DNA of 64,000 nt from Botryococcus braunii. Taxonomy: Eukaryota > Chlorophyta > Trebouxiophyceae. The notes under the pieces were generated by a model. The model saw only the letters and a list, made by a program, of their open reading frames with translations, ran no database searches and was not told the DNA's origin. Shown piece after piece: positions 1 to 64,000 of this stretch. The stretch's first letter is position 1; every line of letters starts with the position of its first letter. The position numbers were made by a program, and so were the translations under genes. The stretch spans positions 103,634-167,633 of the forward strand of contig KV908615.1 of assembly GCA_002005505.1 (NCBI GenBank). The letters are read 5' to 3'.

Positions 1-751
1 TCACATATTGGAGGCGAGTACACTCAATTTCGCAAAACGGTTTCCACATTAGATACATTACGGAGTGCAGAATATTGCAGGGATTCTCAGGTGCTGTTGA
101 CTTCACAATCCTTGATCAGAGAGTGATGATACAGGTTGATGGCCCATGCACCATGGCCGTGTGGGGTGGACAAGGGCAAAGGGGGTAGACCAACAAGCAG
201 TTGACAATCGTTGCAATGATGCTGCACTCCAGCAAGGTTGGCACATGTTAAGGATACATGGTGATGACTTGCAACACTCGGACCTTTTGATTGAACAAGT
301 GTTGCAACGGGCTGTGGCTTCGAGACAGTTCTTGGCAGATTTGCCCGGGTTCAAAGGGTGTAGCGTGACTTGGTCTCCTTCCTTCAATAAGGAACGAGTG
401 GAGTACAAGGTGGATTCCGAAGGTCAGTTGCTCACCGTGTAATGCTTTGACAGCCAAGTGGTGCCTATCGTAAGAATAAATGCAATACTGCCAACGCCAT
501 GCATCACAGCCCCAATGAAGTGTAGCTGGATTTGGCTTCTTCTTTTCTTGACACTGTCTGTCCAGGGCCGGGGGCGGGTTCCCTTCCTTACAGCTGCTCT
601 TATGTTCCCGCTTGGCTGCAAACTTACCAACTCTCGTCCACAAAAACAGTTGCATGTCGCTCTTTCGCTGAGCACATTCTCATGGTGGCCGCGAAGCGCT
701 TTCTTGCCTCCTGTTGAAAGGGCAAAGAACATATATCAGTCTCTGGCCCCA
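1..751. other. Unassigned DNA, no gene recognised
   Basis: Both strands carry only short open frames of about 100 codons or less. They overlap each other and show no motif I can name. No retrotransposon domain, LTR end or tRNA-like sequence was seen. The stretch could be ordinary intergenic DNA or a decayed repeat. Confidence 0.4.
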
Positions 752-966
<215 letters not shown>

Positions 967-1022
<56 letters not shown>

Positions 1023-1095
1023 CTACATACAAACCCTAAACCCTAAACACACATACACACACACACACATACCCATACACACAAACCCTAATCCC

Positions 1096-1167
<72 letters not shown>

Positions 1168-1207
1168 CCATACACACAAACCCTAAACCCTAAACACACA
1201 GACACAC

Positions 1208-1268
<61 letters not shown>

Positions 1269-1301
1269 AGAGATAGATAGAGGGGGGGGGCTATTCCCAG
1301 G

Positions 1302-1375
<74 letters not shown>

Positions 1376-1428
1376 CCATACACACAAACCCTAAACCCTA
1401 AACACACAGACACACACACACACACACA

Positions 1429-1491
<63 letters not shown>

Positions 1492-1503
1492 ACACACACA
1501 CAC
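967..1503. repeat. (CA)n microsatellite array with interstitial telomere-like motifs
   Basis: Several CA tracts (about 967-1017, 1100-1165, 1210-1265, 1303-1373 and 1406-1503) are separated by short spacers. Four spacers (about 1031-1047, 1083-1099, 1178-1195 and 1386-1403) carry AAACCCTAAACCCTAAA or a one-base variant, the C-rich strand of the plant telomere unit TTTAGGG. The spacers themselves repeat (TCCATACACACAAACCC recurs), so the array probably grew by duplication of a CA-plus-telomere-motif unit. Confidence 0.93.
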
Positions 1504-1566
1504 ACCATTAGAGAGAGGGAGTTAGAGAGACAGACCTTTTGCTCGTCGCTTAAGTGTTTCTCCTAT

Positions 1567-2006
1567 TTAATGGATCTGAATTGGATGTCCATTTTTATTC
1601 GACTTGATTGCACGCTTTACTGCCCTCATCACGGTCCTTGGATGGCAGCCCACGGCGTCCACTTGCCTTTTTAAGGTAAGATTCAGATGAAGTACATGTT
1701 CAGCACTCTCCCTGTAGACGGGCTCCCCGTCTGAATCATCTGGCACCACGAGCTGTTGCACAATTTCTTGGCTAGGACCTCTGGAAATTTGCTGGGGCGT
1801 CCAGGACGGGGCCGGTCTTGAACGCTGCCATACTTCAGTTCCTTCAAGTATTGTTCCTTGCAAAACTCACCAGGCCTTCCTGGATGCTTGCCCTTGGATA
1901 AATGAACGAGGCTTTCACCGGCCGCTTTTGTATTGAAGCCGCATTGCGCGTACAAGGTCGCCGCACGTGCGCGATACTCAACGGAGTAGAACCGGCCCGG
2001 CCGCAT
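1567..2006 (-). pseudogene. Relic of a DNA-transposon transposase, N-terminal helix-turn-helix region
   Basis: Two overlapping minus-strand frames (1683-2006 and 1567-1863) read as one coding region broken by a frameshift near 1750-1800. The first part has a helix-turn-helix-like segment followed by DRPRPGRPSKF, which resembles the RPGRP linker between the two DNA-binding motifs of Tc1/mariner and pogo transposases. The second frame contains a further basic helical segment (RTVMRAVKRAIKSN). No DDE/DDD catalytic domain is visible to the left, where microsatellite begins. The family call rests on these short motifs only and is tentative. Confidence 0.4.
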
Positions 2007-2179
2007 GGAAGTTGCAGTTTTACCTACAGGAAAACGGGTTATTTCTCCAAGTTAGAAGCGTGCCCAGCTCTTGAAAAAAATCAGGTAGCTTAATATTAAT
2101 TTTTTAATGATTTTAAAGGCCACACTCACATAAAATTCATCGTGCTCAGGCATTGGCGATTTTTCTAAGTTTCACTCGA

Positions 2180-2967
2180 CACCCTGTGACATAAGTCTCC
2201 GGGTTTTAGCGGTACCCATCGACTTGAAGGCCTGTAACTTTGTCCGTACGCAATGAAATTATGAAATGTGACCTCTGATAGGTAGTTCCGGTGATTAATT
2301 AGCTGATGTCACAGTTTGTGTCCGGCCCATGAATGATTTGAGGTACAAAATTGCCGCTGCCGTACAGCCTTTAATCACCAACGTGGCAGCCGAAACTCGG
2401 ACCCCTGTGTGTAGGTGAGCCTAACTCCCTGCACAGAGCTCTAAAAATCATAAAACTTGTTGCGTTGGATGTGAATATTCATACACATGAGTTGGGGTTG
2501 GTTTGAGAAAAATCGATGATGGTTTCTGGGAGCTAGAGCGTTTTCCCAAGATTAAAGAATCCGGCGTCAGTTTTTGCCGGATTCAATCACTTTTTTTGCA
2601 CGCTCCATTGTGCATAGGTGAGAAATAAACTTTAGAAAAAAAGGACTGGAGGACATTGAATACTGCTTCCCACTGGGCTGGAAGGCTGGGGTCGGAACCC
2701 CCTCGCGGAGTGTGAGGAAAATGCAAAGGTGCGAGCCAGGGCAATACCTTGATAGTGCTGTTTTTCAAAGAGCCATTTTTTGGGGGCTCATAGTCTTCGA
2801 AGTGCTGTACCTTTAAAAAGATATTATTGACCGTGATTTTTCGTCAGTAGCTTTCTATGCTCACGCACAGCTTGCATGCCAAACTTGGGGCATGCACGCT
2901 GTGTATTCTGCTCAAAAACAGCAGCAAATTGTAAAGTACCAAACCCGGAGACTTTTGTCACGGGGTG
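2180..2967. mobile_element. Small element bounded by about 32-bp terminal inverted repeats (DNA transposon or MITE)
   Basis: The left end, reading inwards from 2180 (CACCCTGTGACA...AAGTCTCCGGGTTT...GGTAC), is matched in inverted orientation at 2936-2967 (CACCCCGTGACA...AAGTCTCCGGGTTTGGTAC on the minus strand). There are two substitutions and a short indel. The 788-bp interior has no convincing ORF. The end sequence and size fit a non-autonomous Tc1/mariner-like element, and the transposase relic next door at 1567-2006 may be related. A clear TA target duplication is not visible on the left side. Confidence 0.5.
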
Positions 2968-3338
2968 TATATATACATATATGTAAGGAGACTACTCATT
3001 TATTAGCCTCCTGACAGGTTTGCAACTCCAGATCTTAAAAGCGTACGGGCACGATCAAGTTTGCATGCCATCAGTACTATGCACTGGAATTTCAATGTAC
3101 CTTATGATTCGACATGGTCGTCGATGAACAGTGCGAATCTCGGTCGATGATAGTCTCGAATCTAAGTGACTCGGAACTTTAACTCACCACCGATACGAAC
3201 CTCGAATCAAACACCAAGGACCGCAGGACTTAAAGTCTCAAGATCGATGAGATCCGGAATAAGTATACCTTACTAGAAAACAGGCCGAAATTATACCAGG
3301 GCCTTAATAAACCACTATGAGTGTCAATTAACCTTAAA
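2968..3338. other. Unassigned stretch, possibly outer part of the copia A LTR
   Basis: AT-rich DNA without a credible ORF. It begins with TATATATACATATATG next to the inverted-repeat element. The copia A 3' LTR must begin somewhere between here and 3565, but its outer end cannot be fixed because the matching 5' LTR is not in the window. Confidence 0.35.
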
Positions 3339-3368
3339 GTACCATACAGTACATGTACTGTATGGTAC
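3339..3368. repeat. Perfect 30-bp palindrome
   Basis: The two 15-bp halves, GTACCATACAGTACA and its exact reverse complement, meet at 3353/3354 without a spacer. It lies in the presumed LTR of copia A, directly before a decamer repeat. Such a palindrome could extrude as a cruciform or bind a dimeric protein; its role is unknown. Confidence 0.85.
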
Positions 3369-3416
3369 CCAAGTGAACCCAAGTGTACCCAAGTGAACCC
3401 AAGTGTACCCAAGTGA
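3367..3416. repeat. Five tandem copies of a 10-bp unit
   Basis: The unit ACCCAAGTGW is repeated five times without interruption, alternating A and T at the last position. It lies inside the presumed copia A LTR, overlapping the end of the 30-bp palindrome. Confidence 0.9.
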
Positions 3417-3626
3417 ACTATGATTGTACCTTATTGTTTATGAGCATTGAAAGTATTATAAACCCTTGAAATGAATTGATGTGGCTCACAAACATGCTAA
3501 TATGAAATGACCCAACATGTTGCTAAGATACCTAAGTATACATGTTAGTGTCCATTTTTCTAACACCTCCCCTCATGTGTAGGGAGAAACATCTCTCAGA
3601 AATATTGTTTGAAATTAGGTTACAAC

Positions 3627-4629
3627 TTATTTAATACCTGCCATTGCTCTAAGCTTGGCAAAAATGACCTTAGAAAGTACCTTAGTGAAGAATTCAGCAA
3701 TATTCTCACTGGTAGCCACATATTTTGGCTCAATTGCTCCATTCTCCACCTCATCTCTGACCCTGTGGTACCTTACAGCAATGTGTTTAGTCCTAGATGA
3801 GATGGGAATCCCCTTCACATTTGCAAGGGCCCCAGTATTGTCAATATAAACCACAATACTGCCAGGATTTTCACCAAAGTCAGTGATCAACTTGGCAAAC
3901 CACAATGCTTCCTGAACTCCAGTACACATGGAGATAAACTCAGCTTCAACAGTAGACAAAGCAACAATTGGTTGCAGCTTGCTACCCCATGAAACTGCAG
4001 CTGACCCAGACATTAAAACAAATCCAGAGGTGGACTTTCTACCATCCAAATCCCCTGCATAATCTGAGTCAACAAAGGCCATAAAACCTTTGTCACTTTT
4101 CTCCCACACAAGCCCCAAATTCTTAGTACCAGCAAGATATTTTAAGACATGCATGCCAGCACTAAGATGTATATTTGAAGGAGCATTTGCAAAACGTGCG
4201 AGAACACCAGTAGCATATGACAGATCAGGCCTGATTGTGTTGGCCAAATATAAAATGCCCCCCACAAGTTCCCTATACCTGTTGTCTTTAGGTAAGGGAT
4301 CCCCTGAATTCTTCTGCAACTTGAAGGAATTATCCAGGGGTGTAGCCTTGGGGTTGCAGCCTGTCATGCCAAAGCTGTCCAAAATGTCAGTGATTAGTTT
4401 CTCATTTGATAACTTCACTGACTTTAGACTACCATCTAAATCTCTCTCAAAGGTAATCTGCATACCCAAAAAGTGTCAGGCCTCCCCTAAATCCTTCACT
4501 GCAAACTTACTTGCTAGGAGAGACTTCACTTCAGAGATACATTTGAGGTCCTGAGAAAGTATGAGAATGTCATCCACATATAAAAGTAGATAAACAGTCT
4601 CAGAACTCCCTCTTTGCAGTATGAATAGA
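3627..4629 (-). pseudogene. Copia A reverse transcriptase C-terminus and RNase H
   Basis: Reading leftwards from the gypsy a junction, the RT active-site motif YVDD is at 4569-4580. The conserved DLGE-FLG segment follows but is interrupted by a TGA at 4476-4478. From 4469 a 280-codon frame carries the copia RT tail (RYRELVGGILYLANTIRPDL) and RNase H with DSDYAGD, STSGF, VALSTVEAEF, DNTGA and TKHI. Length and order match the end of a copia polyprotein. The nonsense codon and the gypsy a insertion in RT make it non-functional. Confidence 0.9.
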
Positions 4630-5119
4630 TGAAACAAAGGGGAGACGTGTATGCAAGTTTAATAATAAGAGATACTAGGGTTTAAGGAAGGGGTGACACC
4701 GCGAGACAGTAAACGTGACGCCGATTCCTCTTACAATACGCAGCTCCTCCTCACGCAGGCGATTCCGAGTCTCCAAGAAACAATATGGCCAACGCCAATA
4801 CAATATAATATGCAACAGATATATCCAGGCCCCAAAGATAAGTGTGTCTCTCGAAGTGTGTGTCCAACTTGTGGTGAACCCGGCTACATCGCCCTTCTAT
4901 GTGATGCTCTCGCGAGCACCACGAGAAGGATGACGAGAGGGCATCCTTTTGGACATTTCATGAACATCCTATATTGTGAAGCTTCTCGTAGTACGACGTG
5001 CGTGAAGACACATGCGCACACATGCAGGCGTGCACGTAATTCAAAAGACCTGCACATAATTCGAAAGGCGAGCCGCATGAGGTACGCAGACGCGGCACCG
5101 CACGCGTCACCTCACTACA
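4630..5119 (-). repeat. Gypsy a 3' LTR
   Basis: 490 bp running from TGAAACAAAGG to CCTCACTACA on the plus strand (TGTAGTGAGG...GTTTCA in element orientation). It matches 11101-11590 base for base as far as I can read. A 109-bp truncated copy of the same LTR family is at 55850-55958. Confidence 0.95.
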
Positions 5120-5133
5120 TACTCCCCCCCTAT
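5120..5133 (-). other. Gypsy a polypurine tract
   Basis: On the minus strand, AGGGGGGGAGTA lies directly before the 3' LTR start TGTAGTGAGG. This is the expected RNase H-resistant primer for plus-strand DNA synthesis. Gypsy c has the same tract beside its left LTR. Confidence 0.8.
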
Positions 5134-5642
5134 TCCTGTGCGTCCCCGCGCAGAAGGCAGAGCGCAACAAAACAACAAAAGACCTTCCAACATGCGGAGA
5201 CTCAGAACACTACCTACGGGCAACCCGCCTCCCGTGTTGCCAGACCCCAGCCGATCGCTGCGTATCGGGGTCCCCACCATATAGAAATAAGAATAAGTAT
5301 CATTCATGACAAACATGACAAAAGACGAAACGGAGGAAACAGCTAAGTCCACGTAGAGCCAAAAGTCCAGAAGTTCATAAGTCGAGAAGTCCACAAGTCC
5401 ATAAGGCAAAGTTCAAGTGAGGTTCAAACCAAGTTCGAGTCCAAAGTTCCAGAGTCCAAAGTTCCGTGTCCAGTGGCAATGAAGTGAAGCGGCCATGTCG
5501 AGCCTAATGTGCACAATGATCTATCCAGGTAAGGGACCCATGGTCCACCCTACCGGGTAAGGCAGCCTTACCCTAGCCTATCCACAGTCCATATGGCCAT
5601 ACAGAGAGACCCCTCCAAGGAGGGCCAACCGGTCGACGGGGC

Positions 5643-8600
5643 CTAAGGGCGAATCCGAGGGATTGTGCCCCTGGGAGGCAATGGAGGCAACCCGTGACTC
5701 CCTCTGTACTGCTCCACTTGCTGGCGGCAGCGCGTAAAATTCGTGAGTGGTTCCCACGTATCGTCGTCGGGCGTGTAACCTTTCCATCACACAAGGTATT
5801 GCATATGCGGGGTTCCATCCGGGTCGTAGAGAGTGCGGCCGCGGTCGTCCATGAGTGGCTTGTGGTCCACAATGCCACCAATCTCGTATTCGATATGGTC
5901 GTTGACGAGGTGCGGGGGCGGCGGCGGCGGACGCACACGTGCGACATCAGCGGTACGGTAGGGGGTGAGGAAGTTGACATTCACGGTCGGATGATACCGG
6001 TCGTAGCCGTCTGGAAACTCCAAGCGGTACGCGTTGGGGCCAGGCGAGCTAAGGACCTTGAAGGGTCCCACACGCCGAGGCGCAAACTTCTGTGGAAGTT
6101 TCCTGTGAACTGCAAAGAAGTCCCGATCCACAAGCACGTAGTCACCCGGCGCAAACGACACATCGCTGCGACGCCTATTTGCATAGGCAGTTTGCCGGTC
6201 CTGGGCTGCAGCCAAAAACTTTTGTGCCCGTCGGATGTCCAAACCCATCTTCCTCACAAACTCATCCGCACTCCCAACTCCAGTTTTTCCCAAGTGCCCA
6301 TTTGCAAACGGGACGTTCGGATCTTGACCATATGTAAGCCTGAAGGGTGTTGTGTTGATAGAAGTTTACCAAGAGTTATTGTACGCAAATTCGGCTTCGG
6401 GCAAATAACTATCCCAATCCCTTCCATGATCTGCAACATAATGTTTCAGATAGTCTCCCAAAATGCGGTTTGTCCTTTCAGTTTGCCCATCTGTTTGAGG
6501 ATGGAAGGCAGTTGAAAGGGCAGGCCGACATCCCGTAAGTTCATGTAACGCCTTCATAAACTTACTCACAAAGCGGGGGTCCCGATCAGAAACAATTTCC
6601 TCCGGATATCCATGATACATCCATACCCGTGTCCTTAGCAATTGTGCCACCGTATAAGCATCCGCATTCATGGTTGTAGCTGCAAAATGAGCACACTTGC
6701 TAAGCCTATCCACGACAACCCAAATAGCATCATTTCCATTGGGAGTCTTTGGCAAATTAGTAATGAAATCCATGGACAAACTTTGCCACTTCCTGACTGG
6801 TATTTGTAAAGGGTGAAGAAGACCAGCATGCAAAGTATTCCGAGCCTTGACCCGCTGGCAAGAGTCACAATGAGCAACATAGGCTTTGACATCCTCATAC
6901 ATTCCAGGCCAATACCATTCCCTTGTGAGAAGCTCATACATGCGAGTTACTCCAGGGTGGCCAACATGAGGCGGGTCATGCAATGCTTCCAAAATTCCAC
7001 GTCGCAGATTCTTAACAACAAGTTCCCCATTCTTCCTTTCCTCAAACAATGCAGGAACATACTCCCGTCCATTCCTTTCCCAAAAGCCTCCCTTAAGACT
7101 AACCTTCCGACGATTCGCGCGCACTGCCAACCAAGGATCATCTGTGTAAGCCTTCCCAAGTTTTCCAAGTAAGGTTTCGTACCCATCGGTATCGGGGGTG
7201 AGCTCACTTGGGCTGGCCAACCCAATTTGCTCCATCGTGCCGAGGGGGTCTTGGACCTCTTGAGCGGGCTCCGGGACTTTTCGAACCTTGCGGGACCGAG
7301 CTGCATCCAATCTGGAGGGGGTGAGGCAGTCCGGAGAGGGGCGCGTACGCTTGCGCCGGAGGGCAGCCCCGGCCACTACTCCATTGTCCCTCCCCCCAGA
7401 TCCAGGGTGACCATGTTGAGTGAAACACCTGGAGAGCGGGTCCGCAATGTTGGTCTTTCCCGGTTCCCATACCCATTCAATCTCAAACTCCTGCAGGCGC
7501 TCGGCCCACCGAGCCCTCCGAGGACTAAGCCCAACCTGTTGACCCAAGAAGGTATTACACTTGTGATCCGTTACCACTGTCACTGGCTTCCCCAAAAGAT
7601 AACATCTCCATTCCGTGAGAGCATACACCACAGCCAATAATTCCCGTTCCGTGGCACTGTAGTTCCTCTCGCTTGCTCCCAACTTCTTGCTAAAATAAGC
7701 ACAAACCTTCCCATCTTGAAACAGCACAGCTCCCACGCCGTAATCGCATGCGTCGCACACCACCTTGAATGGCCGACGTACATCCGGGAGTGTCAGGATA
7801 GGGGCTCTTACCAATGCTTCCTTGATTTTGGTGAATGCTTCATGTTGCTCCTGTCCCCACTTCCAAGGTGCCTTTGCTCCAGAGAGAGCGGTCAATGGGG
7901 TTGCTAGGATACTATAGTTTTGGATGAATTTGCGAAAATAGTTAGACAACCCCAAAAACCTTCTAACTTCCGTTACGTTTGTGGGTGAAGGCCACTCTTG
8001 CACCACCTTGACTTTATCCATATCCACTTCCAATCCATTTGCACCAATAATGTGTCCCAAGTACTTCAATTGGTTCTCAAAGAAAGAACATTTAACAAGT
8101 TTTGCCAAGAGTTGATGTTCACGCAGACGGGTGAAAACTCTCTCCAACTGCCCCAAGTGTTCATCTTCCGTTTTGCTGTAAATGAGCACATCATCTAAAT
8201 ACACCACCACAAATCCTTCCCTTATAAAGTCATGAAAGACTTCATTCATCAACCTCTGAAATGTGGCGGGGGCATTTGTCAGACCAAAGGGGAGAACAAG
8301 AAATTCGTACAAACCAAAAGGGGTCCGAAAGGCAGTCTTTGGCACATCCTCCTTCCGAAGCCTGACCTGATGGTATCCAGACAGTAAGTCCAAGCTTGAA
8401 AACACTTTTGCTCCCTTAAGTTTATCTAACAGGTCATCAATTCTGGGTAGAGGGTATCTATCAGAGATGGTGATTTTGTTGAGGGGACGGTAATCTATAA
8501 CCATCCGTAAACTTCCATCCTTCTTCCTAACAAACAAAACAGGTGAAGCAAAAGGGGAGCAACTTGGCCTGATCAATCCCAATTTCAACAACTCATCCAC

Positions 8601-9809
8601 TGTTTTCTCGCACTCCGCAAGCTCACTTGGAGCTAGCCGGTACGCGGGCCTATTGGGAGGCCGATGTCCTTCCTCCAAATTTATTGTGTGAAATACTTCC
8701 CTTTCCAGAGGTAGCCCCGGGAGTTGCTTGGCAAACAAAACCTCATTAGCACGTAACAACTCCTTCAATGCCTGCGGTTTTCCTTCCAACATATCATTTA
8801 TTTGTTGAGTGAAAGTCATACCGGTACCACTGGTGGGTTTTGTGATGACGGGCGTGTCGTCCACAGATTGGTCGGTATCCGCCAGGTCGACCCCACTTGA
8901 GGCGTCCTCCCCGGTGATGTCCACCAACTCAGCCTGGTCATTCACAAGCACAGTATACAAGCAAACTTTTCATACATCTTGCCCCTTCCATCCCCTTCCA
9001 TTCCTGTCCTTCCTTCCCTCCTTCCTTTCTTTTGCTTGAAGACCCCAAACAAGTTTTGGCCCAACCGGCAAGGGTGAATCTGCTCGTGTTAAGGTAACCC
9101 ACTTCCCATGATGTCTAAAGTGAGCAGCTTTCACACGAAAATCAATGGAGGCTCCCCTTGCTTCCATCCAATCCTGCCCCAAAATCATGTCTACCCCATC
9201 AATCATGGCAGGGCTTACAATGAAGTTATGACGGGAGCTTACACCGGGCGTAAGCGTAAATGACACATCGACCGTTCCTTTCGTATCAGACACACTTCCA
9301 TCCGCAAGAGTCACTGAGATACTCGAGGGTTTATAGCGCACCCCAAGTCCTTGCAAAGTAACACTTTTAATAAAGGAATGAGACGCCCCACTGTCAAACA
9401 ACACTGAAAGGATTTTCCCCTTAACATTCGCAGGAAAGGTCATAGCGAGCGGAGAGTCAGTAGTAACACTTCCCATGGTGAGTGTGGGTCTTGGGGGAAC
9501 CACACAACATATAAAAGAGAATGGGTATACACTAGTTTGACCATTCATGTCTACCGCCTGTCCCTTCCTTCCTGAACACACTTCCACAATCCTTCCTTGC
9601 ATACGGTGAGCATAGAGACTCTTACTTTTCCAAGCTTTCCTTCCCACAATGAAACAACAAGTGAGGGACGGGTTGCACCTTTGTTCCCCTAAAAACTTGG
9701 AAATCTCAGATTCAGCCTTCCTAACATTTGGCACCACAAGGTTCACCCCTTCCTTTCCCAATTTGGAGGCCACAAGAGAGTGCAATTCATGCAAGCAAGT
9801 GGCATCCAT
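5643..9809 (-). pseudogene. Gypsy a pol: protease, RT, RNase H, integrase, chromodomain (four pieces)
   Basis: The frame starts at 9809 in a different phase from gag, 11 nt after the expected gag stop. Piece 1 (8970-9809) carries the aspartic protease motif DSGASHSFI and ends at a TGA where gypsy c has TGG. Piece 2 (6366-8960) has RT with YLDDVLIYS, RNase H (VCDACDYGVGAVL), the integrase HHCC finger (HVGHPG...CDSCQRVK) and most of the integrase core (MDFI, SDRDPRF, TDGQTERTNR). It ends at a TAA just after AYNNSW. Piece 3 (5787-6293) is the integrase C-terminus and ends at a TGA inside the chromodomain. Translation past that stop gives WKGYTPDDDTWEP, typical of chromodomains. The three pol stops were found against gypsy c or family consensus; two of them fit a single C-to-T or G-to-A change. 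Confidence 0.92.
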
Positions 9810-9820
9810 GGCTTCAGAAT

Positions 9821-11035
9821 TTACTTTTGAGGATTATGCCCCGGCCCTTTTCCCTTCCAATGTCCTCCCCGGCCACCACGGCCCTTCCACTGCCCACCTC
9901 GAGCTTGATTAGAGGGAAAAGGAGGAGGTGGGGGCAATTGACTGTCGCGCCTGCTCTTCCTTTGCAAGTAGTCCCGCTTGGCCTGACATTGCCATTGTTC
10001 GTGACCTTAGTTTTTGCAGAAGTAACACTGGCGCTCGGAGGGGACGCTAGTCCGAGAATCTAACTTCCCACCAACGCTGTGGCCGACGGCTCCAAGCACA
10101 GGCCCCTGGGTGAATCCCGGAAAGTGTGCCGGCGTGCTTATGGGAGTCCTCTTCACAGCGTTGAGAACCTTCCTTCCTTCCTGTCCCCTCAGCATCCCCC
10201 CTGACTTTAAGTTACTTTCATATTGCACCACATAAGTGCACAATACGTCGAGGTCTGAGAATCTAACACCAGTTTGTGGGTTTATCGTGCAAGCAACTCT
10301 AATATGAGCATTCAAGCCTTTGAGAAACATGTATATTTTATCATTTTCGCATATCTCATACTCAGTTTCAACGTCACTCAAGAGCGTTATGAACCTTTCG
10401 ATATATTTTTCAACACTTTCATGGCCTTGATAGACATGATCAAGCTTTTGGCGTGCGGCCATAACAAGGTCGGTTGAGTCATAGCGGTTCCCCATAAAAG
10501 TCTTGAACTCCTCCCAAGTTGCCTCCATTTGATCCCCTTCCCGTTCCTTCCTTTTTAAGTGAGTTCCCCACACCTTTGTAGGTCGCTCCTCCATGCACTG
10601 GAGTGCGACTGCCACCCACTTGTCACGTGCCACATTCGAGATGTCAGCATAAGATTCTACTTTGCTAGCAAAGAACTGGAAACTCCCCCGTTTGCCCGTG
10701 AACATTGCGGGTATAGGCACACGCACTACGTGATTTGAGGATGGCGTCCGCTGGGAAGCTCGTTGACCCTCCAAGGCCTCGATCCTTTTGAGTAGCTTAG
10801 CAATCAAAATTTGGGTTCTGTCTTTCTTCAAGGGTTTCTTCATTGGTGCAAGCTTGGTTTTCCGTTTGGGTGTGGGTTTAGGCGGTGGAGCTGGTTCCGT
10901 TTCAAACTCCTCTTGCATGAGATCGTCCACTTCGACACCCTCCTTTTCAAGCCCTTCCAACAATTCCTTTTCCAACAAAGGGATACCAGCGTACTTGCTT
11001 CCTTTCCTGACGGACGCCATACTCGCAAGGGACAA
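9821..11035 (-). pseudogene. Gypsy a gag
   Basis: A 342-codon frame (10007-11035) with basic, Pro-rich N-terminal segments (PPPKPTPKRKTK) and a Ty3-type capsid region (WEEFKTFMGNRYDS...VEKYIERFITLLSDVETEY). It stops at 10007-10009 inside the zinc knuckle: CYFCKN is followed by TAA where gypsy c reads TTT GGT CAC. The frame stays open after the stop through a basic Gly/Arg-rich tail to about 9821. The start at 11035 or the nearby internal Met cannot be decided. Confidence 0.9.
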
Positions 11036-11085
11036 TCCGATGGCAACCTTCCTTACGTCTCCCTTCGAACCGAGGCTCTAACCGC

Positions 11086-11098
11086 CTCGCCGATACCA
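11086..11098 (-). other. Gypsy a primer-binding site
   Basis: The minus strand reads TGGTATCGGCGAG two bases inside the 5' LTR end. The 5' TGG is the complement of a tRNA CCA end. Gypsy b, c, d and E have the same site in the same place. Confidence 0.75.
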
Positions 11099-11100
11099 AA

Positions 11101-11590
11101 TGAAACAAAGGGGAGACGTGTATGCAAGTTTAATAATAAGAGATACTAGGGTTTAAGGAAGGGGTGACACCGCGAGACAGTAAACGTGACGCCGATTCCT
11201 CTTACAATACGCAGCTCCTCCTCACGCAGGCGATTCCGAGTCTCCAAGAAACAATATGGCCAACGCCAATACAATATAATATGCAACAGATATATCCAGG
11301 CCCCAAAGATAAGTGTGTCTCTCGAAGTGTGTGTCCAACTTGTGGTGAACCCGGCTACATCGCCCTTCTATGTGATGCTCTCGCGAGCACCACGAGAAGG
11401 ATGACGAGAGGGCATCCTTTTGGACATTTCATGAACATCCTATATTGTGAAGCTTCTCGTAGTACGACGTGCGTGAAGACACATGCGCACACATGCAGGC
11501 GTGCACGTAATTCAAAAGACCTGCACATAATTCGAAAGGCGAGCCGCATGAGGTACGCAGACGCGGCACCGCACGCGTCACCTCACTACA
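11101..11590 (-). repeat. Gypsy a 5' LTR
   Basis: 490 bp, reads as identical to 4630-5119, with TG...CA ends in element orientation and target duplication ATAGA on its outer side (11591-11595). The promoter for the element should lie here; no TATA box was assigned with confidence. Confidence 0.95.
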
Positions 11591-11595
11591 ATAGA

Positions 11596-12602
11596 GATGG
11601 ATCTGCATCTGAAATGACAAAACCAGCAGATTTGAGAAAGCTGCTGATTGTGACATACCAGGCCCTAGGGGCCTGCTTAAGCCCATACAAGGCTTTGTGT
11701 AACCTGCAGACAGTGTTAGGCCCACCAATGTGAAACCCTTGTGGCTGCTGAATGAAGACCTTCTCTTCAAGGTCTCCATGCAAATATGCAGTGCTCACAT
11801 CCATTTGATGGACCTGCATATTTCTCTCAACTGCTTTAGACAGCACATATCTTAAAGTTGAGTGCTTGGAAACAGGTGCATACACTTCAGTGTAGTCAAC
11901 ACCATAAATTTGCTTAAAGCCTTTGGCTACAAGCCTAGCCTTAAACCTCTCAATCTCTCAAGTTTCAGAAAGTTTTACTTTATAAACTCACTTTACTGGG
12001 AGAGCCTTTTTTCTTGGTTTTGTCATCAACCACAACATATGACCAAGTGCCTAATGCCTTCAATGAATTCATTTCATCTTGCATTGCACTAACCCACTTG
12101 TCACTCTCAGGTGAATCTATTGCATCAATATATGTTGCTGGCTCAATAATCAGTGTGTCTTTCCGAACTTGAACATAGCCACTGAAAATTTCAGCTAAAT
12201 TTGCCTCATTTTGTAACACATTATTCCTAACTCTGTCAGGATATCTGGCCCCAAAGAGACCAGCAGGTGAGTGTGAGACACCAGCACCTTGAAAATCAAA
12301 CTCAACAGGCTCAAGTTGAAAATCAGGAGCCTCATTAACTATACCTTGTTGGAGGACCACTTGTGGAACATCCTGAACGGGACGCGGGTCCGAGCCATGG
12401 GTTTCAGGATCTGCAGTGCCCTGATTTTCCCCAAGGTTAGCATTATCTTGACTTATGAACTTAGCCCTCTCAAGGTTTAATTGATCAAACCTTATGACAC
12501 TTGGATCAGTGCCCAAGGGGGCCAAAGAAACAGGGGACAAGTCTTCAGAAGTTTCATGCACATCTTCTCCATTGACTGCAGTTTCAGAATCTACAGGAAA
12601 AT
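11596..12602 (-). pseudogene. Copia A integrase-RT linker and RT N-terminal half
   Basis: From 12602 leftwards an acidic linker (to about 12100) is followed by the typical RT entry (WVSAMQDEMNSLKALGTW). The frame is lost near 11980. RT resumes at 11885 with VSKHSTLRYVLSKAVERNMQ, QMDVSTAYLHGDLEE and ALYGLKQAPRAWY, canonical copia RT blocks. Gypsy b interrupts it on the right (TSD AAAAT) and gypsy a on the left (TSD ATAGA). Confidence 0.88.
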
Positions 12603-12870
12603 TGTAGCGCCAAGGTCTTGGACCGATCGGTGTACAGCGCCGGTCCCCGGTCCTAGTCACCAGCGGACGGTCGATGGGAACGACCGAGGGCCAGCGTCTG
12701 GGACCCCGGCTGGGAAGGACCATCCGTGGGAGGTTCGAGGGGTATCCTCGAACCTCGGAGCAGTGGTGACACACACTTCTGCGGGCCAAGGAACGTTCCC
12801 CTTGGCGAAGCCTACCCACTCTATTTATATATATTCAGAATACTGTACTGAGCCCACGTTTAGCGTTACA
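12603..12870 (+). repeat. Gypsy b 5' LTR
   Basis: 268 bp with inverted ends TGTA...TACA. It differs from 18113-18380 at about three bases (CATCCG/CAACCG and AACGTTCC/AACCTACC). A TATTTATATATATTC tract near 12820-12836 may be the core promoter. Confidence 0.93.
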
Positions 12871-12874
12871 TCTT

Positions 12875-12887
12875 TGGTATCGGCGAG
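12875..12887 (+). other. Gypsy b primer-binding site
   Basis: TGGTATCGGCGAG lies four bases after the LTR end and is identical to the sites of the other gypsy elements here. Confidence 0.75.
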
Positions 12888-12952
12888 TGGTTGCTTGTGC
12901 GCCGTGGGTCTCGGTACAGTAGGGAGTAGGCTGGGTTATTAGCGCTCGAGTC

Positions 12953-14070
12953 ATGGACGCAGACATGGGAGAGCACAATCCCATGGATTTTGATGTGGAA
13001 GATGGCGACATGCATGGCGAAGGTGCCGGTGGAGGCGCCGACCAAGGTGCCGATCAGGATGCCGACCCGAATCAGGGTGTTGGCGAAAATCCTACGGTGG
13101 GGCAGCTTATTAAGATGCACCACGATTTACTGTCTCTCCTAATCGTTGAAAGAGAGCAGCCGCCGCAAGCTGGCGGGGGTAAGTTCTCTCCGTCGGTCGG
13201 TAAGGTCCGAGAGTTTGCTGGGTTTTCGAGTGATTTGTCACTTAAGGAGTGGCTGGCACATGCGAGGGCCATTTCTTTTAGTTTTTCTACTGCTATGGAA
13301 GAAATCGAACAAGTAAGGAGGGTCGCGGCGAGTCTTACGGGTCCCGCCTTGATCCAATGGCATCGCTTTCTCGGTAGTAACACCCAACCATTGTCGTGGG
13401 TTGTCCTAGAAACCTTTTTGATGTCCAATTATGGGAGAATGGAGGATCCCGAAGTTCTCTTGATGGAATTGGACAGATTGACCTTGTCGTCATGTGGAGG
13501 TGGAATAACCTCGTATGTTAGCAAATTCGTCACCTTGCTTGCTCGCCTAGGCGAAAGGCCAAACATATAAAATGTACACGCATTTTTGAAGGGGTTGCCA
13601 GCTAACATTTCTGTGCAGCTTCGGCTGAAATTTGCCGGTTTGGCCAACGTGCCATTGCAAGCGTATATTGACTCGTTGTGTGCTCTACCAGACGTGGAAG
13701 CTAAGCCAAAACCAGAAGCACCAAACCATTCGAAGACTCCAAAAACGTGGTTTGGCAGAATCAAGAAAAATAACAATGGTGACAAGAAACATGGTACACC
13801 CGGCGAGCCCGGTGGGAAGAAGCAACAGCAACTGCGTTGCTTCAAGTGCCACAAATACGGTCACATAGCACGTCAATGCCCTGACAAGGCGAAAAAGGTA
13901 AGCCCAAAAGCCCGTGGTCTTGGTGACTTTTCTCGGAAGAGGAAACGTGTCAAATTGTTTGCCTTAGATGCCATGAATGTTCATGATAATGATGCGTATG
14001 TGAAACTGTATACATGTTCAGGATTAGATCCTGAAGAACCGGAAGTAGGCCGACTCACGATGGTGGTCCG
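12953..14070 (+). pseudogene. Gypsy b gag
   Basis: The start at 12953 follows the primer site by 65 bp. An acidic N-terminus with repeated Gly/Ala/Asp leads into the capsid domain (SPSVGKVREFAGFSSDLSLKEW, NYGRMEDPEVLLMELD). A TAA at 13568-13570 interrupts it; the same frame continues from 13586 (HAFLKGLP family block) to a zinc knuckle CFKCHKYGHIARQC near 13837-13878. The end of gag is set roughly, because gag and pol share the frame after the stop. Confidence 0.85.
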
Positions 14071-17000
14071 CGCGGGTCTCCCAGGGAGAAGCGGGACCGT
14101 GAGGTGCTTGTTGGATGGCGGAGCCACGTCTTGCTTTGTGTCTGACGAAGTCGGCAGAAGACACGGGCTGAAAAAGCTCGTGATGGGCCGCCGCTCAATA
14201 CAGTTACCGGATGGAACCTTGTCATGTAGTACTCAATTTGCTGAAGTGCCTCTCGAATTAGAGGGGGTGCAAATTACTGTTCCATGCATCATTACCGCGT
14301 TGGATGGCCTGGAAGTAATTCTAGGAGACCCATTCATGAACAAATATGGTGTTGATTTAAGTTACAGGCGCAAAACAATTACACTCCTTGTAAAGGGAGT
14401 TGAACACGTACTAAGACCGGTTGAATGTGCACAGCCACCAGTGGCGGTGATTAATGCTGTGCAAGCATCAAGGGCGCTCCGCAAGGGAGCAGTTGGCTTC
14501 TGGGTATTACCTGACATGTTGAATGTACTGCAAGAGAGCAAATCTGTAAATGATGTGGATCCCAAAATTGTGTCTATCACTGAAGAATTTGCGGATGCTT
14601 TTCCACATGATTTGCCTTCTGAGTTACCCCCCGATAGGGGAATTAAACACGCAATTCCAATCCCTGAAGGGCAGGTTCCTCCTCAAAGACCCATGTACAG
14701 GCTTTCACCTGCAGAGAGGGCGGAGGTAACGCGTGTCCTGCAGGAATTGCTGGAGAAGGGGTTCATTGAACCCAGTACTTCACCCTTTGCGAGCCCCATT
14801 CTCTTTGTACATAAGAAAGATGGCTCATTAAGGATGGTAGTGGATTACAGGGGTGTGAACAAACTCACAATTAAAAACAAATTCCCCATCCCACGTATAG
14901 ATGACCTGTTAGACCAATTATCGGGTGCTAACGTCTTCTCATCTTTGGATTTGATGTCAGGGTATCATCAGATTCGCATTACAGATGAAGACATCCCGAA
15001 GGCGGCTTTTAGGACCCCGCAGGGACTGTACCAGTTTAAAGTACTTCCATTTGGGCTTACCAACGCCTCTGCTACATTTCAATATGTGATGAATGAGGTC
15101 CTCAAACCCTTGATTGGTAAATGCGTCGTAGTTTATATGGGTGATATTTTAATTTTCAGCAAAAATGAGCAGGAACATGCAGAGCATTTAAGGGCAGTAC
15201 TTGGTTTGTTGAGAGAACACAAACTATACTGCAAATTGAAGAAATTCTCCTTTTTCATGTCCGAGGTTCCATTTTTGGGTCATCTAGTGAGTGGGAAGGG
15301 CGTGAGGGCTGATCCAAGTAAAATACAAACCGTTGTGACTTGGCCCACCCCAACCACTGTCCATGAATTACGATGTTTCTTGGGATTGACAAATTATTTC
15401 AGGAAATTTATTCAAGGAAGGAAGGCATCTATAACGCGCTGTCTAACGAACTTGTTCAAAAAGGGTGCAGTTTGGGATTGGCCCGCAGAGCGGGCGGCCG
15501 CCTTCAGTAGGCTAAAAACGGCATTAACCACCGCTACTGTCCTGCGAATCCCTGACTTCAACCGACCCTTTGAGGTACTTGCAGACGCGTCTGGTCATGC
15601 AGTGGGTGCTGTACTTCTTCAAGAAGGTGCTCCCGTTGCTTTTGAGTCACGTAGCATGACCCCCGCGGAGCAAAATTACCCTGTCGGTGAACAAGAGGTT
15701 TGGCAGTAATTCACGCGCTTACCATTTGGAGGTCTTACTTGGAAGGAACTTCCTTTCGGGTAATAACTGACCATAATCCAAACACATTTCTTCCCACAAT
15801 GGCTAATCTCTCCAGACGTCAAGCTCGGTGGTCAGAATTTCTGCAGCGTTTTCATTTTGAGTGGCAATACCGCCCTGGCCGTACCAATTGTGCAGACCCT
15901 CTATCTCGCCGTCCCTCTCAGCTAGATAGCATTCGCTCAGCTCTTAGATCTGCAACCCGCAACCCGGGGGGGGAGGGGGCCTTGCCATCAACCCATGGCA
16001 ATGTTACTAGGAAATTAGGACAAGAGGGCATCTTACGGCGTTGGGTCTGGGGTACTTCAGAGCTGGTACAAAAGCTTCAACGTGCGTACGCGGAGAATCC
16101 TTCTTTAGAGAAGGAAGGGGATTCTGACAACCTTGTCTTTGAGGATGGTTTGAAGTGGCTGAAGGGAGAGGATTGTACTTACCGTGTGTTTGTACCTCCA
16201 ATGCAAGACTTGCGGGACGACGTCATCGGCGCCTTCCACGATCGCGAGATTGCTGGACACTTTGGAGTAAAGAAGACCCTCAAGGCTGTGCAACGGGGAT
16301 TCTACTGGCCTCGGATGGACCTTGATGTTCACAAGTATGTCACTACATGTGATGCTTGCCAGAGAAACAAACCCCTTGCCGGTAAGCCCCAAGGGCAACA
16401 CACTCCACTCCCTATTGGTGAGAAACCTTGGGAACACGTGTCCATGGATTTTGTTACAGCCTTGCCTGAAACAAACAGGGGACATAATGCTGTGTTGGTT
16501 GTGGTGGGTCGTTTCTCCAAGATGGTAAAGTTTATCCCTACAACGGTCAAAGTGTCGGCCGAGGAAGCGGCGCGCTTGTTCTTTGACAATGTGTTTAGGG
16601 TGGCTGGCATGCCTAAGGAGATTGTTACGGATAGAGATCCGAGGTTCACAGGAAAGTTCTTCAGAGCACTATGCAAACTCTTGGGGATCAGACAAAGCTT
16701 TTCTTCAGCTTTCCACCCGCAGACCGACGGTCAAACCGAAAGGGCTAACCGGGTGATGGAGGATGTGTTGCGGCATTACGTTGCCCCGGATGGGCTTGAT
16801 TGGGATGATCTTCTCACATCAGTGGAATTTGCCGTGAACAACACATTTCAAGAGTCAATACAGAACACTCCCTGCTTCCTAAATTACGGGTGCCATCCAA
16901 GGGTGCCGGGGCACCCAGAATTCCCTTCTAAGGTGCCGGAAGCGCAGGGATTTGAAGAACGTTTCCAAGAGCTGTGGAAGAGGGCAAAGCAATGCCTACA

Positions 17001-17455
17001 AGTAGCCGTCAGTAGGCAAAAGGCCTACGTGGATAAACACAGAGTTTCTGTTTCGTTCGGGGTAGGGGTCCGCGTGTTGCTAGCAACAAAGTTCGCCCAA
17101 CCGAAGAACATCATGGGAAAGAAACTCTTGCCTAAGTGGATGGGGCCATTCACTATTGTTGAGAAGATCAACGAAGTGGCCTACAGGTTGGACTTACCTG
17201 ATAATCTTAAATGGCATAGTGTTTTCCATGTCTCATTGCTCAGGTTATACAAAGATGGTGGGCGTGTGCAGCCCCCGCCGTTGCCGAAGATCATCAACGG
17301 CGAACCTGAGTACCACGTGGAGAAGGTGTTATCGCATCGTCTCATAAGAAGTCACATGGAGTTCCTGATCAATCAATGTATCCTGGAAGGGGTACACACA
17401 GGAACACAACAGCTGGGAGCCAGCTGTGGCTATCCTTGAGAACTGTGAGAAATTG
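14071..17455 (+). pseudogene. Gypsy b pol: protease, RT, RNase H, integrase, chromodomain
   Basis: The protease reads CLLDGGATSCFVS, with DGG where DSG or DTG is usual. RT blocks follow (DYRGVNKLT, SSLDLMSGYHQIR) but the active site reads YMGD instead of Y-x-DD, so the first catalytic Asp is lost. One T is missing near 15700, in the RNase H sequence GEQEV...AVIHAL, shifting the frame to 15700-17439. That frame carries the integrase finger (H-x3-H, CDACQRNK) and core (MDFVTALP, TDRDPRFTG, TDGQTERANR), with VVVGRFSK where VVVDRFSK is common. A second frameshift near 17385 splits a chromodomain whose end (GYTQEHNSWEP) lies in another frame. Confidence 0.9.
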
Positions 17456-18112
17456 GTCAGTGAATACTGGAGCCGGTCAGGGGCTCGGTCGACAGAGCTT
17501 GCGCGCGGACGCAAGACTGGGCGCCCAACCCCGTGAGTTAGCCAGCGGGGTCAACCCCGGGGCAACAATGGCAACTGAACTCGCTGTCAAGAGGACCAAC
17601 TTATTAAATCCAATAGGCTCACATAATCGGTGCCCGCGTCAGTGTTCAAACCGGCGGGACCGAGAGGATAGTTGTTGGGCATGTGGGGCCATTCCCTAAC
17701 TCTATTGGTGCATGGTGTTTGCGATCGTCGGGGGACGCCCTGGGGATAACTTATATGCTTGTGGGAAAACCAATGTATTGCACGTGTGTGCACACCACAT
17801 GTTGTTTAATTGCCAAGCATCTGATCTTGCAGCATGACCGGTTACGTCTTATGTTACGTAACTCCTGAAAACCCAGATCTGAAAAAGGTCCACGGTGTGA
17901 ATGTTGAAGAACAACGGTACTTGGGTAGTGTTAGCGTGCGATGGAAAGTCGCTCACGCTCAGGCACATGGTGAGATGGTTAATCAGAGCCATGTGTGTCG
18001 GGGGCATGGAGTTGCCTTGATCAACGGTTCGACCGTTGGATAGAGTCTCCCCTTGTGGAGGTGCACGCCTGATAGGTTGCCCGGAGTGGCAACCCTCTTG
18101 GTGGGGAGGAGC
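17456..18112 (+). other. Gypsy b 3' untranslated region and polypurine tract
   Basis: About 650 bp without a credible ORF between the chromodomain remnant and the 3' LTR. It ends with the purine-rich tract GGTGGGGAGGAGC (18100-18112) directly before the LTR start at 18113. Confidence 0.7.
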
Positions 18113-18380
18113 TGTAGCGCCAAGGTCTTGGACCGATCGGTGTACAGCGCCGGTCCCCGGTCCTAGTCACCAGCGGACGGTCGATGGGAACGACCGAGGG
18201 CCAGCGTCTGGGACCCCGGCTGGGAAGGACCAACCGTGGGAGGTTCGAGGGGTATCCTCGAACCTCGGAGCAGTGGTGACACACACTTCTGCGGGCCAAG
18301 GAACCTACCCCTTGGCGAAGCCTACCCACTCTATTTATATATATTCAGAATACTGTACTGAGCCCACGTTTAGCGTTACA
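18113..18380 (+). repeat. Gypsy b 3' LTR
   Basis: 268 bp ending GCGTTACA, followed by the target duplication AAAAT that also precedes the 5' LTR. Confidence 0.93.
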
Positions 18381-21120
18381 AAAATCCTCTTCCTCATTCA
18401 CCACATCAAGGAGATCAGGCATTTCATCATCATCAGACAAAGTCTCCTCAAACTTGACAAATTGTCTTGCACACACTGTGACTTTGGAATCTATGAGAAC
18501 ACGATAATTCTTGCTGTGCCCATCATAGCCCAAGAAAATACCCTCCTTACTGACAGGGCTAAATTTACCATCCCTTTTGGACTTTTCAATCATGACATGA
18601 CACTTGCTCCCAAAAACACGTAAGTGACTGACATCAGGAACAGTGCCAAACCACATCTCAAAAGGGGTTTTGTCATGATTTGAAACTGCAGATAAATTCC
18701 TAACATAGTTTGGAGTTAAGAGAGAGTCACCCCAATATTCTGGAGGTAGGCTCGAGGCAGTCAGCATGGCTCTTGCTTTCTCCTGCAGAGTCCTGTTCAG
18801 CCTCTCAATTTTCCCATTTTGTTGATAGGCATATGGTGCAGTCTTTTGATGGACTGTACCATTTTTCCTGCAGAACTTTTCTAACCCAGAAAACTCAGTA
18901 CCATTGTCGGTCCTGATAAACTTAACCTTGCACTCGTGCTGGGTCTGCCACTCAGTCAATAAATTAACTGCCTCTCTTGATGCATCTGCTTTTGACTTGA
19001 GTAGGATAGTTGCTGACATCTCAGAAAATTCATTTAAGACATTAAGTGCATATTTTTCATCATCATACGTTTCAGGTGAGACTGGGCCCATAAGGTCCAT
19101 ATGCACAACCTCTAGCTTACTAGTGCAAGCAGTGCCTGTTGATTTAAAAGGTTGCAGAGTTTGCTTCCCATGCAGACAAGCACTGCAGACACCTTTGATG
19201 CCTATTGAATTTGAGAAATCAGAAGAGGGGAGTTTCATTCCCTTTACCATTTTGCCCTTCATCATTCTTACCATATAGGCTGGAGACAAGTGCCCCAGCC
19301 TCTGATGCATCCCTGTGTATCACCTGAACATTGCATGCCTCCACAAACTTAGTTTCTGGATGGAAAGAAACATGCTTGTCTGGTAGAGCTAAGTCCACCA
19401 GCCACTGATAAGGGAAAGCATGCTCAGCATTTCCCAAATGGTACCCATTGGAATCTGTAAGATAACACTCAATACCCATGATATTGACATTGATACCATC
19501 TAAATAAGCTTTGCCCACTGATAGAAGATACTTCTTACTAGAGGGAACATGCTTGACATTGTGTAGGAACAAGGAACTGCCAGACTCGAGGAGCACTTGC
19601 ATGGTGCCTTCACCTATAATTTCCTCTGACTTGCCATTTGCCACAATTAGTCGTTGTGGCACATCAAACTTGACATAATTTATCATGTTGTCACTTGAAG
19701 GAGAAAGGTGATCAGTTGACCCTGAATCTATAAGCCAAGCAGGTAGAGAGGGTTGGGAGATTACAGTATCCCTTTGTACACAATCAGTTTGTGCCCTCCT
19801 CTCCTGAGCTGGAAGCTTAGGACACGTTGTCTTGGTGTGTCCTGGATTCCTGCAGTACTGGCATATTAGTACAGGCCTTCTCTGCTGTTGAAACGCAGGT
19901 TGTCCTGTTCCTGACTTTTCACGGTTAGTATTATTAGGCACTTCTGCCTGGTGAGCACCTGAACCAGCCCCACCCGAACCACCTTGCCTGCCTGCAGGCT
20001 GACCACCCCCACCTTTGATTCCTATGAGGTTTGGGGTTTGAGGTGTTTGGAGGATTATATGGCTTCTTTGCTTGAAGATCCATATATGTTAACTCAAGAA
20101 CATGCTGGAGTTGGTGCACATTTGGAAGGTTGTTGCACACAGACAGCTGTAAACGCCTATCTACCTCATACTCCTTAGTGAGGCCTTCTATAATCATAGA
20201 GCACTGGCAAACCTCAGAACACTGCTCTCCTAGTGATTTGAGCTTGTTTGCAATTTTCCTACATCTTAGAACATAGTCAGATGGTTTTTCACATGGCTTC
20301 ATGGTGAACAACCTTTGCTCCCTGTGGAGGCTCATTAGCCTAGCTGCTGCTCTAGCGTTAAACACTTGCAGCAGCTTGTTCCACATATGGTAAGCACTTG
20401 TCAAGTCAGTAATCTGAACAGCATATTGCTCAGTACATGCTTGAGTGATAATGGTTTGAGCTTTGAAATCATCATAAGCTCCCTGATAATCATCATGAAC
20501 ACAGTAGTTGACATTCATTTCCCACAGCATAGCATACACTTGCTTTGTCCATGTCAACCAATTGGTACCATTCAACTTAACTAACTCAATCTTTGGAGTT
20601 AACTTCTGATGAGAAGAGAACGAAGGACCAGTGGTTGGATTTATGGTGGGCAGACCAGGAATACCAGCATTTGGAAATTGACCTTGCCCATCACTATGTG
20701 GTGGCCCCTGACTGAAAGGAGGACCACCCCAACCACCACTACCTGGTCCACCAGGACCGCCTGGACCTCCAGGACCGCCTGGTCCTCCAGGACCACTAGG
20801 ACCACCCCCACCAAATCCACCAGGAACATTCCCACCAGAGCCCGGATAAACAGGGTATTGCGGGTAGTTGCCTGAGACAGGTGGAGGATGCCAAATCGAG
20901 CTTGCTCCTCCAGGGGGACCCCCATTGTATGGTGGCCCACCTCCAGGAGGACCGCTGCCTGAGCTGTATGGGTAGCCACCACCAGGAGGGCCTCCAGCTG
21001 GAATTGCTGAAGCTGACGTTGACACTCCAAAGTTGGATGGCACCTGCACACTAGCTGGCTGAACCAAAGATGGGTTAGAAATCTGGCTCAGTGTTGAGGC
21101 AGGTAGTGAAATGGGGATCA
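18381..21120 (-). pseudogene. Copia A gag, protease and integrase
   Basis: From 21121 leftwards, a 395-codon frame starts with a Gly/Pro-rich, collagen-like segment and the copia capsid region (NWLTWTKQVYAMLWEMNV...LMSLHREQRLFTMK). The frame changes near 20020. The next piece (19219-19941) has a zinc knuckle CQYCRNPGHTKTTC, protease AWLIDSGSTDHLS and the pre-integrase region. After another frameshift, 18345-19310 carries the HHCC finger (LHQRLGHLS...CSACLHGK), the core (HMDLMGP, RTDNGTEF, QQNGKIERLNR) and the block KNYRVLIDSK. It runs into the gypsy b LTR at 18380. Two or more frameshifts make it a pseudogene. Confidence 0.9.
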
Positions 21121-21572
21121 TGTTTAACGAAGTGAGACGTGTAACTAAGATTTATAACAAGCTAAGCAAGGGTTTCAGGCAAGGGTGACACCGAAGGTAG
21201 AAATCGAAGTTCCAATCCGTTACAAGTTCGCAGCCCTCCTCACGCAGGTCGTCCGAGTCTCCAAAGAACAATATATAATGAACAATGTAGAGAATGCTAG
21301 ATGTCTCACTCGTAGCAGCAAACCCAAAGACAATGATCGCCACCCGAGTTCCTATTCCACCTATGCGCGGATCCGGCTACGTCGTCCCTCTACGAAATGC
21401 TCTCACGAGCATAACGATATGGATGACGAGAGGAGACCCACTAGGATATTACAGTCATTTTCCTACACACAAGGACAACGAGATCTACTCGTATCCCAAA
21501 GGGCACGAAGAAACATGAACTACGCGCACATCCTACATGAGACGCGTCGCGCTGACGCGGCACCTCACTACA
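21121..21572 (-). repeat. Gypsy c 3' LTR
   Basis: 452 bp from TGTTTAACGAAG to CCTCACTACA. It differs from the right LTR at roughly eight positions and has the first two bases TG that the right copy lacks. The polypurine tract AAGGGGGGGAGTA (minus strand) lies next to it at about 21573-21586. Confidence 0.9.
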
Positions 21573-22129
21573 TACTCCCCCCCTTATTCCTGTGCGTCCC
21601 CGCGCAGAAGGCAGAGCGCAACAACAAACAGACAAGGCAAACAAAGGAACAGAAAGACCTTCCAACATGCGGAGACTCAGACTTAGACCTACGGGCAACC
21701 CGCCTCCCGTGTTGCCAGACCCCAGCCGAATGCTGCGTATCGGGGTCCCCACCATAATGCAATAAGAACAAGGATCAGGCATGACTAACAGAACAAAAGA
21801 CAAAACACTGAAAGAAAAACGAAAGTCCACATGATGAACAGCCAAAATGAGACACAAGGGCAGAGCTAAAAGTCCAGATGTCCAAAAGTCCAGAGTCCAA
21901 GGGGAGTCCAATTTCCACATATAGTCGAGTATTACGCCAGTATTGCACCATATTGATCAGGTATGGTAGTGAAGTGAAAAGGCCATACACCTAATGTGCA
22001 CAAAAATCTATCCAGGTAAGGGACCCATGGTCAACCCTACCGGGTAAGGCAGCCTTACCCTAGCCTATCCAAAGTCCATATGGCCATACAGAGAGACCCC
22101 TCCAAGGAGGGCCAACCGGTCGACGGGAC

Positions 22130-25100
22130 CCTAAGGGTGGACCCTAGGAGTCGTGCCCTTGGGAGGCAATGGCGGGAGCCCGTGACTCTCTCTGTATTCT
22201 TCCACTTTCTTGTGGCAACAACGCGTGACCTGTGCAAGTTATTTCCAGCTATCCTCATTTGGCTCGTTCGGATCGTCCAGAGTGCGGCCGCGTTCGCCAG
22301 TGAGTGGCTTGTGATCCACAATGCCACCACACCCGGGATCCACGATACATCCACACCCATGTCCTTAACAATTGTGCTAGAGTATAAGCATCAGCATTCA
22401 TTGTTGTAGCAGCAAAATGAGCACACTTGTTAAGCCTATCCACGACAAATCAAATAGCATCATTTCCACTTGGGGTCTGTGGGAGGTTGGTAATAAAGTC
22501 CATAGACACACTTTGCCACTTCCTTGCTGGTATTTGTAAGGGATGAAGAAGACCAGCAGGCAAAGTATTCCGAGCCTTGACTCGTTGACAAGAGTCACAA
22601 TGAGCAACATAGGCTTTGACATCCTCATACATTCCCGGCCAATACCATTCCCTTGTGACAAGCTCGTACATGCGAGTTACTCCAGGGTGACCAACATGAG
22701 GTGGATCATGTAAAGCTTCCAAAATTCCACGTCGTAGGTTCTCCACGATAAGTTCCCCATCTTTCCTTTCCTCAAACAATGCAGGAACATATTTCCGTCC
22801 ATTCCTCTCCCAAAAGCCTCCCTTTAGACTAACCTTCCTTCTATTCGCACGCGCTGCCAACCACGGATCGTATGTGTAAGCCTTCTCAAGTTTTCCATGT
22901 AGGGATTCGTACCCATCGGTCTCACGGGTAAGCTCACTCGGGCTGGCCAACCAGATTTGCTCCATCGTGCCGAGGGAGCTTGGGGTCTCGTGAGCGGGCC
23001 CCGGGAGCGTGACCTTGGGGACCTTGCGGACCCGAGCTGTGAGGGTACCCTCGACATCCCGGCTGGAGGGGGTGACGGAGTCCGGACTGGTGCGCCGACG
23101 CTTGCGCCGGAGGGCAGCCCCGGCCACAGCAGCCCCATTGTCCCTCCCCCCAGGTCCAGGGTGTTGAGTGAAGTGACACCTGGAGAGCGGATCCGCAATG
23201 TTGGTCTTGCCCGGTTCCCATACCCATTCAATCTTCACCTCCTGCAGGCGCTCGGCCCACCGAGCCCTCCGAGGACTAAGCCCCACTTGTTGACCCAAGA
23301 AGCTGTTGCACTTGTGATCCGTCACCACCGTTACTGGCTTACCTAACAAATAACATCTCCATTCCGTGAGAGCATACACTACAGCCAATAACTCCCGTTC
23401 CGTGGCACTGTAGTTCCTCTCGCTTGCTCCCAACTTTTTACTGAAATACGCACAAACCTTCCCATCTTGAAACAGCACAGCTCCCACGCCGTAATCGCAT
23501 GCATCGCACACTACCTTAAATGGCCGACGTACGTCCGGGAGTGTTAAGATAGGGGCACTTACCAAAGCTTCCTTTATGTAGTCAAATGCTTCCTGTTGTT
23601 CCTGTCCCCACTTCCAAGGTGCTTTTGCCCCAGAGAGAGCTGTCAATGGGGTTGCTAGGATACTGTAGTTCTGAATAAACTTTCGAAAGTAATTTGACAA
23701 CCCAAGAAACCTCCTAACTTCCGTTACGTTTGTGGGCGTAGGCCACTCCTGCACCACCTTGACTTTATCCATATCCACTTCCAACCCATTTTCCCCAATG
23801 ATGTGTCCCAAGTATTTCAATTGTTTCTCAAAGAAAGAGCATTTGACAAGTTTTGCCAGGAGTTGGTGTTCGCGTAGACGTGAAAACTCTGTCCAACTGC
23901 AGAAGGTGTTCCTCTTCCGTTTTGCTATAAATGAGCACATCATCCAAGTATACAACCACAAAGCATTCCCTTATAAAGTCGTGAAAAACCTCATTCATAA
24001 ACCGTTGAAATGTCGCGGGCGCGTTGGTCAAACCAAAGGGAAGTACAAGAAATTCGTACAAGCCAAAAGGGGTCCTGAAGGCAGTTTTAGGCACATCCTC
24101 CTTGCGAAGTCGCATTTGATGGTACCCAGACAACAAGTCCAAGCTCGAAAACTTCTTGGCTCCCTTAAGCCTATCCAACAGATCGTCAATTCTGGGGAGA
24201 GGGTACCTATCCGAGATGGTAATTTTATTCAGGGGACGGTAGTCTATTACCATACGCAAACTTCCATCCTTCTTTCTAACAAACAAAACAGGTGATGCAA
24301 ATGGTGAGCAACTTGGCCTGATCAATCCCAATTTTAACAACTCATCAATTGTTTTTTCGCATTCCGCAAGCTCACTTGGAGCAAGACGGTACGCGGGCCT
24401 ATTGGGGGGCCGATGTCCTTCTTCCAAATCTATTGTGTGAAACACTTCCCGCTCCGGGGGTAACCCCGGGAGTTGTTTTGCAAACAAGTCATCATTTGCA
24501 AGTAACAAGTCTTTCAGGGCCTGTGGCTTGCCTTCCAACATGTCATTTATTTGACGAGTGAAAGTCATACCGGTACTACTGGGGGGTTTTGTGACGACGG
24601 GGGTGTCGTCCATAGATTTGTCGGTGTCCGCCAGGTCGGCCTCACTTGAGGCGTCCTCCCCGGTGATGCCCACCAGTTCAGCCTGCTCATTCACAAGCAC
24701 AGTATACAAACAAACCTTCCAAACATCTTGACCCTTCCATCCTTTTCCATTCCTATCCTTCCTTCCTTCCTTCCTCTCTTGTGCTTGTAAACCCCAAACA
24801 AGTTTTGGCCCCACTGGCAACGATGAATTTGCGTGTTTTAGGGTGATCCACTTCCCATTATGTCTAAATTGAGCGGCCTTCACACAAAAATCAATTGAGA
24901 CTCCTCTTTCTTCCATCCAGTCCTGCCCCAAAATCATGTCTACCCCATCAATCATGGCAGGGCTTACAATGAAGTTGGGACGGGAGGTTATACCAGGCTT
25001 GAGTGTAAACGACACATCTACCGTTCCTTTCGTATCGGACACACTTCCATCAGCAAGAGTCACGGATATGCATGCGGGTTTGTATCGCACCCCTAGCCCT

Positions 25101-25558
25101 TGCAAAGTATCACTTTTAATAAACGAATGAGATGCCCCACTATCAAACAACACTGAAAGGATTTTCCCCTTAACATTCGCCGGAAAGGTCATAGCTAGCG
25201 GAGAGTCAGTAGTAACACTTCCCATGGTGAGTGTGGGTCTTGGGGGAACCACACAACATACAAAAGAGAATGGGTATACACTAGTTTGACCATTCATGTC
25301 CACCGCCTGTCCCTTCCTTCCTGAACACACTTCCACAATCCTTCCTTGCATACGGTGAGCATAGAGACTCTTACTTTTCCAAGTTTTCCTTCCCACAATG
25401 AAACAACAAGTGAGGGACGGGTTGCACCTTTGTTCCCATAAAAACTTGGAAATCTCAGATTCAGCCTTCCTAACATTTGGCACCACAAGGTTCACCCCTT
25501 CCTTTCCCAAATTGGAGGCCACAAGAGAGTGCAAAACATGCAAGCAAGTGGCATCCAT
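22130..25558 (-). pseudogene. Gypsy c pol: protease, RT, RNase H, truncated integrase
   Basis: Starts at 25558, 11 nt after the gag stop and in another phase. The 576-codon first piece (23828-25558) carries protease DSGASHSFI and RT to [15 protein letters not shown], then loses frame near 23885. The second piece (22450-23961) holds the RT connection, RNase H (VCDACDYGVGAVL) and the integrase finger. It ends at TGA (22450-22452) where gypsy a has TGG. A short further piece jumps near 22339 from the integrase core (WVWMYRG) directly into sequence that in gypsy a precedes the chromodomain, so the catalytic second Asp and Glu are deleted. Confidence 0.9.
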
Positions 25559-25569
25559 GGCTTCAGAAT

Positions 25570-26790
25570 TTACTTTTGAGGATTATGCCCCGGCCCTTTT
25601 CCCTTCCAATGTGCTCCCCGGCCACCACGGCCCTTCCACTGCCCACCTCGAGCTTGATTAGAGGGGAAAGGAGGAGGTGGGGGCAATTGACTGTCGCGCC
25701 TGCTCTTCCTTTGCAAGTAGTCCCGCTTGGCCTGACATTGCCATTGCTCGTGACCAAAGTTTTTGCAGAAATAACACTGGCGCTCGGAGGGGACGCTTGT
25801 CCGAGAATCTAACTTCCCACCAACGTTGTGTCCGACGGCTCCAAGCACAGGCCCCTGGGTGAATCCCGGAAAGTATGCCGGCGTGCTTGTTGGAGTCCTC
25901 TTCACAACGTTGAGAACCTTCCTTCCTTCCTGTCCCCTCAGCATCCCCCCTGATTTTAAGTTGCTTTCATATTGCACCACATAAGTGCACAATGAGTCGA
26001 GGCTTGTGAACCTGACACCAGTTTGAGGGTTAACTGTGCAAGCAACTCTAATAGGAGCATTCAGGCCTTTGAGGAACATATATATTTTATCATTTTCGCA
26101 GATGTCATATTCGGTTTCTACATCACTCAACAAGGAAATAAACCTTTCTATGTATCTTTCAACGCTTTCTTGCCCTTGATAAACATGGTCTAGTTTTTGC
26201 CGGGCAGCCATAACCAAATCTGTAGAGTCGTATCGATTTCCCATAAAAGTTTAAAGTCTTCCCATGTTGGCTTTGTTTGACCTCCTTCCCTTTCCTTCCT
26301 TTTGAGGTATGTCCCCCACACCTTTGTAGGTCGCTCCTCCATACATTGCAGCGCGACTGCCACCCACTTGTCCCTTGACACATTTGAAATGTTCACATAT
26401 GATTCCACCTTACTAGCATAGAATTGGAAGCTTCCTCTTTTTCCTGTAAACATGGCTGGTGTAGGCACACGCACGACGTTAGTGGTGGATGACGTCCGCT
26501 TGGATGCTCGTTCTCCCTCCAAGGCCTCAATCCGCTTCAATAACCGTAGAATTAGGGATTTAGTCTTATTTTTCTTCAAGGGTGTCTTCAAAGGAGTGGG
26601 TTTGGGTTTCGTTTTGGGTGTGGTCGGTTTGGGCGATGGGGCCAATTGCAATTCCGGACTCGTCTTCCAAAAGATCATCGACTTCAATACCTTCCTTTTC
26701 CAAACCTTCCAAAATCTCTTTTTCTTTAACAGGGAGACCGGAGTACTTGCTTCCTTTCCGTTTAACCGCCATCATATTGCAATGGAACAA
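25570..26790 (-). pseudogene. Gypsy c gag
   Basis: Begins near 26790 or 26769 (GSKYSGLP block shared with gypsy a). It shifts frame near 26660, and again near 26250, where one base is missing relative to gypsy a in the segment before MGNRYDSTDL. The last piece (25570-26244) keeps a complete zinc knuckle CYFCKNFGHEQWQC and a Gly/Arg-rich basic tail ending at 25570. This copy shows what gypsy a lost to its stop codon. Confidence 0.88.
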
Positions 26791-26840
26791 TGCAATTACA
26801 ACCTTCCCTACGTCTCCCTTCGGTTCGAGGCTCTAACCGC

Positions 26841-26853
26841 CTCGCCGATACCA
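26841..26853 (-). other. Gypsy c primer-binding site
   Basis: The minus strand reads TGGTATCGGCGAG one base inside the 5' LTR, identical to gypsy a. Confidence 0.72.
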
Positions 26854-26854
26854 A

Positions 26855-27147
26855 TTTAACGAAGTGAGACGTGTAACTAAGATTTATAACAAGCTAAGCA
26901 AGGGTTTCAGGCAAGGGTGACACCGAAGGTAGAAATCGAAGTTCCAATCCGTTACACGTTCGCAGCCCTCCTCACGCAGGTCGTCCGAGTCTCCAAAGAA
27001 CAATATATAATGAACAATGTAGAGAATGCTAGATGTCTAACTCGTAGCAGCAAACCCAAAGACAATGATCGCCACCCGAGTTCCTAGTCCACCTATGCGC
27101 GGATCCGGCTATGTCGTCCCTCTACGAGATGCTCTCGCGAGCATAAC
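26855..27147 (-). repeat. Gypsy c 5' LTR, left piece
   Basis: 293 bp, matching 21123-21415 or so of the left LTR. It lacks the terminal TG (CA in element orientation). It is interrupted at ATAAC by gypsy d and resumes at 33541. Confidence 0.9.
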
Positions 27148-27343
27148 CGTAACGGCAGGAAGCTGCCAGGTCCAATGCCAGGATTTCAGGCAGGAAGCTG
27201 CCGGGTCCTGAAATGAAGGCTCTGGAAAGTGGCACGCGTCTTGGCGTCGACGGAAGTCCCGGTGCTGACCGGCTTGTAACAGATTCCGCTGAATGCTCTA
27301 ACCTGACTGGTGTCTCGTCTCTCTCTCTTCCTTTGCCACTATA
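27148..27343 (+). repeat. Gypsy d 5' LTR
   Basis: 196 bp, starting CGTAACGGCAGG (the 3' copy has TGTAACGG) and ending CCACTATA. It contains a near repeat of CAGGAAGCTGCC. About 2-3% divergence from the 3' copy suggests it is older than gypsy a, copia B3 or copia C. Confidence 0.88.
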
Positions 27344-27346
27344 AGG

Positions 27347-27358
27347 TGGTATCGGCGA
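27347..27358 (+). other. Gypsy d primer-binding site
   Basis: TGGTATCGGCGA three bases after the LTR. Confidence 0.72.
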
Positions 27359-27395
27359 ATAAAGCAAGGTTTTGCTAATCTACTTGTTGGGTATA

Positions 27396-27704
27396 ATGTC
27401 GGCAGCTACTTTCACCACGTTGGTTACGCCGTATTGTGAGAAGTTGGGGGCGGCCAGCGATGTTGTCGAGCTTGATGCACTGGATCTCACGCTTGATAGT
27501 GACTACCCAAGGTTTCGTAAGAAGGATTTTGATGAACTGATGGCGAAGTGTAAGGTCGAGGTGGCGCGCGATAACTACGATGTCGGCGATCATACGGATC
27601 AGATAGTTCGATTGCCCAGTTTTATGTCGCTACTGTAAAATTTCTAAAGATAGGTGCTCTTGCTGCTTTTCGTCCTGTCTGGGCTGCAAGTTATGCGCGA
27701 AAGG
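27396..27704 (+). pseudogene. Gypsy d gag N-terminus, frameshifted
   Basis: Translation from the Met at 27396 gives about 80 residues (MSAATFTTLVTPYCEKLG...) ending at 27638. The frame of the large downstream ORF is open upstream of its first ATG (27710) back to about 27600, encoding SSIAQFYVATVKFLKIG. One indel near 27600 therefore probably split a continuous gag. The alternative is programmed frameshifting, but no slippery heptamer was recognised there. Confidence 0.7.
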
Positions 27705-27709
27705 TTTTT

Positions 27710-30700
27710 ATGACGGAGGTTGCTCGTGATCCTGCGGTGTCGCACAAGCTTCCGTCTAATGCGTTAGGCAAGCCGCCGGTGTTCACGGGAAATAACACTA
27801 GGCACTGGGTTGCTATTGTTAAGAATTATGTTGAGGCACAGGGAATCAACGATGACCAGCAAAAGCTTCGCGTTGGCGTCTCATTTCTCTCTACAAGCAT
27901 TCAGGGTCACTGGTCCTCGTATGTCGTAACCCATCCTTCCCCTACTTTCGAAGATTTTCAGCAATTCCTGTTTGATTTTTATGACAAGAATGTAAGGGTG
28001 ACGGAGGCCCGCCGCCACTGGCAGGGGGTTCGTCAAGGTTCGAATTCGAAGTCTGTTCAGGAGTATGCCTTGGCGTTTAACTCCGCTCTTGCCGACCTGA
28101 ATTCCATGCCTGGTGGGGAGGTCACTGAGAATGAGAAGGTTACGAATTTTCTGAATGGGTTGCGTGCATCGTTGCATTCTCAGTGTCGAATTAACCACAA
28201 AACTGGTCGTGCTTTCGATTCGTACATGGAGCTCTACCAGATCGCTCATGGGCTCGATGATACTGTCGCTGAAGGGTTTCGTTCGCGCGGTTCCGATATG
28301 TTTCCTTCGAATCACCATGCTTATCGTGGGTTTGGTCGTTTCGATCGTGGGTTTGGTCGTCCGCGCGGTGTGTTTAAGGCTCGTGGGTTTCGTGCTCGTG
28401 GTCGCGGTTTTGATCGCGGTGATCGCTCGCATCATCGCCATGTCCCCGGTTTTCATCATGGGTCTTTTCCATCCCAGTCCATGCCGCTCACTTGTTATGG
28501 GTGTGGCCTCCCTGGCCACAAACAGTCCGAGTGCCCTATGACTCCCGGGTTCTCGCAAGGATCTGCGCAGGTACCCCAAGCCCCAGCACATCACGCCGGT
28601 CCCCCAAATTCTGGTCGCGGCAATGCACCGAGTGGGCGTGGATCATCTCGTGGGCGTGGACGCTTTGGCTGGTATGAAGACTTATCTTTCTCAAAACTTG
28701 TGGCTGCTCATGTTTGTTTGGAATGGGGACCTGGAATTGAAATCCTTGTTTGTGAAGATACCCCCAAAGTGAACCTGCAAGATGGTCATGTGTATGCGTT
28801 CGTGCTTAAGCCCGAAAAAGCCCATGAAGTGCTCTCCGAGTATAATGCCCTGAAGAAGAATGCCCGTCAGATTGGCGCTTATTTTGTTTTGCCCAAACGA
28901 GTTGCTAAGGCAGTAAGTGTTGCCCCCCTTTTAAAAAGTAAAGAGAGAATTATGGAGGGGAGGCGCAACGAAAGTGTAGCTTTGAAAAGTGCGCATGGGG
29001 AAGAGAGAATTGTGGCCCCATGGTCTTTCGAAGTGTGGTATGACAAGAAGAGGCCCAGTATATCAATGGTGAGAAAAGAACACCCCGAAGCGCAAATGGT
29101 CTTGCGCGGTATGGTTGCAGGGGCAACCGCTGATTGTGCAGTTGATACCGGGGGAGAACTCTCATTCATCTCGGCAGAATTTCTGAAGCGAGTGAACATA
29201 ACCCCGCAACAAGTGGATGAATTGGAAGTGGAAGTGGCCACGCGTGACATTGCGAAAGTGGTGCAACAAGTGCAGTTGCGAACAGTTTTCAAGTCTTTGC
29301 CTTGTGTGCATACTTACTATGTGCTACCAAAATTGGCTGGTGACTGTGATGTCTTGTTGGGCATGGATTTCCTGAAGCGCTATAAGGCCAAGATTGATGT
29401 AGCGGAAGATACGTGTACATTTTGGAACAGAGGGCGAGGCGTGATTGTTAAGTCCATTTATGCTACTGCTAAGAGCGCTAGAAAGAAGTCCACTGTCATC
29501 TCTGCGAGGCATTTGGCGCGCTGTATGAAGCAAGGCTGTCCAGTGTTTGTGGGCATGGTAAGCAAGAATGAAGGGCATGATAACGAGACACGCTCGGATG
29601 AGCAAGGGCATGAACATGTTGATAGGCAAGAGGGCAACGAAGCGCGTAACGAAGGGCATAGCGATTATGATCATGATGTTAAAGAGTTCGAACCTGCTTT
29701 TGGGCCTACAAACAAGGCCGATGTCCCTTCTGATAAAAGTGGATTGAATCACCCCATTTGTCAACATCTTCGTGCTGAGTTCAGTGATGTCTTTTCTGAG
29801 AAATTAGAAGGCCTACCTCCTGACAGACATCTGTTCCACACTATCCCATTGTATAGTGAACATGTTCCTCCATCCCGACCTGGTTACCGTTTAGCTTTGC
29901 CCGAGTTGCAAGAAGCACAGAAACTGGTTGCTGAAGTTCTTGAGCAGGGATTGATTCAGCCAAGTTGCAGTCCGTTTAGCAGCCCTGTTCTGTTTGTGAA
30001 GAAAAAGGATGACACGTTGCGTATGGTTATCGACTATCGTGCGTTAAACCGCATTACTGTCCCTGATCGTTATCCTCTCCCGCGGATTGATGAGTTGCTT
30101 GATAAACTGCAAGGTGCTGTGTGCTTTACAAGTCTTGATTTACTCTCTGGTTATCATCAAATTCGCTTGCAAGAGGAAGATGTTCCCAAAACTGCTTTCC
30201 GTGTTCCTTTTGGCCATTATGAGTTCAAAGTTCTACCCTTCGGTTTGACAAATGCCCCCGCTACTTTTCAACGTATGATGAATCGCGTATTCCATGACTT
30301 TGTGGCTGAAGGCTTTGTGGTAGTGTACCTTGATGATGTTTTGATCTTCTCTAAAACCGAGGAAGAGCATAAAGAGCATTTGCAAAACTTTTTCGAGCGC
30401 CTACGTGAAGAGAAATTGTTTGTGAAGCTAAAGAAGTGTTCTTTTTGTCAGCCTGAACTACGCTATCTTGGCTTTATTGTGGGGAAGCATGGAATCAAGA
30501 TGGATCCGGATAAAGTCGCAGCAGTGATGAAGTGGGTCGTACCGACGACGGCCACTGAGGTACGACAGTTTTTGGGCCTCTGCAATTTTTCGCGGAAATT
30601 TGTGCAAGGGTATAGTCAACTTGCTGCCCCGTTGAATCACTTATTGCGAAAAGGTGTCCCTTGGCTGTGGACTGATGCATGTCAAAAAGCGTTTGATGGG

Positions 30701-32992
30701 TTGAAGTGGGCCATCACAAATGCCCCAGTGTTGGCAATCCCTGATCTCTCCCAGGATGCGCCTAAGTTTCGGGTCGTGTGTGATGCCTCAAAGAATGGTG
30801 TTGGTGCTGTGCTTGAGCAAAATGGACACCCATGTGCCTATATGAGCCGGAAATTTTCTGATGCTGAGAGAAATTATCATGTCACCGAGCAAGAGTTGGC
30901 TGCAGTGTGTATGGCATTGACTGATTGGCGATGTTATCTCCTTGGGAAACCCTTTGAAGTGGTCACTGATCATGCAGCAAACACGTTTTTGCCGTCCCAA
31001 TCAGTTTTGAGCCCTCGGCAAGCCAGGTGGTCGGAGTTGCTCCAGATGTACTCTATAGAGTGGAAGTATGAGCCCGGTCGTACTAATGTTGCGGACCCTT
31101 TGAGTAGGAATCCAGCGTTCGTCGTTAGTTCTTTGGTGCACACTCCTAGGGGCTCTGTTCAGCGTAGGGCCGCGATGGGGGGGCGCGGCATAGGTCATCG
31201 TATTAGGTGTGCTGTACTTACGCGCAAGGGGGTGCGTTCCACTGGAGGCAGTACGGCCCCGCCATTAGGTGGGGTGGTCCCTGGAGCAGCAAGTGACTCG
31301 GGCGACGCGTGCCCGGATGGGTTCACCATGTGGTGCCCCGAGGGGGAAGACTGGTTGCACCGCATACGGACCGCGTATGAGAAGGATCATCTTCTAAGGG
31401 ATGGGCGTAAAAGACAAAGAGCGAAGTTGGTCGCTAAAGATGGTTACTGGTTCCGTGGAAAAGCAATGTATGTTCCCGAAATGGCAGATGGTAAAGATAA
31501 AGAGCTCAAAGAAGCCATTCTCAAAGAAAACCATGAAGTGCCACAGGCAGGCCATGTGGGCCGGACTAAAATGTTGGAGAAAATACAACGGTATTTTTGG
31601 TGGCCGAAGCTGAGGGAAGGTGTTGAAGATTTTCTTCGCGTTTGCGATGCGTGCCAGCGCAACAAGGTGGATACCTCACTGCCAGCTGGTCTGCTGCAGC
31701 CTCTACCAATTCCTTCACGAATGTGGGAAAGCATCTCCATGGATTGTATTACTGACTTACCCAAAACGGTAAACGGGAATGATGCTATCCTTGTGGTTGT
31801 GGACAGACTGTCTAAATATGCGCATTTCATCCCAACAACTGATCAGCTGTCTGCTGAAGGTCTTGCTGATGTGTTTGTGGATCGTGTGTTTAAGCTGCAC
31901 GGTATGCCTAAAGAGGTGTTGACTGATCGCGGAACGGTGTTCACGAGTGCCTTCACTAAAGCGTTGTTTAAAATTTTGGGCACGAGGTCTGTCTTTTCAA
32001 CGGCTTATCATCCACAGACTGATGGCCAAACTGAGCGTGTGAATCGCATTGTGGAAGACATGTTGCGGCATTATGTTAGTCCTACACAACATGATTGGGA
32101 TGTGCATGTGCCAGCCGCACAATTCGCTTATAACAATGCTTATCAAGAATCCGTTCGCACAACTCCCTTCCGATTGGTGTATGGGGAGGATCCTATTGAG
32201 CCGTTTGCAGTGATTTCTGGGACCACTTTTCCGTCGGCTAAAAGATTTGCTATAAAGTTGCATGATGATCTCGTGTTAGCGAAGCGCAACCTGATTGAGG
32301 CACAAGATAGGCAGCGCACTTATGCTAACCAGGGGCGCAGACATGTTGAGTATGAAGTTGGGCAAGAAGTACTCTTGTCCACTAAGAATATTCGTTGGAA
32401 GCATCCTGGCACCAAGAAGTTTTTGCCTCGTTTCATTGGGCCATTCAAGATTTTGGCTAGGATTGGCGCTGTTGCATATAGGCTGGAGTTGCCTGATGAG
32501 TACACCATTCACAATGTGTTTCATGTGTCGCTGTTGAAGCCATATCATAAGGGTGTCAATGTGGCTCCCTCACCTCCGCCAGATTGGATTGATGGTGATT
32601 GGGAATACGAGGTGGAGTGTATTTTGATGCATCGAGAGAAGAAGGCTGCGCACCATGCGCCGAAGAAAGAATACTTGGTAAAATGGAAAGGCTACGGGCC
32701 TGAGCGAAACTCATGGGAACCAGAAGCAGGATTAATAGAACATGCCCAAGAGGTTGTCCAGGAATACTGGGCTGGTCGCGCTCTCAATGAGAAGGTGGGA
32801 ACAAGGACGCGCACGCAAGGTGTTGCGGCTGCAGGCAACGGTACTAAGAAGCGAAGTAATGCGCATGCCTCAGCAACTACGAATACTGCGGCTAAGAAGA
32901 GGCGGAATTATACACGGAGAGGCGATCTTTTCCTTCACTTGTTTGTTGCGGGTCAGCATTGCTGCCCGCCGGGGGGAGGGAGAAGGGCTTAG
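27710..32992 (+). CDS. Gypsy d gag-pol polyprotein with chromodomain
   Basis: 1,760 codons without a stop. In order: capsid (NTRHWVAIVKNYVEAQGI onwards), an RGF-rich basic region (about 205-250), zinc knuckle CYGCGLPGHKQSEC (262-275), protease DTG (479-481), RT with YLDDVLIFS (873-881) and RNase H starting at Asp1025 (VCDASKNGVGAV). Integrase has an HHCC finger (His1282...CDACQRNK) and a catalytic triad Asp1345, Asp1406, Glu1442 with 35 residues between the last two. A chromodomain (about 1632-1688, YLVKWKGYGPERNSWEP) and a basic tail follow. The chromodomain probably steers integration to marked chromatin, as in other chromoviruses. The natural start probably lies upstream, beyond the frameshift. 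Catalytic residues are all present. Confidence 0.95.
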   Translation: MTEVARDPAVSHKLPSNALGKPPVFTGNNTRHWVAIVKNYVEAQGINDDQQKLRVGVSFLSTSIQGHWSSYVVTHPSPTFEDFQQFLFDFYDKNVRVTEARRHWQGVRQGSNSKSVQEYALAFNSALADLNSMPGGEVTENEKVTNFLNGLRASLHSQCRINHKTGRAFDSYMELYQIAHGLDDTVAEGFRSRGSDMFPSNHHAYRGFGRFDRGFGRPRGVFKARGFRARGRGFDRGDRSHHRHVPGFHHGSFPSQSMPLTCYGCGLPGHKQSECPMTPGFSQGSAQVPQAPAHHAGPPNSGRGNAPSGRGSSRGRGRFGWYEDLSFSKLVAAHVCLEWGPGIEILVCEDTPKVNLQDGHVYAFVLKPEKAHEVLSEYNALKKNARQIGAYFVLPKRVAKAVSVAPLLKSKERIMEGRRNESVALKSAHGEERIVAPWSFEVWYDKKRPSISMVRKEHPEAQMVLRGMVAGATADCAVDTGGELSFISAEFLKRVNITPQQVDELEVEVATRDIAKVVQQVQLRTVFKSLPCVHTYYVLPKLAGDCDVLLGMDFLKRYKAKIDVAEDTCTFWNRGRGVIVKSIYATAKSARKKSTVISARHLARCMKQGCPVFVGMVSKNEGHDNETRSDEQGHEHVDRQEGNEARNEGHSDYDHDVKEFEPAFGPTNKADVPSDKSGLNHPICQHLRAEFSDVFSEKLEGLPPDRHLFHTIPLYSEHVPPSRPGYRLALPELQEAQKLVAEVLEQGLIQPSCSPFSSPVLFVKKKDDTLRMVIDYRALNRITVPDRYPLPRIDELLDKLQGAVCFTSLDLLSGYHQIRLQEEDVPKTAFRVPFGHYEFKVLPFGLTNAPATFQRMMNRVFHDFVAEGFVVVYLDDVLIFSKTEEEHKEHLQNFFERLREEKLFVKLKKCSFCQPELRYLGFIVGKHGIKMDPDKVAAVMKWVVPTTATEVRQFLGLCNFSRKFVQGYSQLAAPLNHLLRKGVPWLWTDACQKAFDGLKWAITNAPVLAIPDLSQDAPKFRVVCDASKNGVGAVLEQNGHPCAYMSRKFSDAERNYHVTEQELAAVCMALTDWRCYLLGKPFEVVTDHAANTFLPSQSVLSPRQARWSELLQMYSIEWKYEPGRTNVADPLSRNPAFVVSSLVHTPRGSVQRRAAMGGRGIGHRIRCAVLTRKGVRSTGGSTAPPLGGVVPGAASDSGDACPDGFTMWCPEGEDWLHRIRTAYEKDHLLRDGRKRQRAKLVAKDGYWFRGKAMYVPEMADGKDKELKEAILKENHEVPQAGHVGRTKMLEKIQRYFWWPKLREGVEDFLRVCDACQRNKVDTSLPAGLLQPLPIPSRMWESISMDCITDLPKTVNGNDAILVVVDRLSKYAHFIPTTDQLSAEGLADVFVDRVFKLHGMPKEVLTDRGTVFTSAFTKALFKILGTRSVFSTAYHPQTDGQTERVNRIVEDMLRHYVSPTQHDWDVHVPAAQFAYNNAYQESVRTTPFRLVYGEDPIEPFAVISGTTFPSAKRFAIKLHDDLVLAKRNLIEAQDRQRTYANQGRRHVEYEVGQEVLLSTKNIRWKHPGTKKFLPRFIGPFKILARIGAVAYRLELPDEYTIHNVFHVSLLKPYHKGVNVAPSPPPDWIDGDWEYEVECILMHREKKAAHHAPKKEYLVKWKGYGPERNSWEPEAGLIEHAQEVVQEYWAGRALNEKVGTRTRTQGVAAAGNGTKKRSNAHASATTNTAAKKRRNYTRRGDLFLHLFVAGQHCCPPGGGRRA

Positions 32993-33337
32993 TTGCTCCC
33001 CGCGTGTCACCCCGTTGTTATACAAGTGGGAAGTTCAGTACAGTGAGCTGTATAGCGCGCGCATGATGTTAAGTGTAGATGATCGATCCACTTTGAAGCC
33101 CGCCATGACAATTTCAAGCAATGAATGATGATGAACAAAGCTCACTGACGTACCCTGGCGTACCTCACCATTGGAGGCTCAACAAATTTGTCGCCTAAGC
33201 TATGTGTGTAAAAAAATATTGTTGCTTGAGTGTAGACGGCATGTACACTGCTTGAAGAACTCTTACCTTACAGAGTCTTGCTCGTGATGACTGTTCTGAT
33301 GTGAGCGAGGACGCTCCCATGTAGGGGAGGGGGAAGT
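32993..33337 (+). other. Gypsy d 3' untranslated region and polypurine tract
   Basis: About 345 bp between the polyprotein stop and the 3' LTR with no credible ORF. It ends in the purine tract GTAGGGGAGGGGGAAGT at 33321-33337. Confidence 0.75.
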
Positions 33338-33535
33338 TGTAACGGCAGGAAGCTGCCAGGTCCAATGCCAGGATTTCAGGCAGGAAGCTGCCGGGTCCTG
33401 AAATGAAGGCTCTGGAAAGTGGCACGCGTCTTGGCGTCGAAGGAAGTCCCGGTGCTGACCAGCTTGTAACAGATTCCGCTGAATGCTTTAACCTGACTGG
33501 TGTCTCGTCTCTCTCTCTCTTCCTTTGCCACTATA
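33338..33535 (+). repeat. Gypsy d 3' LTR
   Basis: 198 bp from TGTAACGG to CCACTATA, followed by the target duplication ATAAC and then the rest of the gypsy c LTR. Confidence 0.9.
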
Positions 33536-33540
33536 ATAAC

Positions 33541-33697
33541 GATATGGATGACAAGAGGAGACCCACTAGGATATTACAGTCATTTTCCTACACACAAGGA
33601 CAACGAGATCTACTCGTATCCCAAAGGGCACGAAGAAACATGAACTACACGCACATCCTACATGAGACGCGTCGCGCTGACGCGGCACCTCACTACA
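33541..33697 (-). repeat. Gypsy c 5' LTR, right piece
   Basis: 157 bp continuing the gypsy c LTR after gypsy d and ending CCTCACTACA. It borders directly on copia B1 gag sequence. Confidence 0.9.
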
Positions 33698-34257
33698 CAG
33701 GCCCTGCACAATCTGTGTGGCCACGTGCCCATCCAGGAGATCATGTCCATTTCGTTTCAGGCAACCTTTCAGATTGATCATCCTATTGACGTACTGTGAA
33801 CAGTTTCACCTTGTTTCATGCCACGTGACATCTCTTTCAACCAGTCAGCATTAGCCTGAGGGTTGTAGCCTCCCACAAACTTCCTACAAATATGCACATA
33901 CGCATCATATGCTGATGGTTTACTCGACAGCTCACCCAACCAGTCTTCAGGAACTGATTCATACAGTAACAACAATGCTGCAGCATTATGAGTAGTCCCA
34001 GGCATAGCTTCTTGAATGGCAGGCAAAGAGCCCTTTGCATCATTGCCTGCAGTAAAGGCATTGTCCCACACCACAAAGTTCTGACCTTTACGCTGCAGTT
34101 TTATATGGACTTTGACTAGTGTAGCAATGATCTTGGGGAGGGTGTCTCCTTCCCCCTTCGAAGTACTGGGAGTGCATGGTTCCCTGGTAGGGGTTGATGT
34201 AGACTCCTCTCCTGCTGATTTGGATTCAGAGCTGGTGCTGGTACCCTTCTTCTTCAT
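33698..34257 (-). pseudogene. Copia B1 gag, N-terminal part
   Basis: Starts at 34257, 15 nt after the ORF0 stop. It matches copia B3 gag (REPCTPSTSKGEGDTLPKII, VHIKLQRKGQNFVVWDNAF, LLLYESVPEDWLGELSSKP). A one-base deletion near 33800 shifts the frame in the segment before MINLKGCLKRNGHDLLDGHV. The sequence ends at the gypsy c junction after ATQIVQGL. It lacks everything from the zinc knuckle on. Confidence 0.9.
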
Positions 34258-34272
34258 GCTGTTTGGTGCTGG

Positions 34273-34797
34273 TCAGTCGTCGCTCCTCTCTGACAGTCTG
34301 GAGTCTCCGTCCTCGTCCTCACTGTCGTCCTCTGTGACCCACTCGTCCACGTGGAACTCGCCCTCGCCGTAGAGAATTAGTCTGTCAATGTAGTCGTCTC
34401 CCAGGCTGCTCAAGGCTAACTCAATGGCTGCGTAGGCTGCTTTCTCTGTCCAATATGCTTCGTGTGATGGTCCTCCCGTTTGCTGTAGGCACCTCTCAAA
34501 GATTGCGCGTGTCAGATATCCCGGCTCTCCGTTGACGAACGAAACTTCCCACAGTGTAAATTTATAGGCTGGATATATGGGAAAGCGATCTTGGAACCAC
34601 TGAGGAGGCGTGAGTGCTCCCCGTCCGTGAGCTTCGTTGACGAAGTCCTTTACCAGAAATGCTTGTTCTTCAATCGTTCGTGGTCCTTTCTCTCCTCCTG
34701 CCTTTCTTCGCTCGTTATATGTTGGAGGAGGAGGTGGAGGAGGAGGTCGTCTACCTCCGCCCGTGCTCATGCGTCCGCTTTGCCTCTTTCGCGCCAT
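34273..34797 (-). CDS. ORF0 of copia B1, protein of unknown function (174 aa)
   Basis: The ORF lies between the primer site and gag. It has a basic, Gly/Pro-rich N-terminus with a run of prolines (about residues 17-25), a central conserved region (AFLVKDFV, PQWF, YPAYK, TRAIFERCLQQTGGP), a helical stretch (EKAAYAAIELALSSL) and an acidic end (DSEDEDGDS). Copies with the same order are at 41493 and 45165. I recognise no zinc finger, transmembrane segment, signal peptide or enzyme motif. Conservation of the frame between diverged copies suggests a real protein. Confidence 0.8.
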   Translation of the reverse strand: MARKRQSGRMSTGGGRRPPPPPPPPTYNERRKAGGEKGPRTIEEQAFLVKDFVNEAHGRGALTPPQWFQDRFPIYPAYKFTLWEVSFVNGEPGYLTRAIFERCLQQTGGPSHEAYWTEKAAYAAIELALSSLGDDYIDRLILYGEGEFHVDEWVTEDDSEDEDGDSRLSERSDD

Positions 34798-34847
34798 TGC
34801 AGATTACTTTGCTCGAGTCATACATTTTTACATGCCCCGCCCAAGAG

Positions 34848-34864
34848 TTGGTGGGCCCATAACC
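34848..34864 (-). other. Copia B1 primer-binding site (initiator tRNA-Met anticodon arm)
   Basis: The minus strand reads GGTTATGGGCCCACCAA immediately after the LTR. It is complementary to the anticodon stem-loop of plant initiator tRNA-Met (...GGGCCCATAACC...), not to a tRNA 3' CCA end. Confidence 0.82.
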
Positions 34865-35265
34865 TGAAAACTTCTGAGCTTGGCGTTTCCTGTATGACCC
34901 GGCACGAGGGTGTTTAGTTCGGCGGCACTCTTGTTGTGTGTCGAGTAACAAGCAGTGGCGACTGTGTGTGAGGTGACTTGACTGGCAACAGTTAAGAGAC
35001 AAACACCCGAAGTGCTTTTGTAGTCCCAATCAAGTGCCTCATCCCTTCGAGCCAGCGACATATAACCTTTCTAGCAAACCGTGTCCAATTACCTCATTCT
35101 CCCTAATCTATGCGAAATTGGTCTAGATTGGTTCTGGCAGACTTCCTAGGTTCTGCCATCTCTTACTCATTCTAATGAATGTTCCCGCTAGTGAATCCGA
35201 GCTGATCTGGCCACTATTACTCTTCTGAGGGAAAGGCACCAAAATGTTCTTTCACTATTATAACA
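34865..35265 (-). repeat. Copia B1 5' LTR, short form
   Basis: In element orientation it runs from TGTTATAATAGTG to GTTTTCA. It matches the 722-728-bp LTRs of B2, B3 and B4 but has only one copy of the 145-bp internal repeat and no spacer. The 3' part after CATACAG (GAAACGCCAAGC) matches what follows the second repeat in the long LTRs. Confidence 0.88.
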
Positions 35266-37048
35266 TAATCGCATGGGTTACTCCCCTATCAGGAGGCAAT
35301 TGAGAAGGCAATTCATCAGGAAAAACATCATGAAATTCCTTCAACAAATTGGCAACATTTGGATCATCAAACTTAATTACATCATCTGCCCCAACCGCGG
35401 ACAGGAGGTCAGGCTGCACCAAGAACCCAAGGGCTCCTTTTCGAATTGCCCTTCTTGCCTGCACCGCGTTAATTACTGCCACAGGAGGTGTGGAACACGT
35501 GTCTGGTGTAAGTACCACTGGGTCCCCATTAATTGTCAGAGTAATGGTACGAGCTGGATAGCTCATCACCACGTCATGTTCTTGCATCCAGGGGTCACCC
35601 AAAATTACCTCTAAGCTCTCTAATGGAGCCACAATGCAAGGTACCACCACCGTCGTTGGAACGTGACTAAACTGCAATGCACCTGAAGCAAATTCTGTAC
35701 TGCTGGTCAGGCTGCCATCAGGAAGTTTAATCTGCCGTTCCCCCATCTCATGGGATTTGAGCCCCATCTCTTGGACTATACGGCGCGATATAAAACATGA
35801 TGTGGCACCTCCATCAAACAAACACTTCAGTTGCCGTTGCCGCCCTTTGAGCCCTGCCCGCACCATCATTGTCAGACGCCCCACCTTGGGCTCTGACACG
35901 TCAGGGTCTAACCCTGAGCAAGCATACAACCTGGCAGGCTTCATGGCAGATTGCAACGGTTCCTCTGCAGTTGTCAACGGATCAAACGGTACACGTTTCC
36001 TCTTCCTGGGAGTAATGTGGGGACTTACCGATGACGAGGGCGATTTCTTTTTTGATGGACAATCTGGGCTATTGCTTTTGTGGCCAAACTTGCCACATGC
36101 CCAACACTGAGGAAGTGACTTCCTCTTATCTTTCCCCTCAATGGACGGCTTGAAGGGCAACTTCTTGACCCTTCCATTCTTCACGGGGTGATTGCGTGTG
36201 CGACTACCCCCATGATGGCCATCGTGGTGGCCCCTCTGGCCTGCACGTACCCCACTGGGCCCTTGACCATTGTCCTTTGGGGCCTGCTTCACCTCATAAT
36301 CAGGCAGAAGGCACAATGCATCAATGTAAGCCTGCAACGGCTTGTCAGGCTCCCCTGCAAATTTAAGGCGCATTTGGACCCCAATGTGGGTAGGCAGCCC
36401 CTTCAAAAATGCATGGATGTTCTCCCGATTGGGACGGTCCATCCCCAGCCTGGCCAAAATGGTAACAAATTTCGAAACATATGTGGAAATGCTACCTTGC
36501 GTCGATGCAAGCGTCAGCTTATCCAACTGCTGTAAAAGGACCTCAGGATCCTCCATTCGTCCGTAATGGGTCAACAGGAAATTTTCAAGCATCCCCCATG
36601 TAAGCACATCCCCACCCTTGATGGAATTATTCCATTGGACTAAGGCCGGACCAGCCAGGCTAGCTGCAGCCCGCCTTACCTGATCGTCTTCCTCAACCGC
36701 CGAGGTTGGAGACGAAAATCTCGTCTTGGCGTGGCTTAACCACTCCCTTGGAGACATATCACTGGAGAATCCCAAAAACTCCTTGATTTTCCCGACATTT
36801 GGCGAAAATGCCTTACCTCGAGGCCCTTCACGAGCCTCACGCTCGCGGCGGTCGGCTTCCCGAGCCTCCCTTTCGGCCTCTATGTGAGCCATCATGGTCT
36901 CATTTGTCCTGTTGCTTGATTGAACAACCTGGGCCATCAGGCCAACTACCTGCCCAAGCATGGCGTTTACGTCATGCCCAACGGGGTTCCCTGGCGGAAC
37001 TTCCGGAGCCCCACCAAGCCCCCCAGCTTCGGCTCCGAAGTCCGCCAT
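35266..37048 (-). pseudogene. Gypsy E gag-protease, truncated by copia B1
   Basis: An uninterrupted frame of about 594 codons starting at 37048 (the last codons before the stop at 35258 come from the B1 LTR). Gag has a coil of charged residues (EAEREAREADRREREARE), capsid blocks shared with gypsy b (SPNVGKIKEFLGFSSDMSPR, YGRMEDPEVLLQQLD) and a zinc knuckle of the form C-x2-C-x4-H-x6-C (CWACGKFGHKSNSPDC) with two extra residues. The protease reads CLFDGGATSCFIS, with DGG in place of DSG/DTG. It ends after LPSQLPPDRGVTHAI, where RT would begin. No stop or frameshift occurs before the break. Confidence 0.92.
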
Positions 37049-37127
37049 CGTCCCCCATCATATCATCGCCCATCAGCCATTGTGACTTACAATTAAAGGA
37101 TTAAACAACAATCGCACGAGCACCTAG

Positions 37128-37140
37128 CTCGCCGATACCA
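37128..37140 (-). other. Gypsy E primer-binding site
   Basis: The minus strand reads TGGTATCGGCGAG three bases inside the LTR, as in the other four gypsy elements. Confidence 0.72.
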
Positions 37141-37143
37141 AGC

Positions 37144-37490
37144 TGTAACACTAGCGGAAGTCAATTAAACAATTAAGTAATCAATAGGCAATCGAAGTCA
37201 CTCTCTTAATGATATTATTATAGGTTCGGCAAGGAATGTCCCTTCGCCTAGGGATTTCCCTTTATATAGCTCGGCCTCCAGCCTCGAGCCCTCCGGAAAT
37301 CCCCTCGAGAGCTCCGCTATGCCTCGGGATTGTCAACCCCGAGGCACCAGAGCCTCGAGACCATCAGGACCCGCCTGGGGACCCACGCCCGGTTCGGACC
37401 ACCGATGTACAGCCTTGGTTCTATCGGATTGTCCGGATCGCTGATCGATACGAGGCCTCGATCCTCGAGCCTATCTTCCCGATCGCTACA
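37144..37490 (-). repeat. Gypsy E 5' LTR
   Basis: 347 bp from TGTAACACTAGCGG to GATCGCTACA on the plus strand, bounded by the primer site on one side and copia C2 RT sequence on the other. It is rich in CCTCGAG-like short repeats. Only one copy is in the window, so the ends are inferred from these junctions and the TG/CA rule. Confidence 0.82.
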
Positions 37491-38522
37491 GAGTGGGTGA
37501 AAAAGGAGCTGTTGGGAAGCTTCAAGATTCATGACCTTGGTGAAGTCAAGGATTTCTTGGGCTGCCAGATCCTGAGAGATAGAGAGAATCGGTGACTATC
37601 ACTGAGCTGTGGGCCTAAGATTGTTGCACTGTGTGAGAAGTTTGGGGTGAGTGCTGAGTCACGTACAGTCGATACCCCCATGAGTAAGGACTTTGTGATG
37701 TCTGGGATGCCCCAGGTTACAGTGGGTGAGACCAGCTTTGGGTCTGGGACTCCACTGCCTCCCAGGCATAGATATTGTGAGCTTGTTGGGTCTCTGTTGT
37801 ATATTGCTAATACAACTCGACCTGATATAGCTCAGGCTGTGGGCGTTCTTTCCCGTTACCGGAACGCCCCCACCACTGCCCACATGAATGAGGGCTTGAG
37901 GGTATTGAGGTATCTTCAGTCTACTCGAGAGTGTGTGTTAGTGCTGGGAGGGAAAGGGCCTGTGTTAGGTCATGTTGATGCAGATTATGCTGGCGATATT
38001 GACAGCAGGCATTCTACCTCAGGGTATGTGCTATCAGTGTTCGGCAGTGCGGTGGTGTGGGGTAGTAAGAAGCAACATTCAGTTGCTACCTCCACTGTGG
38101 AGGCAGAATTCATGGCAACCAGTCTGGCTATTAAGGAGCTTAACTGGCTGCGTGGGTTCATGGAGGAAATCGGAACTCCTCCTTGGTCTGTGAAGCTATA
38201 CTGTGACAATCAGGGGTGCATTGCTAACCTGAAAAACCCACTGTATAGCAAGTATACTAAGCACATTGCCGTGTGCTTCCACTTTGCACGTGAAGCTATT
38301 GCAAAGGGGCAGGTTACACTCTGGTATGTGGAGTCTGCAAGGAACAAGGCAGACATGCTGACAAAGCCTCTCGCTCGCCCTGTCTTCCAGGTGCACAGGC
38401 AAGGGTTTGGACTTGTGAAGATGACATTGGTGACAGGGTGCTGTCAAGGGGAAGTGTTGAATGAATTGGTCAATACTGTACTTAGTGACATCCCCTGTCA
38501 CATGCCATCAACAGCGGAGTAA
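37491..38522 (+). pseudogene. Copia C2 RT C-terminus and RNase H
   Basis: Begins in RT (EWVKKELLGSFKIHDLGEVK) at the gypsy E junction. A TGA at 37593-37595 replaces a Cys codon of copia C. From 37647 the frame is open through RNase H (DADYAGD, STSGYVLSVFG, SVATSTVEAEFMA, CDNQGCI, TKHIAVCFHFAREAI). One Glu of copia C is missing before GHVDADYAG. The normal TAG stop after KMT is TTG here, so the frame reads into the LTR to 38522. Confidence 0.9.
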
Positions 38523-39323
38523 ACTATAGCCTTTATGAACGGTATAGATCATACTCGTACCTCAATGACATAACACGTAACTTGTACGATATGCGATTTC
38601 AATAGACATTACGTATGGTAGTGCTTTAGGATCCCTGCAGTCCGAGCCATCCCTGGGCAGCCCAGGAACGGCTCGGTACTTGTCCGAAGCATGTTGGTAT
38701 CCTTGACCAACCTCTACTGTTGGAGAGTGCTGTGTGCTGTTCCTGGAAACGTTGTAGCGTGGACGGTTTTTCCCACAGGCTACGAACTGACGCTGCCGTC
38801 GTGCCATCACTGCAGGTGTGTTTAGGATTCTCAAAGTCGTTCCAGATATGATTGTGCTCAAACATTCAGACCAGTTAGATATTACTGCAGCGTGCATTGA
38901 TGAGAGTGCATGACGAGAGCGCACTGAATGTTTGACCTCATTGCGACTTATGTTAAAGTCCACCGTTGTGGCGGTAAGATAGTTTCACTGTACAAACATC
39001 ACAAAGAGACCTTGCTGAGTTACTGATGAACTATTATTGTATTCTGGTGACGTAAAGTAGACATCGCAAGGCCTCTTTGGTGCTGATCTCTGCTATCAGG
39101 CAAGGCGTAGTGTTACGTGGTCTTTAGCAAGAGTGAGAGCAGTTAACATCATATGTAAGACTTGTCCGAAGCATGTTGGTATCCTTGACCAACCTCTACT
39201 GTTGGAGAGTGCTGTGTGCTGTTCCTGGAAAAGTTGTAGCGTGGACGGTTTTTCCCACAGGCTACGAACTGACGCTGCCGTCGTGCCATCACTACAGGTG
39301 ACGCCAAAAGCAAAAATGCTTTA
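38455..39323 (+). repeat. Copia C2 3' LTR
   Basis: About 869 bp from TGTTGAATG, after the purine tract TCAAGGGGAAG, to about ATGCTTTA. It has direct repeats of 138 bp (38678-38815 and 39160-39297) separated by 344 bp, each ending CTGCAG or CTACAG followed by GTG. A strong hairpin at 38642-38676 precedes the first repeat. It is slightly diverged from the copia C LTRs. Confidence 0.88.
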
Positions 39324-40683
39324 CTCCACGACCCTCTCCTCCCCCCTCTCCCTTGTCTCCTTCCCCTCTTTCTGTTTTCTTCCCTTTAGCAAAAAAATCT
39401 GCCCGATCTATATATGTTTTACACCTGCAGCTCTTCGGCTGTCGACACGTGACTATTGGGGCACTGGGGGCCTGAGACTGATATATTCACTTTTCTCTTG
39501 AATTAGGTTGGGATGCGAGCAAGGTATGTGAGATGTGCAGGGGGAGAAAAACATCATGCAGCACATCTGGTTCTGACATCTTAAAATGATGAGTTATGAT
39601 CCAGACATATGCACAGTAAAAGGCAGCACTAGAAACATACGGTAAAAGTCGTAGGCAGATGCCGCGGATGGCGGAATCGGAAAACGTTTCCTGCAAGCTT
39701 CCTGAACAATTAAGACTATCGATTCCTTTGAATATTAAAAACAAGTTTTGGCGTGGCTGGGCAAGCTCTGGAAAATTGTACTTGGTTACATCGATGTCCG
39801 TGCTCCCCGGATGGCGGACCCGAAAAACGCGATCCCGCTGACTTACTTTACAAATACCAGATACATTGCCTTAAGCTCTGTTATAAATATGTTATTCTTG
39901 ATGGCCGAAGTCAGAATCCTTGAAGTGGGCACATCGATGTTCGTCGCTCGTCGTGGAAAACAGTTCCCATCGTATCCCTTAAATCACTCCTCGCAGCCCT
40001 CGAAACTTTTCAGAAGACCATGAAATATAAAAAAATTGTAATTAGCCGAGCCTCATTACGTTTGCTTAACTTTGGAAGTCCGTGTCGATGGTGTTTCGGA
40101 GTGCACGTCAGTGGGGCTCTCGCAGCAACAGAGCACATGTCAGATTCACATGAATCAGGTGGCCCTATGACGTGGTCTGAAAGCGCCCCTTCACGGCACA
40201 GCAGTACCAGCACATGACAGGTCACGTGGCGCAGATTCGGAATCTGGCAGCGCAGATTGCCCCCACACGGGCTCTGCGGCGCTTCCACAGCGCGGCGTCA
40301 CCCTGCAATACACCGCAATACAAAGCTGTACAAAGGCTGTACAAAAGCCTCCACTCAGGCTGCCACGCCGCCTCTTCCCATCTTCCCTTGCTCGATTTGC
40401 GATTTGGAGGGCTTACGGACAGCTTTCGGACCTCGGAGCTACACCGCATCTCGGCGGAGCTGAAACCTGTTTATTTCTCAAACCGTTGCCAACCGAAAAA
40501 AATGAAAAATTATTTGTCACCCCTACGAAATCGCGTAGATTCTTGCGCGGCCAGGGCGTTACCTCCGCGTCCCCATTATAAGCCTCCCCACCGGGCATCC
40601 AAGGCTGTCGGCCCCCGACACCGGAAAACCTGCCCCCTCTGGGGTGTATGTGTTACAGGGCCATATATGGGCCATAGGCCTAG
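39324..40683. other. Unassigned 1.36-kb island between transposons
   Basis: No retrotransposon domain, LTR end or convincing ORF was seen. The left part has a CT-rich stretch (39324-39395). Two short related segments (GGATGGCGGA near 39664 and 39809) recur. The longest frame (40214-40696, 160 codons, plus) has no recognisable motif and runs into the copia B2 LTR. This is probably the original target DNA, but an old repeat cannot be excluded. Confidence 0.45.
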
Positions 40684-41405
40684 TGTTATATTTTAGAAGA
40701 GAGACATGTGCCTTTCCCTCAGGAGAGTAATAGTGGCCAGACCAGCTCTGATCAGGTGGCGGGAACAATCCTAGAATGAGTAATAGGTGGCAGAACCTAG
40801 AAGTTCTGCCGGGACCAATCTAGACCAATTTCATTCGATTAGAGACAATGAGGTAATCAGACGCGGTTTGCTAGGAAGGATATATGTCGCTGGCATGAAA
40901 GGGCGAGTCACTTGATTGGGACTATAAAACCACTTCGGGTGTTTGTCTCTTGACTGTTGCCAGTCAAGTCGTCTCACACAGTCGTCACTGCTTGTTTCTC
41001 GACACACAACAAGAGTGCCGCCGGACTAAACACCCTCGTGCCGGGTCATACAGGTAAACTGATGTTGTAGCACTGAATCCACAAGAACAATGGATTAGGA
41101 AGAGGTCTAGATAATGTGTATTAAGAGACTGCTAATGTTTTAGCTCATCGGACACTGGTATACAGACTATCGGTAGTTACGTAGATGGAGTAGTTTGAAT
41201 TACTGAGTGATGAGAGAGGACAATAAGCATTGTGAGACTTGATTGGGACTATAAAAGCACTTCGGGTGTTTGTCTCTTAACTGTTGCCAGTCAAGTCGTC
41301 TCACACAGTCGTCACTGCTTGTTTCTCGACACACAACAAGAGTGCCGCCGGACTAAACACCCTCGTGCCGGGTCATACAGGATACGCCAAGCTCATAAGT
41401 TTACA
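40684..41405 (+). repeat. Copia B2 5' LTR, long form with internal direct repeat
   Basis: 722 bp from TGTTATATTTT to AGTTTACA. Internal repeats R1 (40910-41053) and R2 (41237-41380), 144 bp each and nearly identical, flank a 183-bp spacer. R1 is followed by GTAAACTG and R2 by GATACGCC. A TATA-like GGATATATG lies about 30 bp before R1, so R1 may begin near the transcription start. R1 and R2 each also contain GGACTATAAAA. Confidence 0.9.
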
Positions 41406-41423
41406 GGTTATGGGCCCACCAAC
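41406..41423 (+). other. Copia B2 primer-binding site (initiator tRNA-Met anticodon arm)
   Basis: GGTTATGGGCCCACCAAC follows the LTR end without a gap. The first 16 bases are complementary to the anticodon arm of plant initiator tRNA-Met. Confidence 0.82.
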
Positions 41424-41492
41424 TCGTAAGCTGGGCAAGTAAGATGTATGACTCGATTGTCTTAATCAGCTAGAACGAGGAAGACCGGAAGA

Positions 41493-41990
41493 ATGTCAAC
41501 TGGCTATACAGGACCTGTGCGACGGCCCCCACCTCCACCACCTATGTATAACAAAAGAAGAAAGGCTGGTGGTGAAACAGGTTCAAGGACGGCTGAAGAA
41601 CGAGCTTTCATCATAAAGGATTTTGTCAGCCGCGCATACGGACAGGGCAGTCTTACTCCTCCCCAGTGGTTCAAGCTGCGTTTCCCCACCTACCCAGCCT
41701 ACAAAGTCACCGAGTGGGAGTGCTCATTCATTAGCGGAGATCCAGGCTTTGTCACACGATCACTGTTTGAACGATATTTACAGCAGATTAGGGGCCCCGA
41801 CAAGGAGGAATTCTGGGCGGAGAGAGCAGCCTACTCAGCTGTGGAGTCTGCACTAGCATCATTGGACGAGGATTTTCTTGACTCGCTTGTGGGCAGTCAG
41901 AAGGGATACAGCCTAGAAGATTGGCTTACGGAGTCAGACAGCGAGGACGAGGACGGAGACTCCAAGATATCAGAACGCAGTCACAGCTGA
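41493..41990 (+). CDS. ORF0 of copia B2, protein of unknown function (165 aa)
   Basis: Same architecture as the B3 copy: proline run (RRPPPPPPMYNKRRKAGGE), conserved block (AFIIKDFVSRAYG, PQWF, YPAYKVTEWECSF, TRSLFERYLQQ), helical stretch (AAYSAVESALASLDEDFLDSL) and acidic end. The upstream start used in B1 and B3 reads ACG here, so the frame opens at an internal Met shared by all copies (MSTG). Gag begins 16 nt after the stop, in the next frame. Confidence 0.8.
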   Translation: MSTGYTGPVRRPPPPPPMYNKRRKAGGETGSRTAEERAFIIKDFVSRAYGQGSLTPPQWFKLRFPTYPAYKVTEWECSFISGDPGFVTRSLFERYLQQIRGPDKEEFWAERAAYSAVESALASLDEDFLDSLVGSQKGYSLEDWLTESDSEDEDGDSKISERSHS

Positions 41991-42006
41991 TCAGCAACCG
42001 AACAGC

Positions 42007-42232
42007 ATGAAGAAGAAGGGCGCCAGCACCAGTGAAGAACAGAAGTCAGTTGATGAAGAATCTACATCGACTCCAACCCGGGAACCATGCACTCCCAGCA
42101 CCTCAAAGGGAGAAGGAGACACCCTCCCCAAGGTTATTGCAACACAAGTCAAGGTTCACATTAAACTGCAGCGCAAGGGTCAGAACTTTGTGGTGTGGAG
42201 CAATGCATTCACTGCTGCAAATGATGCAAAAG
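42007..42232 (+). pseudogene. Copia B2 gag, N-terminal fragment
   Basis: Starts at 42007 and matches B1 and B3 gag (REPCTPSTSKGEGDTLPKVI, VHIKLQRKGQNFVVW). It ends after FTAANDAK where the copia B5 3' LTR begins; codons further on come from that LTR. Confidence 0.9.
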
Positions 42233-42941
42233 TAATATATTCTGAGCTTGGCGTATCCTGCATGGTGGCGGCACGGAGGGTGTTAGACGATGTCCAGTGG
42301 ACATTGTCCACTCTACTTGTGCGGTGTTAAGTAGGCAAGGACATATACATATCAAGGACTGGTTAGCAACTGATTAATAGACACCCGGAGTGCCACTGTA
42401 GTTCCAACCAAGTGATTACAATACCTCTCATCTCTCCTAACGAGGTGACGCAGTTTAAACAAGCATAACCTGCTCTCACTCAGGTCGTGCTCAATACTTT
42501 GTCCGATGAGCTAAACTCAACTCCATATGTCCAATATGTTCTAACAATGTTCATCTGGATGATAGACCCAGGAATACAATAAGAATTAATTCACCTGCAT
42601 GGTGGCGGCACGGAGGGTGTTAGACGATGTCCACTCTACTTGTGCGGTGTTAAGTAGGCAAGGACATATACATATCAAGGACTGGTTAGCAACTGATTAA
42701 TAGACACCCGGAGTGCCACTGTAGTTCCAACCAAGTGCCTTCCCTATCCGTGCTCGCACCATAAGCCTTCTTTCTGCAAACGTGTCTGTAACTTGCGTTA
42801 TGAATGTCTCCGTTCAAATGCATGTATTGCCTGGCAGAACTCAGAGTTCTGCCCCTCCTTCATATTAGGTATTGTCGTCATCTGGAGACTTACCATTATT
42901 TCTCCTCAGAGGGAAAGGCATAAATATTAATTAACATAACA
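42233..42941 (-). repeat. Copia B5 3' LTR, with internal direct repeat
   Basis: 709 bp; element orientation TGTTATGTTAATT...AGAATATATTA. Internal repeats: R1 at 42595-42737 and R2 at 42258-42413, the latter carrying a short internal expansion (AGTGGACATTGTCC). In element orientation R1 ends CCATGCAG followed by GTGAATTA, and R2 ends CCATGCAG followed by GATACGCC. The sequence is far from the B2-B4 LTRs but the layout is the same. Confidence 0.87.
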
Positions 42942-42959
42942 CTTCCCCTTGTCTTTTTC

Positions 42960-44381
42960 TCACAGGAACTTGGCAAGTCCCAGTGAGTCACGATCTCCCT
43001 GAAACACTTGTCTAACTAGTGGTTTGGTGAAAATGTCAGCCACATTTCTAGCAGATTGAATGTACTTGAATTCAACCTGCCCCTTTGCAATAGCTTCACG
43101 GGCAAAGTGGCAGCTAATTGCAATATGCTTTGTGTGTTTAGAGTACACAGGATTCCTCAGGTGATTAAATACTCCCTTGGTTGTCACAATGGATCTTCAC
43201 TATCCACGGTAGCACTCCAATTTCCTCCAGGAAACCTCTCAGCCAATTTGCTTCCTTCACAACAGCACTTGCCGCCATGAATTCAGCCTCTACTGTTGAG
43301 GTGGCAACAGCAGATTGCTTTTTACTTCCCCACACCACACCTTCTGCTCCTCCAAACACAGTGAGGACAAAGCCAATGGTAGAGAAGCAGTGATCCTGAT
43401 CACCACCATAGTCGGCATCTACATAGCCTTCTAGCTCTATCTCCTCTTCCCCCGAGAGTCAGAACCAAATCTCGGGTTCCTTTCAGATACTTCAACACAC
43501 GGATAGCTTCATTCCAATGTGCCGTGGTAGGAGATATGCGGTAACGAGACAATACACCTATAGCCTGAGCTATATCTGGACGTGTGGTGTTGGCTATATA
43601 CAGAAGAGACCCAACTAACTCACAGTAACGGTGACCTGGAGGTAGTGGACTGCTAGCACCAATGCTGTCGCTCCTATCTCTCGGTGCAGGCCTTTGGGAC
43701 ATTACAAAATCTTTTGTCATGGGAGTATCCGGTCCCACTGACTCAAGATCCAAGCCAAATTTCTCCACAAGTGCATCAATCTTAGGGATGCAACTCAGGG
43801 TGATTAGGCCTTTATCTCTATCTCTCATCACTTGACATCCCAAGAAATCCTTCACTTCTCCAAGATCGTGGATGGTGAACTCTTTCTTGAGATGTCCCTT
43901 CACTCTCTCCACTTCTGACATACCCTTGGATACTATCAGAAGATCATCTACATGTATCAGCACATATGATTTTCCTCCATCAGTAGAGCATCTCACATAC
44001 ACTCCAGCATCACTCTTGCAGACCTCATACCCCATGACTTCTAGCTTGTCATTCGGGGTTTTGTGCAAGGCACGTGGAGCTTGCTTCAGGCCATACAATG
44101 CCTTTCTCAACCGCCACACGATATTCTTATCACCATTCTCAAAGCCATGAGGTTGAGTTACATATACTTCCTCCTCAAGCTCACCATTCAGAAAGGCGGT
44201 CTTAACGTCCACCTGATGAATTTCAAAGCCCTCTCTTGCAGCAACAACCAGCAGTGCCCTCCTAGCTCCATAGCTACTAGTAGGAGCAAAAACCTCCATC
44301 ACATCCACTCCAGGGATTTGTCTGCATCCCTGTGCAACTAATCTGGCTAATCTGGAATCTCACCACATTACCATGAGCATC
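42960..44381 (-). pseudogene. Copia B5 RT and RNase H
   Basis: Reading from 44381 leftwards: a degraded segment, then a 302-codon frame (43400-44308) with QVDVKTAFLNGELEEEVYVT, ALYGLKQAPRA, VDDLLIVSKG, TIHDLGEVKDFLGCQ and LVGSLLYIANTTRPD. The frame breaks before the RNase H DADYGG block. Two more frames (43165-43359 and 42960-43187) carry VATSTVEAEFMAASA, HCDNQGSI, TKHIAISCHFAREAI and the end AKFL. At least two frameshifts. Confidence 0.9.
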
Positions 44382-45107
44382 TGTTATAATAGTAAAAGAA
44401 CAATTAGTGACTTTCCCTCAGAAGAGTAATAGTGGCCAGGCTTCTCTAAAGCAATCACTGTGAACAATCTTAGAGGTTGAGTAGGGGATGGCAGAACTCT
44501 AGAGTTCTGCCATAATTGATCTGGACTGATTCCATTTCGGAGAAAGAAAGTAATGCAATCTGACGCGTTCTTGCGAGAAAGGATATAGGCAGCAGGCATG
44601 AAGGGCTCGGTACTTGTTTGGGACTGAAAGAGCACTCCGGGTGCTTATCTCTGATCAGTTGCCACAAGTGTCAACACATAGTCGGGCTCTGCTTGCTCTC
44701 CTACACACAGCAAGAGACCCGACCGAGCTTAACACCCTTCGTGCCGGGACATACAGGTGAAGTGCTGCATCTTAGTAACTTGCATGAACAATTGATTAGG
44801 AAGAGGTCTAGATAAGCGTATTAGAATATTGCTAATGCTTGGCTCATCAAACAATGGTAATGCGAATTATCTGTCGATGCGTAGAAGAGGTAGTTTGAAT
44901 TCCTTGGCGTTGAGAGAGAGCAAGAAGCAATGTAATAACTTGTTTGGGACTGAAAGAGCACTCCGGGTGCTTATCTCTGATCAGTTGCCACAAGTGTCAA
45001 CACATAGTCGGGCTCTGCTTGCTCTCCTACACACAGCAAGAGACCCGACCGAGCTTAACACCCTTCGTGCCGGGACATACAGGGAACATTACGCCCAGAA
45101 TTGTACA
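44382..45107 (+). repeat. Copia B3 5' LTR, long form with internal direct repeat
   Basis: 726 bp from TGTTATAATAG to GAATTGTACA. R1 at 44612-44756 is followed by GTGAAGTG and R2 at 44938-45082 is followed by GGAACATT. Each is 145 bp and the spacer is 181 bp. A TATA-like AGGATATAGG lies about 30 bp before R1. Each repeat starts ACTTGTTTGGG and ends CGTGCCGGGACATACAG. Confidence 0.93.
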
Positions 45108-45125
45108 GGTTATGGGCCCACCAAC
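45108..45125 (+). other. Copia B3 primer-binding site (initiator tRNA-Met anticodon arm)
   Basis: GGTTATGGGCCCACCAAC directly follows the LTR, identical to B2. Confidence 0.83.
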
Positions 45126-45164
45126 TCTTGAGCTGGGCAACTGAGAGTATGTTCCGAGCCTACG

Positions 45165-45689
45165 ATGGGACGAACGAAGCAGAGCGGAAGGATGTCGACT
45201 GGCGGTAAAAGACCATTTGTACCCCCACCTCCTTCACCACCTACATACGATAGCCTGAGGCGAGCTGGAGGAGATACAGGACCGAGAACACCAGAAGAAC
45301 GAGCATTCCTGGTGAAGGATTTTGTCAGCCGCGCGTACGGACTGGGTAAAGTCGAACAGCCTCAGTGGTTCAGACGACGTTTCTCTGCATACCCAGCCTA
45401 CAAAGTAACTGCGTGGGAGTGTTCATTCATCAACGCGGATCCAGGCTTCGTCACGCGAGCATTATTTGAACGGCATCTACAACAGATCGGAGGACCCAGC
45501 AAACCCGAATACTGGGAAGAAAGGGCAGCCTACACAGCAGTGGAGTGTGCTCTCGCCACTCTTGACGAGGACTTCCTACTTTCCCTTTTGGGCAGCAGAA
45601 AAGGATTCAGCCCAGAGGAGTGGTGCACGGACCCAGATAACGGAGACGAAGACGGGGACTCGCAGCGTTCAGAACCTAACGAAGACTGA
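45165..45689 (+). CDS. ORF0 of copia B3, protein of unknown function (174 aa)
   Basis: First ORF after the primer site, starting at the first ATG. The N-terminus is basic (GRTKQSGRMSTGGKR), then comes a proline segment (VPPPPSPPTYD) and the conserved region PEERAFLVKDFVSRAYG, PQWFRRRF, YPAYKVTAWECSF, TRALFERHLQQIGGP. A probable helix (ERAAYTAVECALATLDEDFL) and an acidic C-terminus (DNGDEDGDS) follow. Gag starts 16 nt after the stop in a different frame, so gag-pol translation needs reinitiation, leaky scanning or a spliced mRNA. No known family is recognised. A nucleic-acid or capsid-accessory role is only a guess. Confidence 0.83.
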   Translation: MGRTKQSGRMSTGGKRPFVPPPPSPPTYDSLRRAGGDTGPRTPEERAFLVKDFVSRAYGLGKVEQPQWFRRRFSAYPAYKVTAWECSFINADPGFVTRALFERHLQQIGGPSKPEYWEERAAYTAVECALATLDEDFLLSLLGSRKGFSPEEWCTDPDNGDEDGDSQRSEPNED

Positions 45690-45705
45690 GTGACATTCGA
45701 GCAAC

Positions 45706-48700
45706 ATGGCGAGGAAGAGATCTAAATCAAGGGAGCCATCAGAGGAGGAGCCCACAACAGAGGAGGTGTCTACATCGTCTCCCACACGACAGCCATGTAC
45801 ACCCAGTACATCAAAGGGTGAGGGAGATGTACTTCCTAAGGTCATAGCCACCCAAGTCAAGGTGCATATTAAGCTGGATCGTCATGGCACAAATTTTGTG
45901 GTATGGGACAATGCCTTCACTGCGGCTAATAGTGCTAAGGGTTCTTTTCCTGCCATTCAGTCAGCCATGCCTGGGACTATCCATAATGCTGCTGCAATGC
46001 TTCTGCTGTATGAGTCAGTTCCAGAGGAATGGTTAGGGGAAGTGTCAAGTAAGCCGTCAGCATATGATGCATATCTGTTCATTTGCAAGAAATTTGTTGG
46101 TGGTTACAACATTCAAGCCAATGCAGACTGGCTGAAGGAAATGCCAAGAGGGATGAAACGTGGAGAAACGATCTCTCAGTATGTGTCTAGAATGATAAAT
46201 CTCAAAGGCTGCTTGAAACGCAACGGCCATGACCTCTTGGATGGTCATGTGGCCACTCAGATAGTGCAGGGACTGCCAGCAGCAGCTAATCCTCCCGGGC
46301 TGTTACCAACTGCAGTAGCTTACCCCCTGGATGAACTGGCAGCTCTCATTTCCACCACTGCAGAGGCTTCTGGCTACAACGATGATGGAGAACAGCCTGC
46401 TATGGTGATGAAAGCAATGCCTGCTCAACTAGAGACTGCTCCAGCCCCTTCCACTAGCGGGGCCAATCCCTCCAGACAGCCAACAGACACAGAATCAAGG
46501 GGAGAAGTGAGGGGCACGTGCAACTACTGCCACAGGAAAGGCCATTTCTGGAGAGACTGCCGCAAACGCCAAAGGGATGCAGAGACACAACGCAATGTGG
46601 TGGCAGCTGTACAGCAACTTGCAGCCATGTGGCCCCAAGGACAGTTTCCTGGTGCACCCCAGCCACCTCCAAGCGTGCAGCATGCATTCCCAGGCACTGG
46701 AGCGTTCCCACTGCTGCACCCTCCTCCAGGCCCACCTTCTCCTCCCTCAGAAGGTATGCCATACGTGGTATCTTATAATGTGCTGGATGGCAGTAAACAT
46801 CAACAGTCCAAACAGTCGTGGCTTGTGGACAGTGGAGCGTCTGTACATCTTGTGAACAACCTTTCCCTGCTGCATGCCCCTACAGTACATGACCACCCTA
46901 TTCCACTGCTGCTTGCTACATCTGATGCCACTGGGGGTATTGTTGCTACTGGGTCAGTGTGTCTCATGTCCTCTCAGCATATTCCAGTGTGGCTGCATCG
47001 TGTCCAGTGTGTTCCCTCAGCCACCACCAATGTTCTATCAGTATCTGCTGCTCTGCGTGATGGAATCCGGTTCAGTACAGATAGACTGGGAGCATTCACT
47101 GCTGTCTCAGGACCGAGTGGTTGGCAGATGCCTGTGAAACCAGAGAATGGCCTCTATTATATTCACAACTGCCTCCCAGTAGCACCAGTGAAGGTTCCTT
47201 ATTCAGTGACAGCTGCCCTGAAGAAGAAATGCTTCAAAGGTCAAAGCCATGACTGTGCCAAACGTTTTCTGTGGCACAGCAGATTGGGACACCCAGGAGA
47301 CCCATGGATGAACCGCCTGAGCAGTGAGCAACTGGTTACTGGTCTAGACACTTTAATGTCCCCTTGTGAAAAGTGTCCTAAGTACTGTGAAGCATGCATT
47401 GAGGGGAAGCATGCACGTCCCCCATTTGGTGAAAGCTCTAGACCTGCTGAGAAACCCCTTGACAGAATCCACATTGACACTGTGGGTCCCATATCACCAG
47501 CAGCCATTACTGGGGAACGCTTTTGGGTAACTGTAACTGATGAGGCATCTGGGTGGAAGGCAGTGCTGCCAGTGAAGTCAAAAGATGTAATTGGAGCTGT
47601 TGTCAGAGACCTAATTTTGTATTGGCAAACTGAGAAGGAAACTACAGTGAAGTGCATCCGCAGTGACAGAGGCACAGAGTTCTTAAATGCCAAGTTCAAA
47701 GAATTCTGTGCATCCCAGGGCACTAAGCTGGAGACATCTGCCCCATATACCCCTCAGCAGAATGGAGTTGCTGAGAGAGCCAACAGAACCCTCAAGGAGC
47801 GCACCAGGACCCTCCTCAATTTTGCTGCAGCAAGCCCTGTTATGTGGAAGGAAGCCCTGGAGACAGCCTGCACCCTCCTAAATATGGGACCCAGCACAGG
47901 CAGGCCCCTATCTCCCTGCGAAATGTTCATGGGATATAAACCAGATGTATCCTTGCTGCGCACGTGGGGATGCCTTGCATTTGTGCACGTTCCTGATCAG
48001 CAGAGGGGGGCATTTGCACCAAAGGCTGTGGCTCGGATGTTCACTGGTTACTCTCCAGCATCAAAGGCATACCGTGTCTATATGGGAGGGGGGATATGGA
48101 GAGAGAGCAGAGATGTCCAATTTGTGGAACACATTCGAGGAGCTACTCGGGTGGGAATGGCAGTTCTCCCTGACCAGCCTCAGCAGTTCTCATACCCTGA
48201 AGACTTACCAGGGCCAATGCAAAGCAGCAACCCAGTGGTGTCATTGCCACAGCGCAGCACGCAGAATCAGACTGTCAGCAGCCCATGCTCCAGCAGTAGA
48301 CCTGACAGCTCCTTCCCAGTACCCTCTGACCAGGCTGCAACTGAGCCTGCTAGTCAGGGGAAGCTTTCCCAAGAGGAGGGCATTCTCAATGTGACTCCCG
48401 AATCAAGCACGGGAGAACAGCAGCCGGACTTGGATCAGTCCGGGGCTCTGGACGCAATTCAACGACTGGCGCGAGGAAGTGCAGACGGTGGGCAACACCA
48501 ACGGATCTTAGAGCGAGTACAGCAATCACTGCGTAACACTCATCCGGCTACTACCATTCCGCCTCCGGACGGACTGTCGCGGGCTCAACGCTACGAGCAA
48601 CGAACTGCGGCTCGAGATATCCTGCTGGCACAGGATAAGGGAGAGAGCTGTGAGCGAGAGGGGATGACTGAAGGTGACACAGAGTCACAGGGACCAGGGG

Positions 48701-50958
48701 AAGCGCAGGAATTGGGGCAGGACACCGAGAGACCTGTTTCACTTGTAAGAGATGAGAGGGGGGCTGTCTCTGATCAGACTGCAGATGGTCCAAGTGAGAT
48801 GAGCTGTACGGGTGGGACCTGTTCAGTGCCTGAGAGACATGTTAGAGATGAGAATTCAATTTGTGATGCCCAAGGACAATGTGGTGCCAGCCACGCAAGT
48901 GTGGGCCATGCATGGGAGTGTGCTGCTGGGCCTGCGCCCCAGCGCTCATGTCTAAGAGGGAGCAGACAGAGAGAGAGAGAGACATGGTCACAGCCTCAAG
49001 ACAGACCAAGAGCTCATGCAATGCAGAGTGGTTCAAATGCCTGTGAGAGTCCTGACGGGACTGCAGACCGTCAGCCATGTGAGAGTGTGTCTGAGGAGGT
49101 GAATCGGAAGCTCAGACAGTGTGAGAATTCTCCCAATTACAAGAGCTTTCCGAGAGGTACCTGTGCTTGGGAGGATGATGTTAGAGTGTCTGACAGCAAG
49201 CTTGAGAGGGCTAGCTGTGAGTCTAAGAGAGAGAAAGAGCAGAGGGGGAGGTGTGGATCTTTGCCCACAGTTCCCACATGCAGTGCGGCAACATTCAGCG
49301 AAAGAGTAGTGGGTGACAGTGAGTGTGAGAGTAAGCAAGATCAGGGGAAGCACACTGGGGTGAGATTTGGGAAGATTAGTGTGCCTTCCAGTCTAAAGGA
49401 GGCCAAGCAGTCCCCACAGTGGGAATATTGGAAGGCTGCTATGCAGGAAGAGCAAAATTCATTAGATGCTCATGAGGTGATGGAGTTTGTTCCGAGACCT
49501 CGTGGCCACAGAGTAATCCCAGTTCACTGGATTTTTTCAGTGAAAATGGATGCTCATGGTAATGTGCTGAGGTTCAAGGCTAGGCTAGTGGCTCAAGGGT
49601 GTAGGCAAATTCCAGGAGTGGATGTAATGGAGGTATTTGCTCCCACCAGCAGTTATGGGTCTAGGAGAGCTTTGCTGTCAGTGGCTGCACAAGAGGGTCT
49701 TGAAATCCACCAGGTGGATGTCAAGAATGCATTTTTAAATGGTGAATTAGAGGAGGAGGTCCATGTCACACAACCTCCTGGGTTTGAAAATGGGGATGGG
49801 AACACAGTGTGTCGCTTGAAGAAGGCACTGTATGGCCTGAAGCAAGCTCCAAGGGCATGGCATAAGACCCTCAATGAAAAGCTCCATACCATGGGGTATG
49901 AGGTGTGCAAGAGTGATGCTGGTGTGTATGTGAAATGTTCTGTGGATGGTGGAAAATCCTTTGTGCTGATTTATGTTGATGATCTATTGATAGTTTCCAA
50001 GGGCATGGGTGAGATTGAGAGAGTGAAAGGGTTGCTTAAGCAGGAGTTCACCATTCATGATCTAGGAGAGGTGAAAGATTTCCTGGGCTGCCAAGTGATG
50101 AGAGATAGAGAGAAAGGGTTGATTTCATTGAGCTGCATTCCCAAGATTGATGCACTCATTGAGAAATTTGGGCTGGATCTGGAGGCTGTGGGGCCTGACA
50201 CCCCTATGACTAAGGATTTTGTGGCCACACAGCAACCTGTGTCTAAGGACAACAGTGCCAGCATTGGAGCTGGGAGTCCCTTGCCACCAGGTCATAGAAA
50301 TTGTGAACTGGTTGGGTCACTGTTGTACATTGCTAACACCACTAGGCCTGATATTTCCCAGGCTGTGGGAGTGCTCTCCAGGTATAGGATTACTCCCAGT
50401 ACTGCTCACTGGAATGAAGCCATCAGAGTGTTGAAATATCTGAAGGCTACCCGGGATCTTGTTCTAGTACTTGGAGGGACTGACACAGAGCTGGAGGGCT
50501 TTGTTGATGCAGATTATGGTGGTGATCAGGATCATCGGTTTTCCACTATTGGTTACGTAATTCGTGTGTTCGGAGGGGCTGTAGTTTGGGGAAGCAAGAA
50601 GCAGTCTGCAGTGGCCACATCCACTGTAGAGGCTGAGTTTATGGCGGCAAGTGCAGCTGTCAAAGAGGCAAATTGGATGAAGGGATTCCTGGAAGAAATT
50701 GGTATTTCTCCTTGGATTGTGAAGATCCACTGTGATAATCAGGGATGCATCAATCATCTCAGAAATCCAGTGTTCTCTAAGCATACCAAGCACATTGCAA
50801 TCAGCTTTCACTTTGCTCGGGAAGCTATTGCATTGGGACAGGTGGATGTGAAATACGTTCCTTCTGCTAGGAATGTGGCAGATATATTTACCAAGCCTTT
50901 GACAAGGCAGGTATTTCAGGGCCATCGTGAGGCTCTAGGACTGGCCAAGTTTTTGTGA
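45706..50958 (+). CDS. Copia B3 gag-pol polyprotein
   Basis: 1,750 codons, no stop. In order: gag with the UBN2-like capsid region (about 45-200), zinc knuckle CNYCHRKGHFWRDC (272-285), protease DSG at 375, pre-integrase HHCC finger (His524, LGHPG, CEKCPKYCEACIEGK), and integrase core with Asp591, Asp654 and Glu690 (35 residues between the last two). A linker of more than 400 residues rich in Cys, Glu, Arg and Ser (about 850-1220) follows. RT starts near 1225 with YVDD at 1423-1426, then RNase H from Asp1601 (DADYGGDQDHRFSTIG) and the end AKFL. All catalytic residues are present. It should make particles, cDNA and integrase in the usual copia way. Confidence 0.96.
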   Translation: MARKRSKSREPSEEEPTTEEVSTSSPTRQPCTPSTSKGEGDVLPKVIATQVKVHIKLDRHGTNFVVWDNAFTAANSAKGSFPAIQSAMPGTIHNAAAMLLLYESVPEEWLGEVSSKPSAYDAYLFICKKFVGGYNIQANADWLKEMPRGMKRGETISQYVSRMINLKGCLKRNGHDLLDGHVATQIVQGLPAAANPPGLLPTAVAYPLDELAALISTTAEASGYNDDGEQPAMVMKAMPAQLETAPAPSTSGANPSRQPTDTESRGEVRGTCNYCHRKGHFWRDCRKRQRDAETQRNVVAAVQQLAAMWPQGQFPGAPQPPPSVQHAFPGTGAFPLLHPPPGPPSPPSEGMPYVVSYNVLDGSKHQQSKQSWLVDSGASVHLVNNLSLLHAPTVHDHPIPLLLATSDATGGIVATGSVCLMSSQHIPVWLHRVQCVPSATTNVLSVSAALRDGIRFSTDRLGAFTAVSGPSGWQMPVKPENGLYYIHNCLPVAPVKVPYSVTAALKKKCFKGQSHDCAKRFLWHSRLGHPGDPWMNRLSSEQLVTGLDTLMSPCEKCPKYCEACIEGKHARPPFGESSRPAEKPLDRIHIDTVGPISPAAITGERFWVTVTDEASGWKAVLPVKSKDVIGAVVRDLILYWQTEKETTVKCIRSDRGTEFLNAKFKEFCASQGTKLETSAPYTPQQNGVAERANRTLKERTRTLLNFAAASPVMWKEALETACTLLNMGPSTGRPLSPCEMFMGYKPDVSLLRTWGCLAFVHVPDQQRGAFAPKAVARMFTGYSPASKAYRVYMGGGIWRESRDVQFVEHIRGATRVGMAVLPDQPQQFSYPEDLPGPMQSSNPVVSLPQRSTQNQTVSSPCSSSRPDSSFPVPSDQAATEPASQGKLSQEEGILNVTPESSTGEQQPDLDQSGALDAIQRLARGSADGGQHQRILERVQQSLRNTHPATTIPPPDGLSRAQRYEQRTAARDILLAQDKGESCEREGMTEGDTESQGPGEAQELGQDTERPVSLVRDERGAVSDQTADGPSEMSCTGGTCSVPERHVRDENSICDAQGQCGASHASVGHAWECAAGPAPQRSCLRGSRQRERETWSQPQDRPRAHAMQSGSNACESPDGTADRQPCESVSEEVNRKLRQCENSPNYKSFPRGTCAWEDDVRVSDSKLERASCESKREKEQRGRCGSLPTVPTCSAATFSERVVGDSECESKQDQGKHTGVRFGKISVPSSLKEAKQSPQWEYWKAAMQEEQNSLDAHEVMEFVPRPRGHRVIPVHWIFSVKMDAHGNVLRFKARLVAQGCRQIPGVDVMEVFAPTSSYGSRRALLSVAAQEGLEIHQVDVKNAFLNGELEEEVHVTQPPGFENGDGNTVCRLKKALYGLKQAPRAWHKTLNEKLHTMGYEVCKSDAGVYVKCSVDGGKSFVLIYVDDLLIVSKGMGEIERVKGLLKQEFTIHDLGEVKDFLGCQVMRDREKGLISLSCIPKIDALIEKFGLDLEAVGPDTPMTKDFVATQQPVSKDNSASIGAGSPLPPGHRNCELVGSLLYIANTTRPDISQAVGVLSRYRITPSTAHWNEAIRVLKYLKATRDLVLVLGGTDTELEGFVDADYGGDQDHRFSTIGYVIRVFGGAVVWGSKKQSAVATSTVEAEFMAASAAVKEANWMKGFLEEIGISPWIVKIHCDNQGCINHLRNPVFSKHTKHIAISFHFAREAIALGQVDVKYVPSARNVADIFTKPLTRQVFQGHREALGLAKFL

Positions 50959-50976
50959 GGAAAAGTCAAGGGGAAG
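50959..50976 (+). other. Copia B3 polypurine tract
   Basis: GGAAAAGTCAAGGGGAAG between the gag-pol stop and the 3' LTR. The copia C family has the related TCAAGGGGAAG. Confidence 0.8.
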
Positions 50977-51702
50977 TGTTATAATAGTAAAAGAACAATT
51001 AGTGACTTTCCCTCAGAAGAGTAATAGTGGCCAGGCTTCTCTAAAGCAATCACTGTGAACAATCTTAGAGGTTGAGTAGGGGATGGCAGAACTCTAGAGT
51101 TCTGCCATAATTGATCTGGACTGATTCCATTTCGGAGAAAGAAAGTAATGCAATCTGACGCGTTCTTGCGAGAAAGGATATAGGCAGCAGGCATGAAGGG
51201 CTCGGTACTTGTTTGGGACTGAAAGAGCACTCCGGGTGCTTATCTCTGATCAGTTGCCACAAGTGTCAACACATAGTCGGGCTCTGCTTGCTCTCCTACA
51301 CACAGCAAGAGACCCGACCGAGCTTAACACCCTTCGTGCCGGGACATACAGGTGAAGTGCTGCATCTTAGTAACTTGCATGAACAATTGATTAGGAAGAG
51401 GTCTAGATAAGCGTATTAGAATATTGCTAATGCTTGGCTCATCAAACAATGGTAATGCGAATTATCTGTCGATGCGTAGAAGAGGTAGTTTGAATTCCTT
51501 GGCGTTGAGAGAGAGCAAGAAGCAATGTAATAACTTGTTTGGGACTGAAAGAGCACTCCGGGTGCTTATCTCTGATCAGTTGCCACAAGTGTCAACACAT
51601 AGTCGGGCTCTGCTTGCTCTCCTACACACAGCAAGAGACCCGACCGAGCTTAACACCCTTCGTGCCGGGACATACAGGGAACATTACGCCCAGAATTGTA
51701 CA
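50977..51702 (+). repeat. Copia B3 3' LTR
   Basis: 726 bp, reading as identical to 44382-45107, including both internal repeats, and followed by GCATC. Confidence 0.94.
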
Positions 51703-54700
51703 GCATCCATCTTCACTGAAAATATCCAGTGAACTGGAATAACCTTATGTCCATGAGGCCTAGGCACAAACTCCGTGACCTCATGAGTATCTAGTGAATT
51801 ATGCTCCTCCTGCATAGCTGCCTTCCAGTATTCCCACTGGGGAGACATCTGTGCTTCTCTCAAATTAGAGGGAACATGGATTTTCCCAAATCTGACACCA
51901 GTGTGTTTCTCCTCTGTATTGCCTAATTTCCTCTCACTCTGATTAGAACCCACTACTCTTCCACTGACACTCGCCGAGTTACACCTCACAGGCTCTCCAT
52001 TGGGAGTAGAATTCTCTCTCATAGCTCGCTCTCGCTTTGACTCACACTTGGCTTTGCACAAGTTACTCTGCTCATCCCTCACATCATCCTCCCACGCACA
52101 GGTACCTCTCGGACAGTCTTTATAATTGGGAATTCCTTCACCTTGTCCAGACTTCCGATTCGCCTCCTCAGTCACACTCTGACATGCCTGCAAGAGTTCA
52201 GACTCTTCAGGTCTCTCACAAGCAACATTGGGAGATCGCAGAGTGTCTGCATACTTCCCCTGTTTTAAATGATCCAGATGCCTCTCAGACCGACTGCATG
52301 TCACTGTTGGTAGTGACCTCACATCTCTGACATCATTCTCCCAGGCACAGGTACCTCTCAGTGAGCACTTGTAATTTGGTCTGTCTCCACAATGTCTGTG
52401 CTCCTAATTCACCTCCTCCTCTCGTCCCTTACAAGGAGTCATGGATGCAGACCCTGTCTCTCGCTCACAATCATGTCTGGCTGGTTCAGAGAAGGCATGT
52501 GATGCTTCCTCTGACCTGTGGCTGCCACCACAGTCCCGTCCAGGAATGCTCTGACTGGACGGGTTGCCAGTAAAACTCTGCATGGTCACATCTCTTACAT
52601 TTCTCTCATTAACTGAACAGGGCCCACCCATACAGCTCAGCTCCCTGGGACCATTTGCAGCTTTGCATGCAGCTTCCCCCCTCACTACACTCACATGCAA
52701 TTCATGTCCCTCATGAGAATCACTATCTAGCTGCACTTCCCCTGGTCCCTGTGACAGAGAGTCACATTCAGTCAACCCCTCTCGCTCTCTGCTCTCTCCC
52801 TTCTCCTGTGGCAACATGAGGTCTTTGGCGGCGGTACGTTGTTCGTGTCGTTGAGCTCGAGTCAGGCCATCTGATTGGCGACAGAAGCATTCAGAACTTG
52901 TTGGTCTGAGTACCTCCTGGGCTCGCTTCATCTGTGGCTGAAGGTGGGAGTCCCTTTGACCTCCTCTAGCTAGATCCTGTACTGCCTCCAGGGTTTGAGT
53001 CATCTCCACAGGGTCACATGGTCTTCTGGATTCAGGCTCGGGCTCAGCCCTCCTAGAGGGTTCCGTGACAGTCTGCGTGGGGAGGTTGCTCGAGGCTGGC
53101 AGGCACTCTGGCTCTCTGTCTGGGTCATCAGGGTCTGTCTCAAGGCTGGAGCTGGTTGTGCCAGGGGAGATGCCAGGAAAGATTGGGGGAGTATCACTTG
53201 CAGAGGGCTCAGGACATAGGAACTCAGGGGTCTGTGCTGGGGAAACGCTCATGCCAACCCGAGATGCTCCCATGAGGTGCTCCACGAAAACCACATCTCT
53301 GCTCTCCTTCCAGATACCCCCTCCCACATAAATCCGATAGGCTTTGGAGGAGACTGAGTAACCAGTCAGCATCCCTGGCACTGTTTTGGGGGAAAACACA
53401 GAGCGCTGAACATCAGGAATGTGCACAAAGGCCAAGCAACCCCAGGTACGTAATGGGGTTACATTTGGTTTGTAGCCAAAAAATAGTTCGGAGGGCGTGC
53501 GGTCCCTCCCGGTACTGGGACCCATGTTCAGCAGGGTGCAGGCAGTTTCCAGGGCCTCCTTCCACAAGGTTGGGCTTGCAGGTGCAAAAGCCAGAAGGGT
53601 CCTGGTACGTTCCTTGAGGGTGCGGTTGGCTCTTTCTGCTGCTCCATTCTGTTGTGGGGTGTAAGGAGCTCAGGTCTCCAATTTAGTCCCCTGGGATGCA
53701 CAGAATTCTTTGAACGTGGCATTCAGAAATTCAGTTCCACGGTCACACCGGACACACTTCACTTTGGTTTTCTTCTGGGTCTGCCAATATAGTAGGAGAT
53801 CCCGCACAGCAGCACTGATGGCATCTTTGGACTTCACAGGCAAAACTGCCTTCAATTGAGATGACTCATCCAATGCAGTCACCCAATAACGTTCACCAGT
53901 TACTGCAGCAAGGGATATGGGACCCACAGTGTCTATATGTACTCTGTCAAGTGGTTCAACAGCAGGTCTACTGCTTACTCCAAATGGGGGCCGGGTAGTC
54001 TTTCCCTCGATACATGCTTCGCAGTACACTCGACAATTGGAGCAGGGGCATAGAGATGTATCAAGTCCTGAGACCAGGTCCTCATTAGTTAGGCGCAGCA
54101 TCCATGTTTCACCTGGGTGTCCCATTCTGCTATGCCAGAGGTATCGTCTGGCACAATTGTGTGAGTTTTGGGTGGGAGTTTTGGACTTCACAGCAGCAGA
54201 TATTCTTCTGTGGATAACACTGGGACTCAGAGGTACAACGTGATGAACGTAAAATAGCCCTTTCTCTGCACTGACCCGAGCCCTCCAACTGTTTGGACCA
54301 CCGACTTCAGTGAACGCTCCAACATTATCTGTGTGAAAGGCTGCCCCATCCCGCAATGCTGCAGATACTGACAGTATGTTGGTGGTTGCAGAAGGAACAC
54401 ACTGAACATGATGTATCCACAGGGGAACTCCCATACGACTGAGGATGCAGACAGAGCCAGAAGCTACAATTCCTCCAGTGGCATCTGAAGTGGCCAGATG
54501 TAATGGGATAGGTTTGGCATGCACAGTTGGATTGTGTAGCAGGGTCACATCATTCACCAGGTGTACAGATGCTCCACTGTCCACCAGCCAGGATTGCAGA
54601 GTCGAATTTCTGATAGGAATCTCGAGGATGTTGAGGAAAATTATGTATGGCATACCTCCCGATGGTGGAGGTGGGGGAGCTGGGGGTTGAAACCACGCCG

Positions 54701-55849
54701 GAAACGCATCCAGTCCAGGGTGAGCCAGTTGGGCCGCAGGAGGGTGTGGACCACCAATAGGAGGAGGTCCCTGTGGCCACATTCCCTGCAGTTGTTGGAC
54801 TACTGCCACTACGTTCCGTTGGGTCTCCTCGTCCCGCTTCCTCTTTCTACAGTCCCTCCAGTAATGTCCCCTCTTGTTGCAGTAGTTGCAGATGCCCTTT
54901 ATCTCTGACTTGGCCTCAGAGACGGTTGGCCGGGCCTGCTGATGGGCTGCACTGGCAGCTAGTGGGGTACTGGTTCCACTGGGTCCTTGTCCAAGTGCCA
55001 AGACCCTGGGTTGGCGAGGAGCATATTCATCAAAACCCACAGCAGCTGCAGTGTTGCGCAGAAGACCAGCCAGCTTCTCCGAGGGATGTGCTGCAGCTGT
55101 TGTTATCATTCCAGGCTCTTTAGCTGCATCTGGCAAGCCCTGCACGATCTGGGTTGCAACGTGTGCATCCAGTAAGGCATGGTTGTTCCTGTCAAGGCAT
55201 GCCTTCAGGTTGATCATCCTGTTGACATATTGCGAAATTGTCTCATCATGTTTCATTCCCTGACTCATTTCTTGGAGCCAGTCTGCATTGGCATGTATAT
55301 TATGTCCACCAATAAACTTTCTGCAGATGAACTCATATGCATCGTAAGCAGAGGGCAAAATAGACAGAGGTCACAACCATTCCTCAGGAACTGACTCATA
55401 AATTAGCAACATTGCAGCTGCATCATGTGCTGTACCAGGCATGGCCTCCAGGATGGCAGGTAGAGACCCTTTTGACTCGTTTGCTGCCAAAAATGCATTC
55501 TTCCAAACAAGAATATTTGTCCCCTGTTCCTTCAGTTTTATGTGTACCTTGACATTTGTTGGGATAATCTTGGGCAGCTCATCTCCGCTGCCTCTTGAGG
55601 TGCTGGGGGTACAGGGTTCTCTGTTGGGCGTGGATGAGGCTGGTTCACTGCTTGACGTTGATGCTCCACTGGCTGATGATCCTTTCTTCTTGGAAGTCAT
55701 AATTTGTTCAGTTGTCTGATGGTCCCAGTACTCGCAAGGTAACTGCAAGATCTTACTCTATGTCCCTCTCCACATCAGAGTCAGACTCTTACTCAGATTC
55801 TGAACGCAACTGCTCCTTTGAATTCTCCAAATCCTTGAGTAACCCTGAT
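51703..55849 (-). pseudogene. Copia B5 ORF0 end, gag, protease, integrase and linker
   Basis: From 55849 leftwards: a short acidic remnant ending LRSESE that fits the end of ORF0, then gag from 55700 (a TGA at 55371-55373 replaces a Gly codon of B3). The next frame (53670-55358) has a zinc knuckle CNYCNKRGHYWRDC, protease LVDSGASVHLVND, integrase finger (LWHSRMGHPGE) and core (HIDTVGP, RCDRGTEF), and ends at a TGA before APYTPQQNG. 52404-53567 carries the end of integrase and the long linker and ends at a TAG. 51703-52322 finishes the linker (GTCAWEDDVR, VVGSNQSERK) and enters RT (HWIFSVKMDA), where B3 is inserted. Confidence 0.9.
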
Positions 55850-55958
55850 TGAAACAAAGGGAGACGTGTATGCAAGTTTAATAATAAGAGATACTAGGGT
55901 TTAAGGAAGGGGTGACACCGCGAGACAGTAAACGTGACGCCGATTCCTCTTACAATAC
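55850..55958 (-). repeat. Truncated gypsy-a-type LTR
   Basis: 109 bp matching the first part of the 4630-5119 LTR (TGAAACAAAGG...CCTCTTACAATAC) with one G missing. It is cut at AATAC by the copia C 3' LTR. The rest of the LTR is not found on the other side of copia C, where copia B4 begins. Confidence 0.9.
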
Positions 55959-56837
55959 TCAAGCATTTCTGCTTGCGGCGTCACCTGCAGTGATGGCACG
56001 ACGGCAGCGTCACTTCGTAGCCTGTGGGAAAAACCGTCCACGCTACAACGTTTCCAGGAACAGCACACAGCACTCTCCAACAGTAGAGGTTGGTCAAGGA
56101 TACCAACATGCTTCGGACAAGTCTTACAAATGATCTTAACTGCTCTCACTCTTGCTAAAGACCACGTAACACTACGCCTTGCCTGATAGCAGAGTTCAGC
56201 ACCAAAGAGGCCTTGCGATGTCTACTTTACGTCACTAGAATACAATAATAGTTCATCAGTAACTCAGCAAGGTCTCTTTGTGATGTTTGTACAGTGAAAC
56301 TATCTTACCGCCACAACGGTGGACGTCAACATAAGTCTCAATGAGGTCAAACATTCAGTGCGCTCTCGTCATGCACTCTCATCAATGCACACAGCAGTAA
56401 TATCTAACTGGTCTGAATGTTTGAGCACAATCATATCTGGAACGGCTTTGAGAATCCTAAACACACCTGCAGTGATGGCACGACGGCAGCGTCACTTCGT
56501 AGCCTGTGGGAAAAACCGTCCACGCTACAACGTTTCCAGGAACAGCACACAGCACTCTCCAACAGTAGAGGTTGGTCAAGGATACCAACATGCTTCGGAC
56601 AAGTACCGAGCCGTTCCTGGGCTGCCCAGGGATGGCTCGGACTGCAGGGATCCTAAAGTACTACCATACGTAATGTCTATTGAGAACGCATATCGTACAA
56701 GTCACGTGTTATGTCATTGAGGTACGAGTATGATCTATACCGTTCATAAAGGGCTATAACGGCTATAGTTTACACTGCTGTTGATGGCATGTGACAGGGG
56801 ATGTCACTAAGTACAGTATTGACCAATTCATTCAACA
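55959..56837 (-). repeat. Copia C 3' LTR
   Basis: 879 bp; element orientation TGTTGAATG...ATGCTTGA (the 3' end is not the usual CA). Internal direct repeats of 138 bp: R1 at 56467-56604, followed in element orientation by GTGTGTTT, and R2 at 55985-56122, followed by GTGACGCC. A hairpin-forming sequence at 56606-56640 directly precedes R1. Confidence 0.93.
56606..56640 (-). promoter_or_regulatory. Two-part hairpin sequence upstream of R1 in the copia C LTR
   Basis: CCGAGCC pairs with GGCTCGG at the ends and CCTGGGC with GCCCAGG inside, leaving short unpaired bulges and almost no loop. It is repeated in the 5' LTR (62963-62997) and in copia C2 (38642-38676), always directly before R1. It may be a cis-regulatory palindrome or a structured RNA start; this is inferred from position only. 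Confidence 0.5.
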
Positions 56838-56862
56838 CTTCCCCTTGACAGCACCCTGTCAC

Positions 56863-59800
56863 CTATGTCATCTTCACAAGTCCAAACCCTCGCCTGTGCA
56901 TCTGGAAGGCAGGGCGAGCGAGAGGCTTTGTCAGCATGTCTGCCTTGTTCCTTGCAGACTCCACATAGCAGAGTGTAACCTGCCCCTTTGCAATAGCTTC
57001 ACGTGCAAAGTGGAAGCACACTGCAATGTGCTTAGTATACTTGCTATACAGTGGGTTTTTCAGGTTAGCAATGCACCCCTGATTGTCACAGTATAGCTTC
57101 ACTGACCAAGGAGGAGTTCCGATTTCCTCCATGAACCCACGCAGCCAGTTAAGCTCCTTAATAGCCAGACTGGTTGCCATGAATTCTGCCTCCACAGTGG
57201 AGGTAGCAACTGAGTGTTGCTTCTTACTACCCCAGACCACAGCACTGCCAAACACTGATAGCACATATCCCGAGGTAGAATGCCTGCTGTCAATATCGCC
57301 AGCATAATCTGCATCAACATGACCTTCTAACACAGGCCCTTTCCCTCCCAGCACTAAGACACACTCTCGAGTAGACTGAAGATACCTCAATACCCTCAAG
57401 CCCTCATTCATGTGGGCAGTGGTGGGAGCGTTCCGGTAACGGGACAGAACACCCACAGCCTGAGCTATATCAGGTCGAGTTGTATTAGCAATATACAACA
57501 GAGACCCAACAAGCTCACAATATCTATGCCCGGGAGGCAGTGGAGTCCCAGACCCAAAGCTGGTCTCACCCACTGTAACCTGCGGCATCCCAGACATCAC
57601 AAAGTCTTTACTCATGGGAGTATCGACTGTACGTGACTCAGCACTCACCCCAAACTTCTCACACAGTGCATCAATCTTAGGCACGCAGCTCAGTGATAAG
57701 CACCGATTCTCTCTATCTCTCAGGATCTGGCAGCCCAAGAAGTCCTTGACTTCACCAAGGTCATGAATCTTGAAGCTTGCCAACAGCTCCTTTTTCACCC
57801 ATTCTATCTCTTCCGCACCCATTGCCACAATCAAAAGATCATCAACATACACAAGCATGTATGACAGCTCCCCATCCTCGTGTCTCTTTATGTAAACTCC
57901 CGCATCGCTCTTACACACTTCATATCCCATACTCAGCAGCTTCTCATTCAGGGTCTTGTGCCAAGCCCTGGGAGCCTGCTTCAGGCCATAAAGGGCCTTA
58001 CGCAGTCTGCACACAATGTTGGGGTTGCCATTATCAAATCCAGGAGGCTGTGTCACATACACCTCCTCCTCTAATTCACCATTCAAAAAGGCGGTCTTTA
58101 TATCCACCTGGTGAATTTCCATGTTCTTTGCTGCAGCAGTTGCTAGCAAAGTCCTCCTGGACCCATAGCTACTGGTAGGTGCAAAGACCTCATCTACATC
58201 AACTCCAGGAATCTGTCTACAGCCCTGGGCTACAAGCCGAGCCTTAAATCTCAACACGTTCCCATGTGCATCAGTCTTCACAGAGAAGATCCAATGCACA
58301 GGGATCACCTTGTGTCCCCTGGGTCTCTCAACGTACTCCATCACCTCGTGCGCATCAAGAGAATCTTGCTCCTCTTGCATTGCCTGGCGCCAGAATTCCC
58401 ACTGAGGGGATCTTTGCGCCTCCCTGAGGTTTCCAGGGATTGGCACCTTGGACCACCTCACCCCAGGTATCTTACCCTTTACAGGATTCAGATTGTGATC
58501 ATGCACAACATGGCTATCCTCTCTAGGCTCACACGCACGTGCTTCCACTACTCTTTCGCTCGAGGTTACTGCGTTACACACCTCTCTGACTCTCTCCCAC
58601 TCTGGAGGTGTCTGCAGCTTTCTCTCCTTGGAGGATTCACATGCTGCTCCACTCAATCTGGGTCTTACATCACTCGTCATGTCCCAAACGCACTCATCAC
58701 TCAAAGGCGCAGCATAATCTGGCACTGTGCGACACCCTGCAGTGGTGTCTCTCTCATCCACGCTTGTACTCTCACAACACACCTGTGACTCCCCAGTGTG
58801 TCCCTCACAAGCACGCAGAGCCTGGCCATCTGAAGACTCCCTTTGTCCATCAAGTGTCTGATTGGAAATCTCCAAACTGACCTCTCTTGCCTCACTCTCA
58901 GCGCTTACATGATCAGACATGCCCTCCAGCCTGGCCAAGTCCTGTCCATTAGGCTGAGCTTCCGTTGCTTCCCCTGGGCAAATGGCCTCTGACATTCTCC
59001 TATTCTCTCCATCACTCACATCTCCATCATGTTCCACAGTGACCTCAGCTGCAGTCTCACGTGCTGCTACTCTCTGATCATACCGTTGCTGCCGGGTCAG
59101 CCCGTCTTGCCCTCGGACACCCATGGCCCCAACTTCCATTCGAACACATTCTTGCACATTATTCAAACGTTGCATGTGTGACTTGGTCTCCTCGCCTCCT
59201 CGCGCCAGGTTCTCCATGTGTCCGAGTACGGACCAGCTGTGGCCGGACTGCGTATGGCTCAGCTCCGAGGAAGTGGGCTCCCCGTCCACGTTGACACTTG
59301 TAGTCTCAGAATTCTCACAGGGGTTGATTGCACATGGGGTAGTTGCACAGGGGGTGGTTGCACAGGGGGAGTCAGGTCCGGACTGCTGCACGTTGACCTC
59401 TCGGTTGCAGAGAGGCTCAGGATCATCTGAGTCCCAAAAAGACAACTGACCCAAGGACTGCTGGCCCTCCTGTTGTACAAAAGGCAAGGCAAAGGGCTGC
59501 TGGACTGCATTTGGACTCACAGGAGACATGGTGCTAAGCCCCACTCTGTCTGCGCCCCTTAAGTGCTCCAGAAAGGTAACATCTCTGCTTTCTTTCCAAA
59601 TCCCGTTTCCCATATAAATTCTATATGCCTTTGACACACTGGAATACCCTGTGAAGAGACCAGGGGAGGTCTTAGACTCAAACACTCCCCTTTGGTGATC
59701 AGGTATGTGCACATGTGCTAGACAGCCAAAAGTCCTGAGCAGGGATACATCGGGCTTTACCCCATGGAAGGCTTCATAAGGCGTCTTGTCACGTCCAGTC

Positions 59801-62013
59801 ACAGGTCCCATATTGTACAGGATGCAGGCTGTCTCCACTGCTTCCTTCCAGAGTGACTGTTTGGCAGCTGCATGCAACATGAGTGTTCTGGCCTTCTCCT
59901 TGATTGTTCGGTTCATCCGTTCAGCAACGCCATTTTGCTGAGGCGTGTATGCTGCAGAGGTCTCAAATTTAATTCCCTCCTGCGTACAGAAACCCTTCAA
60001 TGTACTGTTGAGGAATTCTGTCCCCCTGTCAGTACGAATGCACTTAACAGAGCGGTTCAACTGCCTCTGCCAAAAAATCAGGAGGTCTCTGACTGCACTG
60101 CTGATTGCATCCTTGGTTTTTACTGCCAGGGCTATGACGTAGTGCGTAGCCTCATCCACAATCGTGACAAAGAAGCGCTCCCCAGTAATAGCTGTAGGGG
60201 AGATGGGGCCAACTGTGTCCAAATGAATTCTCTCAAGGGGCTCAGTGGCTGCTCTGGAACTGGTTCCAAAAGGGGGACGACTGTGCTTTCCTTGAATGCA
60301 CGCTTCACACGAAGAGTGACAGTTTGCGCAAGGGGAGAGAGATACAGGGATGCCCAGGACCAAATCTTCAGACTGCAGTCGCCTCATATTAACCTCCCCT
60401 GGGTGCCCCAGTCTACTGTGCCACAGTGCTCTCAATCTGCAATCATGAGCGACTGGTGCTCTGGCTGTGTTAACAAACACAGAGACAGGGTTTCTGACTG
60501 GACTGACCTTCTGCAAGAAATACAGGCCATTTCTCTGTGCAACTGAACAAGACCAGTTTTGAGCGCCACGCATACCAGTGTAACTTCCCACACTGTCTGT
60601 CACAAAACTAGCCCCATCACGTATAGCAGCTGTCACTGAAATCAGATTAGCTGTAGCTGAAGGAACACAATGCACATTGTGAAGCCACAGGGGTTGCTGT
60701 TCTGCACTGCTCAAGCACAGGGAACCAGTTGCAATTATCTGTCCCGTGGCATCTGACGTAGCCATATGCAAAGGAATGGGATTTCTGTGCAGGGTGGGGG
60801 AATGTAGCAGGGACAGATCATTGACTAGGTGGATGGTGGCTCCACTGTCCACCAGAAAACTTCTCGCTTCTGGCATGACGCGTGTTGGTGTTAAGACATT
60901 CAGAGAAATCATGGCAGACATACCAGAGGGTGGTGGATATCCCCCGGGGAAAAAGTTGTTGCCGTTCCCGCTGCCCTCCGGAGGTCGAGCCACTGCAGCC
61001 GACGCTTGATTTTGGAATTGCGGAAGCAGATTGGCCATTGCAGCCATGACTTGCTGCAGGTTCTGTTGCATCTTCTCGTCCGCCTCCTTCTTGAGGCAGT
61101 TCCTCTCAAAATGGCCTAGCTTGTTGCAGTAGCGGCAGCGCCTGTTGTCACGCCGGTCCCGTCCCTCCACCTTGGTCGATGAAGCTTGGCCCCCCTGGCC
61201 TCCAGCTTGGGTCTCCTGTGGGCTTGCAGTCCCTGGTGTGGTGGAGTAGGCTGGTGTGATGGCTGCCCTGGCCACAGGGGTGACTCTGGGGACCTGGTCG
61301 TTGAAGCCCAGTCCCTTGGCTGTGGTGGAGATGATCTCCCACAGTCCCTCCAGATCCTTCCCAGCAGATGAGGAGAACATCCCAGTCTCCTTCGCTTCCT
61401 CTGGCAGGCCCTTGATGATTGCCAGCTTGGCTTCTCTCTCCATGATGGAGTGCCCATTTCGCTTGAGTGCATGGAAGAGTGCCACCTTCCTGTTGTAGTA
61501 GTCCTCCAACGTTTCTGTCTCTCCCATGCTGGTGTGTAGGAGCTCCAGCCAGCGTGCTGTTACCTCCTGGTCTGCCCCTCCAGTAAAACGCTCTCGAACC
61601 CACTGGTAGGCATTGGCTGCCACTTGCATTGCAGCCAGCTTGGCACCCCACGCCTTGGGGACGCTCTCAATCAGCATTAGGAGCGCTGCTGCATTCTCCT
61701 CTGTGTCTGGCATTGGAGCTTCAATGGCTGCCTTGCACCTTTTGAGGCCACAGGCTGCCACATATGCCAGATCCCAGAGTGGAAATTCCACTCCCTCTCT
61801 GTCCAGAGTCACTGGACATTTGACATTCGTGGTGACGACGCCACCGGTTTTCGTCATTGCGATGCACATCTCTCCACTCTGCGCAGTGGAGTTTGCTGGC
61901 TGGCTGGGTGATGCACTGATGGAGGAGCCAGACCCAGCTGATCCAGACTCCGTTGCAGTGCGCTTACTTCTCGTTTTCATGATCACTTGTCTGCTTCTAG
62001 TTTTCATGATCAA
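56863..62013 (-). CDS. Copia C gag-pol polyprotein
   Basis: 1,716 codons, no stop. In order: gag (capsid about 60-230), zinc knuckle CRYCNKLGHFERNC, protease Asp389 (FLVDSGATIHLVND), HHCC finger (LWHSRLGHPG, CANCHSSCEACIQGK) and integrase core Asp599, Asp662, Glu698 (35 residues between the last two). A long Cys/Glu-rich linker (about 830-1190) contains a short repeat (CATTPCATTPC). RT has YVDD at 1389-1392, then RNase H (DADYAGDIDSRHSTSGY) and the end GFGLVKMT. The N-terminus shows a duplicated start (MKTRSRQVIMKTRSKR), so initiation at 62013 or a few codons later is uncertain. All key residues are present. Confidence 0.96.
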   Translation of the reverse strand: MIMKTRSRQVIMKTRSKRTATESGSAGSGSSISASPSQPANSTAQSGEMCIAMTKTGGVVTTNVKCPVTLDREGVEFPLWDLAYVAACGLKRCKAAIEAPMPDTEENAAALLMLIESVPKAWGAKLAAMQVAANAYQWVRERFTGGADQEVTARWLELLHTSMGETETLEDYYNRKVALFHALKRNGHSIMEREAKLAIIKGLPEEAKETGMFSSSAGKDLEGLWEIISTTAKGLGFNDQVPRVTPVARAAITPAYSTTPGTASPQETQAGGQGGQASSTKVEGRDRRDNRRCRYCNKLGHFERNCLKKEADEKMQQNLQQVMAAMANLLPQFQNQASAAVARPPEGSGNGNNFFPGGYPPPSGMSAMISLNVLTPTRVMPEARSFLVDSGATIHLVNDLSLLHSPTLHRNPIPLHMATSDATGQIIATGSLCLSSAEQQPLWLHNVHCVPSATANLISVTAAIRDGASFVTDSVGSYTGMRGAQNWSCSVAQRNGLYFLQKVSPVRNPVSVFVNTARAPVAHDCRLRALWHSRLGHPGEVNMRRLQSEDLVLGIPVSLSPCANCHSSCEACIQGKHSRPPFGTSSRAATEPLERIHLDTVGPISPTAITGERFFVTIVDEATHYVIALAVKTKDAISSAVRDLLIFWQRQLNRSVKCIRTDRGTEFLNSTLKGFCTQEGIKFETSAAYTPQQNGVAERMNRTIKEKARTLMLHAAAKQSLWKEAVETACILYNMGPVTGRDKTPYEAFHGVKPDVSLLRTFGCLAHVHIPDHQRGVFESKTSPGLFTGYSSVSKAYRIYMGNGIWKESRDVTFLEHLRGADRVGLSTMSPVSPNAVQQPFALPFVQQEGQQSLGQLSFWDSDDPEPLCNREVNVQQSGPDSPCATTPCATTPCAINPCENSETTSVNVDGEPTSSELSHTQSGHSWSVLGHMENLARGGEETKSHMQRLNNVQECVRMEVGAMGVRGQDGLTRQQRYDQRVAARETAAEVTVEHDGDVSDGENRRMSEAICPGEATEAQPNGQDLARLEGMSDHVSAESEAREVSLEISNQTLDGQRESSDGQALRACEGHTGESQVCCESTSVDERDTTAGCRTVPDYAAPLSDECVWDMTSDVRPRLSGAACESSKERKLQTPPEWERVREVCNAVTSSERVVEARACEPREDSHVVHDHNLNPVKGKIPGVRWSKVPIPGNLREAQRSPQWEFWRQAMQEEQDSLDAHEVMEYVERPRGHKVIPVHWIFSVKTDAHGNVLRFKARLVAQGCRQIPGVDVDEVFAPTSSYGSRRTLLATAAAKNMEIHQVDIKTAFLNGELEEEVYVTQPPGFDNGNPNIVCRLRKALYGLKQAPRAWHKTLNEKLLSMGYEVCKSDAGVYIKRHEDGELSYMLVYVDDLLIVAMGAEEIEWVKKELLASFKIHDLGEVKDFLGCQILRDRENRCLSLSCVPKIDALCEKFGVSAESRTVDTPMSKDFVMSGMPQVTVGETSFGSGTPLPPGHRYCELVGSLLYIANTTRPDIAQAVGVLSRYRNAPTTAHMNEGLRVLRYLQSTRECVLVLGGKGPVLEGHVDADYAGDIDSRHSTSGYVLSVFGSAVVWGSKKQHSVATSTVEAEFMATSLAIKELNWLRGFMEEIGTPPWSVKLYCDNQGCIANLKNPLYSKYTKHIAVCFHFAREAIAKGQVTLCYVESARNKADMLTKPLARPAFQMHRRGFGLVKMT

Positions 62014-62300
62014 GCCAGTTCTTCACTCCAAGCCTTAAATGACTTCCCCTGGAAGCACTTCTTCCTAGCTCTGACACTGAGTTGATCAGTCCCAGAAGTA
62101 CTTCTGCTTTCCCAGCCCAGTTGCTACTGTACAACAATTCCTTCCAGCACTACAGAAGGAATAATTTTACGTGACTAGCTCGATATGTTTGAACGGCCAG
62201 ACCTCACTCGTCAGTGAAGCTCGCAGTCTCGAAGCGGGGTCCGAAACCCCTTTTCTCCCTGGAAATCTGTCGTGCGTCACTGCAAGCTCAGCTTGGAAAG
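62014..62300 (-). other. Copia C 5' leader
   Basis: About 290 bp between primer site and gag with no ORF resembling ORF0 and only short frames. A packaging signal would be expected here but cannot be identified by eye. Confidence 0.6.
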
Positions 62301-62315
62301 CGTGGGCCCATAACC
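62301..62315 (-). other. Copia C primer-binding site (initiator tRNA-Met anticodon arm)
   Basis: The minus strand reads GGTTATGGGCCCACGC directly after the LTR. The first 14 bases match the complement of the plant initiator tRNA-Met anticodon arm. The following GCTTTCC resembles the next part of that complement after a small gap. Confidence 0.8.
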
Positions 62316-63194
62316 TCAAGCATTTCTGCTTGCGGCGTCACCTGCAGTGATGGCACGACGGCAGCGTCACTTCGTAGCCTGTGGGAAAAACCGTCCACGC
62401 TACAACGTTTCCAGGAACAGCACACAGCACTCTCCAACAGTAGAGGTTGGTCAAGGATACCAACATGCTTCGGACAAGTCTTACAAATGATCTTAACTGC
62501 TCTCACTCTTGCTAAAGACCACGTAACACTACGCCTTGCCTGATAGCAGAGTTCAGCACCAAAGAGGCCTTGCGATGTCTACTTTACGTCACTAGAATAC
62601 AATAATAGTTCATCAGTAACTCAGCAAGGTCTCTTTGTGATGTTTGTACAGTGAAACTATCTTACCGCCACAACGGTGGACGTCAACATAAGTCTCAATG
62701 AGGTCAAACATTCAGTGCGCTCTCGTCATGCACTCTCATCAATGCACACAGCAGTAATATCTAACTGGTCTGAATGTTTGAGCACAATCATATCTGGAAC
62801 GGCTTTGAGAATCCTAAACACACCTGCAGTGATGGCACGACGGCAGCGTCACTTCGTAGCCTGTGGGAAAAACCGTCCACGCTACAACGTTTCCAGGAAC
62901 AGCACACAGCACTCTCCAACAGTAGAGGTTGGTCAAGGATACCAACATGCTTCGGACAAGTACCGAGCCGTTCCTGGGCTGCCCAGGGATGGCTCGGACT
63001 GCAGGGATCCTAAAGTACTACCATACGTAATGTCTATTGAGAACGCATATCGTACAAGTCACGTGTTATGTCATTGAGGTACGAGTATGATCTATACCGT
63101 TCATAAAGGGCTATAACGGCTATAGTTTACACTGCTGTTGATGGCATGTGACAGGGGATGTCACTAAGTACAGTATTGACCAATTCATTCAACA
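62316..63194 (-). repeat. Copia C 5' LTR
   Basis: 879 bp, reads as identical to 55959-56837. R2 is at 62342-62479 and R1 at 62824-62961. The target duplication AATAC follows at 63195-63199. Confidence 0.94.
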
Positions 63195-63199
63195 AATAC

Positions 63200-63927
63200 T
63201 GTTATAATAGTGACAGAACATTTTGGTGCCTTTCCCTCAGAAGAGTAATAGTGGCCAGATCATCGTCAATTACCAGAGAGAGCAGTTAGTAGAATGAGTA
63301 ATCAGTGGCAGAACCCAGGAGTTCTGCCAGAACCAATCTAGACCAATTGCACGTTAATAAGAAAGGATTAGATAATCGGACACGGTTTGCTCGAAAGGCT
63401 ATATGCTCCTGGCTCGAAGGATTGAGGCACTTGATTGGGACATCAAAAGCACTTCGGGTGTTTGCTACTTTACTGTTGCCAGTCAAGTCTCTTCACTCAC
63501 AGACGACACTGCTTGTTTCTCTACGCACAACAAGAGTGTCGCCGGGCTTAACACCCTCGTGCCGGGACATGCAGGTAAACTGCTGTCAAGACATCATATG
63601 AACATGAACAATGGTTTAGGAAGGGTCTAGATAAGGTACAATAGAAAGGTGTAATTGCTTAGCTCATCGGACATTGGTAATGCAGACTATCAGTAACGTT
63701 GTTGATAGGATAGTTCGAGTTGCCGAGTGACGAGAGAGAGCAATAAACATTGTAACACTTGATTGGGACATCAAAAGCACTTCGGGTGTTTGCTACTTTA
63801 CTGTTGCCAGTCAAGTCTCTTCACTCACAGACGACACTGCTTGTTTCTCTACGCACAACAAGAGTGTCGCCGGGCTTAACACCCTCGTGCCGGGACATGC
63901 AGGGAACATTACGCCCAGAATTGTACA
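63200..63927 (+). repeat. Copia B4 5' LTR, long form with internal direct repeat
   Basis: 728 bp from TGTTATAATAGTG to GAATTGTACA. R1 at 63429-63574 is followed by GTAAACTG and R2 at 63757-63902 by GGAACATT; each is 146 bp, and the spacer is 182 bp. A TATA-like GGCTATATG lies about 25 bp before R1. Confidence 0.9.
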
Positions 63928-63945
63928 GGTTATGGGCCCACCAAA
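63928..63945 (+). other. Copia B4 primer-binding site (initiator tRNA-Met anticodon arm)
   Basis: GGTTATGGGCCCACCAAA directly after the LTR, the same site as in B2 and B3 with one base changed near its end. Confidence 0.82.
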
Positions 63946-63985
63946 CTCTTGAGCTGGGCAACTGAAAGCATGTTCCGAGCCTACG

Positions 63986-64000
63986 ATGGGACGAACGAAG
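63986..64000 (+). CDS. ORF0 of copia B4, first codons only
   Basis: ATGGGACGAACGAAG encodes MGRTK, identical to the start of ORF0 in copia B3, with the same preceding leader (GAGCCTACG). The rest lies outside the window. Confidence 0.65.

Follow-up and report, generated by a model that had tools for sequence, protein, structure and literature searches.

What does the extra open reading frame (ORF0) between the primer binding site and gag of a retrotransposon in the green alga Botryococcus braunii encode? The frame lies in a window of 64,000 nt of contig KV908615.1, the whole stretch of DNA analyzed here, and the features of that window are collected in Table 1. The element that bears it is a complete, young Ty1/copia LTR retrotransposon: its LTRs are identical, the target-site duplication GCATC flanks it at both ends, a primer binding site directly follows the 5′ LTR, and the domains of its gag-pol frame, read by scanning the frame in three pieces, are those of copia in order, with integrase before reverse transcriptase. 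The primer site presumably corresponds to the stem-loop around the anticodon of initiator tRNA-Met, as in the half-tRNA priming of Drosophila copia. A tRNA scan at six loci found no tRNA. ORF0 begins 57 nt past the 5′ LTR, and its stop lies 16 nt ahead of the gag ATG. Ogre/Tat-type Ty3/gypsy elements also carry an extra ORF upstream of gag, a likeness drawn by description to LTR retrotransposons of another superfamily. A preliminary description of the locus had reported near-full-length ORF copies of 165 to 174 aa with PQWF, YPAYK, and FER-LQQ motifs, a proline run, a helical region, and an acidic tail, each of which we also see. It missed the histone H3-like N terminus, the PPxY motif, and a second ORF0 family.

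Table 1. Features of the ORF0-bearing element at 45165 and of other ORF0 copies in the 64,000-nt window
Feature	Position	Strand	Remarks
5′ LTR of the 45165 element	44382..45107	+	726 bp, identical to the 3′ LTR
Primer binding site	45108..45127	+	GGTTATGGGCCCACCAACTC, also given as GGTTATGGGCCCACC; directly 3′ of the 5′ LTR
ORF0 (group B)	45165..45689	+	Intact frame, 174 aa; dN/dS in text
H3-like tail, codons 1-17 of ORF0	45165..45215	+	MGRTKQSGRMSTGGKRP; predicted disordered
ATG codon 10 of ORF0	45192..45194	+	Place of H3 lysine 9, K9M-like; Met in 78/79 group B sequences
PPTY (PPxY motif), residues 25-28	45237..45248	+	Conserved
Predicted helical domain, residues 28-143	45246..45593	+	AlphaFold2, 22-row alignment, pTM 0.70
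gag-pol	45706..50958	+	1750 aa, copia domains in order
3′ LTR of the 45165 element	50977..51702	+	726 bp, identical to the 5′ LTR
Second ORF0 copy	34273..34797	-	Intact, 174 aa; tail MARKRQSGRMSTGGGRR
Third ORF0 copy	41493..41990	+	165 aa counted from an internal Met
Family A ORF0 remnant	55755..55842	-	Last 29 codons (C terminus), one stop; matches P0012 by eye
Beginning of the fourth ORF0 copy (group B)	63986..64000	+	First 15 nt; rest beyond the window

The copy at 34273 is intact, but it lies on the minus strand, which corrects the earlier account. The 165-aa copy at 41493 is on the plus strand; it lacks the initial ATG seen in its relatives, and its tail runs on in frame for 9 codons upstream. 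The copy whose start had been noticed at 63986 does continue outside the window (C318:167619-168140), where it is stop-free across 174 aa and 91% identical. The fragment near 55800 had been assigned to the same elements, called copia B; it is indeed an ORF0 remnant, but it belongs to family A. Inside the window, the statement that ORF0 is found in copia B and is absent from copia C holds. Between the primer site and gag of copia C (56863-62013, minus strand), no ORF0-like frame is seen by eye on the coding strand, where the only listed frames measure 46, 50, and 72 aa and start with TTG or GTG. ORF0 is nevertheless not private to copia B: the genome abounds in copies of a distant second family, the source of the remnant near 55800. 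The window also shows internal direct repeats in the LTRs of copia B and copia C (63421-63906, 55958-56739, and 62315-63096; repeats of 158 nt with a spacing of 328 and blocks of 300 nt with a spacing of 482), as well as a dense tandem repeat array of 8- to 10-nt units at 939-1511.

The database proteins closest to ORF0 are JGI gene models of B. braunii. Searches of the 176-Mb B. braunii assembly each yielded 744 to 809 first-look candidates, 150 of which were scored, and the resulting counts are therefore lower bounds. In the search with P0001 (802 candidates), at least 140 of the 150 scored matches had no internal stop. The second family, family A, is 37 to 42% identical to group B and has the same kind of primer-site leader; the Ty1/copia structure of the bearer was established for the 45165 element, and family A is known here from its ORF0 and leader. 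Among the family A matches are short forms of about 80 to 90 aa that keep the H3-like tail and PPxY and are then joined by a deletion to the spacer before gag (at least 31 matches, for example, L131 and L132, at G000:C29:750000-750620 and C1:1117600-1118400). At least 28 of 150 scored matches share one identical score, and the short form is perhaps a non-autonomous element keeping the mimic. Two other ORF0 matches, both in assembly G000, lie inside very long open frames (C556:62498-62959, 2655 aa; C565:64999-65376, 1821 aa), although in the L142 piece of the latter the stop after ORF0 is still present.

Both families are under purifying selection. For group B, removal from 103 loci of those with internal stops, of five with a frameshift, deletion, or odd end (L061, L062, L078, L095, and L100), and of duplicates left 79 distinct coding sequences, with a dN/dS (Nei-Gojobori) of 0.23 (tail, 0.38; body, 0.22; C terminus, 0.19). 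For family A, 20 loci minus L127 to L132 and duplicates left 14, with a dN/dS of 0.16 (tail, 0.15; body, 0.16; C terminus, 0.28). Neither value is near 1. For the 45 of 55 listed copies in which 200 or more gag codons are open, the dN/dS between two subgroups was 0.084 for gag and 0.152 for ORF0, ratios that are rough because dS is about 2. Inside the two subgroups, the values for gag versus ORF0 were 0.278 versus 0.115 and 0.126 versus 0.083. ORF0 is thus constrained much as gag is, and the earlier proposal of a selected, element-encoded accessory protein is borne out by the dN/dS, the stop-free copies, and the conservation. The alternative that the frames are open by chance in an untranslated leader, favored by nothing but the position upstream of gag, is contradicted by dN/dS values of 0.16 to 0.23, by the gag-like constraint, and by the number of stop-free matches; we give it almost no weight.

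In 47 of 103 copies, the next ATG lies 16 nt beyond the ORF0 stop and in frame +1, and in another 43 it lies 15 nt beyond the stop and in frame 0; in family A, most spacers measure about 45 to 53 nt. Since frame 0 and frame +1 occur in such numbers, reading through the stop of ORF0 to reach gag was rejected as a general mode; reinitiation after ORF0 appears to be the likelier way for gag to be translated.

The N terminus of ORF0 resembles the tail of histone H3. The host H3 tail was read from the genome at three loci (L109 to L111); eight further histone loci (L101 to L108) contained no H3 tail, and a divergent H3-like gene at L112 (G000:C224:266100-267300) perhaps encodes a centromeric H3. 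Aligned with host H3 from residue 1, the 45165 tail is identical at 12 of 17 positions, and that of L089, MARTRQTGRMSTGRSRP, at 11 of 17; in both cases none of 100,000 composition-preserving shuffles scored as well. In group B, the Ala7 of H3 is replaced by Gly and Lys4 often by Arg. Family A places extra Lys and Arg ahead of the H3-like motif, and its core, KQTARKTT, is found in 12 of the 14 distinct coding sequences, the others reading KQTAGKTT (L115) and KQTARKTP (L126), with a pN/pS of 0.06 over the 14. Five of the 14 distinct copies contain H3 residues 2-11 with one change. A profile built from 20 group B proteins recovered 11 proteins out of 4,053 candidates, including P0012 and P0014, both with H3-like tails; that of P0014, RKRQTARKSTSSK, contains RKRQTARKST. 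Two environmental relatives read RQTARRS (P0017) and RQTARRN (P0018). P0010 is a poor match to H3, P0011 has the same motif as P0010, and L129 lacks the motif.

In searches against the PDB, the sole match of P0001 was residues 1-17 of histone H3, at a weak E value of 0.63; with tails alone as queries, all 60 listed matches (of 108 for family A and 122 for group B) were histone H3 or H3 peptides, with modest best E values of 0.085 (A) and 0.021 (B). Full-length sequence searches gave nothing significant, with no H3 match for P0012, P0014, or profile A1: P0014 had unrelated weak matches alone, and the other two had none. The lack of significant full-length matches and the three sequences without a good match (P0010, P0011, and L129) would suit a coincidence in a basic, low-complexity N terminus, in which case ORF0 might be an RNA-binding or Gag-assisting protein. 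Shuffled sequences, however, almost never reach the score of most tails (at most 183 per 100,000 for 13 of 15 tails, compared with 325 for P0017 and 20,696 for P0010), and the same H3 stretch is common to distant families, so that we consider coincidence improbable. Apart from P0010, P0011, and L129, the sequences combine resemblance beyond chance with selection, and the H3 resemblance of the tail is very probably real and selected.

The data do not support the idea that the tail was recently acquired from an exon of a host H3 gene. The best DNA match between the family A core and host H3 genes is 24 of 30 nt; synonymous recoding gives a mean of 21.4 and reaches 24 in 10% of cases. The core is thus no closer to the host genes than recoding often gives, which argues against a fresh capture.

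The families differ at the residue that corresponds to lysine 9 of H3. Apart from the Met of group B (Table 1), one of the 79 distinct sequences has Ile (L070), as do L040 and L041, which carry a stop and are outside the 79. The residue is Lys in all 14 family A sequences and in P0014, and it is Arg in four environmental relatives (P0010, P0011, P0017, and P0018). Arg precedes the Met position in 78 of the 79 group B sequences and is encoded by five codons (AGG, CGC, CGT, AGA, and CGA). A K-to-M motif, with Met at the target Lys and Arg before it, is thus found in group B and is lacking in family A and the four environmental relatives. Among 19 chosen group B representatives, pN/pS is 0.26 before Met10 and 0.96 in the next seven columns, which include S10 and T11, indicating that the constraint ends at the Met. 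The first ATG is absent from two distinct group B sequences. Translation from Met10, which would turn the codons before it into a leader, is unlikely given the pN/pS upstream and the Lys of family A at that place.

A tree built from the body alone (22 chosen group B sequences, 14 family A sequences, L129, and seven database proteins, with the stop-bearing L040 left out) unites the Met rows with a single Ile row and with P0009, which has no tail, in one clade (99/100), so that the Met most likely arose once. A topology joining the Met and Ile rows without P0009 had a p-AU of 0.07. The Arg rows sit in two places on this tree, and the long branches of P0014 and L129 make its deep branching order uncertain.

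Behind the tail, PPxY is present in 78 of 79 group B and 14 of 14 family A sequences, with a variable x; P0010 has VPSY and P0011 VPTY at this place. AlphaFold2 gave mean pLDDT values of 83 to 96 for blocks within residues 31-140 and low values for the H3-like tail and the acidic end; a first run yielded one good model of five, and in a second all five models had a pLDDT of 70 to 78. The predicted helical domain had no significant fold match, including in BFVD, which does not in itself prove a new fold, and no Pfam domain scored above the cutoff. No ORF0 relatives were found in viral contigs, GTDB genomes, or phages.

To the protein that had been described without a function, a specific and testable role can now be proposed, starting from the observed resemblance to H3, its recurrence in two distant families, the purifying selection, and the alternation of Lys, Arg, and Met. 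ORF0 would be a decoy for the host H3K9 machinery that lets the element escape silencing, the Met being a trap form in group B; we rate this proposal as evenly balanced between right and wrong. As a mimic of the H3 tail, ORF0 would consist of a disordered peptide like H3 residues 1-17, PPxY, and a small helical domain. The peptide would enter the substrate groove of a host H3K9 methyltransferase of the SUVH/G9a class or compete for H3K9 readers. The Met of group B would make a K9M-type trap, leaving less H3K9 methylation on the element, which would thus stay expressed. The location, partners, or turnover of ORF0 would depend on the helical domain and PPxY, and the latter may bring a ubiquitin ligase to the enzyme that is bound. 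Because it comes first on the element RNA, ORF0 would probably be made before Gag. We infer translation, nuclear location, binding, inhibition, and benefit to the element from the sequences. The Lys of family A and the Arg of the environmental relatives do not make a K-to-M trap, and trapping is therefore not the function that all ORF0 proteins share.

Histone tails carry import signals, and the H3-like tail could instead be a nuclear-import or chromatin-tethering signal recognized by importins or H3-tail readers, with Lys, Arg, and Met being incidental. Group B and the 14 family A sequences have a basic tail, and the extra Lys and Arg of family A precede the motif; tethering would also suit Lys, Arg, and Met alike, whereas a trap does not. 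A generic import signal, however, would need neither the residues in the order KQTARKTT, which 12 of 14 sequences share at a pN/pS of 0.06, nor Met in 78 of 79, and we regard this explanation as rather unlikely. It is less likely still that the tail serves as a substrate or as a ligand of readers, methylated in family A by the host enzyme to recruit H3K9me readers, with the Met and Arg forms escaping, so that ORF0 would steer silencing or integration and block nothing. H3K9 methyltransferases and HP1-type chromodomains read the QTAR-K-T stretch of H3, and the invariant Lys of family A within it favors such a role. The role fits group B less well, since in one study the chromodomains tested did not bind an H3K9M peptide (PMC5030085).

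For the decoy, the same source describes H3K9M as dominantly blocking H3K9 methylation and reports that SAM strengthens the binding of an H3K9M peptide to the SET domain of Clr4; it also gives a crystal structure of G9a with an H3K9M peptide, residues 3-12 of which are visible (PMC5030085). The 45165 stretch TKQSGRMSTG shares 8 of these 10 visible residues; H3K9M is a mutated histone, while ORF0 shows no evidence of a histone fold and differs at T6S and A7G. In Chlamydomonas, SET3p, which is of the SUVH kind, is described as an H3K9 mono-methyltransferase whose knockdown reactivates repeated transgenes (PMC8566409). In the host genome, a 53-aa SET fragment matched SUVH6 best in the PDB (E = 4.1e-7) and KMT2C almost as well (1.5e-6); a search for Pre-SET, which had no working control, gave no match, and no complete H3K9 enzyme was found. 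Other candidates were set aside by eye. The C126 locus, considered as SUVH for its SRA domain, shows a Cys-rich, RING-like stretch behind its SRA pieces, making a UHRF/VIM-like protein likelier, and the SET loci look ATX-like (C33 and C2) or ASH-like (C29).

Histone mimics are already known in viruses, and a K-to-M mimic is already known in a mammalian gene; what is new here is the retrotransposon bearer, with the mimic in the rare K-to-M form. A close parallel by description is EZHIP/CATACOMB, an oncohistone mimic of H3K27M that, like group B, carries a short H3-like peptide with Met in place of the target Lys and shows that a protein other than a histone can act in this way; it uses its K27M-like peptide on PRC2 and is encoded by a mammalian gene, and its inhibitory action has been tested, whereas ORF0 concerns K9 and a transposable element (PMC12713659). 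Influenza NS1 (ARSK) and SARS-CoV-2 ORF8 (ARKS) also carry short H3-like motifs in parasite proteins; these are four residues long with Lys, in contrast to matches of up to 12 of 17 at the very N terminus and a Met form in ORF0 (PMC10208167). Within the green lineage, the geminivirus protein TrAP, an inhibitor of SUVH4/KYP, counters H3K9 methylation and is reported to bind the catalytic domain; it is set beside ORF0 by description (PMC4606454). VANC of Arabidopsis VANDAL elements is, as ORF0 is proposed to be, an element-encoded counter to epigenetic silencing, but the VANC proteins are sequence-specific DNA-binding factors of DNA transposons, and the available parts of the two reports state no H3 mimicry (PMC10398659 and PMC5735166). 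An earlier report of an H3-tail mimic in a retrotransposon was not found among the listed titles and abstract openings of the open-licence literature.

More tentatively than the decoy itself, we propose that green-alga LTR retrotransposons may encode an H3-tail decoy of which one lineage would have become a K9M form poisoning the H3K9 methyltransferase, with sister lineages carrying Lys or Arg, as in an arms race at one residue. If true, this would be a new route by which a transposable element counters silencing. A natural K9M form selected in many copies would then be a natural probe for H3K9 methyltransferases, and the Lys, Arg, and Met forms of ORF0 would provide a natural test series.
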